Source: a virus. Taken from it: DNA of 64,000 nucleotides. A program made the translations under genes and the position numbers. Shown here piece after piece: positions 1 through 64,000 of this stretch. The notes under the pieces were generated by a model. The model was given only the letters and a program-made list of their open reading frames with translations, was not told the DNA's origin and did not search any database. The DNA lies in IMG/VR virus record IMGVR_UViG_3300028654_000384, positions 151,858-215,857 of that record. One strand, given 5' to 3'. The stretch's first letter is position 1. Every line of letters starts with the position of its first letter.

Positions 1-144
1 GATGAAGGCAACATCGATGTCTGGTAACATTTCGTAGAGAACAGGATTGTCGCCGTGAACCACGCCCCTTTTCGGAGTGACGCGTTTGATGCCCTCCGTT
101 CGGCTAGTGACAAAGGTGCCGGGCACAAGGCGAGTAGTGCTCAT
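1..144 (-). CDS. PGxL/GW family protein, N-terminal part (cut by window edge)
   Basis: The first 48 residues are visible and the frame is open to the edge. VPGTF at residues 7-11 is the N-terminal signature of the family that fills the left 10 kb. Its ATG overlaps the TGA of the next gene upstream as ATGA, so it is probably translated by re-initiation. Function unknown. Confidence 0.75.
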   Translation of the reverse strand, partial: MSTTRLVPGTFVTSRTEGIKRVTPKRGVVHGDNPVLYEMLPDIDVAFI

Positions 145-386
145 TTCGACACCACGTTGAGCCATGATTGACTCATCCAACCTACCCTGTTCAACGCTGA
201 CACGTAGACGATGACCTCGAGAGTATATGAGTCCGACGCACCTAGAATGAGCACCAACGAGCCGAGCGCGATCGCCGTGGGGATGTTACCGTAATCACTG
301 TCACTGATCGTGCCACGTGGCCACAACTGACACCACACGCGCGTCACTGCTAGTTGGCCGATCAACGCGACGGATACAGTGTTCAC
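141..386 (-). CDS. PGxL/GW family protein
   Basis: An 81-residue member with a degenerate signature (LIGQLAV near residues 8-14), a central hydrophobic strand and a C-terminal VGWMSQSWL. The GTG start at 386-384 is chosen because it overlaps the upstream stop as GTGA, the rule in this array; an in-frame ATG at 434 would add 16 residues that do not match siblings. Coupled at both ends to neighbours. Function unknown. Confidence 0.7.
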   Translation of the reverse strand: MNTVSVALIGQLAVTRVWCQLWPRGTISDSDYGNIPTAIALGSLVLILGASDSYTLEVIVYVSALNRVGWMSQSWLNVVSK

Positions 387-640
387 CGGCGCTCCAAGTG
401 CTCGACGCGTTGAATCACCGACGTGTAGATCCAACCCACCGCGCTAGTTAGTGACTCAATGACCTGTGCCCGTCGGTCGCCGCCGGTATCGAACGTAATC
501 GCAATGACAAGACCAAAGTTGAAGTCACACAGGCGTCGTCTATGTCCCATATCACCATAGACGCCCGGACGCCAAGAAGACGCGTGAAGTGATGTCGGGT
601 ACCAGATCAGGTCACCAGGATGGAAAATGCGGGTCACCAC
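383..640 (-). CDS. PGxL/GW family protein
   Basis: 85 residues: HPGDLIWY at residues 7-14, FGLVIAI in the middle and VGWIYTSVI near the end, the three conserved strands of the family. The ATG at 640 follows the upstream stop by only a few bases. It resembles the plus-strand member at 38873-39112 in its NFGLV-type central strand. An SH3-like fold is inference. Confidence 0.75.
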   Translation of the reverse strand: MVTRIFHPGDLIWYPTSLHASSWRPGVYGDMGHRRRLCDFNFGLVIAITFDTGGDRRAQVIESLTSAVGWIYTSVIQRVEHLERR

Positions 641-644
641 AATC

Positions 645-926
645 TTATCCTACACCGACAACTATTTCGGTTACACCGTGCCAGTGGGTGCCACGTCCCA
701 TCACCTCTTCACTGATTTCGTGAATGTACAGACGACCGCGCATTAATAGGATCAATTCGATTACGTCGTCGGACCGCAATCTTCGCCTGCTGATGATCAT
801 GGCAAGGGTGTCTGCGTTGAACACCGTGAACCTGCCCAGCGTGAAGTGATTGAGAGGTCGATTATCAACGAGTCGTGCATGCATCATCGTCAGGGAAGTG
901 ATGAGGTCACCCGGTTCAAACTTCAT
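645..926 (-). CDS. PGxL/GW family protein, divergent C-terminus
   Basis: 93 residues beginning MKFEPGDLI; the ATG at 926 overlaps the upstream TGA (ATGA). The central LAMIIS strand is recognisable, but the usual G-W strand is replaced by a His/Gly-rich tail. An upstream in-frame start would add 12 residues and lose the coupling overlap. Function unknown. Confidence 0.7.
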   Translation of the reverse strand: MKFEPGDLITSLTMMHARLVDNRPLNHFTLGRFTVFNADTLAMIISRRRLRSDDVIELILLMRGRLYIHEISEEVMGRGTHWHGVTEIVVGVG

Positions 927-1228
927 GGGGTGATCACCTTGATGAAGGTGCTGTTGATCCAACCCATGCCCTGCGCGGTGACGATGAAGACATAATGTCC
1001 CATCACCGTCGCCATAACTGTGCTAGCGACGATTCCGACGTAGAGCGAATCAATGTACGTGTAATGACTGTCGTACACGTGGCCGGATACATCCGTATGA
1101 ACGATGATGCACACGTCGCCCGGATAGTATGCGTGTCCCATGATGCGCGGGGGCAGTGCCGTCCACGAATAACCTGGGTGCCTGAAGGTCACCAGCGCGC
1201 CCGGTGTGGCCTGAGCGGGGGTGATCAT
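923..1228 (-). CDS. PGxL/GW family protein, enlarged
   Basis: 101 residues, starting at the ATG (1228) that overlaps the upstream stop. ATPGALVTF lies at residues 6-14, a CIIVH strand follows, then an insertion relative to siblings, and it ends YVFIVTAQGMGWINSTF. The insertion probably lengthens a loop of the putative barrel. Function unknown. Confidence 0.75.
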   Translation of the reverse strand: MITPAQATPGALVTFRHPGYSWTALPPRIMGHAYYPGDVCIIVHTDVSGHVYDSHYTYIDSLYVGIVASTVMATVMGHYVFIVTAQGMGWINSTFIKVITP

Positions 1229-1497
1229 GCGCGCACCAGGTCGGTGGGAAACACCCACCCCACGCGATGGCCGAGCAAGACACAGATCCATTGAGTGCCT
1301 GGTGAAAAGATGTGGGATACGTCCTTCACGTAATTGATGACGAGGCACCGTTTACCACGGCGATACCATCGGAGGCCACTACTATTTTCCCCGGGATGAG
1401 TGATCCTGACTGCAACATCCTCGCCGTGTCGCCGCGCGTGCGACGACCCATGGAGGCAACACAGCGTCCCGGGCAGGAATTGCTCCTCATGGGTCAT
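1225..1497 (-). CDS. PGxL/GW family protein, first gene of a transcription unit
   Basis: 90 residues with FLPGTLCC at residues 7-14, CLVINY in the middle and GWVFPTDL at the end. It lies just downstream of the minus-strand promoter at 1510-1539 and is followed by five coupled family genes. It is a close paralog of the next upstream gene (MTHEEQFLPGTL against MTNEEKLLPGTL; GWVFPTDL against GWVFLTDL), so duplication was recent. Confidence 0.8.
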   Translation of the reverse strand: MTHEEQFLPGTLCCLHGSSHARRHGEDVAVRITHPGENSSGLRWYRRGKRCLVINYVKDVSHIFSPGTQWICVLLGHRVGWVFPTDLVRA

Positions 1498-1509
1498 CGA
1501 GTTCTTTTC

Positions 1510-1539
1510 ATCCTATCACACCATGGCGTCGACTTGCAC
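1510..1539 (-). promoter_or_regulatory. Promoter of the 1497-to-1 array
   Basis: On the minus strand, GTGCAA and TAGGAT are separated by 18 bp, the window-wide promoter pattern. The ATG is 12 bases beyond the -10, so a very short leader is expected. Confidence 0.75.
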
Positions 1540-1550
1540 GGTACACTCAA

Positions 1551-1826
1551 TCAGAGCGGTTCCAGGTCAGTAAGAAAGACCCAACCCAGCGAGGCATCGG
1601 CAAATAACAAGCAGACCCATCTCGTGGATGACAGGCCAAACCGCCAACTGTTGATGACCAGACACACCACGCCAGCAGCATACCAGACGACGACGCGTTC
1701 CATCGGCAGGCCTTGGTGGGTGCCCAGATCGGGGTGCACGATCCGAACGGCAATCTTGTCACCATAGTCTCTTCGGAGGCACGCTAGTGTGCCGGGCAGC
1801 AACTTCTCCTCGTTGGTCATTGTCAT
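1551..1826 (-). CDS. PGxL/GW family protein
   Basis: 91 residues; LLPGTLACL near the N-terminus, VCLVINS in the middle, LGWVFLTDL near the end. The ATG at 1826 overlaps the upstream TGA; a second ATG two codons later aligns better with its nearest paralog (1225-1497) and may be the real start. Last gene of the unit headed by the RadA-like gene. Confidence 0.8.
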   Translation of the reverse strand: MTMTNEEKLLPGTLACLRRDYGDKIAVRIVHPDLGTHQGLPMERVVVWYAAGVVCLVINSWRFGLSSTRWVCLLFADASLGWVFLTDLEPL

Positions 1827-2038
1827 CTGTTTTCGAGGAAGTACACTGAAACCCAAACCAAGCGCTCCGCGTGCAGGACGAGAACATAGTCCAGGAGGGC
1901 GTCCCATTGCTGAACAATGAGGCACGCGTCACCTGCCTCGTGTGCGTGTCCCAGCGCCAACGTCTTGCGATCTTTCCACCCAATCCACGCGTGCATGAAG
2001 ACTGCCAGCATTCCGGGAATGACGTCATGCGGCGTCAT
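1823..2038 (-). CDS. PGxL/GW family protein, short
   Basis: 71 residues; VIPGMLAVF at residues 6-14, a DACLIVQ strand and a final LVWVSVYFL in which the G-W motif has become V-W. ATGA overlap at both ends places it in the coupled chain 2573 to 1551. Function unknown. Confidence 0.75.
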   Translation of the reverse strand: MTPHDVIPGMLAVFMHAWIGWKDRKTLALGHAHEAGDACLIVQQWDALLDYVLVLHAERLVWVSVYFLENR

Positions 2039-2310
2039 GCCAACACCAAGTCACTGTCGAAGATCCACCCAACAATGCCGTCTGACGTTAGCACACAGAT
2101 CCACCAGATGTTGGCTGACCACACGTAGTCAATGATCAAACCAGCAGTGCCACACCGGGCATATATCACCAGTGATGGTACCTCATCTTTGGGGTGCCTA
2201 GTGCGGATGCTGACCGTTACCAACTTCCTCTTATTGTAGAGAAAGATCAACGTCCCACGTGCATGGATCGTAGGCTGCACAAAGGGTGCTGGGGTTGGTG
2301 TGGAGATCAT
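2035..2310 (-). CDS. PGxL/GW family protein
   Basis: 91 residues. The signature is ARGTLIFL (RG instead of PG), followed by AGLIIDYV and a C-terminal VGWIFDSDLVLA close to the GWVF-T-DL ends of its neighbours. The ATG at 2310 overlaps the upstream stop. Function unknown. Confidence 0.75.
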   Translation of the reverse strand: MISTPTPAPFVQPTIHARGTLIFLYNKRKLVTVSIRTRHPKDEVPSLVIYARCGTAGLIIDYVWSANIWWICVLTSDGIVGWIFDSDLVLA

Positions 2311-2573
2311 GGAACATCACTCGTCTTCGCTATGCGAACGGCGCGGAAGATCGCTCCGATCACGTGGCTGCCTTCGAGCGCGCGAGATAACCCATTACAG
2401 TTCAACCACGTCAGGATGCCTTCGGCGCGGGCGACCAACAGGTTAACGCCACCGATGAGCACGAAGCGATGCTCGACGGATGACCATATCTCTTCATGCG
2501 TGACAACCTCATTGCCGTTACGGGTGTACACCCACTTGATGAGGTCGCCGGGCTTCAATTCACTCGGCGTCAT
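2307..2573 (-). CDS. KPGDLIEW-subfamily protein
   Basis: 88 residues. LKPGDLIKWVY, EEIWSSVEHRFVLIGG and LLVARAEGILTWL define the subfamily also encoded on the plus strand at 19360, 29803, 44039, 49733, 50002, 50265 and 59140. The ATG at 2573 lies inside the end of the RadA-like gene (14-base overlap), which couples the two. Function unknown. Confidence 0.8.
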   Translation of the reverse strand: MTPSELKPGDLIKWVYTRNGNEVVTHEEIWSSVEHRFVLIGGVNLLVARAEGILTWLNCNGLSRALEGSHVIGAIFRAVRIAKTSDVP

Positions 2574-3351
2574 CAGGTGCAACCCAATCCTGACCCTTGG
2601 TGAATGAACCGCGGTTCTCGATGCCCGTCTTGGTCAAGGCGACGACGAACGTTTTCCCGCTACAACCCCACCTGTTCTTGCTGACCTCGAACAACAGGCC
2701 CCCAAACGTCGGGCTCTTCTTGTTCTCGTCGTACGACAGGTGGGCATGGACGTCGATGGCGTGGCGGATGGTGTTCTTGCCCGCGAATTCTCCACCCTTG
2801 GTACATTGTCCCACGAAGATGCAGAAGGCGAAGTTCTGCTGGCACCAGGCGACCAACATCTCAGTGCAGCGCACCGGGGTGTTGCCCGTCGTCCCACCGT
2901 CCTTGTACTTCATGTCGTTCAACGTCTGCAGTGAATCTTGCAGTAGGACGATGACCTTGCCCGGGTTGGCCTTCTTGACGCCGTCGAGGAACTTCAACAG
3001 CTTAGGCAGGTTAGTCTCCTCGGCGACCATGAAGTCGTGCTTCAACTGCAACCGTTCAACGGCCAGCTTGGCCTGAAACAGGCTCTCTTCGCCCGTGTTG
3101 TAGACGACGATGTGACCCGCACCCGTCAGCGTCGACGCCAACTGGCGCACCAGCGTTGACTTGCCGGTGCCCGGGCCACCCGTCAGCATCAGCGTCGTCG
3201 TCGCGGTGAAGCCACCTTCGCCGCCCAACGCCTCGTCGATCCAATCGAGGCCCGTCGAGTGCTTGACCCGCAGTTCGGGTGGCACCGCGATGGTGCTGAT
3301 CTTCGTCCCAGCCTTGAAACCACGCCCAACGTGCAGATTCATCTCGGCCAT
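2560..3351 (-). CDS. RadA/Sak4-like RecA-fold ATPase
   Basis: 263 residues. Walker A is GGPGTGKST; an NTGEES segment follows, then a hydrophobic strand ending VIVLLQDSLQTL (Walker B region), GQCTKGGEFAG and KNRWG. These match the order of motifs in RadA/Sms (GEES, DSIQT, GH-TK-G-IAG, KNRFG). RadA's N-terminal zinc finger and C-terminal Lon-like domain are absent, so this is the minimal ATPase core used by phages as Sak4-type recombinases. It probably acts in single-strand annealing, strand exchange or fork repair. It has its own promoter (3382-3411) and a leader of about 30 bases, and heads a chain of PGxL/GW genes. Confidence 0.88.
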   Translation of the reverse strand: MAEMNLHVGRGFKAGTKISTIAVPPELRVKHSTGLDWIDEALGGEGGFTATTTLMLTGGPGTGKSTLVRQLASTLTGAGHIVVYNTGEESLFQAKLAVERLQLKHDFMVAEETNLPKLLKFLDGVKKANPGKVIVLLQDSLQTLNDMKYKDGGTTGNTPVRCTEMLVAWCQQNFAFCIFVGQCTKGGEFAGKNTIRHAIDVHAHLSYDENKKSPTFGGLLFEVSKNRWGCSGKTFVVALTKTGIENRGSFTKGQDWVAPDDAE

Positions 3352-3381
3352 TGTCTCGGCATCTCCGTCGGTTGAGATCTA

Positions 3382-3411
3382 ACTCTACCAGGTTCGTGGT
3401 GGAACTTGCAC
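3382..3411 (-). promoter_or_regulatory. Promoter of the RadA-like gene
   Basis: GTGCAA-18-TAGAGT on the minus strand with a TGG extended -10. TAGATC follows but no ATG, so this copy gives a leader of about 30 bases. Confidence 0.8.
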
Positions 3412-3413
3412 TA

Positions 3414-3527
3414 TCACCGAGCCAGGATGAACATGCCCAGTGCGACCCACGAGGCGCCACAGACGACGAGGGCAGCGCTCCAGAACATCACCATCTCGGC
3501 CCGACTTGCCTTTGCTTCCTTCATCAT
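3414..3527 (-). CDS. 37-residue membrane microprotein
   Basis: Starts ATGATG directly after TAGATC of the promoter at 3534-3563 and ends TGA at 3414. A charged N-terminus (KEAKASRAE) precedes one hydrophobic segment, roughly residues 13-35 (VMFWSAALVVCGASWVALGM). A single-pass inner-membrane peptide is likely. Its stop overlaps the region just upstream of the RadA-like promoter. Function unknown. Confidence 0.7.
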   Translation of the reverse strand: MMKEAKASRAEMVMFWSAALVVCGASWVALGMFILAR

Positions 3528-3533
3528 GATCTA

Positions 3534-3563
3534 ATCCTACCACGGTCGCCGGCGAACTTGCAC
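3534..3563 (-). promoter_or_regulatory. Leaderless-type promoter
   Basis: GTGCAA-18-TAGGAT-TAGATC-ATG on the minus strand with a TGG extended -10. The 23-bp palindrome at 3571-3593 begins 7 bp upstream of the -35. Confidence 0.85.
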
Positions 3564-3570
3564 TGTCCCC

Positions 3571-3593
3571 GAATTATACCCCGGGTGTAATCC
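3571..3593. repeat. Dispersed 23-bp palindrome, copy 1
   Basis: GAATTATACC then CCGGGTGTAATCC, an imperfect inverted repeat. Its centre is 55 bp from the ATG at 3527. Probably an operator or activator site. The 144 bp between it and the plus-strand promoter at 3738 show no gene. Confidence 0.75.
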
Positions 3594-3737
3594 TAGCCTG
3601 CCTGTCCCGGGACACCCCCGGACCCACCCAGGTGCGGCCCGACGGCCCACAGGACGGCCCAGGTCACCTTGCCACGGGCGGGAGGCAGTTCCACCCCTTC
3701 GATTATTGTGGGTGCCCGGTGACAAGGCACGTGGACG

Positions 3738-3767
3738 GTGTAAGTCCCCGGTGAATCGTGGTAGAGT
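3738..3767 (+). promoter_or_regulatory. Leaderless-type promoter
   Basis: GTGTAA-18-TAGAGT-TAGATC-ATG; the ATG at 3774 is 6 bases past the -10. Confidence 0.85.
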
Positions 3768-3773
3768 TAGATC

Positions 3774-4073
3774 ATGGTAGCAAATAGGTCTCGCCTCAAC
3801 GTGCCCATCCACAGTGCTCGCAAGTTCAGGTGGAGCAACGATTTCACCGGCAGTGCCGAGGTGTCTGACTTCAGCCGAACAATCAGCTCGCGGGTGTACA
3901 CCGATGCCGCGGACGTGGGTTTCATCTGTGAATCACCGCGGACGGGTAAACAGGTGCTGTTCACGTTGTGTGAAGAAGAACGGCACGATGGTGAGTTGGT
4001 GTCGGAGACCTACGTGTCGTGCGCTTTTGGGGGTTGGGTGCCCGACATGCGCATCATAATCTTCAACGACTGA
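3774..4073 (+). CDS. Hypothetical protein, 99 residues
   Basis: Start fixed by the leaderless promoter. A basic N-terminus (residues 1-20) precedes an alternating hydrophobic pattern suggesting a beta-rich domain, ending WVPDMRIIIF. No family recognised. Transcribed alone; the next promoter begins two bases after its stop. Confidence 0.75.
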   Translation: MVANRSRLNVPIHSARKFRWSNDFTGSAEVSDFSRTISSRVYTDAADVGFICESPRTGKQVLFTLCEEERHDGELVSETYVSCAFGGWVPDMRIIIFND

Positions 4074-4074
4074 A

Positions 4075-4104
4075 GTGCAAGTTCAACTCCGAACCTGGTA
4101 GGAT
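4075..4104 (+). promoter_or_regulatory. Leaderless-type promoter
   Basis: GTGCAA-18-TAGGAT-TAGATC-ATG with a TGG extended -10; drives 4111-4407. Confidence 0.85.
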
Positions 4105-4110
4105 TAGATC

Positions 4111-4407
4111 ATGATCAAATACAAGCGTGCCCCTGCCGGGTACATTGCCCAGTTCTTCACAGACGAGAAGCTCCCATACCCGGGCGCGGTCAACCAGGAT
4201 TACCGTGACAACCATTTCATGGACGTGACAGGAGACTGGTGTCCCACTCTCCCGGAGGCGATCGAGTCAGTCAAGAAACAACGTCCCAAGGAGATCAAGA
4301 AGCTCCAGAAAAAGCTCGAAGCGCTTGAGGCGAGAGCTCAGGAACTGAGGGCTTACATCAAACAACTCCAGGAAACGTCAGCGACCTCCGTCGAAGAGAA
4401 AGTCTGA
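4111..4407 (+). CDS. Hypothetical protein with C-terminal coiled coil
   Basis: 98 residues. The N-terminal part (YKRAPAGYIAQFF, then DVTGDWCPTLPEAI) looks globular; residues about 52-90 are a charged heptad-like helix (KEIKKLQKKLEALEARAQEL), so oligomerisation is likely. Start fixed by its promoter. Function unknown. Confidence 0.75.
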   Translation: MIKYKRAPAGYIAQFFTDEKLPYPGAVNQDYRDNHFMDVTGDWCPTLPEAIESVKKQRPKEIKKLQKKLEALEARAQELRAYIKQLQETSATSVEEKV

Positions 4408-4448
4408 GGAAGATCTGTGCAAGTTCAACTTCGAACCTGGTGGTTGCA

Positions 4449-4478
4449 GTGCAAGTTGCCCTGCAACTGGCATAGGAT
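4449..4478 (+). promoter_or_regulatory. Leaderless-type promoter, with a decayed copy upstream
   Basis: GTGCAA-18-TAGGAT-TAGATC-ATG. The spacer contains AGTTGCCCTGCAACT, a small palindrome. About 30 bp upstream is a second GTGCAAG and spacer whose -10 is lost (GGTGGTTG), apparently a decayed duplicate. Confidence 0.85.
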
Positions 4479-4484
4479 TAGATC

Positions 4485-4727
4485 ATGGCAAAGAGAACCC
4501 TCAAAGTCGGCGACGAATTCCACAAGGGCCTGTGCATTGTGCGGGTGATGACCCTCGAGAACCCGGGCAGGTTCCCGGTACGCTACGTGTGGGTCGTCGA
4601 GGCCAATGGCCGCCGCGAAGCGGACCATTGTGGCCGTGAAATGGCCGGCGTCAATTCGGTCAGCGGCACCTTCAAGTTCCTCGAAGGCGAGGGCTTCACC
4701 TATCACCCGGTGCAAGTCACCGCCTGA
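4485..4727 (+). CDS. Hypothetical protein, 80 residues
   Basis: Begins MAKRTLKVGDEFHKG, contains YVWVVEANG and ends with a short aromatic strand; compact beta-rich, possibly related to the SH3-like small proteins but without the G-W strand. Its last codons (VQVTA) overlap the -35 of the next promoter. Function unknown. Confidence 0.75.
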   Translation: MAKRTLKVGDEFHKGLCIVRVMTLENPGRFPVRYVWVVEANGRREADHCGREMAGVNSVSGTFKFLEGEGFTYHPVQVTA

Positions 4728-4739
4728 TCGTGGTAGAGT
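4710..4739 (+). promoter_or_regulatory. Leaderless-type promoter inside the preceding gene's end
   Basis: GTGCAA-18-TAGAGT-TAGATC-ATG; the -35 lies within the last codons of 4485-4727 and the -10 just after its stop. Confidence 0.85.
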
Positions 4740-4745
4740 TAGATC

Positions 4746-5177
4746 ATGGCAAAGAAAGTAGCAAAGAAGTCATCCAAGGCGACACCGTCTCACTACTGCG
4801 TCGGCGACACATTTGTACACTCCGACCACAACGCGGGAGTGCACATCCGGGTAGTAGCTGTCACCTCTAACTCGGTGTCTTACACGTGGCACTATTCGCC
4901 CGGTGGTGTCGGCGAGCCACCGTGGAAACAGCCCGTGTCACATTCACAGTTTCAAACGCTGCTCACTGACTTTGGCTTCACAAAGCAAAGCTGTAACAAG
5001 AGACGCGCGGCGCTCGTCGATCACATTGCACTGGCGGTGTGCAATGCGTTCAACCGAGAGGTCAGCAACGCGCTCAGTGAATTGACTCCCGTGTCGCCCG
5101 GGCTCATTGAACACGATGGGGCGATGATCATCATGAAAGATGCAGTGCACGCCGCCATTCAGCGCTTGACTTCGTAG
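4746..5177 (+). CDS. Hypothetical protein, 143 residues
   Basis: A Lys/Ala-rich N-terminal tail (residues 1-13) precedes YCVGDTFVH and VHIRVVAVTSNSVSYTW, a beta-rich segment, then a helical half with RRAALVDHIALAVCNAF. The tail could bind nucleic acid; that is inference. Start fixed by the promoter. No family recognised. Confidence 0.75.
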   Translation: MAKKVAKKSSKATPSHYCVGDTFVHSDHNAGVHIRVVAVTSNSVSYTWHYSPGGVGEPPWKQPVSHSQFQTLLTDFGFTKQSCNKRRAALVDHIALAVCNAFNREVSNALSELTPVSPGLIEHDGAMIIMKDAVHAAIQRLTS

Positions 5178-5182
5178 GAGCA

Positions 5183-5212
5183 GTGCAAGTCTTCCGTCAC
5201 TCGTGGTATCCT
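5183..5212 (+). promoter_or_regulatory. Promoter with a leader
   Basis: GTGCAA-18-TATCCT followed by GATC but no ATG. The start at 5245 is preceded by AAGGA, so this transcript has a Shine-Dalgarno leader of about 26 bases. Confidence 0.7.
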
Positions 5213-5244
5213 GATCTCTCCACCCATAATCAAGGAATGAAGCC

Positions 5245-5484
5245 ATGTCGATGCGATCCACCAACTCTCCCCGCCGTGTCTACTCCCGCAACAACGTCGT
5301 CCACGTGCTGTTCGCCGGCACCGTCTTCGGCCCCAACGGCGACACCAAGGTGCGCCTCGACACCCCCGTCCGCATCACCGGCAACGGCGACGGGACATGC
5401 ACCATCGTGCAGCGCCGTGCTCACGCCAAGGGCATCACCGAAGTGTGGCCGCAGGTCAAGGTGCCCTGCACCCCGCGTGGTTAG
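5245..5484 (+). CDS. Hypothetical basic protein, 79 residues
   Basis: ATG at 5245 is preceded by AAGGA at a normal distance; another ATG at 5237 is out of frame. The protein is Arg-rich at the N-terminus with beta-type stretches (VVHVLFAGTVFG, TKVRLDTPVRITG). Function unknown. Confidence 0.7.
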   Translation: MSMRSTNSPRRVYSRNNVVHVLFAGTVFGPNGDTKVRLDTPVRITGNGDGTCTIVQRRAHAKGITEVWPQVKVPCTPRG

Positions 5485-5487
5485 GTC

Positions 5488-5760
5488 GTGATTCACACAG
5501 GTCCCCGGGTACACATTCCTCACGGTGACTCAAATGATCGAACGGATGCGAACCTGCTGCCCGGTACCCTGGCCATCGCCGGTGCCCTCTGGCACGACGT
5601 AGACCTACAGCAACCCGTGGTGGGCACCAATTTTCTGTGTCTCATCGTCGGCGAGGTGTGCAATGGCAACATCTGGCGACCCACGTTGGTCAGTGCGCTC
5701 GACGGAGGGGTGCTGTTTGGCTCAGCCTTCTATTTGGAGCCGACGACCGTTAGGTCGTGA
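5488..5760 (+). CDS. PGxL/GW family protein on the plus strand
   Basis: 90 residues; LLPGTLAIAG near residue 23, FLCLIVGEV in the middle and a final LVSALDGGVLFGSAFYL. The GTG start is 4 bases after the preceding stop. Its end overlaps by 31 bp the end of the opposing family member at 5730-5990, so the two are convergent. Confidence 0.75.
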   Translation: MIHTGPRVHIPHGDSNDRTDANLLPGTLAIAGALWHDVDLQQPVVGTNFLCLIVGEVCNGNIWRPTLVSALDGGVLFGSAFYLEPTTVRS

Positions 5761-5990
5761 CTTCGCTCAAGTGCCCAGGCCTCGCGCACGCCGAAACAGC
5801 TGACCCACAGCAATTGATCACCAAACAGGATGAACGGGTGGTCACCGGTGATATCTTGGCACGAGATGACGAGGCACAGCGTGGGGCGCTGCACCTGGGT
5901 GACATAGTCAGCGGGTAGCATTGTCTCATTGCTCCACAACACCGCGCCCGGGACGACGGTGATCAATTGTCCGGGTCGCAGCACGCTCAT
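5730..5990 (-). CDS. PGxL/GW family protein, last of the 6898 chain
   Basis: 86 residues: LRPGQLITV at residues 4-12, LCLVISCQ, then PFILFGDQLLWVSCF where L-W replaces G-W. The ATG overlaps the upstream stop (ATGA). Its closest local relatives are the next two genes (PGQL signature). Function unknown. Confidence 0.8.
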   Translation of the reverse strand: MSVLRPGQLITVVPGAVLWSNETMLPADYVTQVQRPTLCLVISCQDITGDHPFILFGDQLLWVSCFGVREAWALERSHDLTVVGSK

Positions 5991-6208
5991 GTCGGCACCC
6001 GATGCAGGTACACGTGGCTACACCACAGTAGCTGATCATCACCGGTGAGGACGAGTGCCAGTTGCCATTTTTTTGATGTCCTGATCACAGCGATGATGAG
6101 TGACACGCTATCGGGCTTGTTCAATACGTTAAAGCCACGCATCCTTCCGTCGTCGCAAGTTCTCCACCCGGCGTCGCAGAGGACCAGCTGTCCGGGCACC
6201 AGTTTCAT
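5987..6208 (-). CDS. PGxL/GW family protein
   Basis: 73 residues, MKLVPGQLVL at the start, SLIIAVI strand, and a C-terminal DDQLLWCSHVYL matching the neighbour's L-W form. ATGA overlaps at both ends. Function unknown. Confidence 0.8.
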   Translation of the reverse strand: MKLVPGQLVLCDAGWRTCDDGRMRGFNVLNKPDSVSLIIAVIRTSKKWQLALVLTGDDQLLWCSHVYLHRVPT

Positions 6209-6441
6209 ACCTGCCTCAGGTAGTGTTCACTAGTCCACAACAATCGCCCATCACTAGTGACGACGAGTGTCGGCCGCCAGTTGTTAGAAATGACACCAGC
6301 AGAGGTGCCGATGACGAGGCACAGTTCTTCACGCCAGACGCGGCGAACATAATCGATCAGTGTTTGATTGAACCACAGACCCGCACCTGGGATCAGGAAT
6401 GTCAGTTGACCCGGTTGATAGAGCCAATCGTCACCTGTCAC
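6205..6441 (-). CDS. PGxL/GW family protein
   Basis: 78 residues from the GTG at 6441, which overlaps the upstream stop as GTGA. YQPGQLTFL, LCLVIGTSA and LVVTSDGRLLWTSEHYL are the three family strands. It is similar to the plus-strand member at 5488-5760 (NNWRPTLV against NIWRPTLV), indicating an inversion-duplication across the array edge. Confidence 0.8.
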   Translation of the reverse strand: MTGDDWLYQPGQLTFLIPGAGLWFNQTLIDYVRRVWREELCLVIGTSAGVISNNWRPTLVVTSDGRLLWTSEHYLRQV

Positions 6442-6656
6442 AACAGCCTCCAACGTCCGGGGTGGGCCCACGTCAGGCCCAATCGACCGTCGATCAACAA
6501 CAACGTCGGGTGACCGTGATTTGATCGACGACCGACGACCAGCGCGACCCGGCCGGCTTCGATGACGGTGCCGTTCTGATCAGATGAACTGACCATGATG
6601 GGTGCCGTGATCTCAATCAGTGCTCCTGGGACGGGCGCGGTGGGTGACGGCATCAT
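6438..6656 (-). CDS. PGxL/GW family protein
   Basis: 72 residues; PVPGALIEI, VALVVGRRS, then LLLIDGRLGLTWAHPGRW. ATG at 6656 overlaps the upstream stop. It belongs to the same PG-(Q/A)-L, DGRL branch as its neighbours. Function unknown. Confidence 0.8.
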   Translation of the reverse strand: MMPSPTAPVPGALIEITAPIMVSSSDQNGTVIEAGRVALVVGRRSNHGHPTLLLIDGRLGLTWAHPGRWRLL

Positions 6657-6898
6657 ACTCCCACTATGGAGTTACGATTGATCTCACACAGTTTGCCGCG
6701 CGCAAGGCAAATCACGTAATCAGCATCAACCTTAGAATGGGTGATGACGAAGAAACACTCGCCAGGCCAAGCAGTGCTGGGCATTTCGTTGACGAAAGCG
6801 ATGATGTCTGTTGTCATCCACCACAATGTGCAGGCGGCGTGCGTCGGCATGGTCAAGGTGCCCGGAGAGAACTTCACGTCGGCGGGTGACAACACCAT
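6653..6898 (-). CDS. PGxL/GW family protein, divergent
   Basis: 81 residues; FSPGTLTMP, CFFVITHS and YVICLARGKLCEI, the last matching VICIARGRLCEV of the next upstream gene. The annotated ATG is only 2 bases past the -10 of the promoter at 6901-6930, so transcription may begin within it and the adjacent GTG (6895) may be the used start. Confidence 0.75.
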   Translation of the reverse strand: MVLSPADVKFSPGTLTMPTHAACTLWWMTTDIIAFVNEMPSTAWPGECFFVITHSKVDADYVICLARGKLCEINRNSIVGV

Positions 6899-6900
6899 TA

Positions 6901-6930
6901 ATCATACCCCTGGTGTCGGTCAGTGTTCAA
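6901..6930 (-). promoter_or_regulatory. Promoter of the 6898 chain
   Basis: TTGAAC-18-TATGAT on the minus strand, closer to the general sigma-70 consensus than the GTGCAA sites. Confidence 0.65.
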
Positions 6931-6941
6931 GCGTTGAACAT

Positions 6942-7142
6942 TCACAGCGACTTTAACCAGGCATATGCAACCTCGCACAGTCGCCCCCGTGCGATACAAA
7001 TGACGTACTTGGGGGAATAGCCGGCACCAATGATGAGGCAAGGCTCGCCGTGAACGGCGTTGTTGGGGTCACAGTCGCCCAACCACCACAACAGACAAGG
7101 CAGTTGGGTGATAACGGCCAAGGTGCCAGGTTGCAGCTTCAC
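6942..7142 (-). CDS. PGxL/GW family protein
   Basis: 66 residues from a GTG that overlaps the upstream TGA (GTGA). LQPGTLAV, PCLIIGAG and YVICIARGRLCEVAYAWL are conserved with the following gene, so the two are recent duplicates. Last gene of the chain that begins at 8864. Function unknown. Confidence 0.8.
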   Translation of the reverse strand: MKLQPGTLAVITQLPCLLWWLGDCDPNNAVHGEPCLIIGAGYSPKYVICIARGRLCEVAYAWLKSL

Positions 7143-7366
7143 CTGACTTCCTCCCCTTCGACGGCGTGTCGGTGACACCAGCCCAGCCGTCCGGTCGCCA
7201 GCACCCGGACGCGGAATTCAATCGGGTTCACTTCAACGATGAAGACAAGGCTTCCGGGGCGCAAAGAACCAAGGTTCACGCCGTCCGCGCCGTCGGCGCA
7301 CGTCCACAGCGCCCATGCGCCTCCTTCGAGGTCACCCACCTTCCTGAGTTGACCGGGGGCGATCAC
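7139..7366 (-). CDS. PGxL/GW family protein with two PG motifs
   Basis: 75 residues from a coupled GTG. Near the start IAPGQLRKV, later LRPGSLVFIVEV and VRVLATGRLGWCHRHAV. Two PG-x-L segments in one short chain suggest fusion or strand duplication. Function unknown. Confidence 0.75.
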   Translation of the reverse strand: MIAPGQLRKVGDLEGGAWALWTCADGADGVNLGSLRPGSLVFIVEVNPIEFRVRVLATGRLGWCHRHAVEGEEVR

Positions 7367-7572
7367 CAAAATGCCTCGACGGTCAGCCAACCCAGGCGCC
7401 CTAGGGCAAGAACACAGAAGTAGCCACGGTGCCCGGGGCCCGAGACGATCAAACAGACAGTGCCAGCAGGGAGCCTGGTGCTCCAGTTGGGGCCTGCGTT
7501 TCGCAGTTCATTCATGTCGAGCGCCCACACGGGCCTCTCGGGCCGGGTGATGGTGCCCGGTGATATCATCAT
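7363..7572 (-). CDS. PGxL/GW family protein
   Basis: 69 residues from the ATG overlapping the upstream stop: ISPGTITR, VCLIVSGPG and YFCVLALGRLGWLTVEAF. The long in-frame extension upstream is Arg/His-rich shadow sequence and is excluded. Function unknown. Confidence 0.8.
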   Translation of the reverse strand: MMISPGTITRPERPVWALDMNELRNAGPNWSTRLPAGTVCLIVSGPGHRGYFCVLALGRLGWLTVEAFW

Positions 7573-7784
7573 GCCAGTGCGAGGTAGTGAAGGCAACCGA
7601 TCTGGTCGCCGATGATGACGTCGACATACTCGCCGACGTCGCTGCGCTTGGCGATGATGAGGCACAGGCAACCCACGGCCACATCACCTATGACGTAAGT
7701 CGAGCCTCCGTTATCATTCCTGAACCGCCACAGGGCAAAGTGGGGGCTTTTGACGGCGTGCAGGTCACCCGGAACCAACATCAC
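7569..7784 (-). CDS. PGxL/GW family protein
   Basis: 71 residues starting GTG-ATG (GTGA overlap): LVPGDLHAV, CLCLIIAKRSDVG, then YVDVIIGDQIGCLHYL with G-C instead of G-W. Coupled to both neighbours. Function unknown. Confidence 0.8.
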   Translation of the reverse strand: MMLVPGDLHAVKSPHFALWRFRNDNGGSTYVIGDVAVGCLCLIIAKRSDVGEYVDVIIGDQIGCLHYLALA

Positions 7785-7993
7785 GTGGCGTCCCTCATAC
7801 CGAACGTGTGGAGCCAACCACTGCGTTCCAGGCGCGAGACAAAGACGTGCACGTAGGCACCGTCGAATCCCAATACCAGGCAGACGTCGCCACGCTGCAT
7901 GTCGCCAACCTTCAGGGCACCAAGCCCCCGAAAGTTTCCAGGGTTGCGATCCCACAGGCGGCCGGATCCATCGCAATCGACGACGCGGATCAC
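7781..7993 (-). CDS. PGxL/GW family protein lacking the PG motif
   Basis: 70 residues from the coupled GTG at 7993. The N-terminus (VIRVVDCDGSGRLWDRN) lacks PG, but RGDVCLVLGFDGAYVHVFV and RLERSGWLH are typical. It shares the VFxSRLxRxGW ending with the members at 7990, 8903 and 9404, a distinct branch. Confidence 0.75.
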   Translation of the reverse strand: MIRVVDCDGSGRLWDRNPGNFRGLGALKVGDMQRGDVCLVLGFDGAYVHVFVSRLERSGWLHTFGMRDAT

Positions 7994-8199
7994 GGCACCA
8001 CCCTCCCAGCGCTGGTCCGGAGCCAACCCGCTCGCTGGTGCCGTGAGGCAAAGACACGGATGTACTCACGACGCGGAGGCCAGGCCTCCAACAACAGGCA
8101 GACGTCATCCATGTGGACAACTTCAATCGGCCCGTGCCCATGGGCGGCGCGGGGGAGCTCGGGCCACAGGAAGGCGGTCTGATTGACGAGGAAGATCAC
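7990..8199 (-). CDS. PGxL/GW family protein, VFxSRxxRxGW branch
   Basis: 69 residues from a GTG in a GTGA overlap. VIFLVNQTAFLW opens, DDVCLLLEAWP is the central strand, YIRVFASRHQRAGWLR ends it; PG is missing. Function unknown. Confidence 0.75.
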   Translation of the reverse strand: MIFLVNQTAFLWPELPRAAHGHGPIEVVHMDDVCLLLEAWPPRREYIRVFASRHQRAGWLRTSAGRVVP

Positions 8200-8417
8200 G
8201 ACAGCACCCACTTGTTGAGCCAACCAAAGCAACCTGCAGCGAGGACGAAGACGTAACCACAGTCGCGGTCGACCATGCCCACGATGAGCACCGCACCGTT
8301 GAGTGTAACGTAGCCCCGCTTATTGGTGCCGACTGTGGCCAGTATGGGATCGGTGTCCCACAGCACAGCACCGATGTTGGCGAAGAACAGGGTGCCGGGC
8401 TCGAACCCAGACATCAC
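8196..8417 (-). CDS. PGxL/GW family protein
   Basis: 73 residues (GTG start overlapping the upstream stop; an ATG follows at once): FEPGTLFFA, VLIVGMVD, YVFVLAAGCFGWLNKWVL. A canonical member. Function unknown. Confidence 0.8.
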   Translation of the reverse strand: MMSGFEPGTLFFANIGAVLWDTDPILATVGTNKRGYVTLNGAVLIVGMVDRDCGYVFVLAAGCFGWLNKWVLS

Positions 8418-8659
8418 AACACCTCCAAGTGGAAGGTGTTGAGCCAACCCAACTGACCCTCACCGGTGACGATGAAGGCAAATACCTGCCCGTCTAGTCT
8501 CCTCACGACCTGGGCCGCGGCGAGGGCGACGGTGTTACCAGCAGCGCGCAGGTTCGCGTAGTCAGCACTAGTGATTGAATCAGGCGACGGCACCCGTGGC
8601 CACAACAGGCCACCGAGGGGTGGGACGAGGTGACCGGGTTGAAGTTTGACGGAAGACAA
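8414..8659 (-). CDS. PGxL/GW family protein
   Basis: 81 residues: KLQPGHLVP near the start, FAFIVTGEGQLGWLNTFHL at the end. No ATG or GTG lies near the expected start, so a TTG at 8659, 7 bases after the upstream stop, is proposed. Function unknown. Confidence 0.7.
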   Translation of the reverse strand: MSSVKLQPGHLVPPLGGLLWPRVPSPDSITSADYANLRAAGNTVALAAAQVVRRLDGQVFAFIVTGEGQLGWLNTFHLEVL

Positions 8660-8666
8660 GGTGCAC

Positions 8667-8864
8667 TCACCTGCGACTGCGATAAAAGGCACGCTGGGCA
8701 TCGGGATGATAGGCGACCTTGGCCAGCACCTGAGTGCCCCGCGAGATGTGCCCGGGCAAAAAGGCATAGCGCTCGGCACTGGCACAGTCGAAGGACACGA
8801 TGGTGCCCCTGTCGTCGGTGGTCAGCAGTTCATTGGTTTCGAAAGAAGGGGAGGAGGTGGCCAT
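8667..8864 (-). CDS. Hypothetical protein heading the 8864 chain
   Basis: 65 residues from the ATG at 8864, eight bases past the -10 of the promoter at 8873-8902. It lacks the family strands in their usual order; RGTIVSFDCAS and a late FLPGHISRGTQVL are visible. It may be a rearranged family member or an unrelated leader gene of the chain. Confidence 0.6.
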   Translation of the reverse strand: MATSSPSFETNELLTTDDRGTIVSFDCASAERYAFLPGHISRGTQVLAKVAYHPDAQRAFYRSRR

Positions 8865-8872
8865 GATGGTCA

Positions 8873-8902
8873 ATGGTAAGCCAGTATTGGCACAGTATGC
8901 AC
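8873..8902 (-). promoter_or_regulatory. Promoter of the 8864 chain
   Basis: GTGCAT-18-TACCAT on the minus strand, a weaker match to the common pattern; ATG 8 bases beyond. Confidence 0.55.
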
Positions 8903-9142
8903 TCAGGTGATGTCACACAGGTACCGCAACTTGACCCAACCGCACCGGTGCAAGCGCGAGACAAAGACATAGGCATCATCGACGTCACGGCCGACCGACA
9001 GCACCAGGCAGACATCGTCCACCCGCAGGACCTCGGTGTCAATGCCGTAGCCCGCGCCAGGCCGCGCACCGAGCCACAACAGGTTCACGCTGCAAACCCT
9101 CTTGAGGGTGCCCGGCGGTGAGGAGGAGGAGGAGGGTTGCAT
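8903..9142 (-). CDS. PGxL/GW family protein
   Basis: 79 residues: a Ser-rich start, SPPGTLKRV, DDVCLVLSVG, then AYVFVSRLHRCGWVKL. The ATG overlaps the upstream TGA by one base (TGATG). Same branch as 7781, 7990 and 9404. Function unknown. Confidence 0.8.
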   Translation of the reverse strand: MQPSSSSSPPGTLKRVCSVNLLWLGARPGAGYGIDTEVLRVDDVCLVLSVGRDVDDAYVFVSRLHRCGWVKLRYLCDIT

Positions 9143-9403
9143 CACCGTGATGACCATGACAGAATGTCGTGCCGAACCCAGCCGACCTTCATGAGGCGGG
9201 AGGCAAGGACGCAGACATAGGCGACGTTGCGCTGGTCGGGGGTGACCCCCGGTTGAATGTAGACAACAGCAGACAGGCGTCGCCGGCCCACAAGTCATCG
9301 GTGTGGAGATCCCACAGCCCGGGCCCTCGGGGTGCATGCGACGCCACAGGAGGCCGGGCTGCGCGGTGAAGAACAGGGTCTGGACCGGGGGCATCATCTG
9401 CAT
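9142..9403 (-). pseudogene. Frameshifted PGxL/GW family gene
   Basis: Family strands occur in three successive frames: the start MQMMPPVQTLFFTAQPGLLW in one, WAGDACLLLSTFNRG in a second, and YVCVLASRLMKVGW before the TGA at 9144-9142 in a third. Shifts fall near GAGGGCCCGGGC and CGGGGGTCACCCCC, both homopolymer-rich. It is either a decayed gene or carries two assembly errors. The flanking start (after a TAG) and end (TGATG) are in place. Confidence 0.65.
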
Positions 9404-9760
9404 CTAGACCTCCCCCAAAGAATCGAGGCGAACCCAACAGATTCGCTGCAAACGTGAGACAAAGACACGGGCATAGGACGTGCTCGCGCCGGGAAAGGGA
9501 CTCACTGCCAACAACAGGCAGGTGTCACCCACTTCGAGTGCACTAAGTGCGTCATCGTTCGCCGTGACTGAGCAACCATCGGGCCAGGCAATGACGTGCG
9601 AACAGGCAAACAGCAAGGCGGGGGTCGGATCGGTGAAGACCAACGTACCTGGCCTCGGGAACCGAGGCGCCTTCGGTGGGAGTTTGGCTCCCACTGGCAT
9701 GTCGGTCGTCGTGCGATGAACTCGTTCGTCGTCGGGAATCGACACTGGGGTGATGATCAT
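9404..9760 (-). CDS. PGxL/GW family protein with N-terminal extension
   Basis: 118 residues from the ATG at 9760, which overlaps the stop of a family remnant. A 40-residue polar extension precedes FPRPGTLVF; VGDTCLLLAVS and YARVFVSRLQRICWVRL follow. An internal ATG at 9700 would remove part of the extension. Function unknown. Confidence 0.75.
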   Translation of the reverse strand: MIITPVSIPDDERVHRTTTDMPVGAKLPPKAPRFPRPGTLVFTDPTPALLFACSHVIAWPDGCSVTANDDALSALEVGDTCLLLAVSPFPGASTSYARVFVSRLQRICWVRLDSLGEV

Positions 9761-9876
9761 GGGGCTAGCAACACATCTCGCAGGTCGCTGCGGCCGAGCC
9801 AACCCAGGTGGGGGTTGGACCCGCGCGTTAAGATTGGGCGGGCGTGTGGTCGCACCACACGCAGGCGCGTGCATGT
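9757..9876 (-). pseudogene. 3' remnant of a PGxL/GW family gene
   Basis: An open stretch without a usable start ends HLGWLGRSDLRDVLLAP and a TGA in ATGA overlap with the gene at 9760, exactly like a family C-terminus. The 5' half is missing (in-frame stop just upstream). It marks the outer edge of the array, probably a recombination endpoint. Confidence 0.6.
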
Positions 9877-10300
9877 GATGATTGATCATTTGAGGGTGCG
9901 AGAGGGGCACTGATGTGTGGTAGGCACGTATGGTGATAGGCTACGGTGTCCACGGTTTGACGGGCGCTGGAGGCTGCGTGAAGGGGTGAAAGGGGCACCA
10001 TGAAGCGTGGAGGTGAACCGCGTGACGGCTGAGCATTGCGAGAGCATTCGTAACGAATATATTCGCTGTCGATCTGCGAGGTCGCAGCGAGAGAGCTCGT
10101 CGCCAAGTGAAGTGACTTCACCCATCCCCTCTGCGTCACACGGTGCGTCCGCCAAATCTGCCGCCCACGTGCTCAGTCTGGCTGCTGCAAATAGCCGACC
10201 CAACTGCACCTCCGCTCATGCGGGTGGGATTGTCTCGCACGTTGCTCGCGCATCGCGTCCTTCGTTGCAAGGCGCTGCTGGTCCAGGCATTGGGTGCACC
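9877..10300. other. Non-coding stretch at the array edge
   Basis: No supported gene on either strand. Near 10049-10069 there is a small AT-rich palindromic patch (ATTCGTAACGAAT followed by ATATTCG) flanked by GAGAGC and CGAGGTCGCAGCGAG repeats. It could be a regulatory or replication element; nothing decides this. Confidence 0.4.
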
Positions 10301-10576
10301 TTACACGATGTAGAAGTTGCCGTCGATGCCCAGGTAGCTGCCCACTGCCATGACGCGGCCCAGCGTGTTGTGGCGACGGGCGGCCAGCGACTGCTTGCTG
10401 TGGAAGCTGATGGTGGTGGCTCGCTGTGCCCAGTAGTAGCTCTGGCCATCGACTGCCACCATGGTGGGCTTCCGCTGCAGGGCGGCCTGCAGTGCCTTGG
10501 TCACCGCGTCGTTGGCGACCCAGTGGAGCTTCGCGGTGACGACGGTGATGGGGATGTGGTCTTGTGCGTTCTTCAT
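10301..10576 (-). CDS. Hypothetical protein, 91 residues
   Basis: ATG at 10576 with GGAGCAGAG upstream. The sequence begins KNAQDHIPITVVTAKLHW, contains LQAALQRKPTMVAVDG and a run of basic residues, and ends SYLGIDGNFYIV. Mixed alpha/beta; no family recognised. It stands apart from the coupled arrays. Confidence 0.65.
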   Translation of the reverse strand: MKNAQDHIPITVVTAKLHWVANDAVTKALQAALQRKPTMVAVDGQSYYWAQRATTISFHSKQSLAARRHNTLGRVMAVGSYLGIDGNFYIV

Positions 10577-10854
10577 GGTGGTCTCTGCTCCGGGCGTTGT
10601 GGTGATCTGAAGATGTTCAATTGCTCTCGCGAGCACGTGTCGTGTCGTCGTGCGCCCGACAACAACTCGTGGGTTTGGGCGCACTTCACTCGAGCGCTCG
10701 CTCGCGAGCAGGGGTGTCGTCGAGCGTGTGTGCTCGCATCGCAGGTCGCTACAACGACGCGTGTCGTCCGCCTGCGTGCACCCGAAAGATCGCGTATCGG
10801 GTCGCACGTGGCGCCCGGGCGTGCAGGGGTTTATGCGACCTTACGGGGTGACCC
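10577..10854. other. Non-coding stretch with CTCGCGAG palindromes
   Basis: No convincing gene. It is rich in CGAGC/GCTCG words, with CTCGCGAG near 10626 and GAGCGCTCGCTCGCGAGC near 10690-10710, and a GGGGTGACCCC hairpin near 10845. Possibly a protein-binding region at the strand switch. Confidence 0.35.
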
Positions 10855-11037
10855 CTACGGCACCTCGATGACGTGTGACTGGGCGATGAGGTTGCCGTCG
10901 CTGTCGAGGGTGACGGTGTGGACCCACTGGCCGTCGCAGTACCAGCAGCACTCGAGCTCGATGAGGGGCTCGGTGGGAATGTTGTTGATGAGCCGGGTGT
11001 GCCAGAGGTGGTCACCGGGGCAGAAAGTGGGGTCCAT
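10855..11037 (-). CDS. Small protein related to the PGxL/GW family
   Basis: 60 residues from the ATG placed directly after TAGATC of the promoter at 11044-11073. FCPGDHLWH at residues 5-13 matches the family signature, and VHTVTLDSDGNLIAQSHVI resembles the final strands without G-W. Divergent from the gene at 11158. Confidence 0.7.
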   Translation of the reverse strand: MDPTFCPGDHLWHTRLINNIPTEPLIELECCWYCDGQWVHTVTLDSDGNLIAQSHVIEVP

Positions 11038-11043
11038 GATCTA

Positions 11044-11073
11044 ATCCTACCAGGAACGGGTGGTCTCTTGCAC
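11044..11073 (-). promoter_or_regulatory. Leaderless-type promoter
   Basis: GTGCAA-18-TAGGAT-TAGATC-ATG on the minus strand with a TGG extended -10; palindrome copy 2 begins 7 bp upstream. Confidence 0.85.
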
Positions 11074-11080
11074 TGTCCAT

Positions 11081-11103
11081 GAATTATACCCGGAGTGTAA
11101 TTC
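11081..11103. repeat. Dispersed 23-bp palindrome, copy 2
   Basis: GAATTATACC then CGGAGTGTAATTC, between two divergent promoters. Its centre is 55 bp from the ATG at 11037 and 66 bp from the ATG at 11158. Confidence 0.8.
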
Positions 11104-11121
11104 TGGCAGACAACGTGAGTA

Positions 11122-11151
11122 GTGCAAGTCTCAAGTAAACCGTGGTACAGT
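11122..11151 (+). promoter_or_regulatory. Leaderless-type promoter
   Basis: GTGCAA-18-TACAGT-TAGATC-ATG. Confidence 0.85.
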
Positions 11152-11157
11152 TAGATC

Positions 11158-11403
11158 ATGGACCCCAACAGCAGCTTCGAGATGGAGTGGATCATCTGCA
11201 TCAACTTGCAGCCGGCGCCCTCGGTGATCACCAAGCTACCCAATGTCTACTTGACCAACGTGAACGTCGACACCCGGGTCACCACCAACATCTACCAGGC
11301 GCAGGGTTACCACTACAAGTCAGACGCTCGGGTCGCTGCCGAGCTGACCGGTGTGGTCTACGACATTCGCCGACGACGTGACTTCCGCGCCTCAACGGTG
11401 TAA
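11158..11403 (+). CDS. Hypothetical protein, 81 residues
   Basis: Start fixed by the promoter. Alternating hydrophobic residues (MEWIICINLQPAP, VYLTNVNVDTRVTTNIY) suggest a beta protein, ending in a basic RRRRDF. Its TAA stop forms part of the -35 of the next promoter. Function unknown. Confidence 0.75.
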   Translation: MDPNSSFEMEWIICINLQPAPSVITKLPNVYLTNVNVDTRVTTNIYQAQGYHYKSDARVAAELTGVVYDIRRRRDFRASTV

Positions 11404-11427
11404 ACTCCTCACCGTACGTGGTAGAAT
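11398..11427 (+). promoter_or_regulatory. Promoter overlapping the preceding stop codon
   Basis: GTGTAA-18-TAGAAT; the TAA is the stop of 11158-11403. A leader of about 85 bases follows, containing the hairpin GTGAGGG-CGCTC-CCCTCAC at 11460-11478 and a GGAA before the ATG. Confidence 0.75.
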
Positions 11428-11519
11428 GGTACTTGATGGTGGATGAAGCAGTCCACACAGTGAGGGCGCTCCCCTCACCAGAACTCCCTCCAACAGGAAC
11501 ACAGGAAAAGGAACATCCC

Positions 11520-12152
11520 ATGTCAGACACGCAGAACGACCCGACCAGCACGTCCGAGATCGACAAGGCCATCAACGCTGCCAAGGCACGCAAGGCCGCG
11601 CGCGGTGAGAAGGTCATCTCTGCCGACGGCACCCCCAAGGCCGCGAAGGCGCCCCGGGCACCCCGCGCTCCCAAGGCCACCGACGAGGCCAAGCTCGCCC
11701 TCAAGGCAGCGAAGGCAGCCACCGCCGCCGCCAAACGTGCAGCGCGCCAGGCAAAGAAAGCGGCCGCAGCGCCCAAGGCGACGGCCCACATGAAGAAGGT
11801 CGAGAAGGCCGCCGAGCGCCTAGGCACCCTGTCCGACGCCGCTTCCCTCATCTTCAACGAGGCGACGGCGAGCCTGTCGGCCCTCGAGCTGGGCATCCTC
11901 GCCGGCCACCTGCAGCACTTCAACCGCGTCAAGGCGACGTCCCGCGCCGCGGCGACCCGCCCGTCGGTGGGCCAGACTGTCACCATCGTGTCGGGCGACC
12001 CCCGCTACGTGGGCCGCACGGGCACCGTCACCAAGTCGCAGCGCATCCGCATGTACGTGCAGCTCGACGGCGTCAAGAAACCCGTCTACCTGTTCACCAG
12101 CGACGCAGTCCTCGCGAATGACGAAGCGACCGAACAGTCCGCATCGGCGTGA
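11520..12152 (+). CDS. Ala/Lys-rich histone-like protein with a C-terminal KOW-type segment
   Basis: 210 residues. Residues about 35-100 are a low-complexity Ala/Lys/Pro tract (AKAPRAPRAPKA, AAKRAARQAKKAAAAPKA) like the tails of bacterial histone H1-like proteins. The C-terminus has VGQTVTIVSGDPRYVGRTG, a KOW/SH3-type turn, and KPVYLFTSDAVL. DNA or RNA binding is likely; condensation of phage DNA or a translational role would fit. ATG chosen by GGAA spacing; an in-frame ATG at 11418 lies upstream of the expected transcription start. Confidence 0.7.
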   Translation: MSDTQNDPTSTSEIDKAINAAKARKAARGEKVISADGTPKAAKAPRAPRAPKATDEAKLALKAAKAATAAAKRAARQAKKAAAAPKATAHMKKVEKAAERLGTLSDAASLIFNEATASLSALELGILAGHLQHFNRVKATSRAAATRPSVGQTVTIVSGDPRYVGRTGTVTKSQRIRMYVQLDGVKKPVYLFTSDAVLANDEATEQSASA

Positions 12153-12382
12153 AGGTGATGTTGCAGTGGGTGGTGCCGGCACTCGTCGGCACCACTTTGC
12201 TGTCACCCGCTCAGGCCCACCCGTCTCCCACCCACAATTCGACGACACAGTGTGAGGCCATCAGTGACCCCGACCACCGGCACTTTTGCCGAGCGGTGGT
12301 GGGCCACGACCCCCTCGAGTGCGAGCTGATCCACAACCACGACCTGCGGCAGCTGTGCCGCGCCGAAGCCACACCGAAGTGA
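12149..12382 (+). CDS. Secreted Cys-containing small protein
   Basis: 77 residues from a GTG overlapping the upstream stop (GTGA); an ATG lies three codons in. A signal peptide is visible (LQWVVPALVGTTLLSPAQA, cleavage before HPSP), followed by four Cys in a His/Asp-rich mature part (TTQCEAI, HFCRAVV, LECELI, LCRAEA), which could form two disulfides. Periplasmic; function unknown. Confidence 0.7.
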   Translation: MKVMLQWVVPALVGTTLLSPAQAHPSPTHNSTTQCEAISDPDHRHFCRAVVGHDPLECELIHNHDLRQLCRAEATPK

Positions 12383-12398
12383 AGAGGAGCAACGCCGG

Positions 12399-12698
12399 AT
12401 GACCAGGAAAGAATTCTGCCACCAACTGCTGCTGTCGAACCTGCTGAGCAAGGGCCAGGACTACAACAGAGCCGACAAGCCCACCGAGCCCGAGGTCGAC
12501 GCCGTCAAGCGCCGCTGCACCTTCATCGGCAGGCTGGCGGACGCGGTGCCCATCGGCTTCTTCGATGACGAGCACCCGGGTGCGGTGTCCCTCGGCCTCG
12601 ACGAGAGCGCCGGCCCATTTTGCCCACCGCAGTCCGACGCCACCGACCCACAGGTCACCCTCACCCAGCGCGTCACCGGCAGCATCGATCCCAAATAG
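12399..12698 (+). CDS. Hypothetical protein, 99 residues
   Basis: ATG with GAGGAG upstream. The N-terminal half is helical and charged (RKEFCHQLLLSNLL), then GRLADAVPIGFFDDE and a polar tail. No family recognised. Same transcription unit as the two genes before it. Confidence 0.65.
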   Translation: MTRKEFCHQLLLSNLLSKGQDYNRADKPTEPEVDAVKRRCTFIGRLADAVPIGFFDDEHPGAVSLGLDESAGPFCPPQSDATDPQVTLTQRVTGSIDPK

Positions 12699-12753
12699 GC
12701 CTCCCAAAGTTGAACATTCTTCGGATCACAGATCCAGAAAGTCACGGTGCGCG

Positions 12754-12960
12754 GTGAATAAAAAGGCGAGACAGCTCAACAGCTTCAAGATCAAGGCCTC
12801 GCAGCAGGGGCTGACGAGGGCGCGAGCAGAAAGACTGATCAGCCAGCAGTGGGACACGCTGACCGACGAGCAGCACGCTCAACTGGCCGCCCACAAGAAC
12901 AACCACGTCAAGGTGAAGCTGGCAGTGAAGTTGGCGCAGCAGAAGGCACAGCAGGGATAG
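12754..12960 (+). CDS. Basic helical protein, 68 residues
   Basis: Proposed GTG start (MNKKARQLNSFKIKASQQG). Lys/Gln/Ala-rich helices with EQHAQLAAHKNNHVKVKLAV to the end; probably nucleic-acid binding. The start is uncertain because the frame is open upstream and no clear ribosome site is seen. Confidence 0.55.
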   Translation: MNKKARQLNSFKIKASQQGLTRARAERLISQQWDTLTDEQHAQLAAHKNNHVKVKLAVKLAQQKAQQG

Positions 12961-12987
12961 ATAACGCGCCGAGACCATAAATACAGC

Positions 12988-13263
12988 ATGCACTGGCAAC
13001 CACCCTTCCCGGCGCGCCAACTGGAGCTGCAGTGCCCGAGCTGCGGAGTGCAGGGCCACGTCTGGGCGCGGGTGTCGGCCAGCTACTGCGACGGCGACAC
13101 CGTCGACGCCTACTGCGGGCACTGCCATCAACCCCTCGAGGTGACGGCACGGGTCAGGGTCGCCTTCGTCGATGCCGCGTGCTGTGAGACGGGCTCGGTG
13201 GAGCCGGCGGCCGACGAGCGGGGGATGGACATGCTGCAGCACGACCCGCGGCACCACGGGTGA
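12988..13263 (+). CDS. Zinc-ribbon protein
   Basis: 91 residues. CPSCG at residues 16-20 and YCGHCH at about 47-52 form a two-knuckle zinc ribbon; the rest is polar, with a CCET segment and a His-rich end. Similar ribbons occur in many small phage regulators; the target is unknown. Confidence 0.65.
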   Translation: MHWQPPFPARQLELQCPSCGVQGHVWARVSASYCDGDTVDAYCGHCHQPLEVTARVRVAFVDAACCETGSVEPAADERGMDMLQHDPRHHG

Positions 13264-13581
13264 GCGACCCCCTGAGCGGGCGGCCGGTTGAGGGCCCACC
13301 GCAGAGCCACGGCGGGGCCCCGTCGAGACCCCATGGCCCCACCCCATGGCCCTGGAGGGGCAGGCAACCTTTGTGGGGCCTTTCTGGGGGAGGCTCGAGC
13401 TTGACCTCATCGCACAAATCACGTGCAATTCCCGCGCCTAATCAGCCCATCTGTGTGCATCTGTGTGGCTTTGTGATGTATGATGTAGCGCGAGAGCAGG
13501 TGGGAGTGAAGCTCCCACTTCACCACATTCACCGCGCCCACACGAAAATCCCGTGAAGCAAAGTGAGGCATACTTACCACC
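13264..13581. other. Intergenic region with a promoter and hairpin
   Basis: No gene supported. It holds a GC-rich stretch with duplicated CCCCATGGCCC, the promoter at 13455-13484 and the hairpin GTGGGAG-TGAAG-CTCCCAC at 13500-13518 in the leader of the next gene. Confidence 0.5.
13455..13484 (+). promoter_or_regulatory. Promoter of 13582-13920
   Basis: GTGCAT-18-TATGAT; leader of about 90 bases containing a hairpin. Confidence 0.6.
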
Positions 13582-13920
13582 ATGGACATGACAGCATTTT
13601 GGGCCACCGTCCCGCCGCAAGACAAGTTGGCCGTGGGCCAGCTGAAGAATTCACCTTCGCTGGCCGCGGCCAGGCAGGACTTTCTCGGTGACGCGCCGAC
13701 GGAGTTCGCTTCCACTGTCATCCCCAACATCGGGCCCAGCGGCGCGACGACCGACGACGACGAAGAAGACCTCGCCGAACGCGATCCCGATCAGGAGATC
13801 ACCGACGCCGACGGGCCCTCGGTCAGCGGCGACAAGGCCCTGATGGCCTACCAACCGTCGATCGATGCCCTGTACCTGTGGTACCCCGACGACAAAACTT
13901 GGCGCATGTGGAACTATTGA
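13582..13920 (+). CDS. Acidic hypothetical protein, 112 residues
   Basis: N-terminal half mixed; residues about 54-75 are strongly acidic (TTDDDEEDLAERDPDQE); the end is aromatic (LYLWYPDDKTWRMWNY). Possibly a scaffold or DNA-mimic type protein, but this is speculative. Stop overlaps the next ATG (TGATG). Confidence 0.7.
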   Translation: MDMTAFWATVPPQDKLAVGQLKNSPSLAAARQDFLGDAPTEFASTVIPNIGPSGATTDDDEEDLAERDPDQEITDADGPSVSGDKALMAYQPSIDALYLWYPDDKTWRMWNY

Positions 13921-14372
13921 TGCCGTGCCTTGATGCCGGCATGGCCATTGAAGTGAGTGTCGGGCCCAGGAACTGGGTGACCCTTTTGGGTCATGTCGGT
14001 TCCCGACACTGGCCCTCACCGCGCACCCTGATCCTGTTGCTCACCCTTCTCCAGGTCTCTGCTTGCGGCGGCACCCTGGTTGGGCCCGTCTTCGAGTATC
14101 AGGTGGGGGCACAGCCCCCACCGCCTGCACACCCCACTTCCGGCTTTGCTGCTTCAACGTGGTCGCCGACGAACAGTAACCAGGCCATCGTCTATGCTCA
14201 AGCGGCGACCCCTGCCGCGGTACCGCCCATCCACAAGCGCCACACCACCGTCGCCTCGGTGCAGTGGCCGTGGATCGCCGTCGCCGCCACCGTCCTCGTC
14301 GGCGGCACCCTGGCGGGCCTGGCGGCGTCAGGTTGTTTCGATGGCAACTGTGGCAAGACACTGGGCTGGTGA
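13920..14372 (+). CDS. Lipoprotein with C-terminal membrane segment
   Basis: 150 residues if started at the TGATG overlap. A hydrophobic run TLILLLTLLQVSAC ends in a lipobox (VSAC-GG) near residue 51, unusually far in, so a later start is possible. The mature part is Pro/Thr-rich and ends with a second hydrophobic helix (IAVAATVLVGGTLAGLAASG). The 5' coding region contains a 9-bp inverted repeat (13956-13964 with 14002-14010) around TGACCC-TTTT-GGGTCA, which may control translation. Confidence 0.6.
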   Translation: MPCLDAGMAIEVSVGPRNWVTLLGHVGSRHWPSPRTLILLLTLLQVSACGGTLVGPVFEYQVGAQPPPPAHPTSGFAASTWSPTNSNQAIVYAQAATPAAVPPIHKRHTTVASVQWPWIAVAATVLVGGTLAGLAASGCFDGNCGKTLGW

Positions 14373-14401
14373 CGTGCCCAGCACGTCACGCACCCGGTGC
14401 A

Positions 14402-14425
14402 CCCAAGTCCCTTCGGGACGTTGGG
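14402..14425. repeat. Hairpin element CCCAA-GTCCC-TTC-GGGAC-G-TTGGG
   Basis: Two stacked stems. The same architecture with compensatory changes (GTCGC/GCGAC) occurs at 16403-16426, each time preceded by GCA and followed by a G-G-purine context. Conserved pairing with changed bases supports a selected RNA structure. Confidence 0.6.
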
Positions 14426-14448
14426 CTGGTGATTGTCATGAAGGGACG

Positions 14449-14482
14449 AAATTGCTTCAGTCCTCACGGACTTCAGGACGTG
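14449..14482. repeat. 34-nt repeat (inverted copy at 47924-47957)
   Basis: The reverse complement occurs without mismatch at 47924-47957; both copies abut a 23-bp palindrome. It contains an AGTCC-TCAC-GGACT hairpin, so it may act as a terminator or an insulating element upstream of the promoter. Confidence 0.75.
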
Positions 14483-14504
14483 AATTACACCCCGAGTATA
14501 ATTC
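14482..14504. repeat. Dispersed 23-bp palindrome, copy 3
   Basis: GAATTACACC then CCGAGTATAATTC, ending 8 bases before the -35 at 14513; centre 56 bp from the ATG at 14549. Confidence 0.8.
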
Positions 14505-14512
14505 GACGGGGA

Positions 14513-14542
14513 GTGCAAGCGCACTGACTTCTGGCTTACAGT
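14513..14542 (+). promoter_or_regulatory. Leaderless-type promoter
   Basis: GTGCAA-18-TACAGT-TAGATC-ATG, with palindrome copy 3 just upstream. Confidence 0.85.
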
Positions 14543-14548
14543 TAGATC

Positions 14549-15292
14549 ATGAGGACGATAGGAATCATGACGATGGCCTGCCTGGTGGGAGCAACGCTCC
14601 CACTGGTTGCCTGTGGCGGCGCGCCCCCGGCAGCGCCCCCCGAGCTGACGAGTGCCTGCGCCGGCCATACCTGCAGTGGGGGTTCCACCCCCACCAGCCC
14701 CACCGACCCTTCACTTGCCCCCACCGTGTCGCCCCCAAGCGCTTCGTCGGTGCCGGCGAAGGAATCCCCTTCGCCTGAGGCGGGGATTTTACCTGATGCC
14801 GCCACGGTGCCAGTGGGGGCAACGCCCCCACCAGCCCCACCATCGACCCCGCTTCCCGACGCTGCCAGTGAGGGTTCAACCCTCACCGCCGTCGATATCG
14901 ATGCAGGTACCATGGTCAGTGTCCCCGAAGTCGATGCCGGGCCCGATGCGCCGGTTATGGCCGTGCTTCAAACCGACGCCGCGCCACTGCCCGATCCCTG
15001 TGCTGGTGCGAGTGGGGGTTCCACCCCCACCATGGTTCCTCGTGCCTATCCGGGCGGCGGTGGCATCGGTTGTGCGCGGCTCGCGGGTACCGGCACCTCG
15101 GTGCCTTGCCAGTGCTTCGTTACTGCTGGTGAGGGCGGCACCCTCACTGCCACCGCGCTGGCCCTTACCGTCTGCGGGCCGACGGGCTGCAACTGCATCG
15201 CCAACGACGGCGAGGGCCCGGCTGACCGCCCGTACTGCATCGGGCCCAAGTGCACCGCTGACCAGATCGCCAACCAGACGTGCTGGTATTGA
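14549..15292 (+). CDS. Pro/Ala/Ser-rich lipoprotein with Cys-rich C-terminus
   Basis: 247 residues. Signal peptide with lipobox LVAC-GG near residue 22, a long low-complexity region (about 25-160) and a C-terminal domain with CNCIAN and TCWY and about ten Cys. DAGTM and DAGPDA segments resemble lipoproteins of myxobacteria. At least six 19-nt hairpins of the form GTGRGRG-N5-CYCYCAC are embedded in the coding sequence. Its own leaderless promoter drives it. Probably outer-membrane anchored and surface exposed; role unknown. Confidence 0.75.
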   Translation: MRTIGIMTMACLVGATLPLVACGGAPPAAPPELTSACAGHTCSGGSTPTSPTDPSLAPTVSPPSASSVPAKESPSPEAGILPDAATVPVGATPPPAPPSTPLPDAASEGSTLTAVDIDAGTMVSVPEVDAGPDAPVMAVLQTDAAPLPDPCAGASGGSTPTMVPRAYPGGGGIGCARLAGTGTSVPCQCFVTAGEGGTLTATALALTVCGPTGCNCIANDGEGPADRPYCIGPKCTADQIANQTCWY

Positions 15293-15300
15293 TGCCGAAG

Positions 15301-15332
15301 GTGGGAGCGAATCGCTAGCGATTCGCTCCCAC
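15301..15332. terminator. Perfect hairpin after the lipoprotein gene
   Basis: GTGGGAGCGAATCG and its complement meet around CTAG; a 15-bp stem just after the stop at 15292 and before the promoter at 15341. No T-run follows, so termination is only likely. Confidence 0.5.
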
Positions 15333-15340
15333 TGCAACAA

Positions 15341-15370
15341 GTGCAAACACTGCACCAACCGTGTTAGGAT
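15341..15370 (+). promoter_or_regulatory. Leaderless-type promoter
   Basis: GTGCAA-18-TAGGAT then CTGATC-ATG; extended -10 TGT. Confidence 0.85.
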
Positions 15371-15376
15371 CTGATC

Positions 15377-15571
15377 ATGGACAGCTACTCGTACCGCATC
15401 ATTCCCATTGCCGAACGCCATGGCGTTCTCGCCGAACAAAAGGCTCTGCGCCCCGGCGAACGCCTGTGGGTGATCACCACTGCGATGTATGGGGCCTTGT
15501 ACGCCGAACGCGCTACCCCTTTTCGCAGCAGGTTTCGCGGCAAGTCGAAGACGCGAGGTGAACACCGATGA
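15377..15571 (+). CDS. Hypothetical basic protein heading a microprotein operon
   Basis: 64 residues from the promoter-fixed ATG. RPGERLWVITTAMYGALY recalls the PGxL pattern; the end is Arg/Lys-rich (RFRGKSKTRG). Its TGA overlaps the next ATG. It heads seven coupled genes up to 16660. Confidence 0.7.
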   Translation: MDSYSYRIIPIAERHGVLAEQKALRPGERLWVITTAMYGALYAERATPFRSRFRGKSKTRGEHR

Positions 15572-15732
15572 TGCGCGGTCCATCCATTTCCGTCAACGTT
15601 ATGTGCATTCTGGCCTGGGCCTCTCTGTCGGTGTACTTGACATGCCTGGCCATCTCCGCGGTGGAGCACCTCGGTGATGCTGGTGAGGGCGGGACCCTCA
15701 CTTCCGACGTCGTCATGCGGGAGCACCAGTGA
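15568..15732 (+). CDS. 54-residue membrane microprotein
   Basis: Starts ATGATG in an ATGA overlap. Hydrophobic segment about residues 8-28 (SVNVMCILAWASLSVYL), then a polar tail encoding a GTGRGRG hairpin. Next gene starts by GTGA overlap. Function unknown. Confidence 0.65.
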   Translation: MMRGPSISVNVMCILAWASLSVYLTCLAISAVEHLGDAGEGGTLTSDVVMREHQ

Positions 15733-15836
15733 GGTGGGTGATCTTTGCCATCATCATGGTGCCCATCGCTTGGGTGGTCATCATGTGCACGCTGTCACAC
15801 GTAGCGTATAAACGGTCACGAGGAGACGATAGATGA
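15729..15836 (+). CDS. 35-residue membrane microprotein
   Basis: GTG start in GTGA overlap; nearly all of residues 3-22 is hydrophobic (WVIFAIIMVPIAWVVIMC), ending in the (V/F)xMC motif shared with the next genes, then a basic tail. Stop overlaps the following ATG. Confidence 0.65.
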   Translation: MRWVIFAIIMVPIAWVVIMCTLSHVAYKRSRGDDR

Positions 15837-16051
15837 ACAATGCTAGCACATTTCTCATCATTCTCTGCGCCGGCGCGCTCGTCCTGTTTTTCATGTGCAG
15901 GCCTGAGCTCCTCGACAATCATCCATCGTCGTTGGGCACCAACACGCTGGTCCAACATCACACTCCACCGTCTGATGCCGCCCGTCTCGACGCTGTCGAG
16001 AAACGGCTCCACGACATCTGTTCGATGAACGTCCTAGCGGGGTGCCCGTGA
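15833..16051 (+). CDS. Membrane microprotein with FFMC motif, 72 residues
   Basis: One transmembrane helix (residues 6-22, ending LVLFFMC) followed by a polar domain and a C-terminal AGCP. The next gene has the same plan (VFFMC, DAGCP) with a RLD-VEKRLH-type helix, so they are paralogs. ATGA and GTGA overlaps. Confidence 0.7.
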   Translation: MNNASTFLIILCAGALVLFFMCRPELLDNHPSSLGTNTLVQHHTPPSDAARLDAVEKRLHDICSMNVLAGCP

Positions 16052-16278
16052 AGAACCACATTGTGCTCATCTACATCATCGGCGTCTGTGCTAGCACCGT
16101 GTTTTTCATGTGCACGCGCGACGCCATCATTAGGCTGGCCGCCCGGGCGGGAGCCGAGCTCGCGCCTTCACCTCCTGCCCTACATGAACATATCCCGCAT
16201 GAATGGTCAGCGACTGTCGACGACCGCCTCGACCGCCTGGAGAAGCAACTTCATACCTGTGATGCGGGGTGCCCGTGA
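16048..16278 (+). CDS. Membrane microprotein with FFMC motif, paralog
   Basis: 76 residues from a GTG in GTGA overlap: helix IVLIYIIGVCASTVFFMC, a linker, RLDRLEKQLHTC and a final AGCP. The RLD-x-L/VEK-x-LH segment is shared with the preceding gene and could be a short coiled coil. N-in/C-out topology is likely. Confidence 0.7.
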   Translation: MKNHIVLIYIIGVCASTVFFMCTRDAIIRLAARAGAELAPSPPALHEHIPHEWSATVDDRLDRLEKQLHTCDAGCP

Positions 16279-16388
16279 AGAACATCAGCTTTTTACTCGT
16301 CCTAATCGCCGTTTGCAGCATCGCCCTGGTTCTCATGTGCACCGCTTTTGCGGCGCCTGAGCTCCGCGCAGCGTTGAGGTGCCAGTGA
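16275..16388 (+). CDS. 37-residue membrane microprotein with VLMC motif
   Basis: GTG start in GTGA overlap (VKNISFLLVLIAVCSIALVLMC), then a short tail AAPELRAALRC. Same N-terminal VKN and membrane-MC pattern as the gene before, without the coiled-coil domain. Stop overlaps the next GTG. Confidence 0.65.
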   Translation: MKNISFLLVLIAVCSIALVLMCTAFAAPELRAALRCQ

Positions 16389-16660
16389 CAAAACGTCATG
16401 CACCCAAGTCGCGCAGCGACGTTGGGCCAGTGAAAAAGTCAACTCGTAAGGTCGTGGAGAACATCAAGGCACAGGGTTCCGTCTTTGCTCCCCGCGACGA
16501 CGTCTATTCGTTGATGCCACAGTGGCCCATCGACCCTCGCCTCGACAAGTGGTCGCCCATCGCCCCGCCCGTTGACTGTGACCTGTGTCACCGCACTGCG
16601 ACGTGGCGGCACACCCGCGGCGCCCTTCGCTGCGACAGGTGCCCTCGTCCGAAGAAGTGA
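16385..16660 (+). CDS. Zinc-knuckle protein, 91 residues
   Basis: Basic N-terminus, then a C-terminal CDLCH 12-16 residues before CDRCP (two CxxC knuckles). The GTG overlaps the upstream stop. The first codons contain the covarying hairpin at 16403-16426. Possible nucleic-acid binding; function unknown. Confidence 0.7.
   Translation: MTKRHAPKSRSDVGPVKKSTRKVVENIKAQGSVFAPRDDVYSLMPQWPIDPRLDKWSPIAPPVDCDLCHRTATWRHTRGALRCDRCPRPKK
16403..16426. repeat. Hairpin element CCCAA-GTCGC-GCA-GCGAC-G-TTGGG
   Basis: Counterpart of 14402-14425 with a compensatory change in the inner stem. Lies within codons 7-14 of 16385-16660 and may affect its translation. Confidence 0.6.
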
Positions 16661-16670
16661 GGAATTCCCC

Positions 16671-16904
16671 ATGAGCAATCGTCGTTTCATTGTCACCCTT
16701 GAACTGTCGACCGATGCGCTCGCCGACGCTGACGAGGTGTTGGATGCAGTGGGCCGCGCGCTGACTGCATCGTTGCAGCTACCTCACACGGCCGGGGTGT
16801 GGACGCTGGGCATCGTCGGCATGCCCGACGTGCCGGCGACCCGCGACGATGTCGCCCACGCTCAGCGCGACGTTTCCATTGAACGTGATCCGAGGTTGAA
16901 CTGA
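16671..16904 (+). CDS. Hypothetical protein, 77 residues
   Basis: ATG preceded by GAGGAATTCCCC. RRFIVTLELSTDALADADEV then a helix and VWTLGIVGMPDV: a compact beta-alpha-beta pattern like small ferredoxin-fold proteins. Stop overlaps the next ATG (TGATG). Function unknown. Confidence 0.7.
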   Translation: MSNRRFIVTLELSTDALADADEVLDAVGRALTASLQLPHTAGVWTLGIVGMPDVPATRDDVAHAQRDVSIERDPRLN

Positions 16905-17137
16905 TGGCATCTTATGTCGTCGTCCCACTGAAGCTGACCAAGCCTACGTCGGGTCACACCTTCGATCGCCTCGACGTTGCCGCCTCGCTGGCGGCCATGC
17001 TGCAGCCCGGCGACCGCGTCGTCAGCGTCTACCCCGTCCGTGGCCTCGTCCGCAATCAGTGGGACCCCGCGGCCACCTACTTCGAACTTGAGGCCCTCGT
17101 CGAACGAAAGGAACCCGCATCCCATGAAGAAACGTAG
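16904..17137 (+). CDS. Hypothetical protein, 77 residues
   Basis: SYVVVPLKLTKP, LDVAASLAAMLQPGDRVVSVY and YFELEALVERKE: beta-alpha-beta, with a LQPGDRVVSV strand resembling the PGxL signature in a different place. Coupled by TGATG to the gene before. Function unknown. Confidence 0.7.
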   Translation: MASYVVVPLKLTKPTSGHTFDRLDVAASLAAMLQPGDRVVSVYPVRGLVRNQWDPAATYFELEALVERKEPASHEET

Positions 17138-17417
17138 CAAGAAGGAACGCCGCGACCTGTCACCCATCCACCCGCCCATGCCCGTCGAACAGGCCGAGAC
17201 CTATGCCCGGGCCCTGCAGGCACAGAAGGACCTCCGCGCGCAGCTGGTCAAGGCCACCCCGAAAGGGGCCGACGCGCCCTGCATCGGCCTGGCCGACACG
17301 TGCACCGGCACGTATCAGCTGTTGGTCTGGTGCAATGCGGGTCGACCCGCGGCGTTGCCCGCCACCTTCGAGGGTTTTGCAGTCGACTTTAGGGGTCACC
17401 TGCCCCGCGCACTGTGA
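17124..17417 (+). CDS. Hypothetical protein with basic N-terminus, 97 residues
   Basis: KKRSKKERRD at residues 2-11, then a helix (EQAETYARALQAQKDLRAQL) and a Cys-containing segment (DAPCIGLADTCTGTYQLLVW). ATG with AAAGGAA upstream, overlapping the previous gene by 14 bases. Function unknown. Confidence 0.65.
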   Translation: MKKRSKKERRDLSPIHPPMPVEQAETYARALQAQKDLRAQLVKATPKGADAPCIGLADTCTGTYQLLVWCNAGRPAALPATFEGFAVDFRGHLPRAL

Positions 17418-17447
17418 TTCGCTGCCGGCACCACACTCGAGGTAGAA

Positions 17448-17585
17448 ATGAAAAGAAGCGTAAAACAGTTGGCGTCGGACGCGTACCAAGACCTGCGTAG
17501 TCTACCCCTTGATTGTTGTGCACTGATCCTGTATGGGTTCTGGCGCTTGTATGCTAAGCTTGACAATGAGCAGTCAGCAGCTTGA
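17448..17585 (+). CDS. Possible 45-residue protein
   Basis: An ATG in a GGTAGAAATG context opens a frame with a basic start and a hydrophobic-aromatic stretch (CCALILYGFWRLY). It overlaps the start of the next gene by 20 bases in another frame. Weak support: no promoter or clear ribosome site. Confidence 0.35.
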   Translation: MKRSVKQLASDAYQDLRSLPLDCCALILYGFWRLYAKLDNEQSAA

Positions 17586-17814
17586 ATACCTGCCCGGTCG
17601 CCTCGCCCGCGTGGCCTTTGAGTACTATCACTTGTGGACGATCGACATGAACACCGACCTCGCCACCCGCTCTCGCGTCGGCGATGGTGCTGTCGTGCGC
17701 TGCGGCATGGTGGGCCTCATCGTATCGCCGATCGGCGGTGCGGGCTACGTCGTGGCACTGTTCGGTGATAAGTGGGGGTGGATCCACCACCGCGCGTTGG
17801 CAGCGGTGCAGTGA
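17566..17814 (+). CDS. PGxL/GW family protein on the plus strand
   Basis: 82 residues: YLPGRLARVAF near residue 8, MVGLIVSPIGGAGYVVALF and DKWGWIHHRAL. A close paralog of the next gene (YLPGRLVVASY, GDKVGWIHHDA). Stop overlaps the next ATG (TGATG). Function unknown. Confidence 0.8.
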   Translation: MSSQQLEYLPGRLARVAFEYYHLWTIDMNTDLATRSRVGDGAVVRCGMVGLIVSPIGGAGYVVALFGDKWGWIHHRALAAVQ

Positions 17815-18044
17815 TGAATTACTTGCCCGGTCGCCTCGTCGTTGCTAGCTACAACCACTATGGCCTGTGGCTGACGGCGAAGGCGGTCGGTCTCGTGGCG
17901 GTGGTGCAACGCGGTGAAGTGGGCCTCATCGTGTCGGCGACGCGTGGGGCGGGGGGTTATGAACTGGTGCTGTTCGGCGACAAGGTGGGTTGGATACACC
18001 ATGATGCATACGTGGTTTACACCGCCACCACCACACCCGTGTGA
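17814..18044 (+). CDS. PGxL/GW family protein, tandem paralog
   Basis: 76 residues; MNYLPGRLVVASY, EVGLIVSATRGAGGYELVLF, GDKVGWIHHD. Coupled to the preceding member. These two are the clearest plus-strand relatives of the left-arm arrays. Confidence 0.8.
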   Translation: MNYLPGRLVVASYNHYGLWLTAKAVGLVAVVQRGEVGLIVSATRGAGGYELVLFGDKVGWIHHDAYVVYTATTTPV

Positions 18045-18085
18045 CGTGGTGGGGATTTCCTGGTGTGCGCGGAAGGCATGAGCCA

Positions 18086-18114
18086 TTGAACACCGAGGTT
18101 GGGCAAAGTAGGAT
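18086..18114 (+). promoter_or_regulatory. Promoter of the second microprotein operon
   Basis: TTGAAC-17-TAGGAT, followed by a leader of about 50 bases and an AAAGGT before the ATG at 18170. Confidence 0.7.
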
Positions 18115-18169
18115 TGGTGGCGAGGGGGTGGGCCTTTGGTGTCCACGAATACCCAAAGAAAGGTCCATC

Positions 18170-18271
18170 ATGAAACAGTTCATCAACAACAACGCCATCA
18201 TCATCGCCATCATAGGCGCCGGCGCCCTCGCCTTCGCCGTCAGCCTCTGGGCACTGCACCTGTGCAACTAA
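18170..18271 (+). CDS. 33-residue membrane microprotein
   Basis: ATG with AAAGG upstream. MKQFINNN then a single hydrophobic helix (IIIAIIGAGALAFAVSLWAL) ending LHLC. First of several micro membrane proteins; an in-frame GTG at 18041 lies upstream of the promoter and is excluded. Confidence 0.65.
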   Translation: MKQFINNNAIIIAIIGAGALAFAVSLWALHLCN

Positions 18272-18272
18272 C

Positions 18273-18374
18273 ATGAACAACATCAACATCGGCTTTGGCA
18301 TTCTGCTCGGCTCGTTGCTCGGCGTGTTGCTTGGCATCGCGATCATGGCGGTCATTTCATCTTCGTGCTGGTGA
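18273..18374 (+). CDS. 33-residue membrane microprotein
   Basis: Starts one base after the preceding stop. A Gly/Leu zipper-like helix (GFGILLGSLLGVLLGIAIM) with GxxxG spacing suggests helix packing in the membrane. The next gene repeats the plan (FGLMLGAMCGVGIVVII), so the pair are paralogs. Confidence 0.6.
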   Translation: MNNINIGFGILLGSLLGVLLGIAIMAVISSSCW

Positions 18375-18378
18375 CTAA

Positions 18379-18471
18379 ATGAACATCGTCTTTGGCCTCA
18401 TGCTCGGCGCGATGTGCGGCGTCGGGATCGTCGTCATCATCTTCGTCATTGTTGCGCTGGTGACTAAATGA
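18379..18471 (+). CDS. 30-residue membrane microprotein, paralog
   Basis: MNIVFGLMLGAMCGVGIVVI with a C-terminal VTK. Both this gene and the preceding one end in a shared GCTGGTGACTAAATGAAC-type segment, evidence of tandem duplication. Function unknown. Confidence 0.6.
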   Translation: MNIVFGLMLGAMCGVGIVVIIFVIVALVTK

Positions 18472-18489
18472 ACGCTGTCCGTTCAACCC

Positions 18490-18642
18490 ATGAAACAACC
18501 TAAACCACGCAAGTGCAAGGCCGGGCCCAACTGCGCCACGGCACCCGACCAAGAACTGGCGTGGGATTGGTTCAATCCCCGCGCACAGTACTGCAAGATG
18601 TGTCAGAATACGTCTCGTCGAAAGTTTCGCCCCTCACTGTGA
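18490..18642 (+). CDS. Small Cys-containing basic protein, 50 residues
   Basis: KPRKCKAGPNC, then WDWFNPRAQYCKMCQNT and RRKFRPSL: four Cys (C-x5-C and CxxC) could bind zinc. It overlaps an 11-codon open frame from 18468. Function unknown. Confidence 0.6.
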   Translation: MKQPKPRKCKAGPNCATAPDQELAWDWFNPRAQYCKMCQNTSRRKFRPSL

Positions 18643-18649
18643 GAACACC

Positions 18650-18802
18650 ATGAAAAACAGCTTCCTCGCGTGGGCCTTCATCATCGTGCTTGTTTGCCTT
18701 GCGTTCTATGTCTTGCACTTTGCGATGTCTTGCACTGCGACAAATACCTGCAACGGACACAGTCGTCTGGCGTCACCGCCCGCCGAAAGAAAACACCCAT
18801 GA
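18650..18802 (+). CDS. 50-residue membrane microprotein
   Basis: MKNSFLAWAFIIVLVCLAFY forms one membrane helix; the tail has CTATNTC and a basic Pro-rich end. Stop overlaps the ATG of the following lipoprotein gene (ATGA), reminiscent of spanin gene pairs, though no further evidence supports that. Confidence 0.6.
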   Translation: MKNSFLAWAFIIVLVCLAFYVLHFAMSCTATNTCNGHSRLASPPAERKHP

Positions 18803-19038
18803 ACAATCACCTTCGAACTTTCACTGTCACCGCGTTCATCATCCTCGCCGGCTGCGCCTCAAGCGCGGGGGCGCCCCTCATCCCCGTCAAGCCCGTCGCC
18901 ACCCACTATGTCACCGTCCCCAACCAAGAACAGGCGTGCAGCGGGCCCCTGTCGTGCGGCAGTCGCGGGGGTTTCTGCACCATGCGGTGCACCGGTGACG
19001 TCGCCCCCTTCGACTGCACCGTGCTGGAGTGCCATTGA
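18799..19038 (+). CDS. Small lipoprotein, 79 residues
   Basis: Signal peptide with lipobox LAGC-AS near residue 19; mature part has six Cys (ACSGPLSCG, FCTMRC, FDCTVLEC). The coupling of an inner-membrane microprotein with an outer-membrane lipoprotein resembles an i-spanin/o-spanin arrangement, but the small Cys-rich mature domain is unlike known o-spanins. Role unknown. Confidence 0.7.
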   Translation: MNNHLRTFTVTAFIILAGCASSAGAPLIPVKPVATHYVTVPNQEQACSGPLSCGSRGGFCTMRCTGDVAPFDCTVLECH

Positions 19039-19039
19039 C

Positions 19040-19249
19040 ATGGAAAAGTTCAAGGACGACTTCAAGTTCGATGGCGATGATGCGGCATGGCTCGAGTTCA
19101 TGAAGGCGGCGATGCCCATCGCCGCAAAGTTCTGGGGTTCTGATGTTGGCGGTTCATACCGCGATGAATTCATCAAGGACGCCGCCGTGCTCGCTGACGC
19201 TGCACTGGCCGAGTGGAACCGCCGACGAGGCACCCGCACACCCCTGTAA
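19040..19249 (+). CDS. Hypothetical protein, 69 residues
   Basis: MEKFKDDFKFDGDDAAWLEF and a long helix to RRRGTRTPL; acidic first half, basic end. Two bases after the lipoprotein stop. Function unknown. Confidence 0.65.
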   Translation: MEKFKDDFKFDGDDAAWLEFMKAAMPIAAKFWGSDVGGSYRDEFIKDAAVLADAALAEWNRRRGTRTPL

Positions 19250-19257
19250 AAACCCCT

Positions 19258-19339
19258 GATCCCAAGCCGTGAGGTGGGCTGTAAGTGACCCCTCCCTACA
19301 TGGCAAAGGCACGTGCAACCCACCTCACGGCTTGGGATC
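19258..19339. repeat. 21-bp perfect inverted repeat
   Basis: GATCCCAAGCCGTGAGGTGGG (19258-19278) and its exact complement (19319-19339) are separated by 40 bp. The right arm ends about 20 bp before the next ATG. It could be a terminator, a large operator or the ends of a small mobile unit. Confidence 0.8.
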
Positions 19340-19359
19340 CTTTCTACAGTGTTGCTAAC

Positions 19360-19638
19360 ATGAAGCCCGGAGACATGATCGAATGGCGCTACGAGTCGAG
19401 CGATAAGCCCATCGCCCGTGATGAATATGTCTGGTCATCGGTGATGAACCGTTGGTTGCCCATCGGCGGTGTACACCTGTTGATCAGTCGTGACAATGAC
19501 GAGCTGACGTGGCTCTACACAAGTGCCGGTGCCACGCGCATCGGCAAGGCACTGGTTAGTGACAGCAACCTGGGTCGCTTAGATAAACGAGTGTTCGATG
19601 GGTGCTACCCCGTCGTAGTGCAAGGTCACCTCACTTAG
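19360..19638 (+). CDS. KPGDLIEW-subfamily protein
   Basis: 92 residues: MKPGDMIEWRY, EYVWSSVMNRWLPIGG and LLISRDNDELTWLY, then a 30-residue extension. Start at the MKPGD ATG, preceded by TACAGT 9 bases upstream that could be a -10. It lies directly after the inverted repeat. Function unknown. Confidence 0.8.
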   Translation: MKPGDMIEWRYESSDKPIARDEYVWSSVMNRWLPIGGVHLLISRDNDELTWLYTSAGATRIGKALVSDSNLGRLDKRVFDGCYPVVVQGHLT

Positions 19639-19647
19639 GTCTATAAT
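19618..19647 (+). promoter_or_regulatory. Promoter upstream of the polysaccharide cassette
   Basis: GTGCAA-18-TATAAT, with a consensus -10, beginning in the last codons of 19360-19638. Leader about 20-25 bases. Confidence 0.75.
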
Positions 19648-19674
19648 GGTCTTTCAACGCTAGAAAGCAGTGCA

Positions 19675-19845
19675 ATGCAGGTCTATAAGCACACGGAAAT
19701 TCAGGCGGTGTTGGCCATGTTCTCCGCCTTCAACATCGAAGTTGAAGTGGTCGAGGGCGGTGCCAACCAACCCATGACGATCCACACCAAGTTGTTTCAA
19801 CGCAAAGACGGAGAGTACGCTGATGAACCCGAAGAGACTGTTTAG
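19675..19845 (+). CDS. Small hypothetical protein, 56 residues
   Basis: MQVYKHTEIQAVLAMFSAF then VEVVEGG and an acidic end. Its last 23 bases overlap the next gene, whose ribosome site (GGAGAG) lies within it, so it may serve as a coupled leader of the cassette. Confidence 0.6.
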   Translation: MQVYKHTEIQAVLAMFSAFNIEVEVVEGGANQPMTIHTKLFQRKDGEYADEPEETV

Positions 19846-20941
19846 CTCGCTCGCCGCACTGCTGGTGGGGCTGGGCGTCGTTGGCACCGCCAGTGCGCAG
19901 GAAACGGGTCACGACAAGGATATTCACGATCGTGATTATTGCGACAAGGTGCAGGCCCGCGCCCATGCTGATGCGTGGTTGTTGTTCTCGCCGTCGCTGC
20001 AGGTGCAGGGCATCAAGTACCCGGCGGGGGCACCGGGCGTCGTCGCGGTTGGTGGATCAGAAACTCCCGGTGGTTATCAGGTTCGTAGCTCACTATTGTG
20101 GAGCCCGCTCGATGCCTACAAGGGCACCGTCGAACAAGCCGTCGCAAATAAGGATTGCCTGCAACACTCGGCCATGGTCGATGCCCAAAATCTTTTGGAG
20201 ATGATGAATGACGTCGGCCGAGCACCTGCATTGCAGGCCGAGGTGACGTACCTCAAGTTCCATGCCGACGATATGAACGACATTCTCACCAATGTGCATA
20301 AACGCCTTGTGATTGGTCACAGCACGATCATCGAACTCGCTGCTGTACAGGCAGGCATCGATCTGCTTGAACGCAAGCTCGCCGCAGCGCAGGGTCAACT
20401 GTCACTCATCGAAACGAAGGATTATGTCGTTACACCACGCTCGTCGACAGAGATCGTCGAGCGATTACAACGCTACTCAATGGAATATGAGAAAGAGACG
20501 GCACGACTCAGATCGATCGATCCATGGGCTATCAGCGTGTCAGGCGGCGTTGTCCCGCCCATGGGCGACGGTGGTTCGGCGGCGTGGTTTGGCATGGTGA
20601 CGGTGCAGTATAATTTCGGGGGTTTCGTCCGCGGGGCTGATGAGAGCAAGTATCTCTCAGCCCGCCAGCACGAACTGCAATATGCTCGTTACGAACTTGC
20701 TGATCAGGTTCGGCGTTTACAAGATGGCATTCAGGTGGGCATCGAATCTGCGGATGCCGAAATCGTCACGCTTGACAAGCGTATCAGTGAACTTAATGAC
20801 CTATGTGAGCAGTTAAAGCTTCATATTGAAGCACCCAATGCTATGAGCACATTAGGCGTCGTTGAGCTTCAGCACATGGATGCGGTGAGTGATAGGTTGT
20901 ACTTGATCGAACTACGTCGGCAATTGTCGGCGTGGAAGTGA
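19823..20941 (+). CDS. TolC-like outer-membrane efflux protein
   Basis: 372 residues. Signal peptide (LFSSLAALLVGLGVVGTASA, cleavage before QE), then two long helical regions (about 125-225 and 270-370; for example IELAAVQAGIDLLERKLAAA and KYLSARQHELQYARYELADQ) around a beta segment (SVSGGVVPPMG, FGMVTVQYNFGG). This matches the helix-strand organisation of TolC/OEP proteins, although it is shorter than the usual 420-480 residues. It would form the outer-membrane channel for the polymer made downstream. Assignment rests on pattern, not alignment. Confidence 0.65.
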   Translation: MNPKRLFSSLAALLVGLGVVGTASAQETGHDKDIHDRDYCDKVQARAHADAWLLFSPSLQVQGIKYPAGAPGVVAVGGSETPGGYQVRSSLLWSPLDAYKGTVEQAVANKDCLQHSAMVDAQNLLEMMNDVGRAPALQAEVTYLKFHADDMNDILTNVHKRLVIGHSTIIELAAVQAGIDLLERKLAAAQGQLSLIETKDYVVTPRSSTEIVERLQRYSMEYEKETARLRSIDPWAISVSGGVVPPMGDGGSAAWFGMVTVQYNFGGFVRGADESKYLSARQHELQYARYELADQVRRLQDGIQVGIESADAEIVTLDKRISELNDLCEQLKLHIEAPNAMSTLGVVELQHMDAVSDRLYLIELRRQLSAWK

Positions 20942-20963
20942 TGAAAGTAACGAGAGAGGGAAT

Positions 20964-22052
20964 ATGACAATGGAACAGACCATGGAAACTGCACGCGCCT
21001 CTGCACAAATTAACGTGGGGCGGTTTTGGAAGACGCGTGTCTTCTCGTTTGTGGCATTAGCATCAATGGTGGGTGGCTGCGGCGCCATGGTGCGAGAGGG
21101 CTATTTTGTCACTACCGATTCCTTCGTTGCCCCGGCGATTTTGTCGCCTAATAACGATCTCGTCCTCGACGCACGTTTGAAGCTGGAACAAATCATGTTA
21201 CAGAAGGGTATTGCCGAACAGGCATTGACGGAAGCCGAGGGCGACATCAATGCAGGTGAACAAGCAACGATCAAGTTGATCGAATTGCGTGACACCATTA
21301 GTCATGCACTGACGTGGACCAGCAACTTGACAGGTGCGCAAGTGACGATGGGTAACGCCGATGTTAAGGTCATTGCGACACAGAAGGATGAGTTACAAAA
21401 CATGATTGCTCGTCAAGAGCAGCTAGTTGAAGACGCTAAATTGAATATGAATGGCGGGTTGATCGCGCGTCCTGATTATGACCGCGAGGTGCAGGCGCTT
21501 GACTCGCTGAAACTAGCACAGTTCGAAAATGACAGGACGCGTATGGCTAGCGACCTACAGTTGAAACAGGCTAGTATGGGTCAGCAGGCGCTACTTGCGG
21601 GTAAGGGCACCAAGATGCCGATGCCCGATCAGGTCATGGTATTGAACTCATTGATTACGGTCGAGGTGCAGTTGTTGCAGACGGAAGAATTGCAGAGAAC
21701 GAAGATTGCTGAGAAGGAAAAAGATCAGGAAGAATTGAAGAAGATTGAGTCGCTAGAGAGCGATCTGCGATCGCGGCCTATTTTCAAGGCAATTGATAGT
21801 AACGTAGATTTGAGCTTTGCACCATATTCTGCTTTGAAGAATATTGTTGTGGGTGCGAAAGTGATGAATTGTGTTTGGGGAGTTTTCAATTGTAAGGAAG
21901 TTGGAAAAGTGAAAGAAATTATCTCTGGTGAGGCAGTTCTTCCCGCAATTTTTGGAACGGGGCAAACAAGAGGACAATTTATTGCAGTTGAGCTAAATGA
22001 TGCAGATCATGATGCTTCAATGAAAAGTACGATTCTAAGAATCCGAAACTAA
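20964..22052 (+). CDS. Periplasmic adaptor (membrane-fusion) lipoprotein-like protein
   Basis: 362 residues. A hydrophobic segment VFSFVALASMVGGC near residues 27-40 could be a membrane anchor or lipobox. Two antiparallel-type helices (about 70-110 and 140-270, for example DELQNMIARQEQLVEDAK and EEKDQEELKK-like stretches) form a coiled-coil hairpin, followed by a C-terminal beta region. This is the plan of HlyD/MFP adaptors. The last quarter, from about 21750, is much more AT-rich than the start. It sits between channel and synthase genes, consistent with a trans-envelope export complex. Confidence 0.6.
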   Translation: MTMEQTMETARASAQINVGRFWKTRVFSFVALASMVGGCGAMVREGYFVTTDSFVAPAILSPNNDLVLDARLKLEQIMLQKGIAEQALTEAEGDINAGEQATIKLIELRDTISHALTWTSNLTGAQVTMGNADVKVIATQKDELQNMIARQEQLVEDAKLNMNGGLIARPDYDREVQALDSLKLAQFENDRTRMASDLQLKQASMGQQALLAGKGTKMPMPDQVMVLNSLITVEVQLLQTEELQRTKIAEKEKDQEELKKIESLESDLRSRPIFKAIDSNVDLSFAPYSALKNIVVGAKVMNCVWGVFNCKEVGKVKEIISGEAVLPAIFGTGQTRGQFIAVELNDADHDASMKSTILRIRN

Positions 22053-22062
22053 AGGACATCAG

Positions 22063-23805
22063 ATGGATACTATTCTTTGGCGTTTGCATGATTCCATGCA
22101 TCTTGCATGGGTTGTTATTTTTGCACTCGTAGTCAGTCTTTGTTTGCTCAACGTCCACTACATTCCTGTAGTATTTCGTACAGCATTCAGAAGGTTGGTA
22201 TCTGGCAATTCTTCACATACGCCCAAGAATATGGGCAATTGCCCTACTGGACTTGTAATCATTCCATCGCTGCTTAGAAACGAAGAAGATTATACCGCCA
22301 TCATTGCCACAGTAGAAAGTTGTGCTTCTAATCAATACCCCAATGATTTGTATATCATAGTTAGTATTGATGGGAAGAACGAGAATCAAAAATTATTTGC
22401 ACAACTAGCTAACTGGCTCGATTCAAGATCGTACTCTAACACTGTAAAACTGCACCTCACATATGATGAGGTTCGTCGTAGCAAAATGATGGCTATCGAT
22501 CGTGGGGCACAGTATATGAAAGCCCTTGTTGCTAGTGGCGCGGTGTCATCCTTTCCCACCATCTATTTTAGCATCGACGCTGACTCTATTCTTAGTGAGC
22601 AAGCTCTCAATAGAATGGCATCTCAGCTAAATACTCCACACCCAATTACCGGTAACAAAAGGCGAACTATTGCCGGAACTCCGATGGTTCACTCGCACGT
22701 GTTATGGCAAGGTTGGCGCTCATTCTTTACGATTGAAAATCAGATCTATCTCAATGTTGCTCGTATGTTTATGATGTCAGGTGTTGCTCGTAGCAATTTG
22801 GGTGTTATTCCTTACATTGGAGTGCCAGGAGCTATTTACGCTACTTGGAGTGAGATTCTATTGGATGCTCCTAAGTTTATGGGTTACATAAGATCCATTA
22901 CATTTATTGACTGGCTACGTTGGTGGGTGGGAATTCCTCTTCCTACGTTTGCAGAATCTAGCGCTGAGCCAATTCCTCAATTGTTGACAGGAAACACAGA
23001 TGATACAAGTATGGCGGTTGTAATTTCAATCTCTACTTGGCAAGACAATAGGTTTGTTCTTGAGTTGCCAAGATCTCCACTTCATGCGTTTGGCAGATTG
23101 CTTCGCTCTTGGTTTATTGAACGAACGCATAATCACGATCCAGAATCGAAAGCTTATACTTATGTTCCTCCTTCTATTAAGGGATTGTGGCTTCAACGAA
23201 AACGATGGAACAGCTCGAGAATTGAATTAAATTTGAGATTCTCAAAAGCATTTTTGTTTTGCTGGGACACTGGATTTCCGTTTATGTTTCAGCTATCTAT
23301 TGTTGGAATAATTTTCTTTCGAGTGTTGCTGACATACGTTATAATTCCATTCGTCATATTTGGTGAAGCCTCCAACGTCTTCTATTGTTTGATGGTGGGT
23401 ATGACGTTGAGTTTTATTTGTAATCTCATTCTTACATTGACCGCACTTGCAATGGATACTGAACGACGTAGATATTGGGCGGTGTTGCTTGCGTTACCAA
23501 CGGCTGGTTTGTTTTCTCTCGTGTTCGGTGCAACCGTAGGTATTTGGGGATTTATGAAAGACGTATTGTGGAAAGGAAACAATGTTAAATTCACACCAGC
23601 TTCTACGTTGATAACTGGTGGAAGTCAGCGAATTGCAATTGCATTTCGTGTTCAGCGATTCCTATCAATGTGTATTCGTTCATTACGATATGGTGATGTT
23701 CCGTTCGGTCTTTGGTGGGGATCTTGGTATGAAAGAGTGCCCTATGTTCGTAACGGTTATGCAGATTGGTCTAACAAAAAGAACAGTCAATACGTGCTAA
23801 AATGA
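22063..23805 (+). CDS. Processive family-2 polysaccharide synthase
   Basis: 580 residues. An N-terminal membrane segment (LAWVVIFALVVSLCLLNVHY), then a GT-A domain with SIDGKNEN, the metal-binding FSIDADS, an NTDDTS segment in the acceptor-site position and LWLQRKRW, which matches the Q-(Q/R)-x-R-W motif of cellulose, chitin and hyaluronan synthases. Several C-terminal membrane helices follow (ISIVGIIFFRVLLTYVII and others). It should polymerise a nucleotide sugar and extrude the chain through the inner membrane. Codon and base use are strongly AT-biased against neighbours, so recent transfer is likely. Substrate unknown. Confidence 0.85.
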   Translation: MDTILWRLHDSMHLAWVVIFALVVSLCLLNVHYIPVVFRTAFRRLVSGNSSHTPKNMGNCPTGLVIIPSLLRNEEDYTAIIATVESCASNQYPNDLYIIVSIDGKNENQKLFAQLANWLDSRSYSNTVKLHLTYDEVRRSKMMAIDRGAQYMKALVASGAVSSFPTIYFSIDADSILSEQALNRMASQLNTPHPITGNKRRTIAGTPMVHSHVLWQGWRSFFTIENQIYLNVARMFMMSGVARSNLGVIPYIGVPGAIYATWSEILLDAPKFMGYIRSITFIDWLRWWVGIPLPTFAESSAEPIPQLLTGNTDDTSMAVVISISTWQDNRFVLELPRSPLHAFGRLLRSWFIERTHNHDPESKAYTYVPPSIKGLWLQRKRWNSSRIELNLRFSKAFLFCWDTGFPFMFQLSIVGIIFFRVLLTYVIIPFVIFGEASNVFYCLMVGMTLSFICNLILTLTALAMDTERRRYWAVLLALPTAGLFSLVFGATVGIWGFMKDVLWKGNNVKFTPASTLITGGSQRIAIAFRVQRFLSMCIRSLRYGDVPFGLWWGSWYERVPYVRNGYADWSNKKNSQYVLK

Positions 23806-24761
23806 AAATTTTATCGCTTATAGCTCTAGTACTGTCTTCGTGTGTAAGTAGCAATCTCTATTTTAGAGAAGTTCACGCTAAAAAGCCAACATTTTCATTA
23901 GAGGAGAAAAAAATGACAGTCATAAACAACGATTCTGTGCGTGGACTATTTGTGTGGGATGATGTTGCTAACTCAGAAGAGGAAATTACCAGTTTAGTAA
24001 CTTTTTGTAAAGTAAAGGAAATCAACGTAGTATATGCATCATTGTATAGTCACTTACTTGTAAAAAAAGATTTTGTCGCAGTTCAAAATCTACTCAATAG
24101 TTTGCATTCCAACGGAATAAAAGTTCATGCATTGTTTGGTAATTCAGATTACGGTTCCAAAAAACAATGGGTTGTTGAAAACGTTGGCGAAGCAGTAGTT
24201 CAATATAATTCAGTATCATCTGATAAAATCGATGGTGTGTTGCTAGACGCTGAGTATTGGTCTGGTAGTGCTGGACATCATACGCAAGCCGATGCGATAG
24301 GCATGATGGATCTAATAAGGGCACTAAAAATAAAAACTGGCACGCCAGTTGGATTTAGCCCTCCGTACTGGTTTGCAGATCCTAAAAATAATCAAGCGCT
24401 GGACGTTGTTTATGATGGACACACAATGAAAGAAGGTCAGCACATGATTTATGTTGCGGACTACGTTGTAGTGCAGGACTATTTTAGTGATCCACAAAAA
24501 CAGATTGAACATTTCAATCCGTGGTTTGATTTTGCAGTTTCTACCGGTAGAAATGTTGGTTTGGTGTTGGCATCAGAAGTTAGTGAGCCATCGAAACTAG
24601 CTCATGCCTATTCCTATAATAGACTACAGGTGGGTGATGAGGCGCACATGCAGTCTAGCCTGGCCAGCGTTTCGCAATTCTATACAATGAAGCACGGTGC
24701 AGACAGGGTATGGTGGGGTTGTGCTATTGAGCAGTATCGTTCGTATCGTCAGATGAAGTAA
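23802..24761 (+). CDS. Putative TIM-barrel glycosidase lipoprotein
   Basis: 319 residues, ATGA overlap with the synthase gene. Signal peptide ends LALVLSSC (lipobox LSSC). RGLFVWDDV, VVYASLYSHLL, KVHALFGNSDYG, IDGVLLDAEYW and TPVGFSPPYW follow the strand order of a TIM barrel; DAEYW is a plausible acidic catalytic site. Polysaccharide secretion systems often carry a periplasmic hydrolase that trims or edits the polymer. Family not identified. AT-rich like the synthase. Confidence 0.6.
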   Translation: MKILSLIALVLSSCVSSNLYFREVHAKKPTFSLEEKKMTVINNDSVRGLFVWDDVANSEEEITSLVTFCKVKEINVVYASLYSHLLVKKDFVAVQNLLNSLHSNGIKVHALFGNSDYGSKKQWVVENVGEAVVQYNSVSSDKIDGVLLDAEYWSGSAGHHTQADAIGMMDLIRALKIKTGTPVGFSPPYWFADPKNNQALDVVYDGHTMKEGQHMIYVADYVVVQDYFSDPQKQIEHFNPWFDFAVSTGRNVGLVLASEVSEPSKLAHAYSYNRLQVGDEAHMQSSLASVSQFYTMKHGADRVWWGCAIEQYRSYRQMK

Positions 24762-24793
24762 ATGCGCATTCGATATCATTGCATAGATTTACG

Positions 24794-24994
24794 ATGACCA
24801 CTCCCAATCACTACTGGTACATCCTCGACAACGCGGGAGCTGACTGCTGCATGCCCTTCTGCGACGAGGAGAAATTCCGCGCCGAGTTCTGGCATGACTA
24901 CCTGTCGCGCGCCAACCCGACCCGCGGTCCCTACTCACTGGCCTTCCTACCTTACCAGAAACCGGCCGAGTATATTCCGCCGCCCAATCCGTAA
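24794..24994 (+). CDS. Hypothetical protein, 66 residues
   Basis: ATG seven bases beyond TAGATT, which may be a -10. TTPNHYWYILDNAGADCCMP and FWHDYLSRANPTRGP; aromatic-rich, Pro-rich end. Base composition returns to GC-rich here, marking the end of the AT-rich cassette. Function unknown. Confidence 0.6.
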   Translation: MTTPNHYWYILDNAGADCCMPFCDEEKFRAEFWHDYLSRANPTRGPYSLAFLPYQKPAEYIPPPNP

Positions 24995-25001
24995 TCGGTC
25001 A

Positions 25002-25031
25002 GTGAACACCACAACCTACATGGTGTAGGTT
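25002..25031 (+). promoter_or_regulatory. Promoter of the OmpA-like gene with overlapping palindrome
   Basis: GTGAAC-18-TAGGTT. A perfect inverted repeat, ACAACCTACA-TGG-TGTAGGTTGT (25011-25033), covers the spacer and -10, so a repressor site or RNA hairpin is possible. Confidence 0.55.
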
Positions 25032-25073
25032 GTTACAGCATACAACTAAACCATTCCAAGGAGAGAACAACAC

Positions 25074-26114
25074 ATGTCGAAACGTATCATCACGGTGCTC
25101 GCCGCAATCGCGCTGGCATCAGTCACCTCCGCCGCATCGGCCGAGGACTTCTCGCTCCACGTCGAAGGCGGCCCGGCGCTTCAGCTCCGCGCCCCCAACG
25201 GCGACATCGTCGACCACAATCGCTTCAAGTTCGGCGCTAGTGGTGAGGTCGACGGCCTCATCGCCTTGATCCCCAACCTCGCAGTCGGTCCGACGGTGTC
25301 GGCGGTGTTTCTGCCGCAGTCCACCCCCAATACCGAAGGCGCTGTCATGTGGCAGTTCGACGGCACCGTCCGCCTGCAGGGCGCGCGCTCGGCCGGCTGG
25401 TCGCCCTACATTCAAGGTTCGCTCGGCGCTGCGAAACAGGCGGCGATCTGGAACCCGGGTTTCATGACGCAGGTCGGCGTCGACTTCGCCCTCAATCAGG
25501 AGCACTCGTCGTGGCTCGGCCTTTACGTGGGCTGGGACAAAGTGCTCGACACCTACAACGCCGCTGACAAGCAGACGGCGCTGCTCTCTCGCCAAGACAC
25601 CAGCGTCGGCACCGCAGGCGTCAGCATGTCGTTCGACTTCCCGTCGAAGCACGCAAAGCGCACCCTCGGCGTCATCACGGTGCAGGAACCGGCACCCGCC
25701 TGCCCGCCCGCTCCCGCTGCCCCTGTCGCAGCGCCCGCTCCCGCGGCCGACGACGGCACGGCACTGTTGGCACCGTCGGTACAGTTCGACAAGGACAGCT
25801 TCGTTGTCAGCGCAGACGCTCAGGCGATGCTGACCGACTTCGCCTCGCAGTACAATGCTGCTCCCGGTGCGAAGAACTACATGCTGATGGTCGAGGGTTA
25901 TGCCTCGTCGGAGTGCAGTGCGTGCGAAGTTACGCACAACCTCGTACTGTCGAATAGCCGCGCCAACGCGGTCGCAGACGTCCTCGTCAACAGTGGCAAG
26001 GTCGATCGCACCATGATCCACCCGGTCGCCTTCGGCGGCGTGGGCGCCCCGAACGATGCGAGCAACCGACGCGTCGACACGATTGTCATTCGCCTCGTGA
26101 AGATCCAGAAGTAA
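25074..26114 (+). CDS. OmpA-family outer-membrane protein
   Basis: 346 residues with a strong AAGGAGAG ribosome site. Signal peptide (cleavage after ASA, before EDFSLH), an N-terminal beta-barrel of about 180 residues, a Pro/Ala linker (residues about 203-225) and a C-terminal OmpA-like domain: VQFDKDSF, VEGYASSE, LSNSRANAVADVL, GGVGAPNDASNRRVD. The final Asn-x-x-Arg-Arg segment corresponds to the peptidoglycan-binding site of OmpA/MotB domains. It would tether outer membrane to cell wall. An OmpA-like gene in a phage is unusual. Confidence 0.85.
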   Translation: MSKRIITVLAAIALASVTSAASAEDFSLHVEGGPALQLRAPNGDIVDHNRFKFGASGEVDGLIALIPNLAVGPTVSAVFLPQSTPNTEGAVMWQFDGTVRLQGARSAGWSPYIQGSLGAAKQAAIWNPGFMTQVGVDFALNQEHSSWLGLYVGWDKVLDTYNAADKQTALLSRQDTSVGTAGVSMSFDFPSKHAKRTLGVITVQEPAPACPPAPAAPVAAPAPAADDGTALLAPSVQFDKDSFVVSADAQAMLTDFASQYNAAPGAKNYMLMVEGYASSECSACEVTHNLVLSNSRANAVADVLVNSGKVDRTMIHPVAFGGVGAPNDASNRRVDTIVIRLVKIQK

Positions 26115-26178
26115 CAGACGTAGACGTCTCGGTGTGCTCGGTCATCTCACGGTGGCCGGGCCTTCGCCGTTAAGAAGT

Positions 26179-26430
26179 ATGAACTTCATCAAGCCACCCT
26201 CATCACAATGCGCATGGATCAACAAGCTCAAGCAGCCGTCGCCTCGCCTGTCGCTGTGGGTCAACCTGCTCATCGGGCTCTACACGGGCTGGTGTCTGGC
26301 ACACTCGCCGCCCCACGTTAATGCGTTGACAATCATCAGGCTGTTGACACTTTCCTACAACGCGTGGGTCGTGTCGTACTTCGTACAGCACGTCATCGTC
26401 AAGACTTTCAAGTCACCCCGCGCCCATTGA
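26179..26430 (+). CDS. Two-span membrane protein, 83 residues
   Basis: LSLWVNLLIGLYTGWCLAHS and IIRLLTLSYNAWVVSYFVQH are two hydrophobic helices joined by a short loop. No clear promoter; the region from 26115 is short. Function unknown. Confidence 0.65.
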   Translation: MNFIKPPSSQCAWINKLKQPSPRLSLWVNLLIGLYTGWCLAHSPPHVNALTIIRLLTLSYNAWVVSYFVQHVIVKTFKSPRAH

Positions 26431-26434
26431 GCGG

Positions 26435-26464
26435 GTGTAAATTGGACGCAGCTCGACTTAGGAT
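26435..26464 (+). promoter_or_regulatory. Promoter of the barrel-protein gene
   Basis: GTGTAA-18-TAGGAT; leader of about 20 bases with AAGGAG before the ATG at 26492. Confidence 0.8.
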
Positions 26465-26491
26465 CTAACTCTCTACCCAAGGAGTTCGTTC

Positions 26492-27286
26492 ATGAAGAGT
26501 ACGTTGATAGGTCTGTGCGTTGCCCTGTGCTGCGTGGGTGTTGCGACCAACGCCATGGCACAGGACAAGGGTACCAACAGCGCCGACGTCGCGGATCAGG
26601 CGTCGACCGTCGTGCACAACGACGTGCAGGTTGCGAACGATCTGGTGAACCAAGTCGGCACGCAAGAGCCCGTGGTTGCACCGCCAGCAGTTGCACCCGT
26701 GGTGCCTGCCCCCGCGACCGTGGCACCCGTCGGCGATCACACCCACGATCAGTGGTACCATCGGGGCAACTACGAGTACTACTCTCCCACCGAGTACCAC
26801 CCCGACATCCGCGCCTCACTGCACCCGCACCAGCTCCACGCGGGCCTGTACCTCGACGCGGGTTTCCCGAGCGGTGCCAGCGCCGGCGTGCTGGTGTCGC
26901 CCTGGCTCCCGTGGTTGAAGCTGGGCGTGGGCGGCAACTACAACTACGTGGGTGAGGGCCTGTCGGGCCACGTCACCCTCGATCCCTTCCACTTCCCGGT
27001 GTCGCTGACGCTGACGGGTGAGGCGGGCGGCTTCTTTCCGTCGACGATCCCGGGCATCAAGAACAGCCCGACCGTCGCCTATACCTACGAGAGTGCGTTG
27101 CTGGGCCTCGAGCTTGGCTCACAGCGTCACCTGCGTTTCTTCCTGCGGGGCGGCATCAGCCACGTCGATGCCAGCGTCAGCAACTTCGGCACCGCCTTCA
27201 CGCTGCCCAACGGCGTCAGCATCGGCGAACCCAACATGAGCCTCGTCGCTCCCGCGGGTAAATTCGGCATTGATTGGTTGTTCTAA
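26492..27286 (+). CDS. Outer-membrane beta-barrel protein
   Basis: 264 residues. Signal peptide ends NAMA, before QDKG; a Val/Pro/Ala-rich linker follows (to about residue 80), then alternating strands (LHAGLYLDAGFPSG, LKLGVGGNYNYVG, HLRFFLRGGISHVD) and a C-terminal Phe (FGIDWLF), the usual signal for Bam-assisted insertion. Function unknown; it may alter the host surface. Confidence 0.75.
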   Translation: MKSTLIGLCVALCCVGVATNAMAQDKGTNSADVADQASTVVHNDVQVANDLVNQVGTQEPVVAPPAVAPVVPAPATVAPVGDHTHDQWYHRGNYEYYSPTEYHPDIRASLHPHQLHAGLYLDAGFPSGASAGVLVSPWLPWLKLGVGGNYNYVGEGLSGHVTLDPFHFPVSLTLTGEAGGFFPSTIPGIKNSPTVAYTYESALLGLELGSQRHLRFFLRGGISHVDASVSNFGTAFTLPNGVSIGEPNMSLVAPAGKFGIDWLF

Positions 27287-27297
27287 AGGAGCATGCG

Positions 27298-27819
27298 ATG
27301 AAAACTCTAGGTCTGTTCGCGCTGGTCGCTACGCTGGGTGGCTGTGTCACCGGCACGCTGTCCGACACCGTCCACGTCACCGAAGACATGCAGTTCGCGG
27401 TGCCCGTCATCGGCGGCTTTAGCCCACCCATCTGTGGGTCGGCCAACGCGCCCGTCTTCACCACGACGCAGGGCACCTCATTCGACATGAGCGACGTGGT
27501 GTCGCAGTTGCAGAAGCAGGGCACCCTCGCCGTCGACTTCACTGACAACGGCATCAGCGGCGACCTGTCGGCATTCAAGCACGCCCGCATCTTCATCAAC
27601 AACGATGGGTTGCCCCCGGCACTGTTGTCGGAGACCGACTTCGTGCCCGTCAACGGCCACGTCAACCTGCCCATCCTGCTCGATCACGCGGTGCTCGTTG
27701 CCGACGTGGCCCGGGGCAAGGTCAACGTCACCGTCGACTTGAGCACCTGCATTCCGACCAGCGCCGTCGACGTGCACTACACGATGAACGCTGACTTGGC
27801 ACTGACCGTCAGCAAGTAG
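27298..27819 (+). CDS. Lipoprotein, 173 residues
   Basis: ATG with AAAGGAG; signal peptide with lipobox LGGC-VT. The mature part is beta-rich (SDTVHVTEDMQFAVPVIGGF, TLAVDFTDNG, KVNVTVDLSTC). It follows the barrel gene by 11 bases and is probably co-expressed. Function unknown. Confidence 0.75.
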   Translation: MKTLGLFALVATLGGCVTGTLSDTVHVTEDMQFAVPVIGGFSPPICGSANAPVFTTTQGTSFDMSDVVSQLQKQGTLAVDFTDNGISGDLSAFKHARIFINNDGLPPALLSETDFVPVNGHVNLPILLDHAVLVADVARGKVNVTVDLSTCIPTSAVDVHYTMNADLALTVSK

Positions 27820-27826
27820 GGGTACC

Positions 27827-27916
27827 ATGTTCATCTTTCTGGCGATTGTACTAGTAGTCATCGTAGCGTGTTTCCTTCTTGATCGACAACCCGGCGAGAA
27901 CGTGAGACCACCATAA
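27827..27916 (+). CDS. 29-residue membrane microprotein
   Basis: MFIFLAIVLVVIVACFLLDR followed by a short polar tail. Starts 7 bases after the preceding stop with AGGGG upstream. Function unknown. Confidence 0.55.
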   Translation: MFIFLAIVLVVIVACFLLDRQPGENVRPP

Positions 27917-27934
27917 ACGCCGGCGCGGTGTGCA

Positions 27935-27964
27935 GTGCAAGTCTCCACCGATCCGTGGTACTGT
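27935..27964 (+). promoter_or_regulatory. Promoter with a short leader
   Basis: GTGCAA-18-TACTGT-TAGATC, but the ATG (27985) is 14 bases further than usual. Confidence 0.8.
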
Positions 27965-27984
27965 TAGATCAACAGAGAATACCA

Positions 27985-28446
27985 ATGAACACCAAGATTG
28001 CCCTCACCCTTGCATCCCTCGCCCTCATCCACTGCGGGGGTTCGGCCTTCACCAGTGCAGCATCACAGTCGTCAGGCACCTACAAGGCCGGCAGGTTCAC
28101 GTACACCTGGGCCATCACGTCGCAGACGCCGCAACAGACCTGCGTCACCGTCACCAACCCAGCACAATCGCCATCGGAGCAACAGCAAACGACGTGTGTG
28201 GCCCACTGGTACGGCTTCGTGCCGGTGAAGGGTGGCACCGTCCCCGAGGCGGTCGATGAGAGCGGCGACTGTGCGGGACAGGCCTACGCCGATGGCGACC
28301 TCGGCGCGAATTGCCCACCAGGCACCCAGTACGTCTATGACTGCAACGATGGCACTCAACCCGAAGGGGTCGGGGCGTGGACGAAGTTGTGGCCCAGTGC
28401 AGTCTCCCACGATCCCAAAGCCGGCGTCTTCTGCATCGCGCCGTGA
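27985..28446 (+). CDS. Cys-containing lipoprotein, 153 residues
   Basis: Signal peptide with lipobox ALIHC-GG near residue 17, a Ser/Thr-rich stretch, and a domain with paired Cys (QTCVTV, TTCVAHW, DCAGQ, NCPPG, YDCND, FCIAP). Probably disulfide-stabilised at the outer membrane. Function unknown. Confidence 0.7.
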   Translation: MNTKIALTLASLALIHCGGSAFTSAASQSSGTYKAGRFTYTWAITSQTPQQTCVTVTNPAQSPSEQQQTTCVAHWYGFVPVKGGTVPEAVDESGDCAGQAYADGDLGANCPPGTQYVYDCNDGTQPEGVGAWTKLWPSAVSHDPKAGVFCIAP

Positions 28447-28447
28447 A

Positions 28448-28477
28448 GTGTAAGTTAACACCCAACAGTGATAGGAT
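28448..28477 (+). promoter_or_regulatory. Leaderless-type promoter
   Basis: GTGTAA-18-TAGGAT-CTGATC-ATG with TGA extended -10. Confidence 0.85.
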
Positions 28478-28483
28478 CTGATC

Positions 28484-29104
28484 ATGGCATACGACGAAGC
28501 ATTCTTCACCGCCTACCGCGCCTACCTGCAGGAGACCCTCGTCAGGAAGAACCACAGGCGAGCCTTCGATCACCTCATCGGCCTGATGACCGACGGGCCC
28601 ATCGATTACGCTCCTCGCGTCGTCGACCTGGGTTGTGGTACCGGTGAGTTCTACGAGCGGGGTTATCACCGCGACTACGTCGGCATCGATCTCAATCCAC
28701 GCATTGCCTGGCAGGGCGCCAAGGTGATCAAGGCCTCCAGCGTCGACGTCGATGCATGGAGCAAGCAGCTACCCTTCGAGCCCAACACCTTCGTCAGCGT
28801 GTTCTCGATCGAGCCAATGCGGGGCGCGTACTATCGCTACGAGCTGTACGATCGCCTGTTCAGGGAGTTGCCGTCGCTGCAGTTCGGCATGTCGGCAGGT
28901 TTCTACTATGACAATGAGCGTATGGGCGACCGCAAGGTCAGCGAGGCGGGTGGCATCGTCAGCTGGCAGACCAACCAACTGTTGGGCAAGGACGGTGATC
29001 GCAGCCTGTACAATGAAGAGTGGCTGACGATGCGGACGCCGTCGCAGATGTTCGGGCCCGACGTCGTCGAGGTCTGGAAGTTCTTCAGTCGAGTGCAGCC
29101 GTGA
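28484..29104 (+). CDS. SAM-dependent methyltransferase
   Basis: 206 residues, class I fold. VVDLGCGTGEFY (motif I, residues about 46-57) binds S-adenosylmethionine; YVGIDLNP follows (motif II acidic residue), then FVSVFSIEPM in the motif IV position. The substrate is unknown; the surrounding surface-polysaccharide genes make a small molecule or sugar plausible. Leaderless start. Confidence 0.8.
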   Translation: MAYDEAFFTAYRAYLQETLVRKNHRRAFDHLIGLMTDGPIDYAPRVVDLGCGTGEFYERGYHRDYVGIDLNPRIAWQGAKVIKASSVDVDAWSKQLPFEPNTFVSVFSIEPMRGAYYRYELYDRLFRELPSLQFGMSAGFYYDNERMGDRKVSEAGGIVSWQTNQLLGKDGDRSLYNEEWLTMRTPSQMFGPDVVEVWKFFSRVQP

Positions 29105-29535
29105 AGCAGTGGTACTTTCCGCTGGCCCGCGTCGAGCAGGATGACAACTACGGTTGTGCCATTGCGTCGGTGGCGACGGTCTGCGGCGTCACCTATGGTC
29201 GAGCGCGAGCCGAGTTCTTTCCCAAGCGGCGCGACTTCGACGACAACCGAACGCTGTGCGTGCGCGGTCACCACATGCTGCGCGTCATTCACAAGTTGGG
29301 CTTCAAGGCGCACTTCCACCATGGGACCTACGGGCACTTCAGGTGCCCGGTGCTGGTGCCCTTCGCGTGGTTCCCGCCCGATCCCAATTGGATCCACTGC
29401 GTCGTCTGGGATCCCTTCGGAGAAGAGTACATTGATCCCGGGCCCGATCACAACGACCCGGCGCCCAACAACAGGTACACCAAGCTGTGGCGCAAGAGCA
29501 ACTTTCGCGTCATCGTCGTCACCGGCAAGAGGTAG
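29101..29535 (+). CDS. C39-like papain-fold peptidase
   Basis: 144 residues from a GTG in GTGA overlap. QDDNYGCAIASVATVCGVTY carries the Gln and the putative catalytic Cys; a conserved-type His (NWIHCVVWDPFGEEYIDPG) and Asp follow in C39 order. C39 domains cleave double-Gly leaders or act as bacteriocin/toxin-processing enzymes; on its own this could be a protease or transglutaminase-like enzyme. Coupled with the methyltransferase. Confidence 0.6.
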   Translation: MKQWYFPLARVEQDDNYGCAIASVATVCGVTYGRARAEFFPKRRDFDDNRTLCVRGHHMLRVIHKLGFKAHFHHGTYGHFRCPVLVPFAWFPPDPNWIHCVVWDPFGEEYIDPGPDHNDPAPNNRYTKLWRKSNFRVIVVTGKR

Positions 29536-29540
29536 GTCAC

Positions 29541-29822
29541 ATGGTCACCAAGAGCATCGCCAAGCGCCTCGACGCAATGCAGAAGCACAAGCAACCCAAG
29601 GTGCCCGTCTTCCCGCCGTCGGCACAGACGACCTATGACAAGGCGCTGTGCATCAGCACCGAAGGTGGGCCCATGGCGTGGGTTGCCTACGGCATCATGA
29701 GCCGCATGAGCGTGCTGTATGCAGCTAACACGGATGCCTTCGACAATGAGAAGATGATGGCTGCCATGTTGACCATGGTGAACACGCTGTCGGCGTACGT
29801 CGATGCCACAACCTCAACATGA
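29541..29822 (+). CDS. Hypothetical helical protein, 93 residues
   Basis: Basic N-terminus (KSIAKRLDAMQKHKQPK), then helices (MAWVAYGIMSRMSVLYAAN, MMAAMLTMVNTLSAYVDA). Directly follows the C39-like gene. Function unknown. Confidence 0.65.
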   Translation: MVTKSIAKRLDAMQKHKQPKVPVFPPSAQTTYDKALCISTEGGPMAWVAYGIMSRMSVLYAANTDAFDNEKMMAAMLTMVNTLSAYVDATTST

Positions 29823-30144
29823 GCTGAAGGGCGGCGGGACACTACGTCCTGGCGACTTGATCGAGTGGGTCTATACCGTCGGCAGGGACCTCGTCTATGC
29901 TGACGACATGATGTGGTCACCAGAGATGCAGTCGTCGGTGGCGATCGGCGGCGTCCACCTGTTGGTCAGTCTCCGCGTCGGCCTTGGACTTGCATGGTGG
30001 GAGATGACGTGGTTGCCACTGGGCGACGGCCCGGATCGTATGGGATTGTGTAGCATCGCCATTGTTCATACGTCTCCTGCACGACCCAGGCGAATGACCG
30101 AAGGTGCTCGGGGCCATGGCCAGCCGCGCCGGCGCTACCTATGA
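29803..30144 (+). CDS. KPGDLIEW-subfamily protein with basic tail
   Basis: 113 residues from an ATG inside the end of the preceding gene. LRPGDLIEWVY near residue 15, MMWSPEMQSSVAIGGVHLLV, then WEMTWLPLGD and an Arg-rich tail (GHGQPRRRYL). Longer than other members of the subfamily. Function unknown. Confidence 0.7.
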   Translation: MPQPQHELKGGGTLRPGDLIEWVYTVGRDLVYADDMMWSPEMQSSVAIGGVHLLVSLRVGLGLAWWEMTWLPLGDGPDRMGLCSIAIVHTSPARPRRMTEGARGHGQPRRRYL

Positions 30145-30148
30145 TAGG

Positions 30149-30186
30149 GGAAACTACCTTCGTTCGAGTGCATCATCCTAGGGCGG
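30149..30186. repeat. Conserved intergenic module, copy 1
   Basis: GAAACTACCTTCG-TTCGAG and CCTAGGGCGG, immediately before palindrome copy 4. The same order is found at 47850-47886 and 57437-57478. Confidence 0.65.
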
Positions 30187-30192
30187 CTCGTG

Positions 30193-30215
30193 GAATTGTA
30201 CCCGAGGTGTAATCC
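30193..30215. repeat. Dispersed 23-bp palindrome, copy 4
   Basis: GAATTGTACC then CGAGGTGTAATCC; ends 8 bases before the -35 at 30224; centre 56 bp from the ATG at 30260. Confidence 0.75.
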
Positions 30216-30223
30216 CGAGACAA

Positions 30224-30253
30224 GTGCAAGTTCACCCCTGACCATGGTAGGAT
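30224..30253 (+). promoter_or_regulatory. Leaderless-type promoter
   Basis: GTGCAA-18-TAGGAT-TAGATC-ATG with a TGG extended -10. Confidence 0.9.
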
Positions 30254-30259
30254 TAGATC

Positions 30260-30556
30260 ATGGCAAAGCAGACGGCAAAAGCAACGATCGTCAACGGCAT
30301 CCACGTCCTCCACACCGACGGCGGACGCAAGACCTACGGCATCACCGTCCGGGCGACGGGCACCGAAGCCGACGTCGAGAAAAAAGGCTTCAAGCGCGAG
30401 TGGGACCTCAATGCCCGCTACATTCTCGACACCACGTTCGAGCGTCTTGAGGGACTGTTGGGCCTGTCTCGCCTTGAACACGTTGCCCTCATCGTCGCCG
30501 CTCAATCGAAGATGAACGAAGAGGCGGCCGCCGAGGCACAGCGCTTCACCAAGTAA
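30260..30556 (+). CDS. Hypothetical protein, 98 residues
   Basis: Start fixed by the promoter. A beta-rich first half (ATIVNGIHVLHTDGGRKTYG, GITVRATG) and a helical second half (LEGLLGLSRLEHVALIVAAQ). Function unknown. Confidence 0.75.
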   Translation: MAKQTAKATIVNGIHVLHTDGGRKTYGITVRATGTEADVEKKGFKREWDLNARYILDTTFERLEGLLGLSRLEHVALIVAAQSKMNEEAAAEAQRFTK

Positions 30557-30584
30557 ATCAGGTGCAGGTGATCACGGAGATCGA

Positions 30585-30794
30585 ATGAAACTCATCAAGT
30601 GTACACAGACAAACGACGGCCTCATCCACTTCGAGCCCGATGATGCCGAAGATCAAGCGTTGCTCGACGAGTGGGAAACGTTGAAAAAGTGCATGTTGAC
30701 CGGCGATAGGTTACGCGGCAACATGCATGAAGTGCATGTTTACGATCAGATGAATGCGCTGCGCGAGAAGATCATGAAGAGGTTGACGCCGTAA
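30585..30794 (+). CDS. Hypothetical protein, 69 residues
   Basis: ATG with CGGAG upstream. MKLIKCTQTNDGLIHFEPDD then charged helices to EKIMKRLTP. Function unknown. Just after its stop lies a perfect palindrome, AATTTCATGAAATT, which may be an operator for the next gene. Confidence 0.65.
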   Translation: MKLIKCTQTNDGLIHFEPDDAEDQALLDEWETLKKCMLTGDRLRGNMHEVHVYDQMNALREKIMKRLTP

Positions 30795-30823
30795 TTTCAT
30801 GAAATTCTTGCTACTTATTGGGC

Positions 30824-31762
30824 ATGTTGCGTAGACTCGGCGAATTACGTGAATTCATCGCCCTCGAACTGATGTTCGAGGCGTTGAACGTCGGGGCCAT
30901 GGCAACCCGCGGTGCGAACGGAAAGGGCATCGTCACCGACTCAAGTCGCTCTGAGGACGGTCATGCATCGCACTTTGTCGCGGTGTCAACGAGCGTCAAA
31001 GCAGCGTACAAGATTGCACACGATGCAGAACTACCCAAGGTGCTCGGAGCCGTTGTTGGCATCGAGAAGTCGCCAGTCAAGGGCAAGCAGGTGTGGCAGT
31101 TGAAGACGCTCTATGCTGACAATCCTAGCACGATGATGGTGCTGTTGGCCACGGCGTTGTCACGCTGGGGCGTCATCGTCCCCGACACAAGCGTCAGTCC
31201 TGCCGTGTCCGCCGTCATCAAGCGCTACTACGAGATGTACAAGGGCGACCCAACACGCGTCAAACAGTGTTTTGACCGCGACATGAGCTTTGAGGAAACG
31301 CGTGACTACAAGGAGGCGCCATGGCGCTGGGCCGCATACTTGGGGCCTGTCCCGGGATTCAACCTTGATGCAGTCATCAAGGCGGGTGATGATGCAGTGG
31401 CATCTGCCACCGACCCTACCAACCCACCCGTCAAGGATGAGAAGCGTACCAGGGCTTGGATCCGCATCGTCGGCGAACAGGGCTTTGGAGCGGCCTTTGC
31501 CGATCCTGACAAGACGGGTCGCAAGGCCGTCGAGGCCTCTGACTTCAGCGCCATGCTACGCAATGCACGTCATGGATTTGACGATAGTGACAAGTTGCTG
31601 TTATCGCTGATGCGTGCGTTGGGAGCGGGCGAGAAGACGCGCGCTCGTAAGATTGCGCTTGACTGGTACGCCGACAACAAGACACACGTCAACGACCTGT
31701 TCAAAGATGATGTAACATGGACCGAACACGGTGTGAACTTGCTGACCGATCCCGACGCGTGA
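30824..31762 (+). CDS. Hypothetical protein, about 312 residues
   Basis: Starts MLRRLGELREFIALELMFEA (a TTG two codons earlier is also possible). It contains KAAYKIAHDAELPKVLGAVV, a Trp-rich segment EAPWRWAAYLGPVPG and a helical C-terminus ending in DWYADNKTHVNDLF. No motif recognised. It is one of the larger unassigned proteins here; a leaderless-type promoter starts at its stop. Confidence 0.7.
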   Translation: MLRRLGELREFIALELMFEALNVGAMATRGANGKGIVTDSSRSEDGHASHFVAVSTSVKAAYKIAHDAELPKVLGAVVGIEKSPVKGKQVWQLKTLYADNPSTMMVLLATALSRWGVIVPDTSVSPAVSAVIKRYYEMYKGDPTRVKQCFDRDMSFEETRDYKEAPWRWAAYLGPVPGFNLDAVIKAGDDAVASATDPTNPPVKDEKRTRAWIRIVGEQGFGAAFADPDKTGRKAVEASDFSAMLRNARHGFDDSDKLLLSLMRALGAGEKTRARKIALDWYADNKTHVNDLFKDDVTWTEHGVNLLTDPDA

Positions 31763-31792
31763 GTGCAAGAACACCCACCACCGGTTTAGGAT
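31763..31792 (+). promoter_or_regulatory. Leaderless-type promoter
   Basis: GTGCAA-18-TAGGAT, then GGAACC-ATG: the 6-base spacing is kept without TAGATC. Confidence 0.8.
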
Positions 31793-31798
31793 GGAACC

Positions 31799-32749
31799 AT
31801 GGATCCCATCGAAGTCCTCGAACTGTGTGCACGTGCTAGCGACGAAGGCGCGCCCTCCGACGTCCTCGTCCCGCACGTCTTCACCTCGGGTGACTATGAG
31901 GCGATGTGGCGGCGTGACCCCGACAAGGTGCGTCAGATCCTCGATCGACTGATGTGCGGTGTTCACGCCGATGACGGCCTCGACCTGTTGATGAAGTCGG
32001 GTGCGCTGAACGCCTTGTTGCCAGAGTTGGTGGCGATCAAGGACTTGGGCGATGACCCCGCCTCCACGCTGCACAAGGACGTGTGGACGCACACACAGAA
32101 CGTGGTGATGGGCGTGCCTGCCGTGGTGGAACTGAGGTATTCTGCGCTCTTCCACGATGTCGGCAAGGCGCTGACCCGCAAGTTCGACGGTCGCAAGGTC
32201 ACCTTTCACAACCACGACGTCGTCGGCGCACGCCTCGTCCTCAACGTCGAGCTACGCCTCGGCCTGTTTGGTGACGACGGTGCACTGTTCTCGACTGTCC
32301 GCAGCTTGGTGTTGAACCACCTGCGGCCCGCGGGTTACAAGAAAACGTGGACCGACTCGGGGGTCAGGCGCCTGCTCGTCGACGTCGGCGGGCTCGAGGG
32401 CTTTGAGCGCCTGATGCAGTTGTCACGCGCCGACCTGACGACCAAGAACCCGACGAAACGCGCCAACTGTGTTCGCCGCGGCGATGAGCTCGAAGCACGG
32501 GTGCGGGCAGTGCTCGCGGCTGATGCGGCGCCGAAGCTACCCAAGGGCACGATGGGCCTCATCATCGAACGTCGGGTGCTGCCCGTGGGCCCCGCGTTGA
32601 ACCTCGTCCGCGACGGGCTCGAGCAGATGCTGCGGGTGGGCACCTTGCCCACGGGCCACGATGCACAGTGGTACGCGACCGAGGGCCTCAGGCTGTTGTT
32701 GGCACAGGGCCCGGTGGTGGGCATCCACGATAAATTGGTGAGCACCTAG
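31799..32749 (+). CDS. HD-domain protein resembling the tail of a bacterial CCA-adding enzyme
   Basis: 316 residues. An N-terminal helical part with YEAMWRRDPDKVRQILDRLM and GALNALLPEL resembles the RNA-binding helices of class II tRNA nucleotidyltransferases; then THTQNVVMG, LFHDVGKAL and FHNHDVVGA give the H...HD...H pattern of a metal-dependent phosphohydrolase, as in the C-terminal HD domain of such enzymes. The catalytic nucleotidyltransferase head is missing. With 19 tRNA-like genes nearby, a role in tRNA 3'-end repair or 2',3'-cyclic phosphate removal is plausible. Confidence 0.65.
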   Translation: MDPIEVLELCARASDEGAPSDVLVPHVFTSGDYEAMWRRDPDKVRQILDRLMCGVHADDGLDLLMKSGALNALLPELVAIKDLGDDPASTLHKDVWTHTQNVVMGVPAVVELRYSALFHDVGKALTRKFDGRKVTFHNHDVVGARLVLNVELRLGLFGDDGALFSTVRSLVLNHLRPAGYKKTWTDSGVRRLLVDVGGLEGFERLMQLSRADLTTKNPTKRANCVRRGDELEARVRAVLAADAAPKLPKGTMGLIIERRVLPVGPALNLVRDGLEQMLRVGTLPTGHDAQWYATEGLRLLLAQGPVVGIHDKLVST

Positions 32750-32759
32750 CGCAGAGACG

Positions 32760-32789
32760 GTGCAAGCCGCCGGTGACATGGCCTAAGAT
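32760..32789 (+). promoter_or_regulatory. Leaderless-type promoter
   Basis: GTGCAA-18-TAAGAT with the ATG 7 bases beyond. Confidence 0.75.
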
Positions 32790-32796
32790 GGAGCCC

Positions 32797-33018
32797 ATGG
32801 AAACCTTGAGCACCGAATTGGTGGGATTGCCCCGGAAATTGGCGTCGGTCCGGATGCGTTTGGTCGATGCTCGTGTTGGCCTCGACCTGTTCATCGCCGA
32901 GGCACAAAAAGCGCTGGCCACGCGCGAGCTGACGGTTGATCAACACGTGTCGCTGTCGGCGATCTTGGCATCGGTGGAACTCGAGGCCATGCGCTTTGAC
33001 GTCATCGGCGCACCGTAA
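32797..33018 (+). CDS. Hypothetical helical protein, 73 residues
   Basis: METLSTELVGLPRKLASVRM and two further helices (VGLDLFIAEAQKALATREL, LSAILASVELEAMRF). Start chosen by promoter spacing. Function unknown. Confidence 0.7.
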   Translation: METLSTELVGLPRKLASVRMRLVDARVGLDLFIAEAQKALATRELTVDQHVSLSAILASVELEAMRFDVIGAP

Positions 33019-33069
33019 CTATAGTCGCTTTGTGTGGATGATTGGCGACGCGGCTAACTAGTTAAGATC

Positions 33070-33534
33070 ATGTTTTCTATGTCCGATCTCATTGGTGCCG
33101 GCTTCCTTGGCATCAGTGCTGGCGCAGGCTTTGCTGGCGCTGTTTTCAGGAAGATGTACGGTGGGCCGGCGCCGAGTGTGGACGGAGTGAGCTTCCCGCC
33201 TCGATCAAAACCCGCCACGCGGCTCTTTGCATCGGGCACAGTGCTGGTCACTGGTTCAGGCGAACTCATCATTGACGAGGTGTTGCCGGCGATCAAGACG
33301 ATCCTCGAAAACCCCGACATCTACATCGTCATTGAGTTTGACCCGAACGCACCTGCACCGCCTCCCTGCGCTGGTGGTTTGCCCGATGAGTGCGATTGGA
33401 CGCTGTGTTTTAAGCACGTCCATGACGACACTCACATCGATCCGAAACAACGCCACGAAGAACTCAAGTTGAAGATTGAGTGGCGAGTGGCGGCTGCGCG
33501 TTTCCTCACCTGGCGGATCTACTTCCCGGTCTAA
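33070..33534 (+). CDS. Hypothetical protein, 154 residues, first of a tandem pair
   Basis: A Gly/Ala-rich hydrophobic N-terminus (IGAGFLGISAGAGFAGAVF) could be a membrane segment. The rest (GTVLVTGSGELIIDE, DIYIVIEFD, PPPCAGGLPDECDW, LKLKIEWRVAAARFLTW) is shared with the next gene, giving a beta-rich domain with a Pro/Cys loop. A weak GTGTGG-17-TAACTA promoter may precede it. Function unknown. Confidence 0.7.
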   Translation: MFSMSDLIGAGFLGISAGAGFAGAVFRKMYGGPAPSVDGVSFPPRSKPATRLFASGTVLVTGSGELIIDEVLPAIKTILENPDIYIVIEFDPNAPAPPPCAGGLPDECDWTLCFKHVHDDTHIDPKQRHEELKLKIEWRVAAARFLTWRIYFPV

Positions 33535-33538
33535 GGCA

Positions 33539-33850
33539 ATGGACGATCGGCACTACCCCCACCCAAAGCAACGCGTGCTGGGCCACGGTAATTTGCTGGT
33601 CACCGGCCATGGCCATGTCATCATTGAAGAACGACTGCGACGTAGCCGTGCATTGCTGGTGAGATCGATTGAAGCCGTCTATGTTGCGTTTAGTGCCGAC
33701 GATCCCCCGTGCCCGCCCTGCAGCTCATCAGCGCCTGATGAGCTGTCGTGGGAGACGATCGAGCGTCACCGTGGCGAGCTGTACCTGAAGATCAATTGGC
33801 GCGTGTCATGTGCACGCACGATCAATTGGAAGGTGTTTGAGATAGAGTGA
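33539..33850 (+). CDS. Hypothetical protein, 103 residues, tandem paralog
   Basis: GNLLVTGHGHVIIEER, AVYVAFSADDPPCPPC, ELYLKINWRVSCARTINW parallel the second part of the preceding gene and lack its hydrophobic N-terminus. Tail- or particle-type beta domains have similar patterns, but nothing identifies it. Confidence 0.7.
   Translation: MDDRHYPHPKQRVLGHGNLLVTGHGHVIIEERLRRSRALLVRSIEAVYVAFSADDPPCPPCSSSAPDELSWETIERHRGELYLKINWRVSCARTINWKVFEIE
33843..33848 (+). promoter_or_regulatory. Possible -10 element
   Basis: TAGAGT 6 bases before the ATG at 33855, as in the leaderless promoters, but without a recognisable -35. Confidence 0.4.
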
Positions 33851-33854
33851 GGTC

Positions 33855-34814
33855 ATGAGCCTCACCTTCCTTGTCTACGGCTGGTTCAACAAGCAAAACG
33901 TCGGCGATGAGCTGATGAAGCAGGCACTCCGCGTCATCTTTGAGCCCAAGAGCGTCGACCTGCGCTTCGTCGATCACATCAGTACCCAACAATTGGTGGG
34001 CGTCGATGCCGTCGTGTTCGGTGGTGGCAGCATCCTCTACGATGATCCCGTCATCGATGCCGGAGTGTTGGCGGCGTTGTTGGCACGTGAAGTGCCCACC
34101 TTCTACGTCGGCGTGGGCGGCGAGACGGCGGTGGGCCGGGTACACCAACAATTACTCGACGTCGCCGAGCTCACCTTCTTTCGGGAGCTCGATGTACCTG
34201 ACCTGGTCTATGCGTTGGAGCCCGACCTCAGCACGTTGGCCCACCCGCCCAAGGGCGTGCTCTTCGTGCCCAACGTTGAGGTGGTGCCCACCCATGCCGA
34301 GCCACACTGGGCCCACGTGGCGTGGGAGCACTTCAAGAACGAGGTGGCACAGTGCCTCGATCAGTTCATCGATCGCGGCGTGCCCGTCTCCTTCCTGCTG
34401 ATGTGCAACGGCGAACAGAAGCAGGACGCATGGCCTGCGGCCGAGCTGATGGGCAGGATGCTGCGACGAGCGCCTCGCCTGTGGACGTATGCAGCGACTG
34501 ACCTGTCGATCACTCGCTTGATGCGACACTTTGAGTGTGTTGTCACGCAGCGTTATCACGGCATCATCCTGTCAGAACTGGCGGGGGTGCCCTACGTCAG
34601 CATCGCCCACCACGACAAATTGAAGCTCGCGCAACCACACCGAGGCCAGCACTTGGCATACCACGCCATGAATAAAGACATGCTGACGGATGCACTGGAA
34701 TTGGCTCGCACCACGCCCATCGCGCCGCACCGTGTCCCGCGCAAGGTGTACGATGACATGGTCGATCAGATCATCAGCGTCGTCACCGGCGGAAGAAAGA
34801 GTGGGCACACATGA
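33855..34814 (+). CDS. Polysaccharide pyruvyl-transferase-like protein
   Basis: 319 residues. FLVYGWFNKQNVGDELM (glycine-type loop with N-x-GDE), AVVFGGGSILYDD, PTFYVGVGG, FFRELDV and VVTQRYHGIILSEL follow the CsaB/WcaK-type pattern, in which an enzyme adds pyruvate ketals to cell-surface polysaccharides. The RYHG motif near the C-terminus is typical. The next gene overlaps by ATGA and encodes a glycosyltransferase, so the pair probably modifies a surface glycan. Confidence 0.8.
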   Translation: MSLTFLVYGWFNKQNVGDELMKQALRVIFEPKSVDLRFVDHISTQQLVGVDAVVFGGGSILYDDPVIDAGVLAALLAREVPTFYVGVGGETAVGRVHQQLLDVAELTFFRELDVPDLVYALEPDLSTLAHPPKGVLFVPNVEVVPTHAEPHWAHVAWEHFKNEVAQCLDQFIDRGVPVSFLLMCNGEQKQDAWPAAELMGRMLRRAPRLWTYAATDLSITRLMRHFECVVTQRYHGIILSELAGVPYVSIAHHDKLKLAQPHRGQHLAYHAMNKDMLTDALELARTTPIAPHRVPRKVYDDMVDQIISVVTGGRKSGHT

Positions 34815-36109
34815 ACAGGTTCGTTGCATCACGAAGAGGCAGCATCTATGCAGTCTCCAGTGCCCCCATCGTGGCTCCCGATGCTGTCGACACCGAAGTC
34901 GTTGAAGTACCAGACGTCCACGCTGACGTCGACACCGCCATGTTGATCACACACTTTCGGGTGCGCGGCGGCAAGGTACAACCGCGACGGGGCTCACCCG
35001 GCACCGCCAGTGCGTTGAAGTTGGCGCTGGTCGGCAACTGGAAGATGCGGTGCGGCATTGCCACGTACAGCGAGAACCTGTGGCCCGAAATCGCCAAACA
35101 CGTCGGCGACTTCAAGCTGTTCATCGAGAAGAATGAGCAACCCACTGGGCCCACCAACGTCATCGGCGACGTCGCTGTCCCACCTGAGAAGGTGCTGGCG
35201 TGCTGGCGGAGGGGCGAGCCGCTGGCCGAGCTGGTGAAGGCGATCAAGGACTATGAACCTGACGTGGTGCTAATTCAACACGAATTTGGCCTGTGGCCCA
35301 ACGCAGGACACTGGCTGTCGCTGATGAGCCAGTTGAGCAACTACCGCGTCATTGTGACGATGCACAGTGTGTTTCGACACCGTGACAAGACGATCGTCGA
35401 GGCGGCGATCCCCGAGATCGTGGTGCACCTCGAGGGCGCCAAGCGAGTGTTGAAAGAGGAGAAGGGGGTGCCCGGTGAGGTCTATGTCATCCCACACGGG
35501 TGTGCTCCAGTCACTGACGTTGAGCGCCTGTGGAATTTCTATAAGTCAGATCGAACGCTAATGCAATTCGGATTTGGCTTTAGATACAAGGGGTTTGAGC
35601 TGGCGATCAAGGCGACCGACGTGCTGCGGCGCAGGTACCCCGACGTCTTCTTCACCGCGTTGTTCAGCGAGTCGCCTTACAACTTGATCGATCACCAGGT
35701 CTATTACGACGAATTGATGCACCTCGTCGATGACCTCGATCTCCATAACAACGTGGCAATCATCCGGGGTTACCAAAGCGACACTTCGCTTGACTCCTAC
35801 ATGCGGACGAATCAGGCGATCCTGTTTCCCTACATCAGTCACCCGGAACACGAAGTCTTCGGTGCCTCGGGCGCCGCGCGGCTGGCGATGTCGAAGATGG
35901 CACCCATCGTCACTACGAGTGTCAATCACTTCAGCGACTTGCCGACGTTGAAAGCAGACACCCCTGAACAGATCGCCGATGCTCTTGACGCGATGTTCTC
36001 CAATCCGATCGCTCGCAAAGTGCAGGTCGATCGGCAACTAGCTTACTTGAACGACAACACTTGGGCTCGGGTTGGCGTCCGCTATGTAGAACTGTTCACG
36101 AAGGTGTAG
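34811..36109 (+). CDS. Family-4-type glycosyltransferase
   Basis: 432 residues. After a 60-residue variable start, LALVGNWKMRCGIATYSENL is the N-terminal Rossmann glycine-rich loop of GT-B enzymes; VVLIQHEFGLWPNAG, MHSVFRHRD and VYVIPHGCAP are typical GT4 landmarks; FGFGFRYKGFELAIKA and HEVFGASGAARLAM sit in the C-terminal nucleotide-sugar domain, though the usual E-x7-E is altered. It likely transfers a sugar to a surface glycan with the preceding enzyme. Confidence 0.8.
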   Translation: MNRFVASRRGSIYAVSSAPIVAPDAVDTEVVEVPDVHADVDTAMLITHFRVRGGKVQPRRGSPGTASALKLALVGNWKMRCGIATYSENLWPEIAKHVGDFKLFIEKNEQPTGPTNVIGDVAVPPEKVLACWRRGEPLAELVKAIKDYEPDVVLIQHEFGLWPNAGHWLSLMSQLSNYRVIVTMHSVFRHRDKTIVEAAIPEIVVHLEGAKRVLKEEKGVPGEVYVIPHGCAPVTDVERLWNFYKSDRTLMQFGFGFRYKGFELAIKATDVLRRRYPDVFFTALFSESPYNLIDHQVYYDELMHLVDDLDLHNNVAIIRGYQSDTSLDSYMRTNQAILFPYISHPEHEVFGASGAARLAMSKMAPIVTTSVNHFSDLPTLKADTPEQIADALDAMFSNPIARKVQVDRQLAYLNDNTWARVGVRYVELFTKV

Positions 36110-36117
36110 TGTTATTC

Positions 36118-36480
36118 ATGGTCAAGCACGTAAATGAAAGGGCGACGCCTAAGACTGTGTTGTCGCGCGATAGTGACACGTATAGGCGGATCTATGACCT
36201 GCTTGAGGAACACACGTACAGCTTCATCACTGACGAGTGGAGCAAGAATCCGACTACTAATTCAGTTCGCATCGAACAACTTGAACCATTGTCACGCGAT
36301 GATGTGTTGGCACAAGCCATCAAGGACGGTGTGGCGCAAACAAAGGCAATCGACGCAGTCAAGCGTTATGAGCAACACGTATTGTTACACATCAATGATC
36401 AACGCGTCGTGGTGACCAAAAACGTGGCAAGTACAACCATGAAAGTGTTAGCTGATCATGTCGACGTAGAGGACACGTGA
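36118..36480 (+). CDS. Hypothetical protein, 120 residues
   Basis: MVKHVNERATPKTVLSRDSD then charged helices and a beta end (HVLLHINDQRVVVTKNV). ATG 8 bases after the glycosyltransferase stop. Overlaps the next gene by GTGA. Function unknown. Confidence 0.65.
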   Translation: MVKHVNERATPKTVLSRDSDTYRRIYDLLEEHTYSFITDEWSKNPTTNSVRIEQLEPLSRDDVLAQAIKDGVAQTKAIDAVKRYEQHVLLHINDQRVVVTKNVASTTMKVLADHVDVEDT

Positions 36481-36734
36481 CCAAAGAATACCTCGATCTA
36501 AGCGACGCCGTCTTCTACGAACTCAACGGTCACAACATCATCGTCCGCGCTGACGTGCCCTACGCTGACATCGGTGAACACTTGTTGTTGTCAAAGTGTC
36601 AACGCTTCGTCGCCGCCGTCTCGCAGCAACCTTCGCAGCCCGTGTTGCTGTTCACGCTGGCAGACGGGCGCCGCTTCATCACTAGTGACACCACGCAGGT
36701 CGCACAAGACTACCTGAAGAAGCAACAGAATTGA
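36477..36734 (+). CDS. Hypothetical protein, 85 residues
   Basis: GTG start in GTGA overlap. Beta-rich (DAVFYELNGHNIIVRADV, VLLFTLADGRRFITSD) with a final basic helix. Function unknown. Its stop lies in the -35 of the next promoter. Confidence 0.7.
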   Translation: MTKEYLDLSDAVFYELNGHNIIVRADVPYADIGEHLLLSKCQRFVAAVSQQPSQPVLLFTLADGRRFITSDTTQVAQDYLKKQQN

Positions 36735-36759
36735 CCTTCACCCGGGGGTGGGTTATGAT
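36731..36759 (+). promoter_or_regulatory. Leaderless-type promoter of the nuclease gene
   Basis: TTGACC-17-TATGAT followed, 6 bases on, by GTG (36766). The -35 is the best match to the host-type consensus in the window. Confidence 0.7.
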
Positions 36760-36765
36760 CAGTCG

Positions 36766-37383
36766 GTGAGCGGCATAACTTCTTCTGCGGACAATAAAGA
36801 ACAAAAATTGTCGCCGGGTCAGATTAGTGGTATCAAGCGAAAGGCCCGCTTTGAAGCATTTATGGAAGCTTTATGGCCACAGATTCAGGAACTTTACTAC
36901 ATCAAACAAATGGCTTTGATTGAAGTAGTTGATGAATTACATCGTCAAGGACATCTTAAATTATCATACAGTCGTTTGCACAAATGGTTGAAGAGAAAAC
37001 ATCTGATGCAACCTAAAAAAATCAAAGTCATACAATGTGGTGTGCCATGGTGTGGTAAGATGTTTCATCCCACGAGTTCTACACAAAAGCGATGTAATGT
37101 CTGCGCACCAGATGGTGCTGCTAATAATCGTTGGAACAAATATCAGATGACACAACCACAATTTGATGAATTTCTTGTAAAACAATCTGGACTTTGCATT
37201 GGTTGTTTACGAACACTAACGCCTGGTGTCATGGGTAAAGGTCTTCCTCACGTAGATCATTGTCATATTACAGGTCGAGTGCGTGGAATCTTATGTATGA
37301 GTTGTAACACGGTGTTGGGTCAATTACAAGATGACCCATCAAGGTTACGTCGTTTGGCTACATATATTGAGAAAAATCGATGA
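36766..37383 (+). CDS. Endonuclease VII-like HNH nuclease
   Basis: 205 residues. N-terminal helix-turn-helix-like part (MALIEVVDELHRQGHLKLSY), a CGVPWCGKMFHPTSS zinc segment with RCNVCAP, and a C-terminal nuclease core: SGLCIGCLRTL, HVDHCHITGRVRGILCMSCN and VLGQLQDD, which fits the recombination endonuclease VII family (D-H-C-H and paired Cys). It could resolve branched DNA or act as a homing-type nuclease. The gene is AT-rich against its neighbours and has its own promoter, signs of a mobile insertion. A GTG 18 bases earlier would lie within the -10. Confidence 0.8.
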   Translation: MSGITSSADNKEQKLSPGQISGIKRKARFEAFMEALWPQIQELYYIKQMALIEVVDELHRQGHLKLSYSRLHKWLKRKHLMQPKKIKVIQCGVPWCGKMFHPTSSTQKRCNVCAPDGAANNRWNKYQMTQPQFDEFLVKQSGLCIGCLRTLTPGVMGKGLPHVDHCHITGRVRGILCMSCNTVLGQLQDDPSRLRRLATYIEKNR

Positions 37384-38408
37384 CGATCCATGATCCACTT
37401 GTCAGACGTGTTTTACCTGTCGGAACAATAGATTTATGCGTCGGTGAATCGCACCTGGTACGGCAGGCACTTCGTGACACCTTCACCCCGCCGAGTACCT
37501 TCGACTTGCTAGACGTTACAAACAATTGTGATTATCAGGAACCAGAGGGTTATCCACCACTGGTACAATCGCTTGAGAGGCGTCATGGCCAACATGTTGT
37601 CATTACCGCTGGAGCAAAACAAGGATTGGCGGCATGCTTCTATGCTGCAAAGCGTATGGGTATGGACGGATTGACAATGAGAACTCCGTATTGGTCACAG
37701 ATGCCGCATGCAGCTAAGATTATGGGTCTTATGCCTCATTTTACAGATGCGCCCATCAATAATTGCGCACATTTAATTGTCTCACCAAATAATCCAGATG
37801 GCCACGTGATGTCGCTTGCCGATGCAGCAGTGTTGAAGGAGCAGTGTCGTCAGTTGGGGGTACCACTCATTCACGACGCTGCTTATCACACGCCAGTCTA
37901 TCTCAATGAAATGACGTGTGCTGACCCACTACCAGATCTGGCAGATATTACGATCTATAGCGTCGCCAAGATGTATGGGATGTCAGGTCTCCGCATAGGG
38001 TGGGTTACTTGCAAGGACTTGGACTTTAAACAACACGTCTGCGACTACGTCGAAACGACGACGGTGGGTGTGTCGGTGCTGTCACAGCGCACCGCTCACC
38101 GCATCATTCAACTGGAAGAGACGGTCCCCGGCCTCCGCGAATTGTTCACCCACCGCGCCCAACAATTACTGATCGAAGCGAAGAAAGTCGCAGCGAAATT
38201 GGACCCTGACGTGTTGGATGCAACAGGTGTCGAGCAATCGATCGGGATGTTTGGCTGGTTCAAGGTAGGCCCGCGATTCGACAACGAGATCGCGAGGATT
38301 GCAGTGGCTCACGGCGAGCACTTCGGCGATGAGACCCGCGTTAGGCTCAATCTCGCCGTTGAACCTCACCTGCTCTACGAAGCGATCAGTCGCCTCAACA
38401 GGCTGTGA
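37380..38408 (+). CDS. PLP-dependent aminotransferase (class I/II)
   Basis: 342 residues, ATGA overlap with the nuclease gene. VITAGAKQGLAACFYAAKRM (cofactor-phosphate site), HLIVSPNNPDGHVMS (the NPDG motif), PLIHDAAYHTPVY (Asp-x-x-Tyr pair), IYSVAKMYGMSGLRIGW (Schiff-base lysine, SxxKxxGxxGxRxG) and a C-terminal ETRVRLNLAV (Arg). All key residues are present, so it should be active; substrate unknown. It may supply an amino sugar for the nearby glycan genes. The first half is AT-richer than the second. Confidence 0.85.
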   Translation: MTIHDPLVRRVLPVGTIDLCVGESHLVRQALRDTFTPPSTFDLLDVTNNCDYQEPEGYPPLVQSLERRHGQHVVITAGAKQGLAACFYAAKRMGMDGLTMRTPYWSQMPHAAKIMGLMPHFTDAPINNCAHLIVSPNNPDGHVMSLADAAVLKEQCRQLGVPLIHDAAYHTPVYLNEMTCADPLPDLADITIYSVAKMYGMSGLRIGWVTCKDLDFKQHVCDYVETTTVGVSVLSQRTAHRIIQLEETVPGLRELFTHRAQQLLIEAKKVAAKLDPDVLDATGVEQSIGMFGWFKVGPRFDNEIARIAVAHGEHFGDETRVRLNLAVEPHLLYEAISRLNRL

Positions 38409-38434
38409 AAGTTACCACACGACTGGCATAGGAT
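38405..38434 (+). promoter_or_regulatory. Leaderless-type promoter
   Basis: GTGAAA-18-TAGGAT, overlapping the end of the aminotransferase gene; ATG 5 bases past the -10. Confidence 0.8.
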
Positions 38435-38439
38435 CAATC

Positions 38440-38685
38440 ATGCCGTTGTTAGGTCAACAGAGTTTGAACATGCGGTTTCGCTACTGTGAGTGCGGTTGCA
38501 AGGGCTATGCATCGTCGACTCACTGGATCTTTTGGGACTTGATGAACAAGTTCGACGCCTACCGAGGCCACGGCTTCTCCGGCGTAAAGCTCCGAACGTG
38601 CAGCACACGGGCAGATGCAGAATTGGCGTGCAACAATGACGTTGAGCTAGCTCGCGTAATCAAGTGCATGCAGGTGTCGACGTGA
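38440..38685 (+). CDS. Hypothetical protein, 81 residues
   Basis: MRFRYCECGCKGYASSTHWI holds a CxCxC cluster; the rest is polar with TRADAELACNNDVELARVIK. Overlaps the next gene by GTGA. Function unknown. Confidence 0.65.
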   Translation: MPLLGQQSLNMRFRYCECGCKGYASSTHWIFWDLMNKFDAYRGHGFSGVKLRTCSTRADAELACNNDVELARVIKCMQVST

Positions 38686-38876
38686 GGGAATCGGGGTGGG
38701 TGAGTGGTGACGGCCATGAGGCCGGAAACGACGCGCTGGTGTGTTTCAAGACGCGGCGGTGGTGGCGCCTATTTTTCATCACTGGCGCTCGCGTCAGCCC
38801 TCCACGACAGGGCGATGGGTTCTGGTACTTGGGTGTCGAAGGGGTGTCGTGGTTGCACCTGGCGGGTGAGTGGTGA
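38682..38876 (+). CDS. Possible PGxL/GW-related protein
   Basis: 64 residues from a coupled GTG: ALVCFKTRRWWRLFFITGAR then YLGVEGVSWLHL. The strand order fits the family without the PG signature. Function unknown. Confidence 0.55.
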   Translation: MRESGWVSGDGHEAGNDALVCFKTRRWWRLFFITGARVSPPRQGDGFWYLGVEGVSWLHLAGEW

Positions 38877-39112
38877 GAGAGTTTCGGATAGGACCACACG
38901 CTGTCAATGATCCACAGACATGGCCTCCGGGGTCACTGATGAAGTATGACACTAGTGTGCGTGACGCAGACGACCGCCGCCTGCACCGCAATGACTTTGG
39001 GTTGGTCGTTGCGAACGATGGTGAGTGCGTCAGGGTCTTGTGGAAGGGGTTGCGCTTTTCCCACTATCAAATCAACCTTCTCAATCCCGATGTCATCTTT
39101 CCGATCTTGTAA
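38873..39112 (+). CDS. PGxL/GW family protein on the plus strand
   Basis: 79 residues from the GTG overlapping the upstream stop. WPPGSLMKYD near residue 18, NDFGLVVANDGECVRVLW in the middle, ending INLLNPDVIF. Nearest relative seen is 383-640. Function unknown. Confidence 0.7.
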   Translation: MREFRIGPHAVNDPQTWPPGSLMKYDTSVRDADDRRLHRNDFGLVVANDGECVRVLWKGLRFSHYQINLLNPDVIFPIL

Positions 39113-39130
39113 GGATGCTTGCCTATTTAG

Positions 39131-39433
39131 ATGGTGAAGTACCAGATCGATGAACGCCAAACGCGTGATGCAGTAGGTGAAGCTCTCAAGAGTGATAGGT
39201 TCGTTCGTTTTTTTCCACACATCATCACCAAGTGGTACGAGACGCACGTCATCACGTTCAGTGACTTGCCCCGTGCATTGCCAATTTCGCGGGACGACTG
39301 GACGGAGCATGATCACCACCGTGCAATGGTCGAACGAACACATGCAGTCGTGACCGTGGGTGATGATGCATCGTTCTCCTGTGTCGTTGAACGTGTAACA
39401 GCTGATCACGTTGTAGTGTTACTCGGGAGATGA
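39131..39433 (+). CDS. Hypothetical protein, 100 residues
   Basis: MVKYQIDERQTRDAVGEAL then FVRFFPHIITKWYETHVITF and a beta end VVTVGDDASFSCVVERV. Its stop is within a few bases of the next start. Function unknown. Confidence 0.65.
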   Translation: MVKYQIDERQTRDAVGEALKSDRFVRFFPHIITKWYETHVITFSDLPRALPISRDDWTEHDHHRAMVERTHAVVTVGDDASFSCVVERVTADHVVVLLGR

Positions 39434-39436
39434 GCG

Positions 39437-40489
39437 GTGTTGCAACCTGGTGATCGCATCATTGATGTCAAGTTGACGTTCAAGAGACCGGGAACATTGC
39501 TTGGTATCAGCTACGACGACCTAGGTCATGCAACAGTTCTGTGGGATGATGGTGAATTCGAGCAAGGTGTGCCAATCGAGAACATTGGGCCATGGGAACC
39601 ACACAACTTGAAGGAATGGTCGGGTAGTAGGATACGTAGATCCATGCGAGTTCGCCTTGGCCTGCTGCGTGAGTACCTCCGTGAGGTGGTGCTTCGCGAG
39701 ATGGTGCCCATGTCGGGCATGACGTCGCCGTCTGCACCCGGTGATGACGATGCAACGGTGCCGGGTCACCTGCCCAATGAGTTGCCGCCGAGCGCCACGT
39801 TGTCTGACGAGGAGATCAATGGCGGGGGCCTTGATGAGACGGACGATCGGACGGTGGGTGACGGCGACGGTGAGGGCGGCATCGACGATCCTGACACCAA
39901 CCCCGAAGGCAAGATGGCACCGCACCTGCGCACCGACGACGACACATCATTGGGATCGCCTCCTGAAGAACGGCCCAACAAAGGCTTCTATGAGTCGACG
40001 TGGCTCAACCGTGAGATCAAGCGCTTCATGCTGCAGGAGAATCCCGCCGGCGCGGGCATGGTCGATCCTGTTAAGCCACCCCATGGTTTCTATAGCGATT
40101 TTGATGCCGTAAAAGACCACGGCGATGTCGCCAAGATGCAGGGTGCATGGTACAGGTCACCTGGTCGCGAACCCGGCGGCGAGGGCGATCCCTTCAGGGG
40201 CGAGGACGCCAATGCGCAGTTGGGCTTTCACCCGCCCGCCGGCGAGAACACCCCCGACGCGGCACCACCCGAGACGATGGGCATGGCAGGCGTCGCCGCC
40301 CGGCGCGCTCCACCTGAATGGACGTTGAATGCGGGCAGCGACACATCGAAGGTGTTGGGAGCAGGCGCAAAGCCGTCCGACGGCGCAGGCTCAATGGACA
40401 GCGATTCAGGTGAAGGGGGCGACGACGGAGCGGGTGATGCCGACAAAGAGCCCAACGACGAAGGGGCCGACGATGCGACCGCCGACTGA
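39437..40489 (+). CDS. Large acidic protein with an N-terminal SH3-like segment
   Basis: 350 residues. The start (MLQPGDRIIDVKLTFKRPGT, then DDLGHATVLWDDGEFEQG) looks like a full PGxL-type barrel. A helix follows (about 55-85), then a long Asp/Glu/Gly/Pro-rich, probably disordered region, including PHGFYSDFDAVKDHGDVAKM. The acidic tail recalls scaffolding or neck proteins but is unassigned. The GTG start is 3 bases after the preceding stop. Confidence 0.65.
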   Translation: MLQPGDRIIDVKLTFKRPGTLLGISYDDLGHATVLWDDGEFEQGVPIENIGPWEPHNLKEWSGSRIRRSMRVRLGLLREYLREVVLREMVPMSGMTSPSAPGDDDATVPGHLPNELPPSATLSDEEINGGGLDETDDRTVGDGDGEGGIDDPDTNPEGKMAPHLRTDDDTSLGSPPEERPNKGFYESTWLNREIKRFMLQENPAGAGMVDPVKPPHGFYSDFDAVKDHGDVAKMQGAWYRSPGREPGGEGDPFRGEDANAQLGFHPPAGENTPDAAPPETMGMAGVAARRAPPEWTLNAGSDTSKVLGAGAKPSDGAGSMDSDSGEGGDDGAGDADKEPNDEGADDATAD

Positions 40490-40492
40490 CAT

Positions 40493-40522
40493 GTGCAAGT
40501 TGCTTCATCGTTGGCATAGGAT
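40493..40522 (+). promoter_or_regulatory. Leaderless-type promoter
   Basis: GTGCAA-18-TAGGAT-GTGATC-ATG. Confidence 0.85.
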
Positions 40523-40528
40523 GTGATC

Positions 40529-40894
40529 ATGCCTGGCTTCATCCTCCGCGTGTACACTTACCACAACGATCCCGTCGCGATCACCAACAACGTCCTGTTG
40601 AGATCGCGGTACTCCCACGACGAACCCTTCACTGCCGAGGCCATCGTCAATGACCTGATGTTGGGCGAGCCCTTCGACGGCCTGCTCGACGACATTGAGG
40701 CCAAGTGGGAGTGCAAGATTGCCTTCTGTGACGATGACATCTACGACGGCGTGCGAGTCGTGGAACTCGACGTCTTCGAACCCACCTACAAGACTGCTGC
40801 ACAAGCACGGCAGGTCCTCGATGAGATCGCTGCACAGGCGTCGGGGTGGGTGAAGGGTACCGTGCAACCTGAACCGAATAGGTATCAGTCATGA
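40529..40894 (+). CDS. Hypothetical protein, 121 residues
   Basis: FILRVYTYHNDPVAITNNVL, a helix with LMLGEPFDGLLDDIEAKW, DGVRVVELDVFEPTY and a final helix: alpha/beta. ATGA overlap with the next lipoprotein gene. Function unknown. Confidence 0.7.
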   Translation: MPGFILRVYTYHNDPVAITNNVLLRSRYSHDEPFTAEAIVNDLMLGEPFDGLLDDIEAKWECKIAFCDDDIYDGVRVVELDVFEPTYKTAAQARQVLDEIAAQASGWVKGTVQPEPNRYQS

Positions 40895-41373
40895 ATAGAA
40901 CATCGTTCCTCGGTCTCATCGCCTCGGCAATTCTTGCCCTGTTGAGCGGTTGCTCCACGGCGTACGACGCTCAACCGGTTGCCTACGGCGTGTCAACGCC
41001 CACTGCCAGCGTCGCCGTCGTGGGGACTGATTACGTCTATCCCACCGGCGCCATCATCGTTGAGCCGGGCTACTACTACACCGACACCTACGTCGATGGT
41101 TACCCATACCGCAACTACTACCGCTTCGGCGGCGGTCGTTGGAACACGGTGGGGCATTATGCTCGGCCAAACGTACGCATCGGCGTCGGAGCAGCCGCTC
41201 GGGGCGGTCACCCGTACGTCAATCACGGCAGCATGCACGGTGCTCCTGCAGGCCACGCGGTGGGCCCCGCACACGTGGGTGGGGGTAACCACGGAGGCGG
41301 GGGCAGTCACGGTAGTGGGCACGCCGGGGGCGGCGGTCACGGCGGCGGGGGACGCGGAGGAGGGCACCGATGA
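40891..41373 (+). CDS. Gly/His-rich lipoprotein
   Basis: 160 residues. Signal peptide and lipobox LLSGC-ST near residue 21; a Tyr/Val-rich middle (IIVEPGYYYTDTYVDGYPY) and a Gly/His/Ser repeat tail (HGGGGSHGSGHAGGGGHGGG). Such tails bind metal or act as flexible surface material. ATGA overlap on both sides. Function unknown. Confidence 0.7.
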   Translation: MNRTSFLGLIASAILALLSGCSTAYDAQPVAYGVSTPTASVAVVGTDYVYPTGAIIVEPGYYYTDTYVDGYPYRNYYRFGGGRWNTVGHYARPNVRIGVGAAARGGHPYVNHGSMHGAPAGHAVGPAHVGGGNHGGGGSHGSGHAGGGGHGGGGRGGGHR

Positions 41374-42044
41374 AGAAGCAGACTGCATCGCTCAAGGCGT
41401 TACGCAAGGCCATCGCCGAAGCGCTGGAGAATGACGACCTCAACTCCATCGAGGTGGGGGACGTCGTCGAAGTGGATCTCGATGAAATTGGCATTCTGCC
41501 CGTGCGGGTCATTGAGCTGTTCGATGACGTCAATGCCGTGGCGGGTGGCGAGGCCCCGCGCAATCCGGGTGAGTTCTCCGGACCTGGCTTCTTGGGTGAG
41601 ATTGACCCCGAGTCGGGCGAATCAGGCCGCATGGTCTTTTCGCTGAATCAGGTATTGCCGGGTAGCAAAGCCAAGGGCTACTTTCCACGTGACGTCGACG
41701 ACGTTGATCTCGATGCGCGACCCGACGTTGACGAAGGTGACAAGGTCGACGGCTACGTCGCCAACACCGACGGCGATCCACACAAAGAAGACCACGCTGA
41801 TCCGACGGGACGTAACTGGGGTGCTAGCCTCGATGAACTTGACGAGAGCAATTACAGTAGCTTCGGTGGGATCAATGAAGACATCACTGAAGAGGTAGGC
41901 GAGACGTTCTATCGCCTGCTGATGAAGCACTTCTCGGCCGAGCACCTAAAGCGCGGCACTCTGGAGATTCTGCGGCGCAACGTCGAAGAATGTGTCAGCG
42001 AACAAGTCGACAAATTGACTGGCATCACCAGCTGGCGCAGGTAG
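41370..42044 (+). CDS. Acidic protein, 224 residues
   Basis: A basic start (KKQTASLKALRKAIAEAL), then SIEVGDVVEVDLDEIGILPV (an SH3-like strand pair), a Gly/Pro/Asp-rich middle and a helical end (ETFYRLLMKHFSAEHLKRGT). Like 39437-40489 it combines a small barrel and an acidic linker. It converges on the opposite-strand gene that ends at 42047. Function unknown. Confidence 0.65.
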   Translation: MKKQTASLKALRKAIAEALENDDLNSIEVGDVVEVDLDEIGILPVRVIELFDDVNAVAGGEAPRNPGEFSGPGFLGEIDPESGESGRMVFSLNQVLPGSKAKGYFPRDVDDVDLDARPDVDEGDKVDGYVANTDGDPHKEDHADPTGRNWGASLDELDESNYSSFGGINEDITEEVGETFYRLLMKHFSAEHLKRGTLEILRRNVEECVSEQVDKLTGITSWRR

Positions 42045-42046
42045 AC

Positions 42047-43414
42047 TTACTCGACGTGGATCACGCCGTCGACGTCGACAAGCACCAACCAACACACGTT
42101 CGATGGCACGCTGACCGTCTGCTTGTGCTCGGGCACCTGCAGCAGGATTGAGCTGGGCGTCAGGTTGCGGACGGTCATGGTGTGAGACTTCAGCGGCGCC
42201 GGCGGAAGATTGATCGTCAACCCGACGACCGTTCCCTCGAGCCGCAGGTTCTTGGTGGTTGCATCGGGCGTGACGCTCAGCGTCACCTGTCGTGGCACCG
42301 CTGCCACATAGCGCGACCACACGCCGTTGCCGTCGAGGGTCGCCTTCAACCAACCCTGCAAGTTGCCGTTGGGCCCCGTCGTGGCGACGGTCATGTTGCC
42401 CGCAGTGCCGCCTTCTGTCAGTGACGGTACGGGCTTTGACGTGTCGAGCGGCGCGCGGTAACGTTCAACGAGGCTGGCGATCCTATCCTTCGACTCCACG
42501 GCCAACTGCGTCATCGTGGCCCGAATGTGAGCGTTGGCCTCATTGGGCTGCCACGTCCACCTGGGTGCGCGGTCCTTCTCGACGGCCAGCCACTTGTCGA
42601 TGGCGTTGTAGAAACCCGTGCTGACGCCGCCGTTGCGGTACGGGTGCCGCAGGCTGCCGCGCTGGTGGGCAACGAAGGGCACATCGCCGTCCACATGGAA
42701 TTCTTCGTGATAGTCGCCGAGGCCCTTCAGGACGATGGCGGTGCCCGAGCCCTTCAGGTGCTTCCACCCGACGTAGTTGATGTTGCGAGAGTGCAGGTAT
42801 TCCGGGATCTGCCAACCCACATCGCACAGCACCTGGTAGCCCACGGGCAGGTTGTAGATCTTGGCCTGACCTTCATTGGTGATGTTGAGGGTGTTGCTCT
42901 TGCTGGGCACCACCTTGAGATCGCGCCAGCGGTGGGCCGGCGACATCGCCAGCCACGCGGTGTACGGGATGCCCTTGAACGTCTGGTTGGTGCCGTTGCC
43001 GCTGGAGAAACCTCCGATGTCTTCGAAGGTGGCACCGCAGATGCCGGTGCCCCTGTCGAGCAATTCGTTACGAACGTAGTCATCCCACCCCTTTGCCAAC
43101 ACCACAGTGTCGCTGTCGACGTTGAGGTGGATGTCGCCATCGTCTGTCATTGCCAACCCGTGCTCGATGACGACGCCGTGGGCCATCGAACCACCCTGGC
43201 CCCCGACGCCGCCGTCGGTGCTCGGCACGCAGAATGTCTGTGTATTCGGCAGTGATCTCAACCGTTCCGCTGCGGTGGGCCCAATGCAGTGCACCGTCAT
43301 CTTGAGGGCCTCGGGATGGTTGGCCAACATTCGCATTGTTTCCCACATAAATGTGACGTAGGGTACGGTTGACTTATCGCTATGACAGTGGGCGTGGATG
43401 ACGGGTGTGTCCAT
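42047..43414 (-). CDS. Glycosyltransferase with C-terminal beta domain
   Basis: 455 residues. TPVIHAHCHSDKSTVPYVTF opens a GT-A-like domain; HLNVDSDTVVLAKGWDDYV provides the DxD metal site (about residue 115); ICGATFEDIGGFSS and HVDGDVPFVAHQRG follow. After about residue 340 the sequence becomes a beta-sandwich (VTLSVTPDATTKNLRLEG, HTMTVRNLTPSSILLQVPE) like appended domains on phage surface proteins. The only minus-strand gene between 11 and 64 kb. Start at the ATG with AAAGGCGAG upstream. Confidence 0.65.
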   Translation of the reverse strand: MDTPVIHAHCHSDKSTVPYVTFMWETMRMLANHPEALKMTVHCIGPTAAERLRSLPNTQTFCVPSTDGGVGGQGGSMAHGVVIEHGLAMTDDGDIHLNVDSDTVVLAKGWDDYVRNELLDRGTGICGATFEDIGGFSSGNGTNQTFKGIPYTAWLAMSPAHRWRDLKVVPSKSNTLNITNEGQAKIYNLPVGYQVLCDVGWQIPEYLHSRNINYVGWKHLKGSGTAIVLKGLGDYHEEFHVDGDVPFVAHQRGSLRHPYRNGGVSTGFYNAIDKWLAVEKDRAPRWTWQPNEANAHIRATMTQLAVESKDRIASLVERYRAPLDTSKPVPSLTEGGTAGNMTVATTGPNGNLQGWLKATLDGNGVWSRYVAAVPRQVTLSVTPDATTKNLRLEGTVVGLTINLPPAPLKSHTMTVRNLTPSSILLQVPEHKQTVSVPSNVCWLVLVDVDGVIHVE

Positions 43415-43479
43415 GTGGGTGCGCTCGCCTTTCGGGTATCTTACGGCGAATTGTGTGACGTGGGTCGGCAAAGTGCACA

Positions 43480-43509
43480 GTGCAAGTCACTTCGACGTGG
43501 TGGTAGGAT
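43480..43509 (+). promoter_or_regulatory. Leaderless-type promoter
   Basis: GTGCAA-18-TAGGAT-GTTAAC-ATG, divergent from the glycosyltransferase gene. Confidence 0.85.
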
Positions 43510-43515
43510 GTTAAC

Positions 43516-44037
43516 ATGGCGTCCACTCCCGTACCCGGCAAACGAACCAAGTCGATGGAACTCAATGCGATCCGAGGATCAATGAACGAGTCGCCCCCAC
43601 CGCCACCCCCGAACATGACCACCCGCGAGTGGTTCGCTGGCTTAGCGTTGATGAACGCTGCGTTGATGAAGGACTTGCCGGTGACCATGCGTGCAGCTGA
43701 AGCCGTCCGCCTCGCCGACGAACTGATGGCGGCACTGGCGGTGCCACGGGTGCCGAGCAAGGCATCGATGGAGGCACCGTCGGAGACCGACATGGGTGCG
43801 TGGGATCAACACGTTGTCGACAAGCGTGAGAAGTCGACCCCGGGAACGCGAGACACCAACCCGGCATGTGCCATGGCCCGAGGCGACGTCGACGCGGGGC
43901 AATCTAAATCCACCGAAGCCAGCGTTCACTTTCGCCGTGCTAACAATGAATTGACGGCGGCACTCGACGACCTGCATGATACTTCAACGCAGTCGCCGGG
44001 CAGGTACTCGACGCTCAACGTCAATGACGATGAGTGA
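43516..44037 (+). CDS. Hypothetical protein, 173 residues
   Basis: A poly-Pro stretch (ESPPPPPPNMTTREWFAGLA), a helix (LMNAALMKDLPVTMRAAEAV) and a polar tail with NELTAALDDLHDT. The residues after TTREWFAGLA resemble short phage hypothetical proteins, but this one stays unassigned. Its end overlaps or abuts the next start. Confidence 0.65.
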   Translation: MASTPVPGKRTKSMELNAIRGSMNESPPPPPPNMTTREWFAGLALMNAALMKDLPVTMRAAEAVRLADELMAALAVPRVPSKASMEAPSETDMGAWDQHVVDKREKSTPGTRDTNPACAMARGDVDAGQSKSTEASVHFRRANNELTAALDDLHDTSTQSPGRYSTLNVNDDE

Positions 44038-44038
44038 C

Positions 44039-44272
44039 ATGAAACCCGGTGATCTGATCGAGTGGTTCTACACGTCGAACGACAAAGCAGTTAAACCTCG
44101 TGAAGAGCTGTGGTCGTCGATCGATAAACACTACGTGACCATTGGCGGCACCCACCTACTGATTTCCCGTGCTGACGAGGTGCTGACATTCCTCACCATG
44201 GGCAGTGACAAGGGGTTGCTCCGCGCGCGCGAGGATGATTCGGGGAGTGAACACGAGTGCATAAAAAAGTAG
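44039..44272 (+). CDS. KPGDLIEW-subfamily protein
   Basis: 77 residues from the MKPGDLIEWFY ATG one base after the upstream stop; ATGs at 44030 and 44024 are also in frame. ELWSSIDKHYVTIGGTHLLI and KGLLRAREDD are conserved; the last phrase is encoded by the 28-nt repeat at 44214-44241 shared with 50.2-50.6 and 59.3 kb. Confidence 0.8.
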   Translation: MKPGDLIEWFYTSNDKAVKPREELWSSIDKHYVTIGGTHLLISRADEVLTFLTMGSDKGLLRAREDDSGSEHECIKK

Positions 44273-44275
44273 GAT
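44247..44275 (+). promoter_or_regulatory. Leaderless-type promoter
   Basis: GTGAAC-17-TAGGAT within the end of the preceding gene; ATG 5 bases beyond. Confidence 0.7.
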
Positions 44276-44280
44276 GACAC

Positions 44281-44979
44281 ATGCTGATCGTGCTATCAGG
44301 TGAAGCGGGTGCAGGCAAGGACGCCGTTGCTCGGGTGTTGGCCGAGCACCACGGCTACATCATGCACTCGCTGTCGGCGCCGCTCAAGCGCTTCGCCGAA
44401 GACATGTTCGGCTTCAGCGACACACAGTTGTACGGGCCCTCGCGGTACCGCAATGAACCCGACCCGAGGTGGGCGCGCCCGTGTTCGACGTGTGGTGGCT
44501 TGGGCAAAGTCTACGGCACTGACATTCCGCATGCCCAGTGTAGGGGCACCGGCAAGCTCAATGACAATTCGCCACGCCGTGTACTGCAATTGCTGGGTGA
44601 CGAGTGGCTACGCCAGATGATCCACCCCGATGCGCTGACGATACGCGCGAGATCTGAACTGGAAGACTTGCTAGCCGATGATTGCAGTGTCGTCATCAAT
44701 GATGCGCGCTTTGCCAATGACCGCGACAATTTACGTGCATGGTTGGGGGCCCACCGGGTCGACGTCAGGGCGCTGGGAAAGCAGGTCAAGTCAGCCGCCT
44801 GGCGCAGCCATGGCAGTGAATTATCGAGGCCCACCGACGATGAAGTCGAGTACGTGCTGGTGAACCCGGAAGAGTTTCCGTTTCCTGGGCTCAAGACGCG
44901 TGTGGACGACATGCTGGTGAAGTTGGCCTCAAGAATTGAGGTGCCCGAAGGGCATGCAGTTCCTGCACGGACGCCATGA
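44281..44979 (+). CDS. Deoxynucleoside monophosphate kinase with a zinc-knuckle insert
   Basis: 232 residues. MLIVLSGEAGAGKDAVARVL is the P-loop; LKRFAEDMFGF, RRVLQLLGDEWLRQ and VVINDARFANDRDNL follow the T4 gp1 dNMP kinase order. Such kinases convert dNMPs to dNDPs for phage DNA synthesis. Between the LID-adjacent helix and the core is an insert with CSTCGGLGK and CRGTGK, like a DnaJ zinc-knuckle, giving at least three Cys. ATGA overlap with the next gene. Confidence 0.82.
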   Translation: MLIVLSGEAGAGKDAVARVLAEHHGYIMHSLSAPLKRFAEDMFGFSDTQLYGPSRYRNEPDPRWARPCSTCGGLGKVYGTDIPHAQCRGTGKLNDNSPRRVLQLLGDEWLRQMIHPDALTIRARSELEDLLADDCSVVINDARFANDRDNLRAWLGAHRVDVRALGKQVKSAAWRSHGSELSRPTDDEVEYVLVNPEEFPFPGLKTRVDDMLVKLASRIEVPEGHAVPARTP

Positions 44980-45389
44980 AATATCGACCTGAAATCAGTG
45001 GCGAGCTGCAACTCCATTCGATTCCCATCTTCATCGAACGCGTCGGGCACGTTGATCCCATGCGGTGCGGCACCTTCGTCGAGCTGTTGCACAAGCAGGC
45101 GACGGTGAAGTTATACGCCGACTTCGACGATCGCGCCGGCGGGCTGGCCATATGCGAGGCGGGGGTGGGGGTGGTGTTCGACCACGTATGGCACGTGGAT
45201 CCGTTGGAGCTGCGCTCCGCACAAGCGGTGGAGCACGTGCACTCGCAGTCATATGGGCACCTGAAGTTGAAGAATGTCTATGAATTCCTGTGGTACCGAG
45301 TGAGGTTTAATCGTGGCACCTTCTTGGCGAGGTACAACTGGTTGACGGAAGGAGTGACGGCGCCGGTCGAGCAAAAAGTGTCGCCGTGA
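44976..45389 (+). CDS. Hypothetical protein, 137 residues
   Basis: SGELQLHSIPIFIERVGHVD, GLAICEAGVGVVFDHVWHVD and NVYEFLWYRVRFNRGTFL: beta-rich, with repeated HVDP segments. Function unknown; coupled to the dNMP kinase gene. Confidence 0.7.
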   Translation: MKYRPEISGELQLHSIPIFIERVGHVDPMRCGTFVELLHKQATVKLYADFDDRAGGLAICEAGVGVVFDHVWHVDPLELRSAQAVEHVHSQSYGHLKLKNVYEFLWYRVRFNRGTFLARYNWLTEGVTAPVEQKVSP

Positions 45390-45398
45390 CGTAAAACG

Positions 45399-45428
45399 GT
45401 GAAACAAGCTGACGTAGCCTGATATAGT
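45399..45428 (+). promoter_or_regulatory. Promoter of the tRNA array
   Basis: GTGAAA-18-TATAGT, ending 17 bases before the first tRNA. Confidence 0.7.
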
Positions 45429-45445
45429 ACTTGATACCGGCAAGA

Positions 45446-45520
45446 CGAACCGTAGCTCAGCATGGTTAGAGCATCGCACTGATATTGCGAGGGTCAGGGG
45501 TTCGACTCCCTTCGGTTCGA
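45446..45520 (+). tRNA. tRNA-Ile (GAT)
   Basis: Acceptor CGAACCG/CGGTTCG, anticodon stem TCGCA/TGCGA with loop CTGATAT, T loop TTCGACT. No CCA encoded. Confidence 0.9.
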
Positions 45521-45545
45521 CGACGAAATCACACAAGAAGAAATC

Positions 45546-45623
45546 ATGAATACCCAACCCGCACAGAAAAAGCTCGTAAAGCAGTGGCAGCGTTATGCTG
45601 TTGCTGCCAATCAAGATACGTGA
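45546..45623 (+). CDS. Possible 25-residue leader peptide between tRNAs
   Basis: ATG AAT ACC ... TGA encodes MNTQPAQKKLVKQWQRYAVA and five more residues. A GTG frame overlaps its stop (GTGA, 45620) and is itself followed by an ATGA-coupled frame reaching into tRNA-Tyr. Basic and short; weak support. Confidence 0.3.
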   Translation: MNTQPAQKKLVKQWQRYAVAANQDT

Positions 45624-45751
45624 GCGCGGAGCCTCTCAGCTTCGCAAACGCTCCGAAGCTGGTGAGATGAAGGTGAAGAAAGAGCCGACACCGAACCAGC
45701 CGAGGAGGAAAGGAACTTCCCTCGGCAATCGTCGTTTCGACACAACACACT

Positions 45752-45832
45752 GGTGTGCTATACCGCTATGGAGACGGGGCAGTCTGTAACACTGTCGCTT
45801 AAGCTCGCAGGGTTCGATTCCCTGGCGCACCA
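45752..45832 (+). tRNA. tRNA-Tyr (GTA)
   Basis: Acceptor GGTGTGC/GCGCACC, anticodon stem GCAGT/ACTGT with loop CTGTAAC, extended variable arm as expected for bacterial tRNA-Tyr, T loop TTCGATT. Confidence 0.85.
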
Positions 45833-45882
45833 CGACTGCGATGACGAAGGTCATCACGATCATTGACAATCTGCGTTCCTAT

Positions 45883-45956
45883 TGCTCGATAGCCAAGTTG
45901 GTACGGCAGCGCACTGTTAATGCGCCCATGCGCAGGTTCGAATCCTGCTCGAGCAG
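45883..45956 (+). tRNA. tRNA-Asn (GTT)
   Basis: Acceptor TGCTCGA/TCGAGCA, anticodon stem GCGCA/TGCGC with loop CTGTTAA, T loop TTCGAAT. Confidence 0.9.
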
Positions 45957-45957
45957 C

Positions 45958-46028
45958 TCGGGTATCATACAGTGGTAGTATGACTGACTCTGACTCAGTT
46001 CACGGACGTTCGAATCGTTCTACCCGAA
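45958..46028 (+). tRNA. tRNA-Gln (CTG)
   Basis: Acceptor TCGGGTA/TACCCGA, anticodon stem ACTGA/TCAGT with loop CTCTGAC, T loop TTCGAAT. Confidence 0.88.
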
Positions 46029-46029
46029 C

Positions 46030-46102
46030 GGGCTCGTAACTCAATTGGTAGAGTACTCGGTTCTTACCCGAGAAGTTGAAGGTTCGACTCCTTTCGGGCT
46101 CA
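46030..46102 (+). tRNA. tRNA-Lys (CTT)
   Basis: Acceptor GGGCTCG/CGGGCTC with wobble pairs, anticodon stem CTCGG/CCGAG with loop TTCTTAC, T loop TTCGACT. Confidence 0.88.
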
Positions 46103-46103
46103 C

Positions 46104-46178
46104 CTCCTCGTAGTTCAGCGGAATTAGAACGTCGGCCTGCGAAGCCGAAGGCCGTGGGTTCGAGTCCCACCGAGGAGA
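46104..46178 (+). tRNA. tRNA-Arg (GCG)
   Basis: Acceptor CTCCTCG/CGAGGAG, anticodon stem TCGGC/GCCGA with loop CTGCGAA, T loop TTCGAGT. Confidence 0.9.
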
Positions 46179-46179
46179 C

Positions 46180-46252
46180 GTGGCACCAGTAACTCAGTGG
46201 GAGCAATCTCATACCCTTCCCTTGACGAAGGTGTAGGTGAACAAGTGCCACT
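46180..46252 (+). tRNA. tRNA-like gene, degenerate
   Basis: A perfect 7-bp acceptor (GTGGCAC/GTGCCAC) and 73-nt length, with stem CCTTC/GAAGG around CCTTGAC (anticodon TTG if real, but C33). No T arm is recognisable. Decayed tRNA or tRNA-like RNA. Confidence 0.45.
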
Positions 46253-46275
46253 GCATGTTGTATGATTCAACTCAC

Positions 46276-46345
46276 GGAGGAGTAGCTCAGTGTAGAGCAG
46301 TGCCTGTACCGGCACAGGTCGTAGGTTAAACTCCTGCCTCCTCCA
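46276..46345 (+). tRNA. tRNA, possibly Val (TAC), six-base anticodon loop
   Basis: Acceptor GGAGGAG/CTCCTCC and D arm are good. The perfect stem GTGCC/GGCAC encloses only six bases (TGTACC). T arm GTAGG/CCTGC with loop TTAAACT. The anticodon is uncertain. Confidence 0.6.
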
Positions 46346-46351
46346 CGATAC

Positions 46352-46422
46352 GGGAGAGTAGCTCAGAGAAAGAGCAGTGCCCTTGCTGGCGCAGGTCGGT
46401 GGTTTAATTCCATCCTCTCCCA
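46352..46422 (+). tRNA. tRNA, possibly Ala (TGC), six-base anticodon loop
   Basis: Acceptor GGGAGAG/CTCTCCC, anticodon stem GTGCC/GGCGC around six bases (CTTGCT), T loop TTTAATT. Sister of the preceding gene (similar D and variable arms), with the same short loop. Confidence 0.6.
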
Positions 46423-46443
46423 CCGTCACTTCACGTGACGCAT

Positions 46444-46516
46444 GCCCTCGTAGCTCAGTTTGCAGAGCGCCGTCGATTTTAGACGGAGGTCGGTGGTCCG
46501 ATTCCATCCGAGGGCT
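46444..46516 (+). tRNA. tRNA, possibly Lys (TTT), atypical loop
   Basis: Acceptor GCCCTCG/CGAGGGC, anticodon stem CCGTC/GACGG with loop GATTTTA: anticodon TTT by position, but A at position 33. CCA follows the discriminator base in the DNA. Confidence 0.6.
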
Positions 46517-46531
46517 CCACATTCAACACAC

Positions 46532-46603
46532 GGATTCAGAACTCGAGTGGCAGAGTTCCCGGCTTTTACCCGGGTAGTGACGGTTCGAGCCCGTCTGGAT
46601 CCA
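46532..46603 (+). tRNA. tRNA-Lys (TTT)
   Basis: Acceptor GGATTCA/TGGATCC, anticodon stem CCCGG/CCGGG with loop CTTTTAC, T loop TTCGAGC. Confidence 0.88.
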
Positions 46604-46604
46604 C

Positions 46605-46675
46605 GCAGACGAGTGACGCGGTTCACTGAAGCTTCATACGCTTCAAACGCCATGGTTCGACTCCGTGGGTCTGCA
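46605..46675 (+). tRNA. tRNA-Met (CAT)
   Basis: Acceptor GCAGACG/GGTCTGC (last pair G-G), anticodon stem GAAGC/GCTTC with loop TTCATAC, T loop TTCGACT. One base after the preceding tRNA. A tRNA-Ile with modified C34 cannot be excluded. Confidence 0.8.
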
Positions 46676-46683
46676 ACCACTTT

Positions 46684-46756
46684 CACCCCGTAGATCAGCG
46701 GCAAGATCGCTTGCTCGACACGCAAGAGACCGTGGGTTCGAGTCCCACCGGGGTGA
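46684..46756 (+). tRNA. tRNA-Val (GAC), C33
   Basis: Acceptor CACCCCG/CGGGGTG, anticodon stem CTTGC/GCAAG with loop TCGACAC; position 33 is C rather than T. T loop TTCGAGT. Confidence 0.8.
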
Positions 46757-46886
46757 CGACGCGAATGAGCGTCAGTGTAAGTAACTAACAACAGTACACA
46801 TTGATATGGGTAGGTGAAAGCCGTCTCGGCCGGGACGATGAGTAACCACAGTACCTAAGCACTTCGGTGCTGGTGCAACCAAACAT
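46757..46886. other. Structured spacer in the tRNA array
   Basis: 130 nt without a canonical tRNA. It contains the hairpin AGCAC-TTCG-GTGCT near 46859-46872 and a CGTC-TCGGCCG-GGACG element near 46820-46836. Possibly a remnant tRNA or a small RNA. Confidence 0.4.
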
Positions 46887-46963
46887 GGGGCCAACAGGCG
46901 AGTCGCGCAGCAAAGCCAACATGGAAGCTGAGCGCACGGCGGGTTCGACTCCCGCTGGCTCCA
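46887..46963 (+). tRNA. tRNA-like gene, anticodon unresolved
   Basis: Acceptor GGGGCCA/TGGCTCC and T arm GCGGG/CCCGC with TTCGACT are canonical; the middle forms GCGCAGC/GCTGAGCGC rather than standard D and anticodon arms. Confidence 0.55.
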
Positions 46964-47031
46964 CGAGTGACACCTACTGGATATTGCTAGCATCAAAAGT
47001 GGTGTGACATCGGGGAGAGACCCGACAATTT

Positions 47032-47102
47032 GGGGCGTTGATCTACCGCGATGATTCCTGACCTGCAATCAGGCCGACCGGGTTGGATTCCCGGACGCTC
47101 CA
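47032..47102 (+). tRNA. tRNA, probably Ala (TGC), C33
   Basis: Acceptor GGGGCGT/ACGCTCC, anticodon stem CCTGA/TCAGG with loop CCTGCAA; by position the anticodon is TGC with C33. T loop TTGGATT. If the loop is read one base later, the anticodon would be GCA (Cys). Confidence 0.7.
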
Positions 47103-47115
47103 CTCGTTGTGAATT

Positions 47116-47186
47116 GGTGATGTGCGCCACGGGAGGCGACTTCCCTGTCTAGGAAGCGTACGCGGGTTCGAATCCCGTCATCATCG
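47116..47186 (+). tRNA. tRNA-Asp (GTC)
   Basis: Acceptor GGTGATG/CATCATC, anticodon stem CTTCC/GGAAG with loop CTGTCTA, T loop TTCGAAT. Confidence 0.88.
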
Positions 47187-47187
47187 C

Positions 47188-47259
47188 AGGGGTATCATTC
47201 AGCGGCTAGGATGTCCGCCTCCAAAACGGATCACCTCGGTTCGAGTCCGAGTGCCCCTG
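47188..47259 (+). tRNA. tRNA-Trp (CCA)
   Basis: Acceptor AGGGGTA/TGCCCCT, loop CTCCAAA, T arm CTCGG/CCGAG with TTCGAGT. A 3' CCA is encoded at 47260-47262. Confidence 0.88.
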
Positions 47260-47272
47260 CCACTTTTCTCAC

Positions 47273-47340
47273 GTCACTGCTTCGGCGGCCGAAGTGAACC
47301 ATGGGCACATCGCGCGCACGTTCGAGTCGTGCCGGTGACA
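47273..47340 (+). tRNA. tRNA-like gene, anticodon unresolved
   Basis: Acceptor GTCACTG/CGGTGAC, D stem TCGG/CCGA and T arm GCACG/CGTGC are good, but only about 20 nt remain for the anticodon and variable regions and no 5-bp anticodon stem forms. Confidence 0.5.
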
Positions 47341-47369
47341 CACATAAATAGGAACGCAGGTTATCACAC

Positions 47370-47443
47370 TGGCCACTCGTCTAAAGGCAGGACCCCGCGC
47401 TTTGAACGCGGATGAAATGTGGGTTCGACTCCTACGTGGCCAA
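47370..47443 (+). tRNA. tRNA-Gln (TTG)
   Basis: Acceptor TGGCCAC/GTGGCCA, anticodon stem CCGCG/CGCGG with loop CTTTGAA, T loop TTCGACT. Confidence 0.9.
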
Positions 47444-47446
47444 CCA

Positions 47447-47476
47447 GTGTAACTCCCCTTCAACCCATGTTAGGGT
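47447..47476 (+). promoter_or_regulatory. Leaderless-type promoter
   Basis: GTGTAA-18-TAGGGT-AAGACC-ATG, beginning four bases after the last tRNA. Confidence 0.8.
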
Positions 47477-47482
47477 AAGACC

Positions 47483-47797
47483 ATGGACTCGTCTGTACCC
47501 TACCGCGTCGGCGACATCGTCTCCATGACGGGCCCTTTCGGCGCTGACAGCGGGGCATTCGACGGTATCCTGTGGCGCGTGGTCATGATCAAGGAGATCA
47601 CCAAGCACGCCCACAACCTCCGCATCGAATTCTGTTGGTGCGCGACGGGCAGCTCCAGCCTCAGGCCCAAGTGGATCGCGGCCTCACGCGTCAAGCAGCG
47701 CTTTGACTTCGTTCGGCTCGGGCAATTGCGGATGCAGCTCGATGACCTGTGTCGGCAGGCGTTGAATCGTGAAGTCGATCCCATCCCGTTCGGATGA
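47483..47797 (+). CDS. Hypothetical protein, 104 residues
   Basis: VPYRVGDIVSMTGPFGADSG and ILWRVVMIKEITKHAHNLRI suggest an SH3-like start; then FVRLGQLRMQLDDLCRQALN. Start fixed by the promoter. Function unknown. Confidence 0.7.
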   Translation: MDSSVPYRVGDIVSMTGPFGADSGAFDGILWRVVMIKEITKHAHNLRIEFCWCATGSSSLRPKWIAASRVKQRFDFVRLGQLRMQLDDLCRQALNREVDPIPFG

Positions 47798-47849
47798 AAG
47801 CCTGTGCCCTTGACCACGTTCAGGAGTGAACTCGTGGGTCGGAAGGTGG

Positions 47850-47886
47850 GTAACTACCTGCACGTGGGTTGGTTATCCTAGGGCGG
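47850..47886. repeat. Conserved intergenic module, copy 2
   Basis: GGTAACTACCT hairpin and CCTAGGGCGG (47877-47886), then palindrome copy 5. See 30149-30186. Confidence 0.65.
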
Positions 47887-47901
47887 TCTGTGGGTGGTCA
47901 G

Positions 47902-47924
47902 GAATTACACTCGGGGTGTAACTC
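47902..47924. repeat. Dispersed 23-bp palindrome, copy 5
   Basis: GAATTACACT then CGGGGTGTAACTC; its last base is the first of the 34-nt repeat at 47924. Centre 88 bp from the ATG at 48001. Confidence 0.75.
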
Positions 47925-47957
47925 ACGTCCTGAAGTCCGTGAGGACTGAAGCAATTT
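47924..47957. repeat. 34-nt repeat (inverted copy of 14449-14482)
   Basis: Exact reverse complement of the copy at 14449-14482, here between the palindrome and the -35. Confidence 0.75.
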
Positions 47958-47964
47958 GGTAGCA

Positions 47965-47994
47965 GTGCAAGTCACCCCATGACCGTGGTAGGAT
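47965..47994 (+). promoter_or_regulatory. Leaderless-type promoter
   Basis: GTGCAA-18-TAGGAT-TAGATC-ATG with a TGG extended -10. Confidence 0.9.
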
Positions 47995-48000
47995 TAGATC

Positions 48001-48249
48001 ATGGCAATCAAAGCACTCAAGTACAAGCGCGAAATCCGCAAGCCCAACGGCATGACCATCGTTCACAACGGCTGGTGCACCACGCTGCCAGACTCCGCAG
48101 AGGAGATGCGTCAGCTCATCAGGCAGGGGCCCAACAGTGGGGGCAACGTCTTCTGCCGTGGGACGGGTGACGACTACATCCTCAACAATCCGTGTGTCGT
48201 CAGGTACTACCTTGACGGAAAGTTCGTCAGGGCATTCACCTGCAAGTGA
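48001..48249 (+). CDS. Hypothetical protein, 82 residues
   Basis: KALKYKREIRKPNGMTIVHN then GGNVFCRGTGDDYILNNPCV and YYLDGKFVRAFTC: beta-rich and basic. Function unknown. Confidence 0.75.
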   Translation: MAIKALKYKREIRKPNGMTIVHNGWCTTLPDSAEEMRQLIRQGPNSGGNVFCRGTGDDYILNNPCVVRYYLDGKFVRAFTCK

Positions 48250-48251
48250 CG

Positions 48252-48281
48252 GTGTAAGTCGCTGTCGATTCCTGATAGGAT
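48252..48281 (+). promoter_or_regulatory. Leaderless-type promoter
   Basis: GTGTAA-18-TAGGAT-CAGATC-ATG with TGA extended -10. Confidence 0.85.
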
Positions 48282-48287
48282 CAGATC

Positions 48288-48497
48288 ATGATCACCGTCA
48301 ACCGAGATAAGCTCAAGAGCCTGCTGTACACGCCCCCTCCCGCTCCCGTGGGCTTCAATAGGCCACCGCCGAGCTACAAGGGTTACGGAGCGTGGCTCGA
48401 CTACAAGTCGGAGTTGCAGGACGCAGTCGATGAGCTGCTCGAGCAAGGCCTGACCGAGCAAGAAGCCGCGCGGGCCTGCAACCAGCTGTTGTCGTAG
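48288..48497 (+). CDS. Hypothetical protein, 69 residues
   Basis: A basic start, a Pro-rich segment (YTPPPAPVGFNRPPPSYKG) and a helix DYKSELQDAVDELLEQGLTE. Function unknown. Confidence 0.7.
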   Translation: MITVNRDKLKSLLYTPPPAPVGFNRPPPSYKGYGAWLDYKSELQDAVDELLEQGLTEQEAARACNQLLS

Positions 48498-48501
48498 ACG
48501 A

Positions 48502-48531
48502 GTGCAAGTCTTCACCCGTTCGTGGTACAGT
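48502..48531 (+). promoter_or_regulatory. Leaderless-type promoter
   Basis: GTGCAA-18-TACAGT-TAGATC-ATG. Confidence 0.85.
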
Positions 48532-48537
48532 TAGATC

Positions 48538-48690
48538 ATGGTGAAGTTCAACGTCACGGTGATCGATCGCGGTGAACAACGCATCGTCGAGGTCATGACG
48601 GCCAAGACGGAAGCAATTGTCCGTCGGTCGTTCCGTCGCCTGCAGAAGCAGCACGGCCGCGAGAACGCGGTGCTCGTTGGCCCAGTGTAA
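48538..48690 (+). CDS. Basic 50-residue protein
   Basis: VKFNVTVIDRGEQRIVEVMT then RRSFRRLQKQHGRENAVLVG: one beta pair and a basic helix. Below common size limits, but start and promoter are as clear as for its neighbours. Its TAA is part of the next -35. Confidence 0.7.
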   Translation: MVKFNVTVIDRGEQRIVEVMTAKTEAIVRRSFRRLQKQHGRENAVLVGPV

Positions 48691-48714
48691 GTTCCACTTC
48701 GATCCTGGTACAGT
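48685..48714 (+). promoter_or_regulatory. Leaderless-type promoter over a stop codon
   Basis: GTGTAA-18-TACAGT-TAGATC-ATG; the TAA terminates 48538-48690. Confidence 0.85.
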
Positions 48715-48720
48715 TAGATC

Positions 48721-49116
48721 ATGGCCACCAAGCGAACCCCAAAGCGGTCCCCTCTAGTTCAAGCGGCTCTCACCCACCTCAAGACGACGGCCGACTACAA
48801 GGACGGCATCCCGAGGAGCTACATGCGCGGTGATGCCGAGAGCGGCGCCACCGAGTACGCCCTGCTCGCCTACGTCGAGGAGTTGGAGAAGCGTCCCAAG
48901 AAGGCGACGAAGAAGGCGACCTCACCTGACCTTCGTGATGCAGTCATCACCCGCATGCGAGACATGCTCCGTGAGGTGCAGGCGCTCCACTTTCACCGGC
49001 CCGACGCCGACGCGATGCAGTTCTGTGTAGGTTGTGGCGGTAACCCAAACCACACGCCACAACACGATGATGACTGCATCGTCGTCCGCCTTGCCCACCT
49101 CCTCGATGAGGTCTGA
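48721..49116 (+). CDS. Hypothetical protein with a Cys/His cluster, 131 residues
   Basis: Basic N-terminus (KRTPKRSPLVQAALTHLK), helices, a Lys/Ala tract (RPKKATKKAT), and a C-terminal FCVGCGGNPNHTPQHDDDC with Cys and His that could bind zinc. Function unknown. Confidence 0.7.
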   Translation: MATKRTPKRSPLVQAALTHLKTTADYKDGIPRSYMRGDAESGATEYALLAYVEELEKRPKKATKKATSPDLRDAVITRMRDMLREVQALHFHRPDADAMQFCVGCGGNPNHTPQHDDDCIVVRLAHLLDEV

Positions 49117-49142
49117 AAGCCGACGCTTGCAGAGGTCTAACG

Positions 49143-49172
49143 GTGCAAGGTCACTGACGATCGTGGTACAGT
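49143..49172 (+). promoter_or_regulatory. Promoter with short leader
   Basis: GTGCAA-18-TACAGT; AGAGG precedes the non-ATG start about 20 bases on. Confidence 0.75.
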
Positions 49173-49192
49173 TGTTCTAGAGGTTGACTCCG

Positions 49193-49444
49193 GTGCCCGA
49201 AGAAGAATTCACCAGCCATCGTTGTCCCACCTGCGGGGGTGTCAGTCACCCGGCATCGGGGTGTGCTTACACGCCCACCTTCATAGTCTGCGGCCCTTGC
49301 ACTCGCGAGGCGTGGAAATGGATCATCGAGATGACGGCATCGAAAGGTCGTCGCAAGGGCCGCCCGGCCTTCTACGACCATGTCAACCGCATCAGCGCAC
49401 CCATCGAAGTGAACGTTGAAGAAGCAGAGGTGCCACATGAATGA
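49193..49444 (+). CDS. Zinc-ribbon protein, 83 residues
   Basis: CPTCGG and CGPC (about 12 and 35 residues in) form a zinc ribbon, followed by a basic stretch (SKGRRKGRPAFYDHVN). The start is GTG 49193 or TTG 49184; AGAGG fits the latter slightly better. Function unknown. Confidence 0.6.
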   Translation: MPEEEFTSHRCPTCGGVSHPASGCAYTPTFIVCGPCTREAWKWIIEMTASKGRRKGRPAFYDHVNRISAPIEVNVEEAEVPHE

Positions 49445-49736
49445 GCGACCTGCAGAGTGCTACGTGCCCGTCGTTGAGGGCGAACGTTGGTACTACGCTA
49501 CGTACAACGTCGAGCTGGCATACCCGGCAGTGTTCTTCTACTTCTCGGAGTGTTCAACGGGTCACAATTTCACTATGAAGATGTCGATGACGTCGGCGGG
49601 TGAGATCGAGGTCGAGAAAGACCACGGGTGCGGCAATGAGTGCGGCTGCTCCACGATCTGCACCTACGTCCCCGTCGCCATCATGGCAGAATTCATGCGT
49701 CAGCACGGCTACACGATCGAAAAGAACGCACCATGA
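49437..49736 (+). CDS. Hypothetical protein, 99 residues
   Basis: CYVPVVEGERWYYATYNVEL, FFYFSECSTGHNFTMKM and GCGNECGCSTICTYVP: beta-rich with a Cys cluster. Overlaps both neighbours. Function unknown. Confidence 0.65.
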   Translation: MNERPAECYVPVVEGERWYYATYNVELAYPAVFFYFSECSTGHNFTMKMSMTSAGEIEVEKDHGCGNECGCSTICTYVPVAIMAEFMRQHGYTIEKNAP

Positions 49737-50005
49737 AGCCCGGCGACCTGATCGAGTGGTATTACTCAACGCCTAGCCTCAAGAGCATGCCAGTCGTCAA
49801 GCATGAAAGCATGTGGTCGACCGTGACGGAGAGGTGGGTGCCGATCGATGGGGTCTACACGCTAGTTAGCATCGCCGATGACATCATGACGTGGTTTCAC
49901 CCTAGCAAAGGTTTGGTGTCCGCGCGGACATATGACCATGAGTCAAGAGGCGTCTCCATCACACGAGGCTTCGTCAGGCCGCGGGTCTGTGATGTCACTT
50001 CGTGA
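49733..50005 (+). CDS. KPGDLIEW-subfamily protein, tandem copy 1
   Basis: 90 residues, ATGA overlap. MKPGDLIEWYY, SMWSTVTERWVPIDGVYTLV and DDIMTWFHPSKGLVSARTYD; the divergent copy of three in tandem. Function unknown. Confidence 0.8.
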   Translation: MKPGDLIEWYYSTPSLKSMPVVKHESMWSTVTERWVPIDGVYTLVSIADDIMTWFHPSKGLVSARTYDHESRGVSITRGFVRPRVCDVTS

Positions 50006-50268
50006 AACCCGGCGATCTCATCGAGTGGGTGTACACGTCTGACAACAATGTCGTTGTCACGAATGAAGAGATATGGTCGTCGGTGATGAAGGAGTACGTC
50101 CTCATCGGCGGCGCTCACTTGCTAGTCTCTCATCGCGATGGAATTCTGTCGTGGCTACCCCTGGGTGTACGTCACGCGCGATTGCTCTACGCTAGCGACT
50201 TTCTAGCGACATGCGGGGGCCGCATGTCGCGGCACCTCGGTTGCTTCGCTCACGCGAGGATGATATGA
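50002..50268 (+). CDS. KPGDLIEW-subfamily protein, tandem copy 2
   Basis: 88 residues from a GTG in GTGA overlap: KPGDLIEWVYTSDNNVVV, EEIWSSVMKEYVLIGGAHLL, DGILSWLPL. Its end contains GCTCACGCGAGGATGATATG, the degenerate form of the 28-nt repeat, which also supplies the next start codon. Confidence 0.82.
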   Translation: MKPGDLIEWVYTSDNNVVVTNEEIWSSVMKEYVLIGGAHLLVSHRDGILSWLPLGVRHARLLYASDFLATCGGRMSRHLGCFAHARMI

Positions 50269-50528
50269 AACCCGGCGACCTGATCGAGTGGGTGTACACG
50301 GATGATGGTTCCCCCGCCGTGCCACGTGAGGAGTTGTGGTCATCGATCGAGAAACGTTGGGTGCTGGTCGGAGGCGCCCACCTGCTGATAGCACTAGCCG
50401 ACGGGATATTGACGTGGTTGCCTCTGCACGCATCCCATAAGGGGTTGCTCCACGCGCGCGAGGATGATACGATGAGCAACGACAACGGCCGCGCCTCGGG
50501 GGCGGTTGCTCCACGCGCGCGAGGATGA
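50265..50528 (+). CDS. KPGDLIEW-subfamily protein, tandem copy 3
   Basis: 87 residues, ATGA overlap: KPGDLIEWVYTDDGSPAV, EELWSSIEKRWVLVGGAHLL, DGILTWLPL, KGLLHAREDDT. The reading frame continues through two copies of the 28-nt repeat, so its last 18 residues are probably an accident of repeat duplication. Confidence 0.8.
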   Translation: MKPGDLIEWVYTDDGSPAVPREELWSSIEKRWVLVGGAHLLIALADGILTWLPLHASHKGLLHAREDDTMSNDNGRASGAVAPRARG

Positions 50529-50590
50529 TACGGCTGCCGCTCTCAAATTTCACGCGAATGGCAGGGTTGCTCCACGCGCTCGAGGATGGC
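50441..50590. repeat. 28-nt repeat GGTTGCTCCACGCGCGCGAGGATGATA
   Basis: Three copies at about 50443, 50504 and 50567 (the last with one change), plus single copies at the ends of family genes at 44214 and 59334 and a degenerate one at 50240. It encodes LLHAREDDT at the end of the subfamily; the two last copies here have no gene attached. Confidence 0.8.
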
Positions 50591-50633
50591 GCGCCAACCT
50601 GACTGAGTGTCGTTTCACGACGCCGCAGGCGGA

Positions 50634-50663
50634 GTGTAAGGTACCCTGCAACTGGCATAGGAT
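50634..50663 (+). promoter_or_regulatory. Promoter with a Shine-Dalgarno leader
   Basis: GTGTAA-18-TAGGAT then CTAATTCAAGGAGTCACATCTC-type leader of about 20 bases with AAGGAG. Confidence 0.8.
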
Positions 50664-50685
50664 CTAATTCAAGGAGTCACATCTC

Positions 50686-50865
50686 ATGGCGACGATCAAC
50701 ATCAGTGACAAGCAGTTGGACACGTTGAAAGCGGTGCTCAACGCCAGTGATGACCTGTGTAGTTGTGTCATCGCTAGTGACATCGGGTCGATGAAGCGCG
50801 CTCTAACGCTGGCCGGCGCACTGTCCGAACTCAAACGCCAGGGTTTCCTCAAAGACGTGAAGTGA
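50686..50865 (+). CDS. Hypothetical protein, 59 residues
   Basis: ATG with AAGGAG 9 bases upstream. ATINISDKQLDTLKAVLNAS then a helix KRALTLAGALSELKRQGFLK; winged-helix-like, so DNA binding is possible. Short but well supported by promoter and ribosome site. Confidence 0.7.
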   Translation: MATINISDKQLDTLKAVLNASDDLCSCVIASDIGSMKRALTLAGALSELKRQGFLKDVK

Positions 50866-50986
50866 GCCACAAGACCTGTACACCGCCCACTGGGTGGTTA
50901 CATTGGTCTTAATTGGTTGGGCCGTCGGCACAACAGCTTCAATTACCCATCATGGGTCACAGTGTCACAACAAGGACGAGGTCATA

Positions 50987-51370
50987 GTGCAGAAGAGCCA
51001 GAAGAATTCTCGGTTCACAGCATCTAGTGGTGTACGTACGCGGCAGCAAGTCATTTCCCAACCCGAGGTCGTCAGCGCAGACGTCCTTGGTACCATGCTC
51101 GATGAAGATCTCATCGTGCGCCTTCGAGTGCTCGATGAAGCGTGTCGGACGGCGACGTCGTCGGGCATTGACACTCGACCGTGGGAAGAGGAGATTGCCT
51201 ACGTCAAGCGTGAGCAGCACCTCCGGCGCGCGCGCCGTGAACAGCACTTGATCTACGCTCGCAAGATCGAGCAGGAGTTCAACGATTCCGAGCGCGGGTT
51301 GCCTGCGGGTGACTTTGACAACTCGGCATTCGTCTACGCGGCATCGGGCGGTCGTCCGAGGTGGAACTGA
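50987..51370 (+). CDS. Hypothetical protein upstream of the sigma factor
   Basis: 127 residues from a GTG (the frame is open to a GTG at 50894, which adds an unlikely hydrophobic stretch). VISQPEVVSADVLGTMLDED, charged helices (YVKREQHLRRARREQHLIYA) and an aromatic end. Stop overlaps the sigma start (TGATG), so it may be functionally tied to it, for example as a sigma-binding protein; inference only. Confidence 0.6.
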   Translation: MQKSQKNSRFTASSGVRTRQQVISQPEVVSADVLGTMLDEDLIVRLRVLDEACRTATSSGIDTRPWEEEIAYVKREQHLRRARREQHLIYARKIEQEFNDSERGLPAGDFDNSAFVYAASGGRPRWN

Positions 51371-52206
51371 TGACGATCGAAAATCGTACTGCGCACAACG
51401 TCGTCGGCACTTACCTCGACAACCTACAACACTTTTCACAGCTCAAACACCCGGAGCTCGTGGAGCTGTTCAAGTCCTACGAAGTCGGTTGCACCCGCGA
51501 TGAGACGGGTGAGGTCACCGATCGTACTCCCGAGGCCTTCAAGCTGCGCAACAAGATCTTGGAGTGCAACCTGCGACTGGTGGTGTCGATCGCCAAGCAG
51601 TACCGAGGTCACAACCTACCGATCGAAGACCTCATTCAAGAAGGCAACATCGGCCTGATGAAGGCAGTCGATCGGTTCAAGTGGGAGAAGGGCTTTCGCT
51701 TCTCGACCTACGCCACGTGGTGGATCAAGCAGGCCATTGGTCAGCACGTCCTCAAGCGCAAGCGGATGATTCGCTTGCCCGCTCACGCGGCGACGGTGCA
51801 GCGCAAGATGTTGCAGGCGGCCGAAGAGTACCGTGAAAGCAACAATTGCGAGCCCACGACTGAGGAGCTGATGGGCCTGACCGGCGCCAGCGCGACGGTG
51901 ATGAAGGCGACGATTCACTCGGGTCGTGGCACCATTTCGTTGCAGCAACCCCTGTCGTCGAGCGGCGAAGGCGACACTCTCGAGGACAAGGTCGAAGACG
52001 ATCGCCCGGGCTCGAATCCATTCGAGAACGTGGCCGAGAAGCAATTGCTCGAGATCACCAAGATGGTGCTCGGTGAGCTGTCGGCCAAGGAGGCGGCGAT
52101 CCTTCGCCTGCGCTTCGGCCTCGTCGAGGACGCGACTGATGACCAGTCGTATCCCATCACCGAGGAAGAGGCACGCCAAGTCATGGCGGGGAAAGGCCTG
52201 ACATGA
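51370..52206 (+). CDS. Sigma-70-family factor lacking region 4.2
   Basis: 278 residues. A region 1.2-like start (GTYLDNLQHFSQLKHPELVE), then region 2: NLRLVVSIAKQYRG, DLIQEGNIGLMKAVDRF, FSTYATWWIKQAIGQ. Gln of the 2.4 helix (Q437 in E. coli RpoD) is kept; T440 is Gly. Region 3.0 RLPAHAATV keeps the His used for extended -10 contacts. The 3.2 finger (ISLQQPLSSSGEGDTLEDK) and 4.1 (LGELSAKEAAILRLRFGL) are present, but the chain ends at ITEEEARQVMAGKGLT, before the -35-binding helix-turn-helix. It likely directs host RNA polymerase to the promoters described here. Confidence 0.88.
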   Translation: MTIENRTAHNVVGTYLDNLQHFSQLKHPELVELFKSYEVGCTRDETGEVTDRTPEAFKLRNKILECNLRLVVSIAKQYRGHNLPIEDLIQEGNIGLMKAVDRFKWEKGFRFSTYATWWIKQAIGQHVLKRKRMIRLPAHAATVQRKMLQAAEEYRESNNCEPTTEELMGLTGASATVMKATIHSGRGTISLQQPLSSSGEGDTLEDKVEDDRPGSNPFENVAEKQLLEITKMVLGELSAKEAAILRLRFGLVEDATDDQSYPITEEEARQVMAGKGLT

Positions 52207-52346
52207 TCAGGTGGATTGCACTCACTGTCGTCGCCGGCGCCGGCGCTGCTTTCGCGGCAGGTTGCTGGTGTGGTTGGCAGACAACGCTACGGGTCATCGA
52301 TAGTGTCGAGCGACGAACGAGGCGCATGCCAGATGCAAGCGCTTGA
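52203..52346 (+). CDS. 47-residue membrane microprotein
   Basis: ATGA overlap with the sigma gene. MIRWIALTVVAGAGAAFAAG is one membrane helix, then CWCGW and a basic tail. Function unknown. Confidence 0.6.
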   Translation: MIRWIALTVVAGAGAAFAAGCWCGWQTTLRVIDSVERRTRRMPDASA

Positions 52347-52635
52347 CTTCTTCACCGTCTGTGCCGGGGTGAGCCTCATCATCCTGTCCGCGGGCTTCAT
52401 CACTGCACTCATCGTCAAGGCACACAGATCTGCTCGCGTTGATGCACGCGTAGCGGCACCCGTACAACACGAACGTCAACCATTAGAACCCACTGACCCA
52501 CTGGCACGCCGCCTACACGAATTTCAGGAGACGCGCTTTGCCTCTCCCATCGTCAGGCGCCAACTCGAACAGGACGTAGTCCCGATCCGTGATGCATCAA
52601 CGTTGCCGCGACCACCGCGCAGGAGCCCTAAGTGA
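52333..52635 (+). CDS. Single-span membrane protein, 100 residues
   Basis: FFTVCAGVSLIILSAGFITA forms a membrane helix near the N-terminus; a polar, Arg/Pro-rich cytoplasmic tail follows. Overlaps the previous gene by 14 bases and the next by GTGA. Confidence 0.65.
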   Translation: MQALDFFTVCAGVSLIILSAGFITALIVKAHRSARVDARVAAPVQHERQPLEPTDPLARRLHEFQETRFASPIVRRQLEQDVVPIRDASTLPRPPRRSPK

Positions 52636-52862
52636 AGGACGGACCCATCTACGTGTACGATGTTCGGAGCCAGTTCATGGAACCCGTCTTCATCGTCTAC
52701 AATACTGATCACGTCGACGTCTTTGTCAAGGCCTTGGGCCTCGACGACGCCAACCTCCTCGCCTCTAAAGAAAGGCTACATCCGTACGAGGGCAATCGCT
52801 ACAAGAACACGGGTAGCGGCGGATTTTGCCCGCCGCCCAAGGTAAAAGTCAACACTCGCTAG
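52632..52862 (+). CDS. Hypothetical protein, 76 residues
   Basis: GTG start in GTGA overlap. GPIYVYDVRSQFMEPVFIVY then a helix and a Gly/Pro end (GSGGFCPPPKVKV). Function unknown. Confidence 0.65.
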   Translation: MKDGPIYVYDVRSQFMEPVFIVYNTDHVDVFVKALGLDDANLLASKERLHPYEGNRYKNTGSGGFCPPPKVKVNTR

Positions 52863-52875
52863 GAGAATCACGCCG

Positions 52876-53178
52876 ATGGCACTGCACCGAGGTACCAAGG
52901 TCGATCGCGGTTACGCCACTGTCGCCGACGATGAGGGCGATAACTACCGTGAGATCGCCGACATGATGACGGAGATGGGTTTCTCGATGAACCATTCGTC
53001 GGCACGCAACTACGTGCTGCGCGTGATGCGGAAGTTCGCCCGAGCCTTCGTCGAGCAGTGGAACATCGCACACGATGATCAGAAGATCGATGAGATTGCC
53101 AAGAATCCGCAATTTCAACACGGCATCGCCGACCTGCTCCAGATCATCGAATCACAGCGCCGCGGGAATGGCGTATAA
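52876..53178 (+). CDS. Separate sigma region-4-like helix-turn-helix protein
   Basis: 100 residues with AGGAGA upstream. NYREIADMMTEMGFSMNHSS and ARNYVLRVMRKFARAF line up with sigma region 4.2 (T-L-E-E-I-G... R-E-R-I-R-Q-I-E-x-K-A-L-R-K-L-R), the -35-reading helix-turn-helix. A helical C-terminus (IDEIAKNPQFQHGIADLLQI) follows. It is encoded four genes after a sigma factor that lacks exactly this part, so the two may form a two-subunit sigma. Alternatively it is a stand-alone regulator. Confidence 0.65.
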   Translation: MALHRGTKVDRGYATVADDEGDNYREIADMMTEMGFSMNHSSARNYVLRVMRKFARAFVEQWNIAHDDQKIDEIAKNPQFQHGIADLLQIIESQRRGNGV

Positions 53179-53195
53179 TCAATGAGGGACACCAG

Positions 53196-53657
53196 ATGAG
53201 TAGAGATGGCCGTGGCAACCCAGGAAGGTACGAGCTGAAGAATCAGCCGAAGTTGAAGCTCGTTGACCTGTTGCGTCGCCGCAAGATGACGTTGAAACAA
53301 CTGCTCGATGAGTTTGGCATCTCGACCTATGAGGCCTTGCACATCAGGTGCACCAGGATGGGCATCACTGCACCCACGCAGGCCGAATTTGATGTGGTGA
53401 TGCCGCCCGTCAAGGCTTGGGTCAACAGTGCGCAGGAAGGCGTTGTCGTCGTTGAAGCCCCGCGTGTCGTCGATGAGATCACCGGTCGGCAGATCGATCC
53501 CGATGCGCCCGTCGAGGTACCCTCCGTCACCGTGACGTCGGTGCCCTTCGTGCCCCCGACGCCCATGCCGCCCCCACACTGGGGCGGTGCCCTACCGCCC
53601 ATCGCTGACACACAGAAAAAACAGCGCAGGAAAAAGGATGACCAATCCACTGAGTGA
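53196..53657 (+). CDS. Possible helix-turn-helix protein with Pro-rich tail
   Basis: 153 residues. LKLVDLLRRRKMTLKQLLDE and FGISTYEALHIRCTRMGI look like a helix-turn-helix (residues about 22-55). The C-terminus is Pro/Val-rich (PFVPPTPMPPPHWGGALPP) and ends KKQRRKKDD. TATAAT 20 bases upstream may be a -10. Possibly a regulator acting with the region-4 protein. Confidence 0.6.
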   Translation: MSRDGRGNPGRYELKNQPKLKLVDLLRRRKMTLKQLLDEFGISTYEALHIRCTRMGITAPTQAEFDVVMPPVKAWVNSAQEGVVVVEAPRVVDEITGRQIDPDAPVEVPSVTVTSVPFVPPTPMPPPHWGGALPPIADTQKKQRRKKDDQSTE

Positions 53658-53702
53658 AGTGTAGGCCCTTATGAACGCCCTGAAGCAGGTGGTACTTAGA
53701 TC

Positions 53703-54095
53703 ATGATGGACTTGATCGTCAAGGGACTTTCGACCTGGTTCGCGGATCGCCTGCAAGGCATGCCCTGCACTCCTGAGACGACGGCTTATGTGGCTGGGGT
53801 GCTGGCCAAACGGAGAACCGAGGACGACATGAGCACCGAATCCCTGGTGCTCGCTTATCACGCCGCTTCAATCATCGGCGACTTTGCGGGTTTTCAACGC
53901 ATCGGTGACTACGTGCTGTGGATCGACTCGATCTACCCAGAATTCATCAACGATCACCGCCAAGTCATCGAGACAATCGGTCGCCAATCTTACTCGTCGT
54001 GTCACCGGATCCTCAAGGGCCAGTGGAAAATCTACGATGAACTTGCGCAGACGCTTCCTTTGATTACTGCCACGGTGCGCCAAAAGCTAGTGTAA
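53703..54095 (+). CDS. Hypothetical helical protein, 130 residues
   Basis: Start ATGATG directly after TAGATC, but the -10 region is degenerate (GGTACT). LIVKGLSTWFADRLQGMPCT, VLAYHAASIIGDFAGFQRIG and KIYDELAQTLPLITATVRQK are helices. Function unknown. Confidence 0.65.
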   Translation: MMDLIVKGLSTWFADRLQGMPCTPETTAYVAGVLAKRRTEDDMSTESLVLAYHAASIIGDFAGFQRIGDYVLWIDSIYPEFINDHRQVIETIGRQSYSSCHRILKGQWKIYDELAQTLPLITATVRQKLV

Positions 54096-54124
54096 TTCGG
54101 CGCGAGGTATGTGCCTCAGACCGA

Positions 54125-54154
54125 GTGTAAGCTTGGCCGCCACCGAGGTAGATT
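54125..54154 (+). promoter_or_regulatory. Promoter of the AAA ATPase operon
   Basis: GTGTAA-18-TAGATT with a leader of about 20 bases containing AAGGAG. Confidence 0.8.
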
Positions 54155-54181
54155 GAAACAACCTACCAAGGAGCCTCTCTC

Positions 54182-55390
54182 ATGTCCACGACGTCCATGT
54201 CGATCGCGACCTTCAAGAAAGTCGCCGTCTGCCTGCCCCCGACCCGTTCGATCCTGCTCCGCGCCAATCACGGCGTGGGCAAGAGCAAGGTCATCAGGCA
54301 AGTGTCCACGCTGATCCGCCAGAAACTCCATGCCGACGGGGTCATTGACCTCGCCAAGAATCCGAACGCCTACCCGGTCATCGATCGGCGCGCCGGCCAG
54401 CTCACTGAGGGCGATGTCGTCGGCCTCCCGAGCACCGACGGCAACGTCACCCGCTTCAACCCACCTGACTGGGTCAAGAAAGCGTGCGTCGAGCCCTGCG
54501 TGTTGTTCCTCGATGAGCTTAACCGCGGCACCCAAGAGGTGATGCAGGCGATGTTTCAGATCGTCCTCGATCGGGAACTCAACGGTCACAAGCTGCACCC
54601 GTACACCCGGGTCTACAGCGCCATCAACGCCAGCGCGGCGTACTCTGTCAACGAGATCGACCCGGCGCTGCTCGACCGCTTCTACGTCATCGACCTCGAC
54701 CCCGATGCGACCGAATTCTGTGCCTGGGCGCGTAGCACCGACGCAGAGCAGGGCGGCAACCTCCACTACTTCATCCCCGACTTCATCACCTCGTGCGAAC
54801 AGTGGCTATACCCTGCCAAACAGGCCGAGCCGAGCAGCAAGCAGCCGAGCCCGCGATCGTGGGAAATGGTCAACGAGTCGCTGGTCCACACTGACCTCAT
54901 CGAGGACCCGCAGAACGACATGTTCTACCAGATCAGTCGAGGTTTTGTCGGCAATGAAGCGGCGATCGCCTTTCGCGACTACTGCATGAGCGTCGACAAT
55001 CGCCTGACGGGCGAAGAGATCGTCAACGACCTGGACAAGAAAGCGATCGCAGCTAAGGTGGCGCGCCAGACGCAGGATCGGCAGAACGGCCTCATTGAGA
55101 AGGTCGCTGCCTATGTCACCGACAACTGTGCGACGCTGACTGACAAGCAAGGCAAGAACGTCCACACCTTCATGAAGTCGCTGCCCGATGAGCTCAAGAT
55201 CTCGTTGTGGAGCAAGCTGACGAGCCACGGCATCGACAAGATCGAGCTGGCCAAGAGCATCCACAAGCACTGTGCAGAGACGGTGTTGTCGGTGTTCGGC
55301 GTGCCCATGGGTGAAGCCGGGATTGGCGTCACGCCTAACATACCCGGAGTCTTCAAGGAAAAGGCGAAGGACACCAAGGACACCAAGTAA
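54182..55390 (+). CDS. MoxR-type AAA+ ATPase
   Basis: 402 residues. Walker A RANHGVGKSKVIRQV (about residues 33-47), GQLTEGDVVGLPS in the pre-Walker-B position typical of MoxR/CbbQ, Walker B CVLFLDELNRGTQEVM, sensor 1 YSAINAS and the arginine-finger region LLDRFYVIDL. The C-terminus is helical. MoxR ATPases act as chaperones for metal centres or complexes, usually with a VWA-domain partner; none is seen here. Strong ribosome site. Confidence 0.85.
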   Translation: MSTTSMSIATFKKVAVCLPPTRSILLRANHGVGKSKVIRQVSTLIRQKLHADGVIDLAKNPNAYPVIDRRAGQLTEGDVVGLPSTDGNVTRFNPPDWVKKACVEPCVLFLDELNRGTQEVMQAMFQIVLDRELNGHKLHPYTRVYSAINASAAYSVNEIDPALLDRFYVIDLDPDATEFCAWARSTDAEQGGNLHYFIPDFITSCEQWLYPAKQAEPSSKQPSPRSWEMVNESLVHTDLIEDPQNDMFYQISRGFVGNEAAIAFRDYCMSVDNRLTGEEIVNDLDKKAIAAKVARQTQDRQNGLIEKVAAYVTDNCATLTDKQGKNVHTFMKSLPDELKISLWSKLTSHGIDKIELAKSIHKHCAETVLSVFGVPMGEAGIGVTPNIPGVFKEKAKDTKDTK

Positions 55391-55430
55391 GCGTCCTTCG
55401 ACCATCACACCGACGTCACGGAGAATGTCA

Positions 55431-55817
55431 ATGAAACAGGGTCCTCGCAAGAACCTCCGTGACGTCGACCGGGCCATCATTCATACGGTGATGTTCGACC
55501 AGGGCATCATTCCGATGGAGAGGGTCGACAATGACATGCGGCGGGTGCTGGCCCAACTGCCGCCCGGCGAGGCTCGTGCCCTGCGCCGCAAGTTTCGCAA
55601 GCTGTGGCGCCGCGCGCTCAAGCAGCTCACTCAAGGCGCGTCCGAGCGTAATGCGAAGAGGATCGAGACGCTCCACGGCGTCGGCAAGAGCACGCCTTCA
55701 CGCGCGGAGTTCAACGCTCGCAAGCAGCTGGTCTTCGATCGCCTGTGGAGCGATCACATCGAGCCCATGATCAGGAACTTTGAGGCCGGTGCACCCGGCA
55801 AATTTACCCAAACTTAA
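55431..55817 (+). CDS. Basic helical protein following the ATPase
   Basis: 128 residues; start at the ATG with ACGGAG upstream. KNLRDVDRAIIHTVMFDQGI, RALRRKFRKLWRRALKQLTQ and a polar tail. Strongly basic; could bind nucleic acid or the ATPase. Function unknown. Confidence 0.7.
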   Translation: MKQGPRKNLRDVDRAIIHTVMFDQGIIPMERVDNDMRRVLAQLPPGEARALRRKFRKLWRRALKQLTQGASERNAKRIETLHGVGKSTPSRAEFNARKQLVFDRLWSDHIEPMIRNFEAGAPGKFTQT

Positions 55818-55950
55818 ACTTGGCCTCGGGCGCTCGCCGTTATACGGTGAGGGGCCATAAATAATGTGAACCGCGGGGATGCGCTCCTCCGCCAGTAACA
55901 GGGCCAGCGCAGCCTACAGTCGGCAGTGACTGGCCCACTTTCTGTCCCCA

Positions 55951-55973
55951 CAATTACACCCGGGGTATAATTT
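55951..55973. repeat. Dispersed 23-bp palindrome, copy 6
   Basis: CAATTACACC then CGGGGTATAATTT; centre 85 bp from the ATG at 56047. The preceding 130 bp hold no gene. Confidence 0.75.
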
Positions 55974-55977
55974 GCCG

Positions 55978-56052
55978 TCAGTGTAACACGGCACGATGTG
56001 CCTACACACAGTGTAAGTTCCCGGACAATCGTGGTAGGATTAGATCATGTTG
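55978..56052. repeat. Duplicated promoter block, copy 1
   Basis: About 75 bp from CAGTGTAACACGG to the first codons (ATGTTGAAGC) are nearly identical to 57522-57598, differing by a single base insertion. Confidence 0.8.
56011..56040 (+). promoter_or_regulatory. Leaderless-type promoter
   Basis: GTGTAA-18-TAGGAT-TAGATC-ATG. A second GTGTAA lies 30 bp upstream without a -10. Confidence 0.9.
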
Positions 56053-56742
56053 AAGCAGAACGTTCAAGACACCTACGTAGCCGATCGTGCCGCTATCGCG
56101 CAGCGCATCCTCACCAGCCCGCTTGCTGCCTACGTGGGTTACTCGGGCGACCTCTATCGCCTCGACAAGCTGCATAACATCGCCCGCGACGGAAAGGCAC
56201 ACACCGGTTACTCATTCCTGTCGGTCGAGTTCAAGAAGGCAGGCACTGAGTGTTCGCTCGAAATTCGTGAAGAGGGATCCGGGTACTCTGGTGGTGTGAC
56301 CACCGACGCCGAAGGCAATGAGTATCACGAGTATACGCTGTCCTGTGCCGTCAACTTTCCCTGCCACGGCAGCACCGCCTGCGGTGCGGTGTTGGCCCGC
56401 CTCGCCTTCTATCAGCAGGTCGCATTGTTGGCCGCCGAGATCGAGGCCGAGTTTGTCGTCAATCGACGTGTCAACTACAAGATGACGCGGACCGCAGCCG
56501 AGGTCGTCGCCGACAACGCGAAGGTGGAAGCCCAGCGCATCGAGCAAGCGTATGCCGGTGTGACACTAAAGTATGGCGCTACCGGACTCCGCGTCGGCAA
56601 AGTGGTCGGTCTCGACCCCGAAGACCTCGGCAACTTGCCAGAAGGCAAGCGCGACGTCGAGACCAGCCGAGGCAAGAAGTTCTCGATCTCGATCAATGCC
56701 GATAATGGCATCAAGGTTGGCCTCATCACCCGCACCGCCTAG
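56047..56742 (+). CDS. Hypothetical protein, 231 residues
   Basis: RILTSPLAAYVGYSGDLYRL, a beta region (SFLSVEFKKAGTECSLEIRE), helices (YQQVALLAAEIEAEFVVNRR) and a final KKFSISINADNGIKVGLI. No motif recognised. Shares its first codons and promoter with 57591-57812. Confidence 0.7.
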   Translation: MLKQNVQDTYVADRAAIAQRILTSPLAAYVGYSGDLYRLDKLHNIARDGKAHTGYSFLSVEFKKAGTECSLEIREEGSGYSGGVTTDAEGNEYHEYTLSCAVNFPCHGSTACGAVLARLAFYQQVALLAAEIEAEFVVNRRVNYKMTRTAAEVVADNAKVEAQRIEQAYAGVTLKYGATGLRVGKVVGLDPEDLGNLPEGKRDVETSRGKKFSISINADNGIKVGLITRTA

Positions 56743-56748
56743 GCTACC

Positions 56749-57045
56749 GTGCCCGCCTTCGCCACCGACAGCTACCCCGTCGGCACCCTGGTCACGACCC
56801 GCTATGATATGCAGTGCCCGCCACAACGTGCCAGCGTTGAAAAGTCAACTTTCCCAGTGCTGTTCTACGCCTTCATCGTACGGCCCGCGGCGCTGCCCCG
56901 GGGCACTCCGATGATCTATGCGGGGCCCATTCGTGCGGCGACAACGCCTGACCTGCGTGCTGAACGTGAGCACACCTTCATTGCACCCAAGTTCGGCCGT
57001 GTCATCATCTACCATCCCGACGTCAACGTTGAGCTCATACCATGA
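56749..57045 (+). CDS. Possible PGxL/GW-related protein
   Basis: 98 residues from a GTG 7 bases after the preceding stop. YPVGTLVTTRYD at residue 9 resembles the signature (VG for PG), FPVLFYAFIVRPAALPRGTP and APKFGRVIIYHPDV follow. Coupled to the next gene by ATGA. Confidence 0.55.
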   Translation: MPAFATDSYPVGTLVTTRYDMQCPPQRASVEKSTFPVLFYAFIVRPAALPRGTPMIYAGPIRAATTPDLRAEREHTFIAPKFGRVIIYHPDVNVELIP

Positions 57046-57371
57046 CCGTGACCACCAACGAGAGATTAGTGCGCCACGATCGCCTAGTGCTAGGCACCCT
57101 GTGCGGTTACTTTCACCCGGCATCGAGCACTGACGCCGCCCGGGTCGTCACCGTCATCGGTACCTGGGATTGGGACCACAACGCTGTCGGCCATCCACGC
57201 GACCTCACTCGTAAACAGGCGCGCCAGGGCCAAGACCCACGCACCGACGAGAGCGCCCGGGGCTACTTGCTGATGCCGTCGGATGGTTCACCGTGGATCT
57301 TTGCGTTCTTCGGCGCCGTCGCCGAGGGTGACCTGAAGCCCCTGTTTCCCGCGCTGCGCCTCGTCAAGTAA
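57042..57371 (+). CDS. Possible PGxL/GW-related protein
   Basis: 109 residues. RLVLGTLCGYF, ARVVTVIGTWDWD, RGYLLMPSDGSPWIFAFFGA. The G-T-L and final W-I-F strands suggest the same fold with a longer loop. Function unknown. Confidence 0.55.
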   Translation: MTVTTNERLVRHDRLVLGTLCGYFHPASSTDAARVVTVIGTWDWDHNAVGHPRDLTRKQARQGQDPRTDESARGYLLMPSDGSPWIFAFFGAVAEGDLKPLFPALRLVK

Positions 57372-57436
57372 CGAGGTGACTTGGCGGGTGAATTGTTCAC
57401 CCTCGCTTCGGTCACGTGGGCACACGTGTGACGGGA

Positions 57437-57478
57437 TGAAGGCAACTACCTTCGCTCGACCGCATTGTCCTAGGGCGG
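57437..57478. repeat. Conserved intergenic module, copy 3
   Basis: GAAGGCAACTACCTTCG (a GAAGG/ACCTTC hairpin) and CCTAGGGCGG, then palindrome copy 7. See 30149 and 47850. Confidence 0.65.
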
Positions 57479-57494
57479 CCTGTGGGATTGGTCG

Positions 57495-57517
57495 GAATTA
57501 CATCTCGGGTATAATTT
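57495..57517. repeat. Dispersed 23-bp palindrome, copy 7
   Basis: GAATTACATC then TCGGGTATAATTT; centre 85 bp from the ATG at 57591. Confidence 0.75.
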
Positions 57518-57521
57518 TGAG

Positions 57522-57598
57522 CAGTGTAACACGGCACGATGTGCCTTACACACAGTGTAAGTTCCCGGACAATCGTGGTAGGATTAGATCATGTTGAA
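57522..57598. repeat. Duplicated promoter block, copy 2
   Basis: Near-identical to 55978-56052, including ACACGGCACGATGTGCC and the full promoter and start. Confidence 0.8.
57555..57584 (+). promoter_or_regulatory. Leaderless-type promoter
   Basis: GTGTAA-18-TAGGAT-TAGATC-ATG. Confidence 0.9.
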
Positions 57599-57812
57599 GC
57601 TGAAGCCATTGTTTCTCGAGCAGATCTCACCGCTGGCACATCGCCAAGACGTGAGCATGACCGCAGTTATGAACTTCTTGATGACGGTGCAGTACAACGA
57701 GACCATCGACGCCGCGCTCGAGAACCTCAGGAGCGATGCCGCTTCGTACGGGTGGAACGCCGCGACGATCAAGGCGATCCGCGCCGGCATCCACCTCGCT
57801 GCGAAGGTCTAA
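57591..57812 (+). CDS. Hypothetical helical protein, 73 residues
   Basis: LFLEQISPLAHRQDVSMTAV and IDAALENLRSDAASYGWNAA. Beyond the first codons it does not resemble 56047-56742. Function unknown. Confidence 0.7.
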   Translation: MLKLKPLFLEQISPLAHRQDVSMTAVMNFLMTVQYNETIDAALENLRSDAASYGWNAATIKAIRAGIHLAAKV

Positions 57813-57820
57813 ACACGGCA

Positions 57821-57850
57821 GTGAAAGTTCCACTCCGAACCTGGTAGAGT
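57821..57850 (+). promoter_or_regulatory. Leaderless-type promoter
   Basis: GTGAAA-18-TAGAGT-TAGATC-ATG. Confidence 0.85.
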
Positions 57851-57856
57851 TAGATC

Positions 57857-58171
57857 ATGTGGACAAAGGCAAGCATTGCACAGTTGCTGCGCACCCACGA
57901 CCATGCCGTCGAACGCGCCATCGTCGCCATCTACGAGCACCAGACGCTGGACGAGAAGGTGGCGCGCCACACGAAGCGCATCAATCCACGTGGCTTTCAT
58001 GCCAACCACACCATCACGGGTTCGTACTACGCCATCTTGGTGCTCGCGGGCCGGCGCTTGGTCGGCTATCACCTCGCCAACGCCCGCAACATCGTCCTGT
58101 GTTACACTACGCAATTGGCCGACAGGGCCAACGCCCGGGCCGCGCGCCTTGCCAAACGAGAAGTAGCATGA
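57857..58171 (+). CDS. Hypothetical basic protein, 104 residues
   Basis: KASIAQLLRTHDHAVERAIV, TKRINPRGFHANHTITGSYY and a helical basic end (DRANARAARLAKREVA). Overlaps the next gene by ATGA. Function unknown. Confidence 0.7.
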   Translation: MWTKASIAQLLRTHDHAVERAIVAIYEHQTLDEKVARHTKRINPRGFHANHTITGSYYAILVLAGRRLVGYHLANARNIVLCYTTQLADRANARAARLAKREVA

Positions 58172-58323
58172 TCACCATCAGTCGTCCCCTGCAATTTGCG
58201 GCAGGTTTTGTCATGGTGTGGTTGCTGTTGATCCGCGCCCTGGTGTGCATCAACAGCCACACCCCTCTGCCTCCTCCGCACGCAGCAAGCACCGTCGTGC
58301 ACCCGCCCTACTACGCTAACTGA
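58168..58323 (+). CDS. 51-residue membrane microprotein
   Basis: ISRPLQFAAGFVMVWLLLIR forms a membrane helix; the tail is Pro/His-rich (SHTPLPPPHAASTVVHPP). Coupled by ATGA. Function unknown. Confidence 0.65.
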   Translation: MITISRPLQFAAGFVMVWLLLIRALVCINSHTPLPPPHAASTVVHPPYYAN

Positions 58324-58330
58324 GGTACCC

Positions 58331-58612
58331 ATGACACTCAAGCGCTTGTTGATGCTGACCGTCTGTCCCGTGCTCCTGTTGTTCCTCATCGTCGCATTGT
58401 TTGTGCTGATCCACTTCACGCAACCGCCTTGTACCTGCAAAGAAGTGATCAACATTCTCCCGCAACATGCTACTCGCGCGTATGTCACCTACCAGTGTAC
58501 CGACAACACCATCAACGTGGGTTCATATCACTGGAGCAATGACTTTACGTGTGCGGGTAAGACGTACCACGTCGGCGACTACATCCCGGGTTACGGAACC
58601 AAGCAGTTCTAA
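58331..58612 (+). CDS. Membrane-anchored Cys-containing protein, 93 residues
   Basis: KRLLMLTVCPVLLLFLIVAL is an N-terminal anchor or signal peptide; the outside domain has PPCTCKEV, YQCTDNT and FTCAGK, four Cys likely in disulfides. Periplasmic. Function unknown. Confidence 0.7.
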   Translation: MTLKRLLMLTVCPVLLLFLIVALFVLIHFTQPPCTCKEVINILPQHATRAYVTYQCTDNTINVGSYHWSNDFTCAGKTYHVGDYIPGYGTKQF

Positions 58613-58636
58613 ACCATCATCACCACCGAGACATCC

Positions 58637-58918
58637 ATGAAAAAGCCCACCAAGACGAAGAAGGACCGCACCGTCGGTCTCCACGAGTACCGCTGCGCCG
58701 CGAACCCCGACGAGAAGGCCTTCGCCGATGCGACCGCGCACTGCGATCCGCCAATGTTGGGCTACTTGCTCAACGAACCAGGCTCGCAGTATCAGTATCC
58801 ACTCGACCCGACTGACCGCGACCGATGCGTCGCGGCAACGGTGGTGCAGTGGTTGGGTTCACCCGTCGGCAGGGCATTCTTGAGTGAGCTGGGTTGGGTG
58901 AAGAAGGACGGGCGCTAA
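58637..58918 (+). CDS. Hypothetical protein, 93 residues
   Basis: Basic start (KKPTKTKKDRT), then a mixed domain with VAATVVQWLGSPVGRAFLSE. ATG preceded by ACCGAGA. Function unknown. Confidence 0.65.
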   Translation: MKKPTKTKKDRTVGLHEYRCAANPDEKAFADATAHCDPPMLGYLLNEPGSQYQYPLDPTDRDRCVAATVVQWLGSPVGRAFLSELGWVKKDGR

Positions 58919-58919
58919 C

Positions 58920-59156
58920 GTGGCCCGAGGCAGGTGGACGGACGCGGCCTTCAAGGACTATCCCAAACGCTACGCCACGCCCGACACGGTGCAGGAAGGC
59001 CAGTGGCTGTGCCATGCGCCGACGAAGACGTGGTTCGAGTTCTACGTGCTGATGGCTGACGGCGTGGCGGTCGGCTTCACTTTCGGTGACAAGGACTTCT
59101 TCAAGCCGCTGGTCGAGTGCTACCACCAGTGGGATCCCAGTGTCGACGCAGCGTGA
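58920..59156 (+). CDS. Hypothetical protein, 78 residues
   Basis: GTG two bases after the preceding stop. WLCHAPTKTWFEFYVLMADG, VAVGFTFGDKDFFKP: aromatic beta-rich. Overlaps the next gene by 17 bases. Function unknown. Confidence 0.65.
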   Translation: MARGRWTDAAFKDYPKRYATPDTVQEGQWLCHAPTKTWFEFYVLMADGVAVGFTFGDKDFFKPLVECYHQWDPSVDAA

Positions 59157-59370
59157 CCTAAAACCCGGCGACCTGATCGAGTGGGTGTATGAACCCGAGA
59201 ATGTGCTCGTGGCCGCCAATGAACAGCTGTGGTCATCGGTGATGAAGGCTTGGGTGTTCATTGGCGGTGCTCACTTGCTCATTGCCCGTGCCGAAGGCAC
59301 CCTGACGTGGTTGCCCCTCAGTGCACTTGACAAGAGGTTGCTCCACGCGCGCGAGGATGATACAGTGTAA
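59140..59370 (+). CDS. KPGDLIEW-subfamily protein
   Basis: 76 residues from a GTG inside the preceding gene (no start lies closer to the LKPGDLIEWVY motif). EQLWSSVMKAWVFIGGAHLL, EGTLTWLPL and KRLLHAREDDT, the last encoded by the 28-nt repeat. Its TAA is part of the next -35. Confidence 0.78.
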   Translation: MSTQRDLKPGDLIEWVYEPENVLVAANEQLWSSVMKAWVFIGGAHLLIARAEGTLTWLPLSALDKRLLHAREDDTV

Positions 59371-59394
59371 GTCAACACCTAATCGGGGTATGAT
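59365..59394 (+). promoter_or_regulatory. Leaderless-type promoter over a stop codon
   Basis: GTGTAA-18-TATGAT-CTGATC-ATG; the TAA ends 59140-59370. Confidence 0.85.
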
Positions 59395-59400
59395 CTGATC

Positions 59401-59622
59401 ATGGTCGCTAGCAATAGAACAATCACTGACGTCTACCGGGTACTGCAGGTATGGGTGCCCGATCACTTGATCCGCGGCGACATGCTCGAAGGCCTGGCCA
59501 TGGTGACTGGGAACCGCTCATTCACTGAGACCGTCAACAACCTGTTGGAGCTACACAGGAGTTTGCACCCGACGCCCGGTACGCCGCCCGCATCACCCGA
59601 GACCAATGAGATGTGCCCATGA
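59401..59622 (+). CDS. Hypothetical protein, 73 residues
   Basis: RTITDVYRVLQVWVPDHLIR, then LEGLAMVTGNRSFTETVNNL and a Pro-rich end. The middle resembles a short ribbon-helix-helix or helix-turn-helix segment, not secure. ATGA overlap with the next gene. Confidence 0.65.
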   Translation: MVASNRTITDVYRVLQVWVPDHLIRGDMLEGLAMVTGNRSFTETVNNLLELHRSLHPTPGTPPASPETNEMCP

Positions 59623-59849
59623 TCACTGCCCTACCGCTACCTGGCACCCGCCTCAAGTGCACCAGCAACCGCGATCGCCCTGAACTCGTCGAGGGTCAGG
59701 AGTACGTCGTGGTGCCAGAGGTCGCCCTCGACAAGATGCCCATCAACTACAAGCGCTTTCAACCTGACGACTTTCGGTTGATCGCCGTCGGTCAGGGCAG
59801 TCACGCCGTCGGCATCTTTCCCGTCGGCATCTTCGAGGTGGTGCCGTGA
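59619..59849 (+). CDS. Possible SH3-like small protein, 76 residues
   Basis: LPLPGTRLKCTSNR, VEGQEYVVVPEVA and FRLIAVGQGSHAVGIFPVGI. The PGTRL start fits the PGxL pattern; the G-W strand is absent. Coupled on both sides. Confidence 0.6.
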   Translation: MITALPLPGTRLKCTSNRDRPELVEGQEYVVVPEVALDKMPINYKRFQPDDFRLIAVGQGSHAVGIFPVGIFEVVP

Positions 59850-60139
59850 ATGTGCCCGCAGACTACGAGGCGTGCGGTGAGTGCGGCTTTGATCACGGCT
59901 ATGAACAGACCAGCGCTGCACGTTGGCATGCTAAGGATACGATCACCGTCGCCAACAAGTACGTCGACAATGAGAGCATCATGGCGACCAGCGCAGTCGT
60001 CGCCCTCGATGACGCACAAGACCTGTTCGACAAGGGCGCGTACCCCGAGGCGGCCAAGCGAGCATTGACGTCGCTGAGTTACAGCCTGGGCATCTTGTCA
60101 CCCGTTTACCAGCGGGCGAAGGCAAACCTGGGTTTGTGA
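59846..60139 (+). CDS. Hypothetical protein with an N-terminal CxxC
   Basis: 97 residues from a GTG in GTGA overlap. YEACGECGFDHGYEQTSAAR, then helices (AQDLFDKGAYPEAAKRALTS). Function unknown. Confidence 0.65.
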   Translation: MNVPADYEACGECGFDHGYEQTSAARWHAKDTITVANKYVDNESIMATSAVVALDDAQDLFDKGAYPEAAKRALTSLSYSLGILSPVYQRAKANLGL

Positions 60140-60145
60140 GTGGCA

Positions 60146-60175
60146 GTGTAAGTTCGGTGGTGACTGTGGTAGAGT
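60146..60175 (+). promoter_or_regulatory. Leaderless-type promoter
   Basis: GTGTAA-18-TAGAGT-TAGATC-ATG with a TGG extended -10. Confidence 0.9.
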
Positions 60176-60181
60176 TAGATC

Positions 60182-60367
60182 ATGGACACCGCAACAATCA
60201 TCGGTCTCTCTATCCTCGCCCTCTTCATCATTGGTGGCATGTTCATTTTCGCCTTCGTGGTGGGCAAAACTTACGACGCAGCGCGGGCACTACCGACGAC
60301 GCTGGGTCACGGTGCAGGCTCGTTTGCTCGAGCGTACGCCGAGGCGAAGAAGGGCAACAACCCGTAA
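60182..60367 (+). CDS. 61-residue membrane protein
   Basis: IIGLSILALFIIGGMFIFAF is one membrane helix; the tail is Ala/Gly-rich and basic (FARAYAEAKKGNNP). The start is fixed by the promoter. Function unknown. Confidence 0.75.
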   Translation: MDTATIIGLSILALFIIGGMFIFAFVVGKTYDAARALPTTLGHGAGSFARAYAEAKKGNNP

Positions 60368-60397
60368 GTGTAAGTCATCACACAACCGTGGTAGAGT
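60368..60397 (+). promoter_or_regulatory. Leaderless-type promoter next to a stop codon
   Basis: GTGTAA-18-TAGAGT-TAGATC-ATG, starting directly after the stop of 60182-60367. Confidence 0.88.
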
Positions 60398-60403
60398 TAG
60401 ATC

Positions 60404-60553
60404 ATGGTGGACATCAGGCAACTGGCGGCTGAATGGCTGCAGGAACACGAGCACTACGAAAGCGAGCCCACGTATGAACAGGACCTCGCCGACCTAGTGA
60501 AGTTGCTAGAGGATGTCCTTGCACGTGCCACGCTGGATGGGATTGGATCATGA
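60404..60553 (+). CDS. Acidic helical protein, 49 residues
   Basis: VDIRQLAAEWLQEHEHYESE then QDLADLVKLLEDVLARATLD. The stop overlaps the ligase start (ATGA), so it is the leader gene of the ligase mRNA. Possibly a ligase partner; unknown. Confidence 0.7.
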   Translation: MVDIRQLAAEWLQEHEHYESEPTYEQDLADLVKLLEDVLARATLDGIGS

Positions 60554-61944
60554 CTGACAAATCGGTGGTCGACATTCTCGAAGAACTTGAGGCAACGGCG
60601 GGTTCGCTTGCCAAACGCGACGTGCTGCACCAGCACAGGCGCAACGAGTTGCTTAAGCAGGTGTTTGTCGCCGCGGGGGACCCGTACACCGTGTGGTATG
60701 TCAGCAAGGTGAAAATGCCCAAATTGGGTGTCCCGTCGCATGACATCTCCGAGGACGAGTTTGTCAATGACTTCATCAAGACGCTGCGCACGCAGCTGGC
60801 CACGCGTAAGGTGACTGGCAACGCGGCGAAGGCGCTGGTCGAGAGCCGCCTCGCCGACATGCCCAGTGAACTGTGCCAGAAGTGGTGCGTTCGAATTCTC
60901 CTCAGGAACCTGCGCGTCGGAGTGCAGGAGAGCACCGTCAACAAGGTGTGGCCGGGCACGCTGAAGTCCTTCGCCGTCGCTCTGGCCGAGACGCTGAAGA
61001 GCGAATTCGTCAAGGGTGAGGGGATCAAGCTCCTCGAGCCAGTGACGTACCCCGTCCGCGTGGAGCCCAAGCTCGACGGCCTGCGTTGCATCGCCGTCAA
61101 GAAGGACGGCGTGGTGACGTGCTACACCCGCAACGGCACCGTCATCGAGAACATGCCGACGATCAAGGCGGCGCTCGAAGCGGCGTCATACGACAACGTC
61201 GTCCTCGACGGCGAGGGCATGGCGGCCGATTGGAACCAGAGTTCGTCGATCATGATGTCGGGGCGTGGCTCTGACAAGGGACGGGCCAAGGACGACAGTG
61301 GCCTCATCTACAACGTCTTCGACGCGGTGCCTCTCGCCGATTGGGTCGCACAGAAGACAGAACTGACGTATGCTGAGCGCTGCAAACTGGTGTATGAGGT
61401 TATCCTTGCCTGCACTGAGTTCAAGCAAGGTACAAAGTCACCAGTGTGTCAGGTGCCGCACATCATGGCGCAGGACGAAACAGAGCTCAAGAAGTTCTTC
61501 GCCAAGTGCCTTGATGATGGGTTCGAAGGGGTGATGCTTAAGAGCATGGACGCTCCCTACAAGTGGAAGCGCAGCGACAACATCGTGAAATTAAAGCCCG
61601 TGACAACGTTTGAAGGTGTGATCGTCGGTCACTATGAGGGTCGGCGTGGGACGAAGCACGAAGGTAGATTTGGCGGCTTCAATGTAGTGCTGAGCAACGG
61701 CGTCATCACCCGGGTGGGCGGCGGTTTCAACGACAAGGTGCGGGCTGAAGTGCAGCTCGACGGAGCCGACGCCTGGGTGGGCAAGATCGTCGAGATCGAA
61801 GCACAACCTGACCCGCTGACGACTGACGGGTTGACGAAAGACGGCAAGGCCCGCTTTCCCGTCTACACCCGGTGCCGCGATGCTTCTGACGTCGATCCCA
61901 AGGTGTTGCGGGCCTACGCACAGTGGACACAGGAGAACCCATGA
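60550..61944 (+). CDS. ATP-dependent DNA ligase
   Basis: 464 residues. An N-terminal helical domain (1-170), then motif I VEPKLDGLRCIA with the AMP-accepting Lys (residue about 180), motif III-type DGEGMA, motif IV FEGVMLKSM, motif V DNIVKLKPV, and an OB-fold domain (FEGVIVGHYEGRRGTKHEGR onward). It seals nicks in duplex DNA using ATP, as in T4- and T7-like phages. Coupled to the 49-residue gene upstream and to 61941 downstream. Confidence 0.92.
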   Translation: MTDKSVVDILEELEATAGSLAKRDVLHQHRRNELLKQVFVAAGDPYTVWYVSKVKMPKLGVPSHDISEDEFVNDFIKTLRTQLATRKVTGNAAKALVESRLADMPSELCQKWCVRILLRNLRVGVQESTVNKVWPGTLKSFAVALAETLKSEFVKGEGIKLLEPVTYPVRVEPKLDGLRCIAVKKDGVVTCYTRNGTVIENMPTIKAALEAASYDNVVLDGEGMAADWNQSSSIMMSGRGSDKGRAKDDSGLIYNVFDAVPLADWVAQKTELTYAERCKLVYEVILACTEFKQGTKSPVCQVPHIMAQDETELKKFFAKCLDDGFEGVMLKSMDAPYKWKRSDNIVKLKPVTTFEGVIVGHYEGRRGTKHEGRFGGFNVVLSNGVITRVGGGFNDKVRAEVQLDGADAWVGKIVEIEAQPDPLTTDGLTKDGKARFPVYTRCRDASDVDPKVLRAYAQWTQENP

Positions 61945-62105
61945 CCTACCTCACCGATGAGCAACTCGAGGCACTTCGCAAGTACGTGGGCGAGAGGATG
62001 CACTCAACGCTACCAGCGCTCGAGCACATGTTCGCCGCCATCACCGAGCTGCAGGAACGCCGCAAGAAAGACACACAGGAGAACCCACATGCCGACCAAA
62101 GTTGA
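61941..62105 (+). CDS. Small helical protein, 54 residues
   Basis: ATGA overlap with the ligase gene. YLTDEQLEALRKYVGERMHS then ITELQERRKKDTQ. Function unknown. Confidence 0.65.
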   Translation: MTYLTDEQLEALRKYVGERMHSTLPALEHMFAAITELQERRKKDTQENPHADQS

Positions 62106-62310
62106 AGACCTCAAACAACCTGAACGCCTGCCTGAAGACGGTACCGTCCGCATCGAGCGCACGGGCAATGGTGGCTTGATGATCTGCGAAGACGGCACCC
62201 ACACCGCCGTCATCCTGAGTGAATTCAACGCTTGGCGCGTTTTCGGTATGTTGTCACTGATGCTGGGCATTCCGCTACCTGCTAAGGTCAGCAAAGCGAT
62301 CAAACTGTAG
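62089..62310 (+). CDS. Hypothetical protein, 73 residues
   Basis: ATG with CAGGAG upstream, overlapping the previous gene by 17 bases. GTVRIERTGNGGLMICEDG, HTAVILSEFNAWRVFGMLSL. Function unknown. Confidence 0.65.
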   Translation: MPTKVEDLKQPERLPEDGTVRIERTGNGGLMICEDGTHTAVILSEFNAWRVFGMLSLMLGIPLPAKVSKAIKL

Positions 62311-62316
62311 GCTCAC

Positions 62317-62541
62317 GTGGTCAAGCCCGGTGACTTCGTGCAGATGAACTGCGGCATGATCGTGTCTGTTTTATTGCCCACTACCTATGGCGAGCCCATA
62401 CGCGGCGTGTGGCTGATCAATGGTCAACTGCGCAATTACACCATCGGGTACAGTCCTGCATTTATGCAGGCCGTCGGCGTGGATGACAGAGGCATCGATA
62501 GGCTGAACACTAGCGAACGAGGAGAACTGTTCAGGTGGTGA
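62317..62541 (+). CDS. PGxL/GW family protein, right array member 1
   Basis: 74 residues from a GTG: VKPGDFVQMNCGMIVSVLL, IRGVWLINGQLRNYTIGYS. KPGDFV is the signature; the second strand carries VWLINGQLR. A close paralog of the next gene. Function unknown. Confidence 0.78.
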   Translation: MVKPGDFVQMNCGMIVSVLLPTTYGEPIRGVWLINGQLRNYTIGYSPAFMQAVGVDDRGIDRLNTSERGELFRW

Positions 62542-62753
62542 AGCCCGGTGACTTCGTGGGGGCAGGCGCCGGCATGATCGTGTCCGTAACAAGACCCGTG
62601 TATGATGGCGAGTCCGTTAAGGGCACGTGGTTTGTCAACGGTCAACTGCGACACTATGTCTTAGCGTACTCTTCCTCGCGCGCTTGGGCGACAGCAGGCG
62701 GCGACACCGACGCGCTGTACCTCGACACGTCAGGAGCGCTGCGCAAATGGTGA
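62538..62753 (+). CDS. PGxL/GW family protein, right array member 2
   Basis: 71 residues, GTGA overlap: VKPGDFVGAGAGMIVSVT, VKGTWFVNGQLRHYVLAYS. Recent duplicate of member 1. Function unknown. Confidence 0.8.
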   Translation: MKPGDFVGAGAGMIVSVTRPVYDGESVKGTWFVNGQLRHYVLAYSSSRAWATAGGDTDALYLDTSGALRKW

Positions 62754-63055
62754 AGGTATCGCGCCACGGCACGGCCTACGAAGACCTCACCCATAGGATC
62801 TACCCGGGCACGCTAGTCGGCACTTCGTTGGTCATCGCGGTGAAACTTCACACGCCATATACGCGGACGACGTGGGTGCTGCTGATGCAGAGCGACAGTT
62901 CCCTTCGCAGGTACATGGTCGGCCGCAATACGGCAGGTTCATGGAACCTTAATCACCCGTTTGACTTCGTCCTCGATGAGCCCGGTGAGTGGTATGACAC
63001 CAGGTGGGAATTCATCGGTGATGGGGACGAAGCGCAAGGACAGCGATGGCTATGA
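62747..63055 (+). CDS. PGxL/GW family protein, right array member 3
   Basis: 102 residues from an ATG overlapping the preceding stop (or the following GTG): IYPGTLVGTSLVIAVKL, TTWVLLMQSDSSLRRYMVG. Longer C-terminus. Its stop overlaps the next ATG. Confidence 0.75.
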   Translation: MVKVSRHGTAYEDLTHRIYPGTLVGTSLVIAVKLHTPYTRTTWVLLMQSDSSLRRYMVGRNTAGSWNLNHPFDFVLDEPGEWYDTRWEFIGDGDEAQGQRWL

Positions 63056-63336
63056 GGCCGGCGCCTTCATATCCTCGTGTATTGCTGCGACCTGGCGACA
63101 TGCTCGACGGCATGTTGGTGGTGTCGGTCGAGGCCAAACCTGTCATCTGGGACTGCATCACGGGCACCAGGTTGTGTGTTTGGTCGAATGGGTCGTCAGA
63201 GTTCAGGTGCTTTTTTCTCGCCGCGCGCAGACCGACCACCCAGGAACACTTCGATCTTCGTGCGATATTTCAACCGTCTATCTACGCTTATGACTTCTAT
63301 TACGTCGACCACCGAGGTAGGTTGACAACGTGGTGA
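63052..63336 (+). CDS. PGxL/GW family protein, right array member 4
   Basis: 94 residues, ATGA overlap: LLRPGDMLDGMLVVSVEA, TRLCVWSNGSSEFRCFFLA. It pairs in sequence with members 6 and 7 (PGDL-GxLVVSV). Function unknown. Confidence 0.78.
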   Translation: MRPAPSYPRVLLRPGDMLDGMLVVSVEAKPVIWDCITGTRLCVWSNGSSEFRCFFLAARRPTTQEHFDLRAIFQPSIYAYDFYYVDHRGRLTTW

Positions 63337-63340
63337 TGTG

Positions 63341-63571
63341 ATGGTGAAATACCTCCTCGTCAAGCCGGGTGATTTACTACACAATTGCCTCGTCGTTCAC
63401 GTTGACTTTGCGCACGACTACGACATGGGCGTCGACGACAGCGTAATTGTCATCGCACGAGGAGACTGGCTTCGCGCCGACTGCGTGTACCCGTTCGTGC
63501 TGACCCGCCACCATATCATCGGTTGCCAGTGGTTTTCATGCCGCGAGCTGCAGAAAGTGCTGGGACTGTGA
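63341..63571 (+). CDS. PGxL/GW family protein, right array member 5
   Basis: 76 residues: YLLVKPGDLLHNCLVVHVDF, SVIVIARGDWLRADC. About 40 bp encoding VKPGDLLHNCLV is nearly identical to member 7. Overlaps the next gene by GTGA. Confidence 0.8.
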   Translation: MVKYLLVKPGDLLHNCLVVHVDFAHDYDMGVDDSVIVIARGDWLRADCVYPFVLTRHHIIGCQWFSCRELQKVLGL

Positions 63572-63804
63572 AGCATCTCCTCAAACCGGGCGACTTGATC
63601 GAAGGTCACCTAGTGGTGTCCGTAAACGTTGGGGATCGCTCCTACGCCGTCACCGGGACGTACTGGTGTGAGCGTGAGGTGAGGGCGTTTGTCGTGCTGG
63701 CAGAGGGCACACATCTGTCAGTCTTGCCGGCTGACGACAACGTCGATGTGATGTCGAGGATAATGGCGGGCGCCGACGTGTTCTATGAGGAGATGCTACC
63801 GTGA
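63568..63804 (+). CDS. PGxL/GW family protein, right array member 6
   Basis: 78 residues from a coupled GTG: HLLKPGDLIEGHLVVSVNVG, VRAFVVLAEGTHLSVLPAD. Function unknown. Confidence 0.8.
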   Translation: MKHLLKPGDLIEGHLVVSVNVGDRSYAVTGTYWCEREVRAFVVLAEGTHLSVLPADDNVDVMSRIMAGADVFYEEMLP

Positions 63805-64000
63805 AGCACCGCCTCATCAAGCCGGGTGATTTACTACACAATTGCCTCGTCATCAGCGTGTACGAACCGCTCGGCGTCGGCACCAACGTGGTGGTGCAGG
63901 GTAGGTGGCTGCGTCAGGGACGCGTTGCGGGGTTTGAGATCAGTACGATTCACATCAGCGGGTGTCACTGGTGCCAATACGCGGGCTTAGGTAGTAGGAA
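63801..64000 (+). CDS. PGxL/GW family protein, right array member 7 (cut by window edge)
   Basis: Open from a GTGA-coupled GTG to the end of the window (66 codons): HRLIKPGDLLHNCLVISVYE, VVVQGRWLRQGRVAGF. Shows that the array continues beyond 64 kb. Confidence 0.78.
   Translation, partial: MKHRLIKPGDLLHNCLVISVYEPLGVGTNVVVQGRWLRQGRVAGFEISTIHISGCHWCQYAGLGSR

Follow-up and report, generated by a model that had tools for sequence, protein, structure and literature searches.

Why phages carry arrays of tRNA genes is a long-standing question. Phage tRNAs have been linked to anticodon nucleases, and bear loop changes predicted to resist these enzymes (PMC10264068). The tRNA-like YrlA RNA, in turn, may inhibit an anticodon nuclease competitively, according to a published proposal (PMC7790460). 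The array of an uncultured jumbo phage described here hosts, next to ordinary tRNAs, odd members which very probably are conserved non-decoding tRNA-like RNAs. Three families (F1, F2 and F3) are distinguished. Such genes exist and hold syntenic positions, and have been inherited across divergent viruses with compensatory changes in their stems, which are strong in F1 and F2, and weak in F3. An earlier note on this DNA had listed tRNA-like RNAs with other roles among its options; positional conservation and compensatory stem changes bear this out for F1 and F2, and less firmly for the F3 element at 46180.

The array spans positions 45446..47446 (+ strand, in the orientation given) of the window, the 64,000-nucleotide stretch analysed, which forms the end of a 216-kb contig (215,857 bases). 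No tRNA was detected outside the array in the rest of the 215,857-base contig. ARAGORN called 15 genes in the array, 13 genes exceeded the cut-off of 29 bits of the Rfam tRNA model (RF00005), and array genes scored 44-63 in an independent cloverleaf scan, in which the reverse strand reached at most 43, shuffles at most 39, and a control region gave none. About 12 genes are ordinary tRNAs by these tools, as had been noticed from the sequence. A 13-bp inverted repeat has its left arm, CTGCGTTCCTATT, at 45871..45883 and its right arm, AATAGGAACGCAG, at 47347..47359 (+ strand). The string GTAGGTGAAC looks like the 3' end of small-subunit rRNA, a likeness which we take to be due to chance. An assembly error is unlikely, because the sister contig IMGVR 3300031344_000004 carries the same sequence, 99.99% identical over 17.7 kb. 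The first base of the sister contig falls exactly at 46276, a coincidence read as chance. The sister contig runs beyond the window end, and holds a second array with 26 tRNA calls. Between them, the two arrays serve all 20 amino acids, with 47032 as the single tRNA for alanine (genes are denoted by their first position).

Relatives were reached by using as probes the DNA polymerase III alpha protein and a phage sigma factor (51361..52206, + strand); the neighbour protein DNMK, used likewise, found no relatives. The resulting clade consists of large uncultured phages, about a dozen of which have syntenic arrays. L116 (=L115), L125 (=L124) and L114 (=window) were left out of the counts as duplicates. 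Most arrays share the gene order Ile-GAU, Tyr, Asn, Lys-CUU, an odd slot, Lys-UUU, Met, Val, Ala, Asp, Trp, Gln, and in most of them the odd slot is occupied by tRNA-like genes of the F1 kind. In the window, the F1 group is adjoined by an ordinary tRNA-Lys(UUU) at 46532..46604 (+ strand), found by ARAGORN, Rfam and the cloverleaf scan. A VWA protein is encoded in one contig of the set at L025:6004-7446.

Three F1 genes reside in the window, all on the + strand. Two of them, at 46276..46345 and 46352..46422, are supported by ARAGORN, Rfam, the cloverleaf scan and family comparison, and carry the 6-nt anticodon loops UGUACC and CUUGCU on perfect 5-bp stems (GTGCC-tgtacc-GGCAC and GTGCC-cttgct-GGCGC). 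These loops and stems had been correctly pointed out before, and are read directly from the sequence. The third gene, at 46444..46519, has the same lines of support, carries the loop GAUUUUA, with A33 as had been remarked, and belongs to a subgroup with U73 and an encoded CCA. A canonical 7-nt anticodon loop with U33 is absent from all three genes, and their D loops (AGTGTA, AGAGAAA and AGTTTGCA) are devoid of G18G19. The Rfam tRNA model nonetheless scores them at 52.9, 51.2 and 45.7 bits, respectively, over its cut-off of 29.

In 21 F1 genes, 97.3% of stem cells are paired versus 71.5% in shuffles, though the former fraction is biased upward because the set was filtered partly by stem score; pairing falls to 51-53% when the partner is slid by one column. 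Double, compensatory changes were found in 16 of 21 stem pairs, including all five of the anticodon stem. Neither the double changes nor the following neighbour test depend on the stem-score filter alone. When stems and linkers only were compared, the nearest neighbour in another virus was also GG-less for 31 of 36 GG-less genes; 6.8 would be expected, and permutations gave at most 19. The D-arm GCTC...GAGC is almost fixed, yet G18G19 is missing. The anticodon loops are not conserved. With body identity matched (0.81 and 0.82), loop identity is 0.51 in F1 and 0.86 in ordinary tRNAs, and loops have equal length in 33% versus 99% of comparisons. U33 is found in 4/28 F1 genes (loops of 7 nt in 16/28), versus 140/147 ordinary tRNAs. 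F1 loops range from 6 to 9 nt, and include tgtacc, cttgct, gatttta, catttag, cgtaatgg, tatcca, taaataa and cgttgag; UUU is recurrent, and the loops otherwise look arbitrary. Judged by these sequence comparisons, 46276, 46352 and 46444 are members of an inherited family, in which covarying stems are kept and loops evolve far faster than the body. An exact search with the D-arm word retrieved GG-less genes from additional contigs of phages, including genes whose loops have five or six bases; the same word gave 33 matches in a bacterial genome collection, fewer of which are cloverleaves. The idea that F1 is simply a degenerated tRNA-Lys was rejected, since among ordinary tRNAs those for Ala, Ile and Arg, and not Lys, come closest by mean distance.

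F1 genes could be real decoders, that is tRNAs with loops altered either to escape anticodon nucleases or for readthrough or frame shifting. Acceptance by Rfam and the recurrent UUU suit this idea, as do the nuclease-resistance loop changes described for phage tRNAs (PMC10264068). But most F1 genes have neither U33 nor G18G19, their loops vary in length, and orthologues sharing a body carry different anticodons. Moreover, F1 is unnecessary for decoding, because all 20 amino acids are already covered by other tRNAs of the virus. A decoding role is improbable.

F2 is represented in the window by 46887..46963 (+ strand). Its 77 nt comprise a 7-bp acceptor of the Ala type (G3:U70 and A73), the triplet GGC, a 7-bp hairpin and a canonical T arm; there is no anticodon arm. 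The hairpin loop is AAAGCCAACAUGGAA, the conserved form being AAAGCCGACAATGGA, and copies of the clade carry a 1x1 mismatch in the hairpin. The GCC of the loop is complementary to the upstream GGC, and the two might form a pseudoknot. By searching for pairs of Ala-type acceptor and T arm, F2 was also identified in L117, L121 and L122, then in L115 and, in more divergent form, in L118. A covariance model built from L115, L117 and L122 only, the window being excluded, scores 46887 at 73.2 bits (E about 1e-14) and L121 at 72.9 bits, and gives true tRNA-Ala genes about 32 bits or less. BLAST with F2 matched 82 Streptomyces phages, and the model scores those examined at 68-72 bits. In the three Streptomyces phages inspected for location, F2 sits unannotated within the tRNA array, flanked by tRNA-Val and tRNA-Leu. 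Copies are placed at about 86069-86145 of Lululemon (PQ184791) and about 84341-84417 of NootNoot (MF347636). In eight sequences 98.7% of stem cells are paired, 12/19 pairs show double changes, and all seven hairpin pairs covary; these counts derive from an alignment fitted to the model and thus lean towards it, but a hand alignment of five sequences agrees (94/95 cells paired). G3:U70 is constant in 8/8 sequences, whereas acceptor pairs 4 to 7 vary. The possibility that 46887 is a decayed tRNA-Ala(GGC) was rejected, since the same RNA resides in relatives, and scores 73 bits on its own model versus about 32 for tRNA-Ala. By sequence and predicted fold, 46887 belongs to a new family of 77-nt RNAs, with acceptor and T arms like those of tRNA-Ala.

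The constancy of G3:U70, the alanine identity pair, raises the question whether F1 or F2 RNAs are aminoacylated for use outside translation, either donating amino acids or sequestering a synthetase. One F1 subgroup keeps U73 together with G1:C72 and C2:G71, which are identity elements as in bacterial tRNA-Gly. Altered D and T loops, in addition, mark the cell-wall tRNA of S. aureus (PMC8007984). Against such non-ribosomal charging, no phage amino-acyl transferase was identified and F1 anticodon loops are not conserved, which leaves it quite improbable. Phage-encoded AlaRS was not found in the clade. A search of the clade for the T4 Rnl1-family RNA ligase gave no match, and neither did its controls.

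Other genes of the array depart from the standard to a different extent. The tRNA-Val(GAC) at 46684..46756 (+ strand; ARAGORN, Rfam, cloverleaf scan) is standard except for C33 (loop tcgacac), a residue found in 6/147 ordinary tRNAs of the clade. The tRNA-Ala(UGC) at 47032..47102 (+ strand) also has C33 (loop cctgcaa), so that the earlier remark on position 33 holds for both genes. It was missed by ARAGORN and detected by the cloverleaf scan, retains G3:U70, and has a D stem of 3 bp and an apparent C19/G56 replacing G19/C56. 47032 is the sole Ala tRNA seen in the virus; its features fit decay and specialisation alike. A swap at positions 19 and 56 in 46276, 46352 and 47032 (UA, AU and CG) is suggestive, and hinges on the numbering chosen for the short D loops. 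The tRNA-like element at 47273..47340 (+ strand) shares CGGCGG and the loop ACCATGG with L117 and L118, where it occupies the same slot, and has a normal T arm and a poor anticodon stem.

Another reading takes the odd genes for decaying pseudogenes. Genes come and go in such arrays, 47273 has a degraded appearance, and the D arm of 47032 is weakened. Yet stems covary and families hold their place, and the core of the F2 loop is identical in unrelated phages, so decay is a very improbable explanation of the whole. Decay had been among the suggestions of the earlier note, and may apply to 47273 and 47032, being contradicted for F1 and F2 by their covarying stems; editing or splicing found no support. 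The same note held that 46180, 46887 and 47273 keep perfect acceptor stems, and lack a proper anticodon or T arm. All three do have 7-bp acceptor-like stems, and the T arm is missing only in 46180, being normal in the other two. The prospect that covariance models would fold all these genes as standard tRNAs came true only in part: Rfam accepts F1, and its tRNA model, run on the window, did not report 46887.

F3 is the least certain of the three families. Compensatory evolution of its stems is weak. The element at 46180..46251 (+ strand) features an outer helix (GTGGCAC/GTGCCAC), an AGTAAC/GGTGAA motif and two hairpins. Its homologue in L118 has different stems which mostly pair, and GGTGTAGGTGAACA is common to both. 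The AGTAAC and GGTGAA words are recurrent in array spacers: 32 copies of AGTAAC fall in 42.7 kb of array, versus 17 in 187 kb outside (Poisson p 6e-19). The placement of AGUA opposite GAA hints at a bulged-G (loop E) motif. A possible second element (AGTAAC...GGTGAA), with no clear outer helix, lies at 46780..46828 (+ strand). Perfect outer helices close several AGTAAC copies, as at L124 4075-4128 and L025 14752-14811, and many others are not closed; by helices alone, copies inside and outside arrays are not convincingly different. Some F3 copies host an anticodon-like hairpin with U33.

The odd RNAs could instead be structural punctuation or protein-binding sites that assist folding, processing or protection of the long tRNA transcript and do not act as decoys. 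Spacers do contain recurrent F3 elements and the inverted repeat, both adjoining F1 genes; shorter forms of the repeat are present in L117 and L118. Punctuation, though, requires an acceptor and a T arm only, yet compensation extends to every pair of the F1 anticodon stem and of the F2 hairpin, and most neighbouring tRNAs are without such elements. A role in array maturation is on balance unlikely, though it is the strongest competitor of the decoy reading.

The best overall explanation, given a probability of about 0.5, is that these are conserved non-decoding tRNA-like RNA families, proposed to be tRNA mimics which occupy host tRNA-binding proteins. F1 RNAs keep the acceptor, D, anticodon and T stems, the anticodon loop being free-running and U33 and G18G19 usually lost. 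F2 keeps the Ala-type acceptor/T-arm half alone, set on a different hairpin, and F3 presents hairpins, some anticodon-like, capped by a helix and an AGUA/GAA-type motif in place of the acceptor. All would plausibly be transcribed with the array and then excised, and would bind host tRNA-binding proteins, likeliest tRNA-cleaving defence nucleases, while neighbouring ordinary tRNAs would replenish translation. F1 and F2 are selected for tRNA shape rather than codon match, which fits RNAs bound by tRNA-recognising proteins. The decoy mechanism itself, one of the options of the earlier note and the most plausible mechanism considered, may be put forward only tentatively. It is ranked, with the same reserve, ahead of array scaffolding, unusual decoding, non-ribosomal charging and decay, because phage tRNAs have been linked to anticodon nucleases and YrlA sets a precedent. 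Counting against decoys, host-like anticodon loops might be expected, and F1 loops look arbitrary save for the recurrent UUU. A broader and rather doubtful extension regards the arrays as mixed arsenals, in which replacement tRNAs would be joined by selected RNA mimics of tRNA halves that disarm host tRNA-targeting defences. Equally doubtful is the corresponding partition into a body without anticodon (F1), an acceptor half without anticodon (F2) and hairpins without acceptor (F3). No description of such an RNA-based anti-defence class was found in the literature searched.

If arrays consist in part of non-decoding mimics, gene counts and arguments on codon supply need revising, and RNA decoys, if real, become a testable counter-defence. 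Calls of "pseudo-tRNA" or "undetermined anticodon" in phage genomes may conceal functional RNAs, and F2 itself sits in gaps left empty by annotation. Cultured Streptomyces phages carry F2, which makes the RNA accessible now to studies of transcript, charging and partners.

The locus resembles known systems in part. Like the arrays of C1 mycobacteriophages (PMC10264068), it is a large tRNA array with altered anticodon loops and a proposed link to anticodon nucleases. The C1 tRNAs are treated as working decoders (PMC10264068), whereas F1 genes usually miss U33 and G18G19 and vary in loop length, and F2 lacks an anticodon arm. F2 recalls tmRNA (RF00023) in the Ala acceptor with G3:U70 and in the canonical T arm, but is short, has a different hairpin, and lacks an mRNA-like domain bearing a tag reading frame and its stop. 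The Rfam tmRNA model matches the L117 copy weakly (34.2 bits, below the threshold of 47), and has no match in the window. A reduced tmRNA was rejected, since SmpB was not found in the clade, and the Streptomyces phage Lululemon has F2 plus a separate tmRNA, along with an RNA ligase, a polynucleotide kinase and a Ro-like protein. F3 is reminiscent of YrlA and bacterial Y RNAs (RF02553), in which an end-pairing helix and a conserved internal motif surround tRNA-like hairpins, and Streptomyces phages bearing F2 encode a Ro-like (TROVE) protein. Identity of F3 with YrlA is not supported, as the Rfam YrlA model gives in the window only 25.6 bits over the F1 pair (cut-off 69) and nothing in L117 and L118, and TROVE (Ro/Rsr) protein is absent from 11 clade contigs, which may be incomplete. 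Finally, F1 is akin to the staphylococcal cell-wall tRNA-Gly in having altered D and T loops on an otherwise intact tRNA body (PMC8007984). The staphylococcal RNA retains the glycine anticodon, whereas the loops of F1 are hypervariable.

In the arrays of five related large uncultured phages, a further conserved structured RNA is positioned 3' of tRNA-Trp (L117, 7821-7918; L118, 8288-8384; L121, 7231-7327; L122, 7969-8062; L124, 6656-6758). An outer stem is followed by TTCGAGGAAAG, a variable stem, ACACAGAATCC, GCGGCTGCTA and a T arm. The L117 and L118 copies had no matches in Rfam, and BLAST against phages gave no match to this RNA; some of its words faintly resemble those of RNase P RNA.

One shared slot hosts tRNA-like elements with palindromic loops, CCATGG and CTCATGAG (window, 47273-47340; L117, 7920-7993; L121, 7332-7402), and loop-loop dimers could form through these palindromes. 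Most of the window array is enclosed by a 13-bp inverted repeat (arms 45871-45883 and 47347-47359); CTGCGTTCC/GGAACGCAG lie at corresponding places in L117 and L118, within different flanks.

In one tRNA of the window's virus, called twice in its 369-kb relative, the anticodon loop is 8 nt long, ATTTCAAC, and ARAGORN reads the anticodon as uuca; such tRNAs map to L027 (~8366-8438, minus strand) and L030 (1140-1213 and 1219-1293). Stop-reading anticodons (CUA, UUA, UCA) were called for array genes in L118 (7319-7394), L124 (4333-4408) and L166 (2899-2975), the first two also lacking the D-loop pair G18G19. tRNA-Ile with anticodon UAU, usually absent from bacteria, is encoded in L128 (13191-13265) and in L025 (19712-19787), which hosts the second tRNA array of the window's virus. 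Four protein genes reside inside or adjoin the latter, encoding a PTH2 peptidyl-tRNA hydrolase (16927-17403), a NADAR domain protein (14208-14762), a small nucleotidyltransferase-like protein (11713-12063) and a metallopeptidase/VWA protein (6004-7446).

Separately, an Aliifodinibius MAG hosts a tRNA-Gly(UCC)-like gene with U73 and without G18G19 (L242, ~7735, minus strand), which is reminiscent of the non-proteinogenic cell-wall tRNA-Gly of staphylococci.
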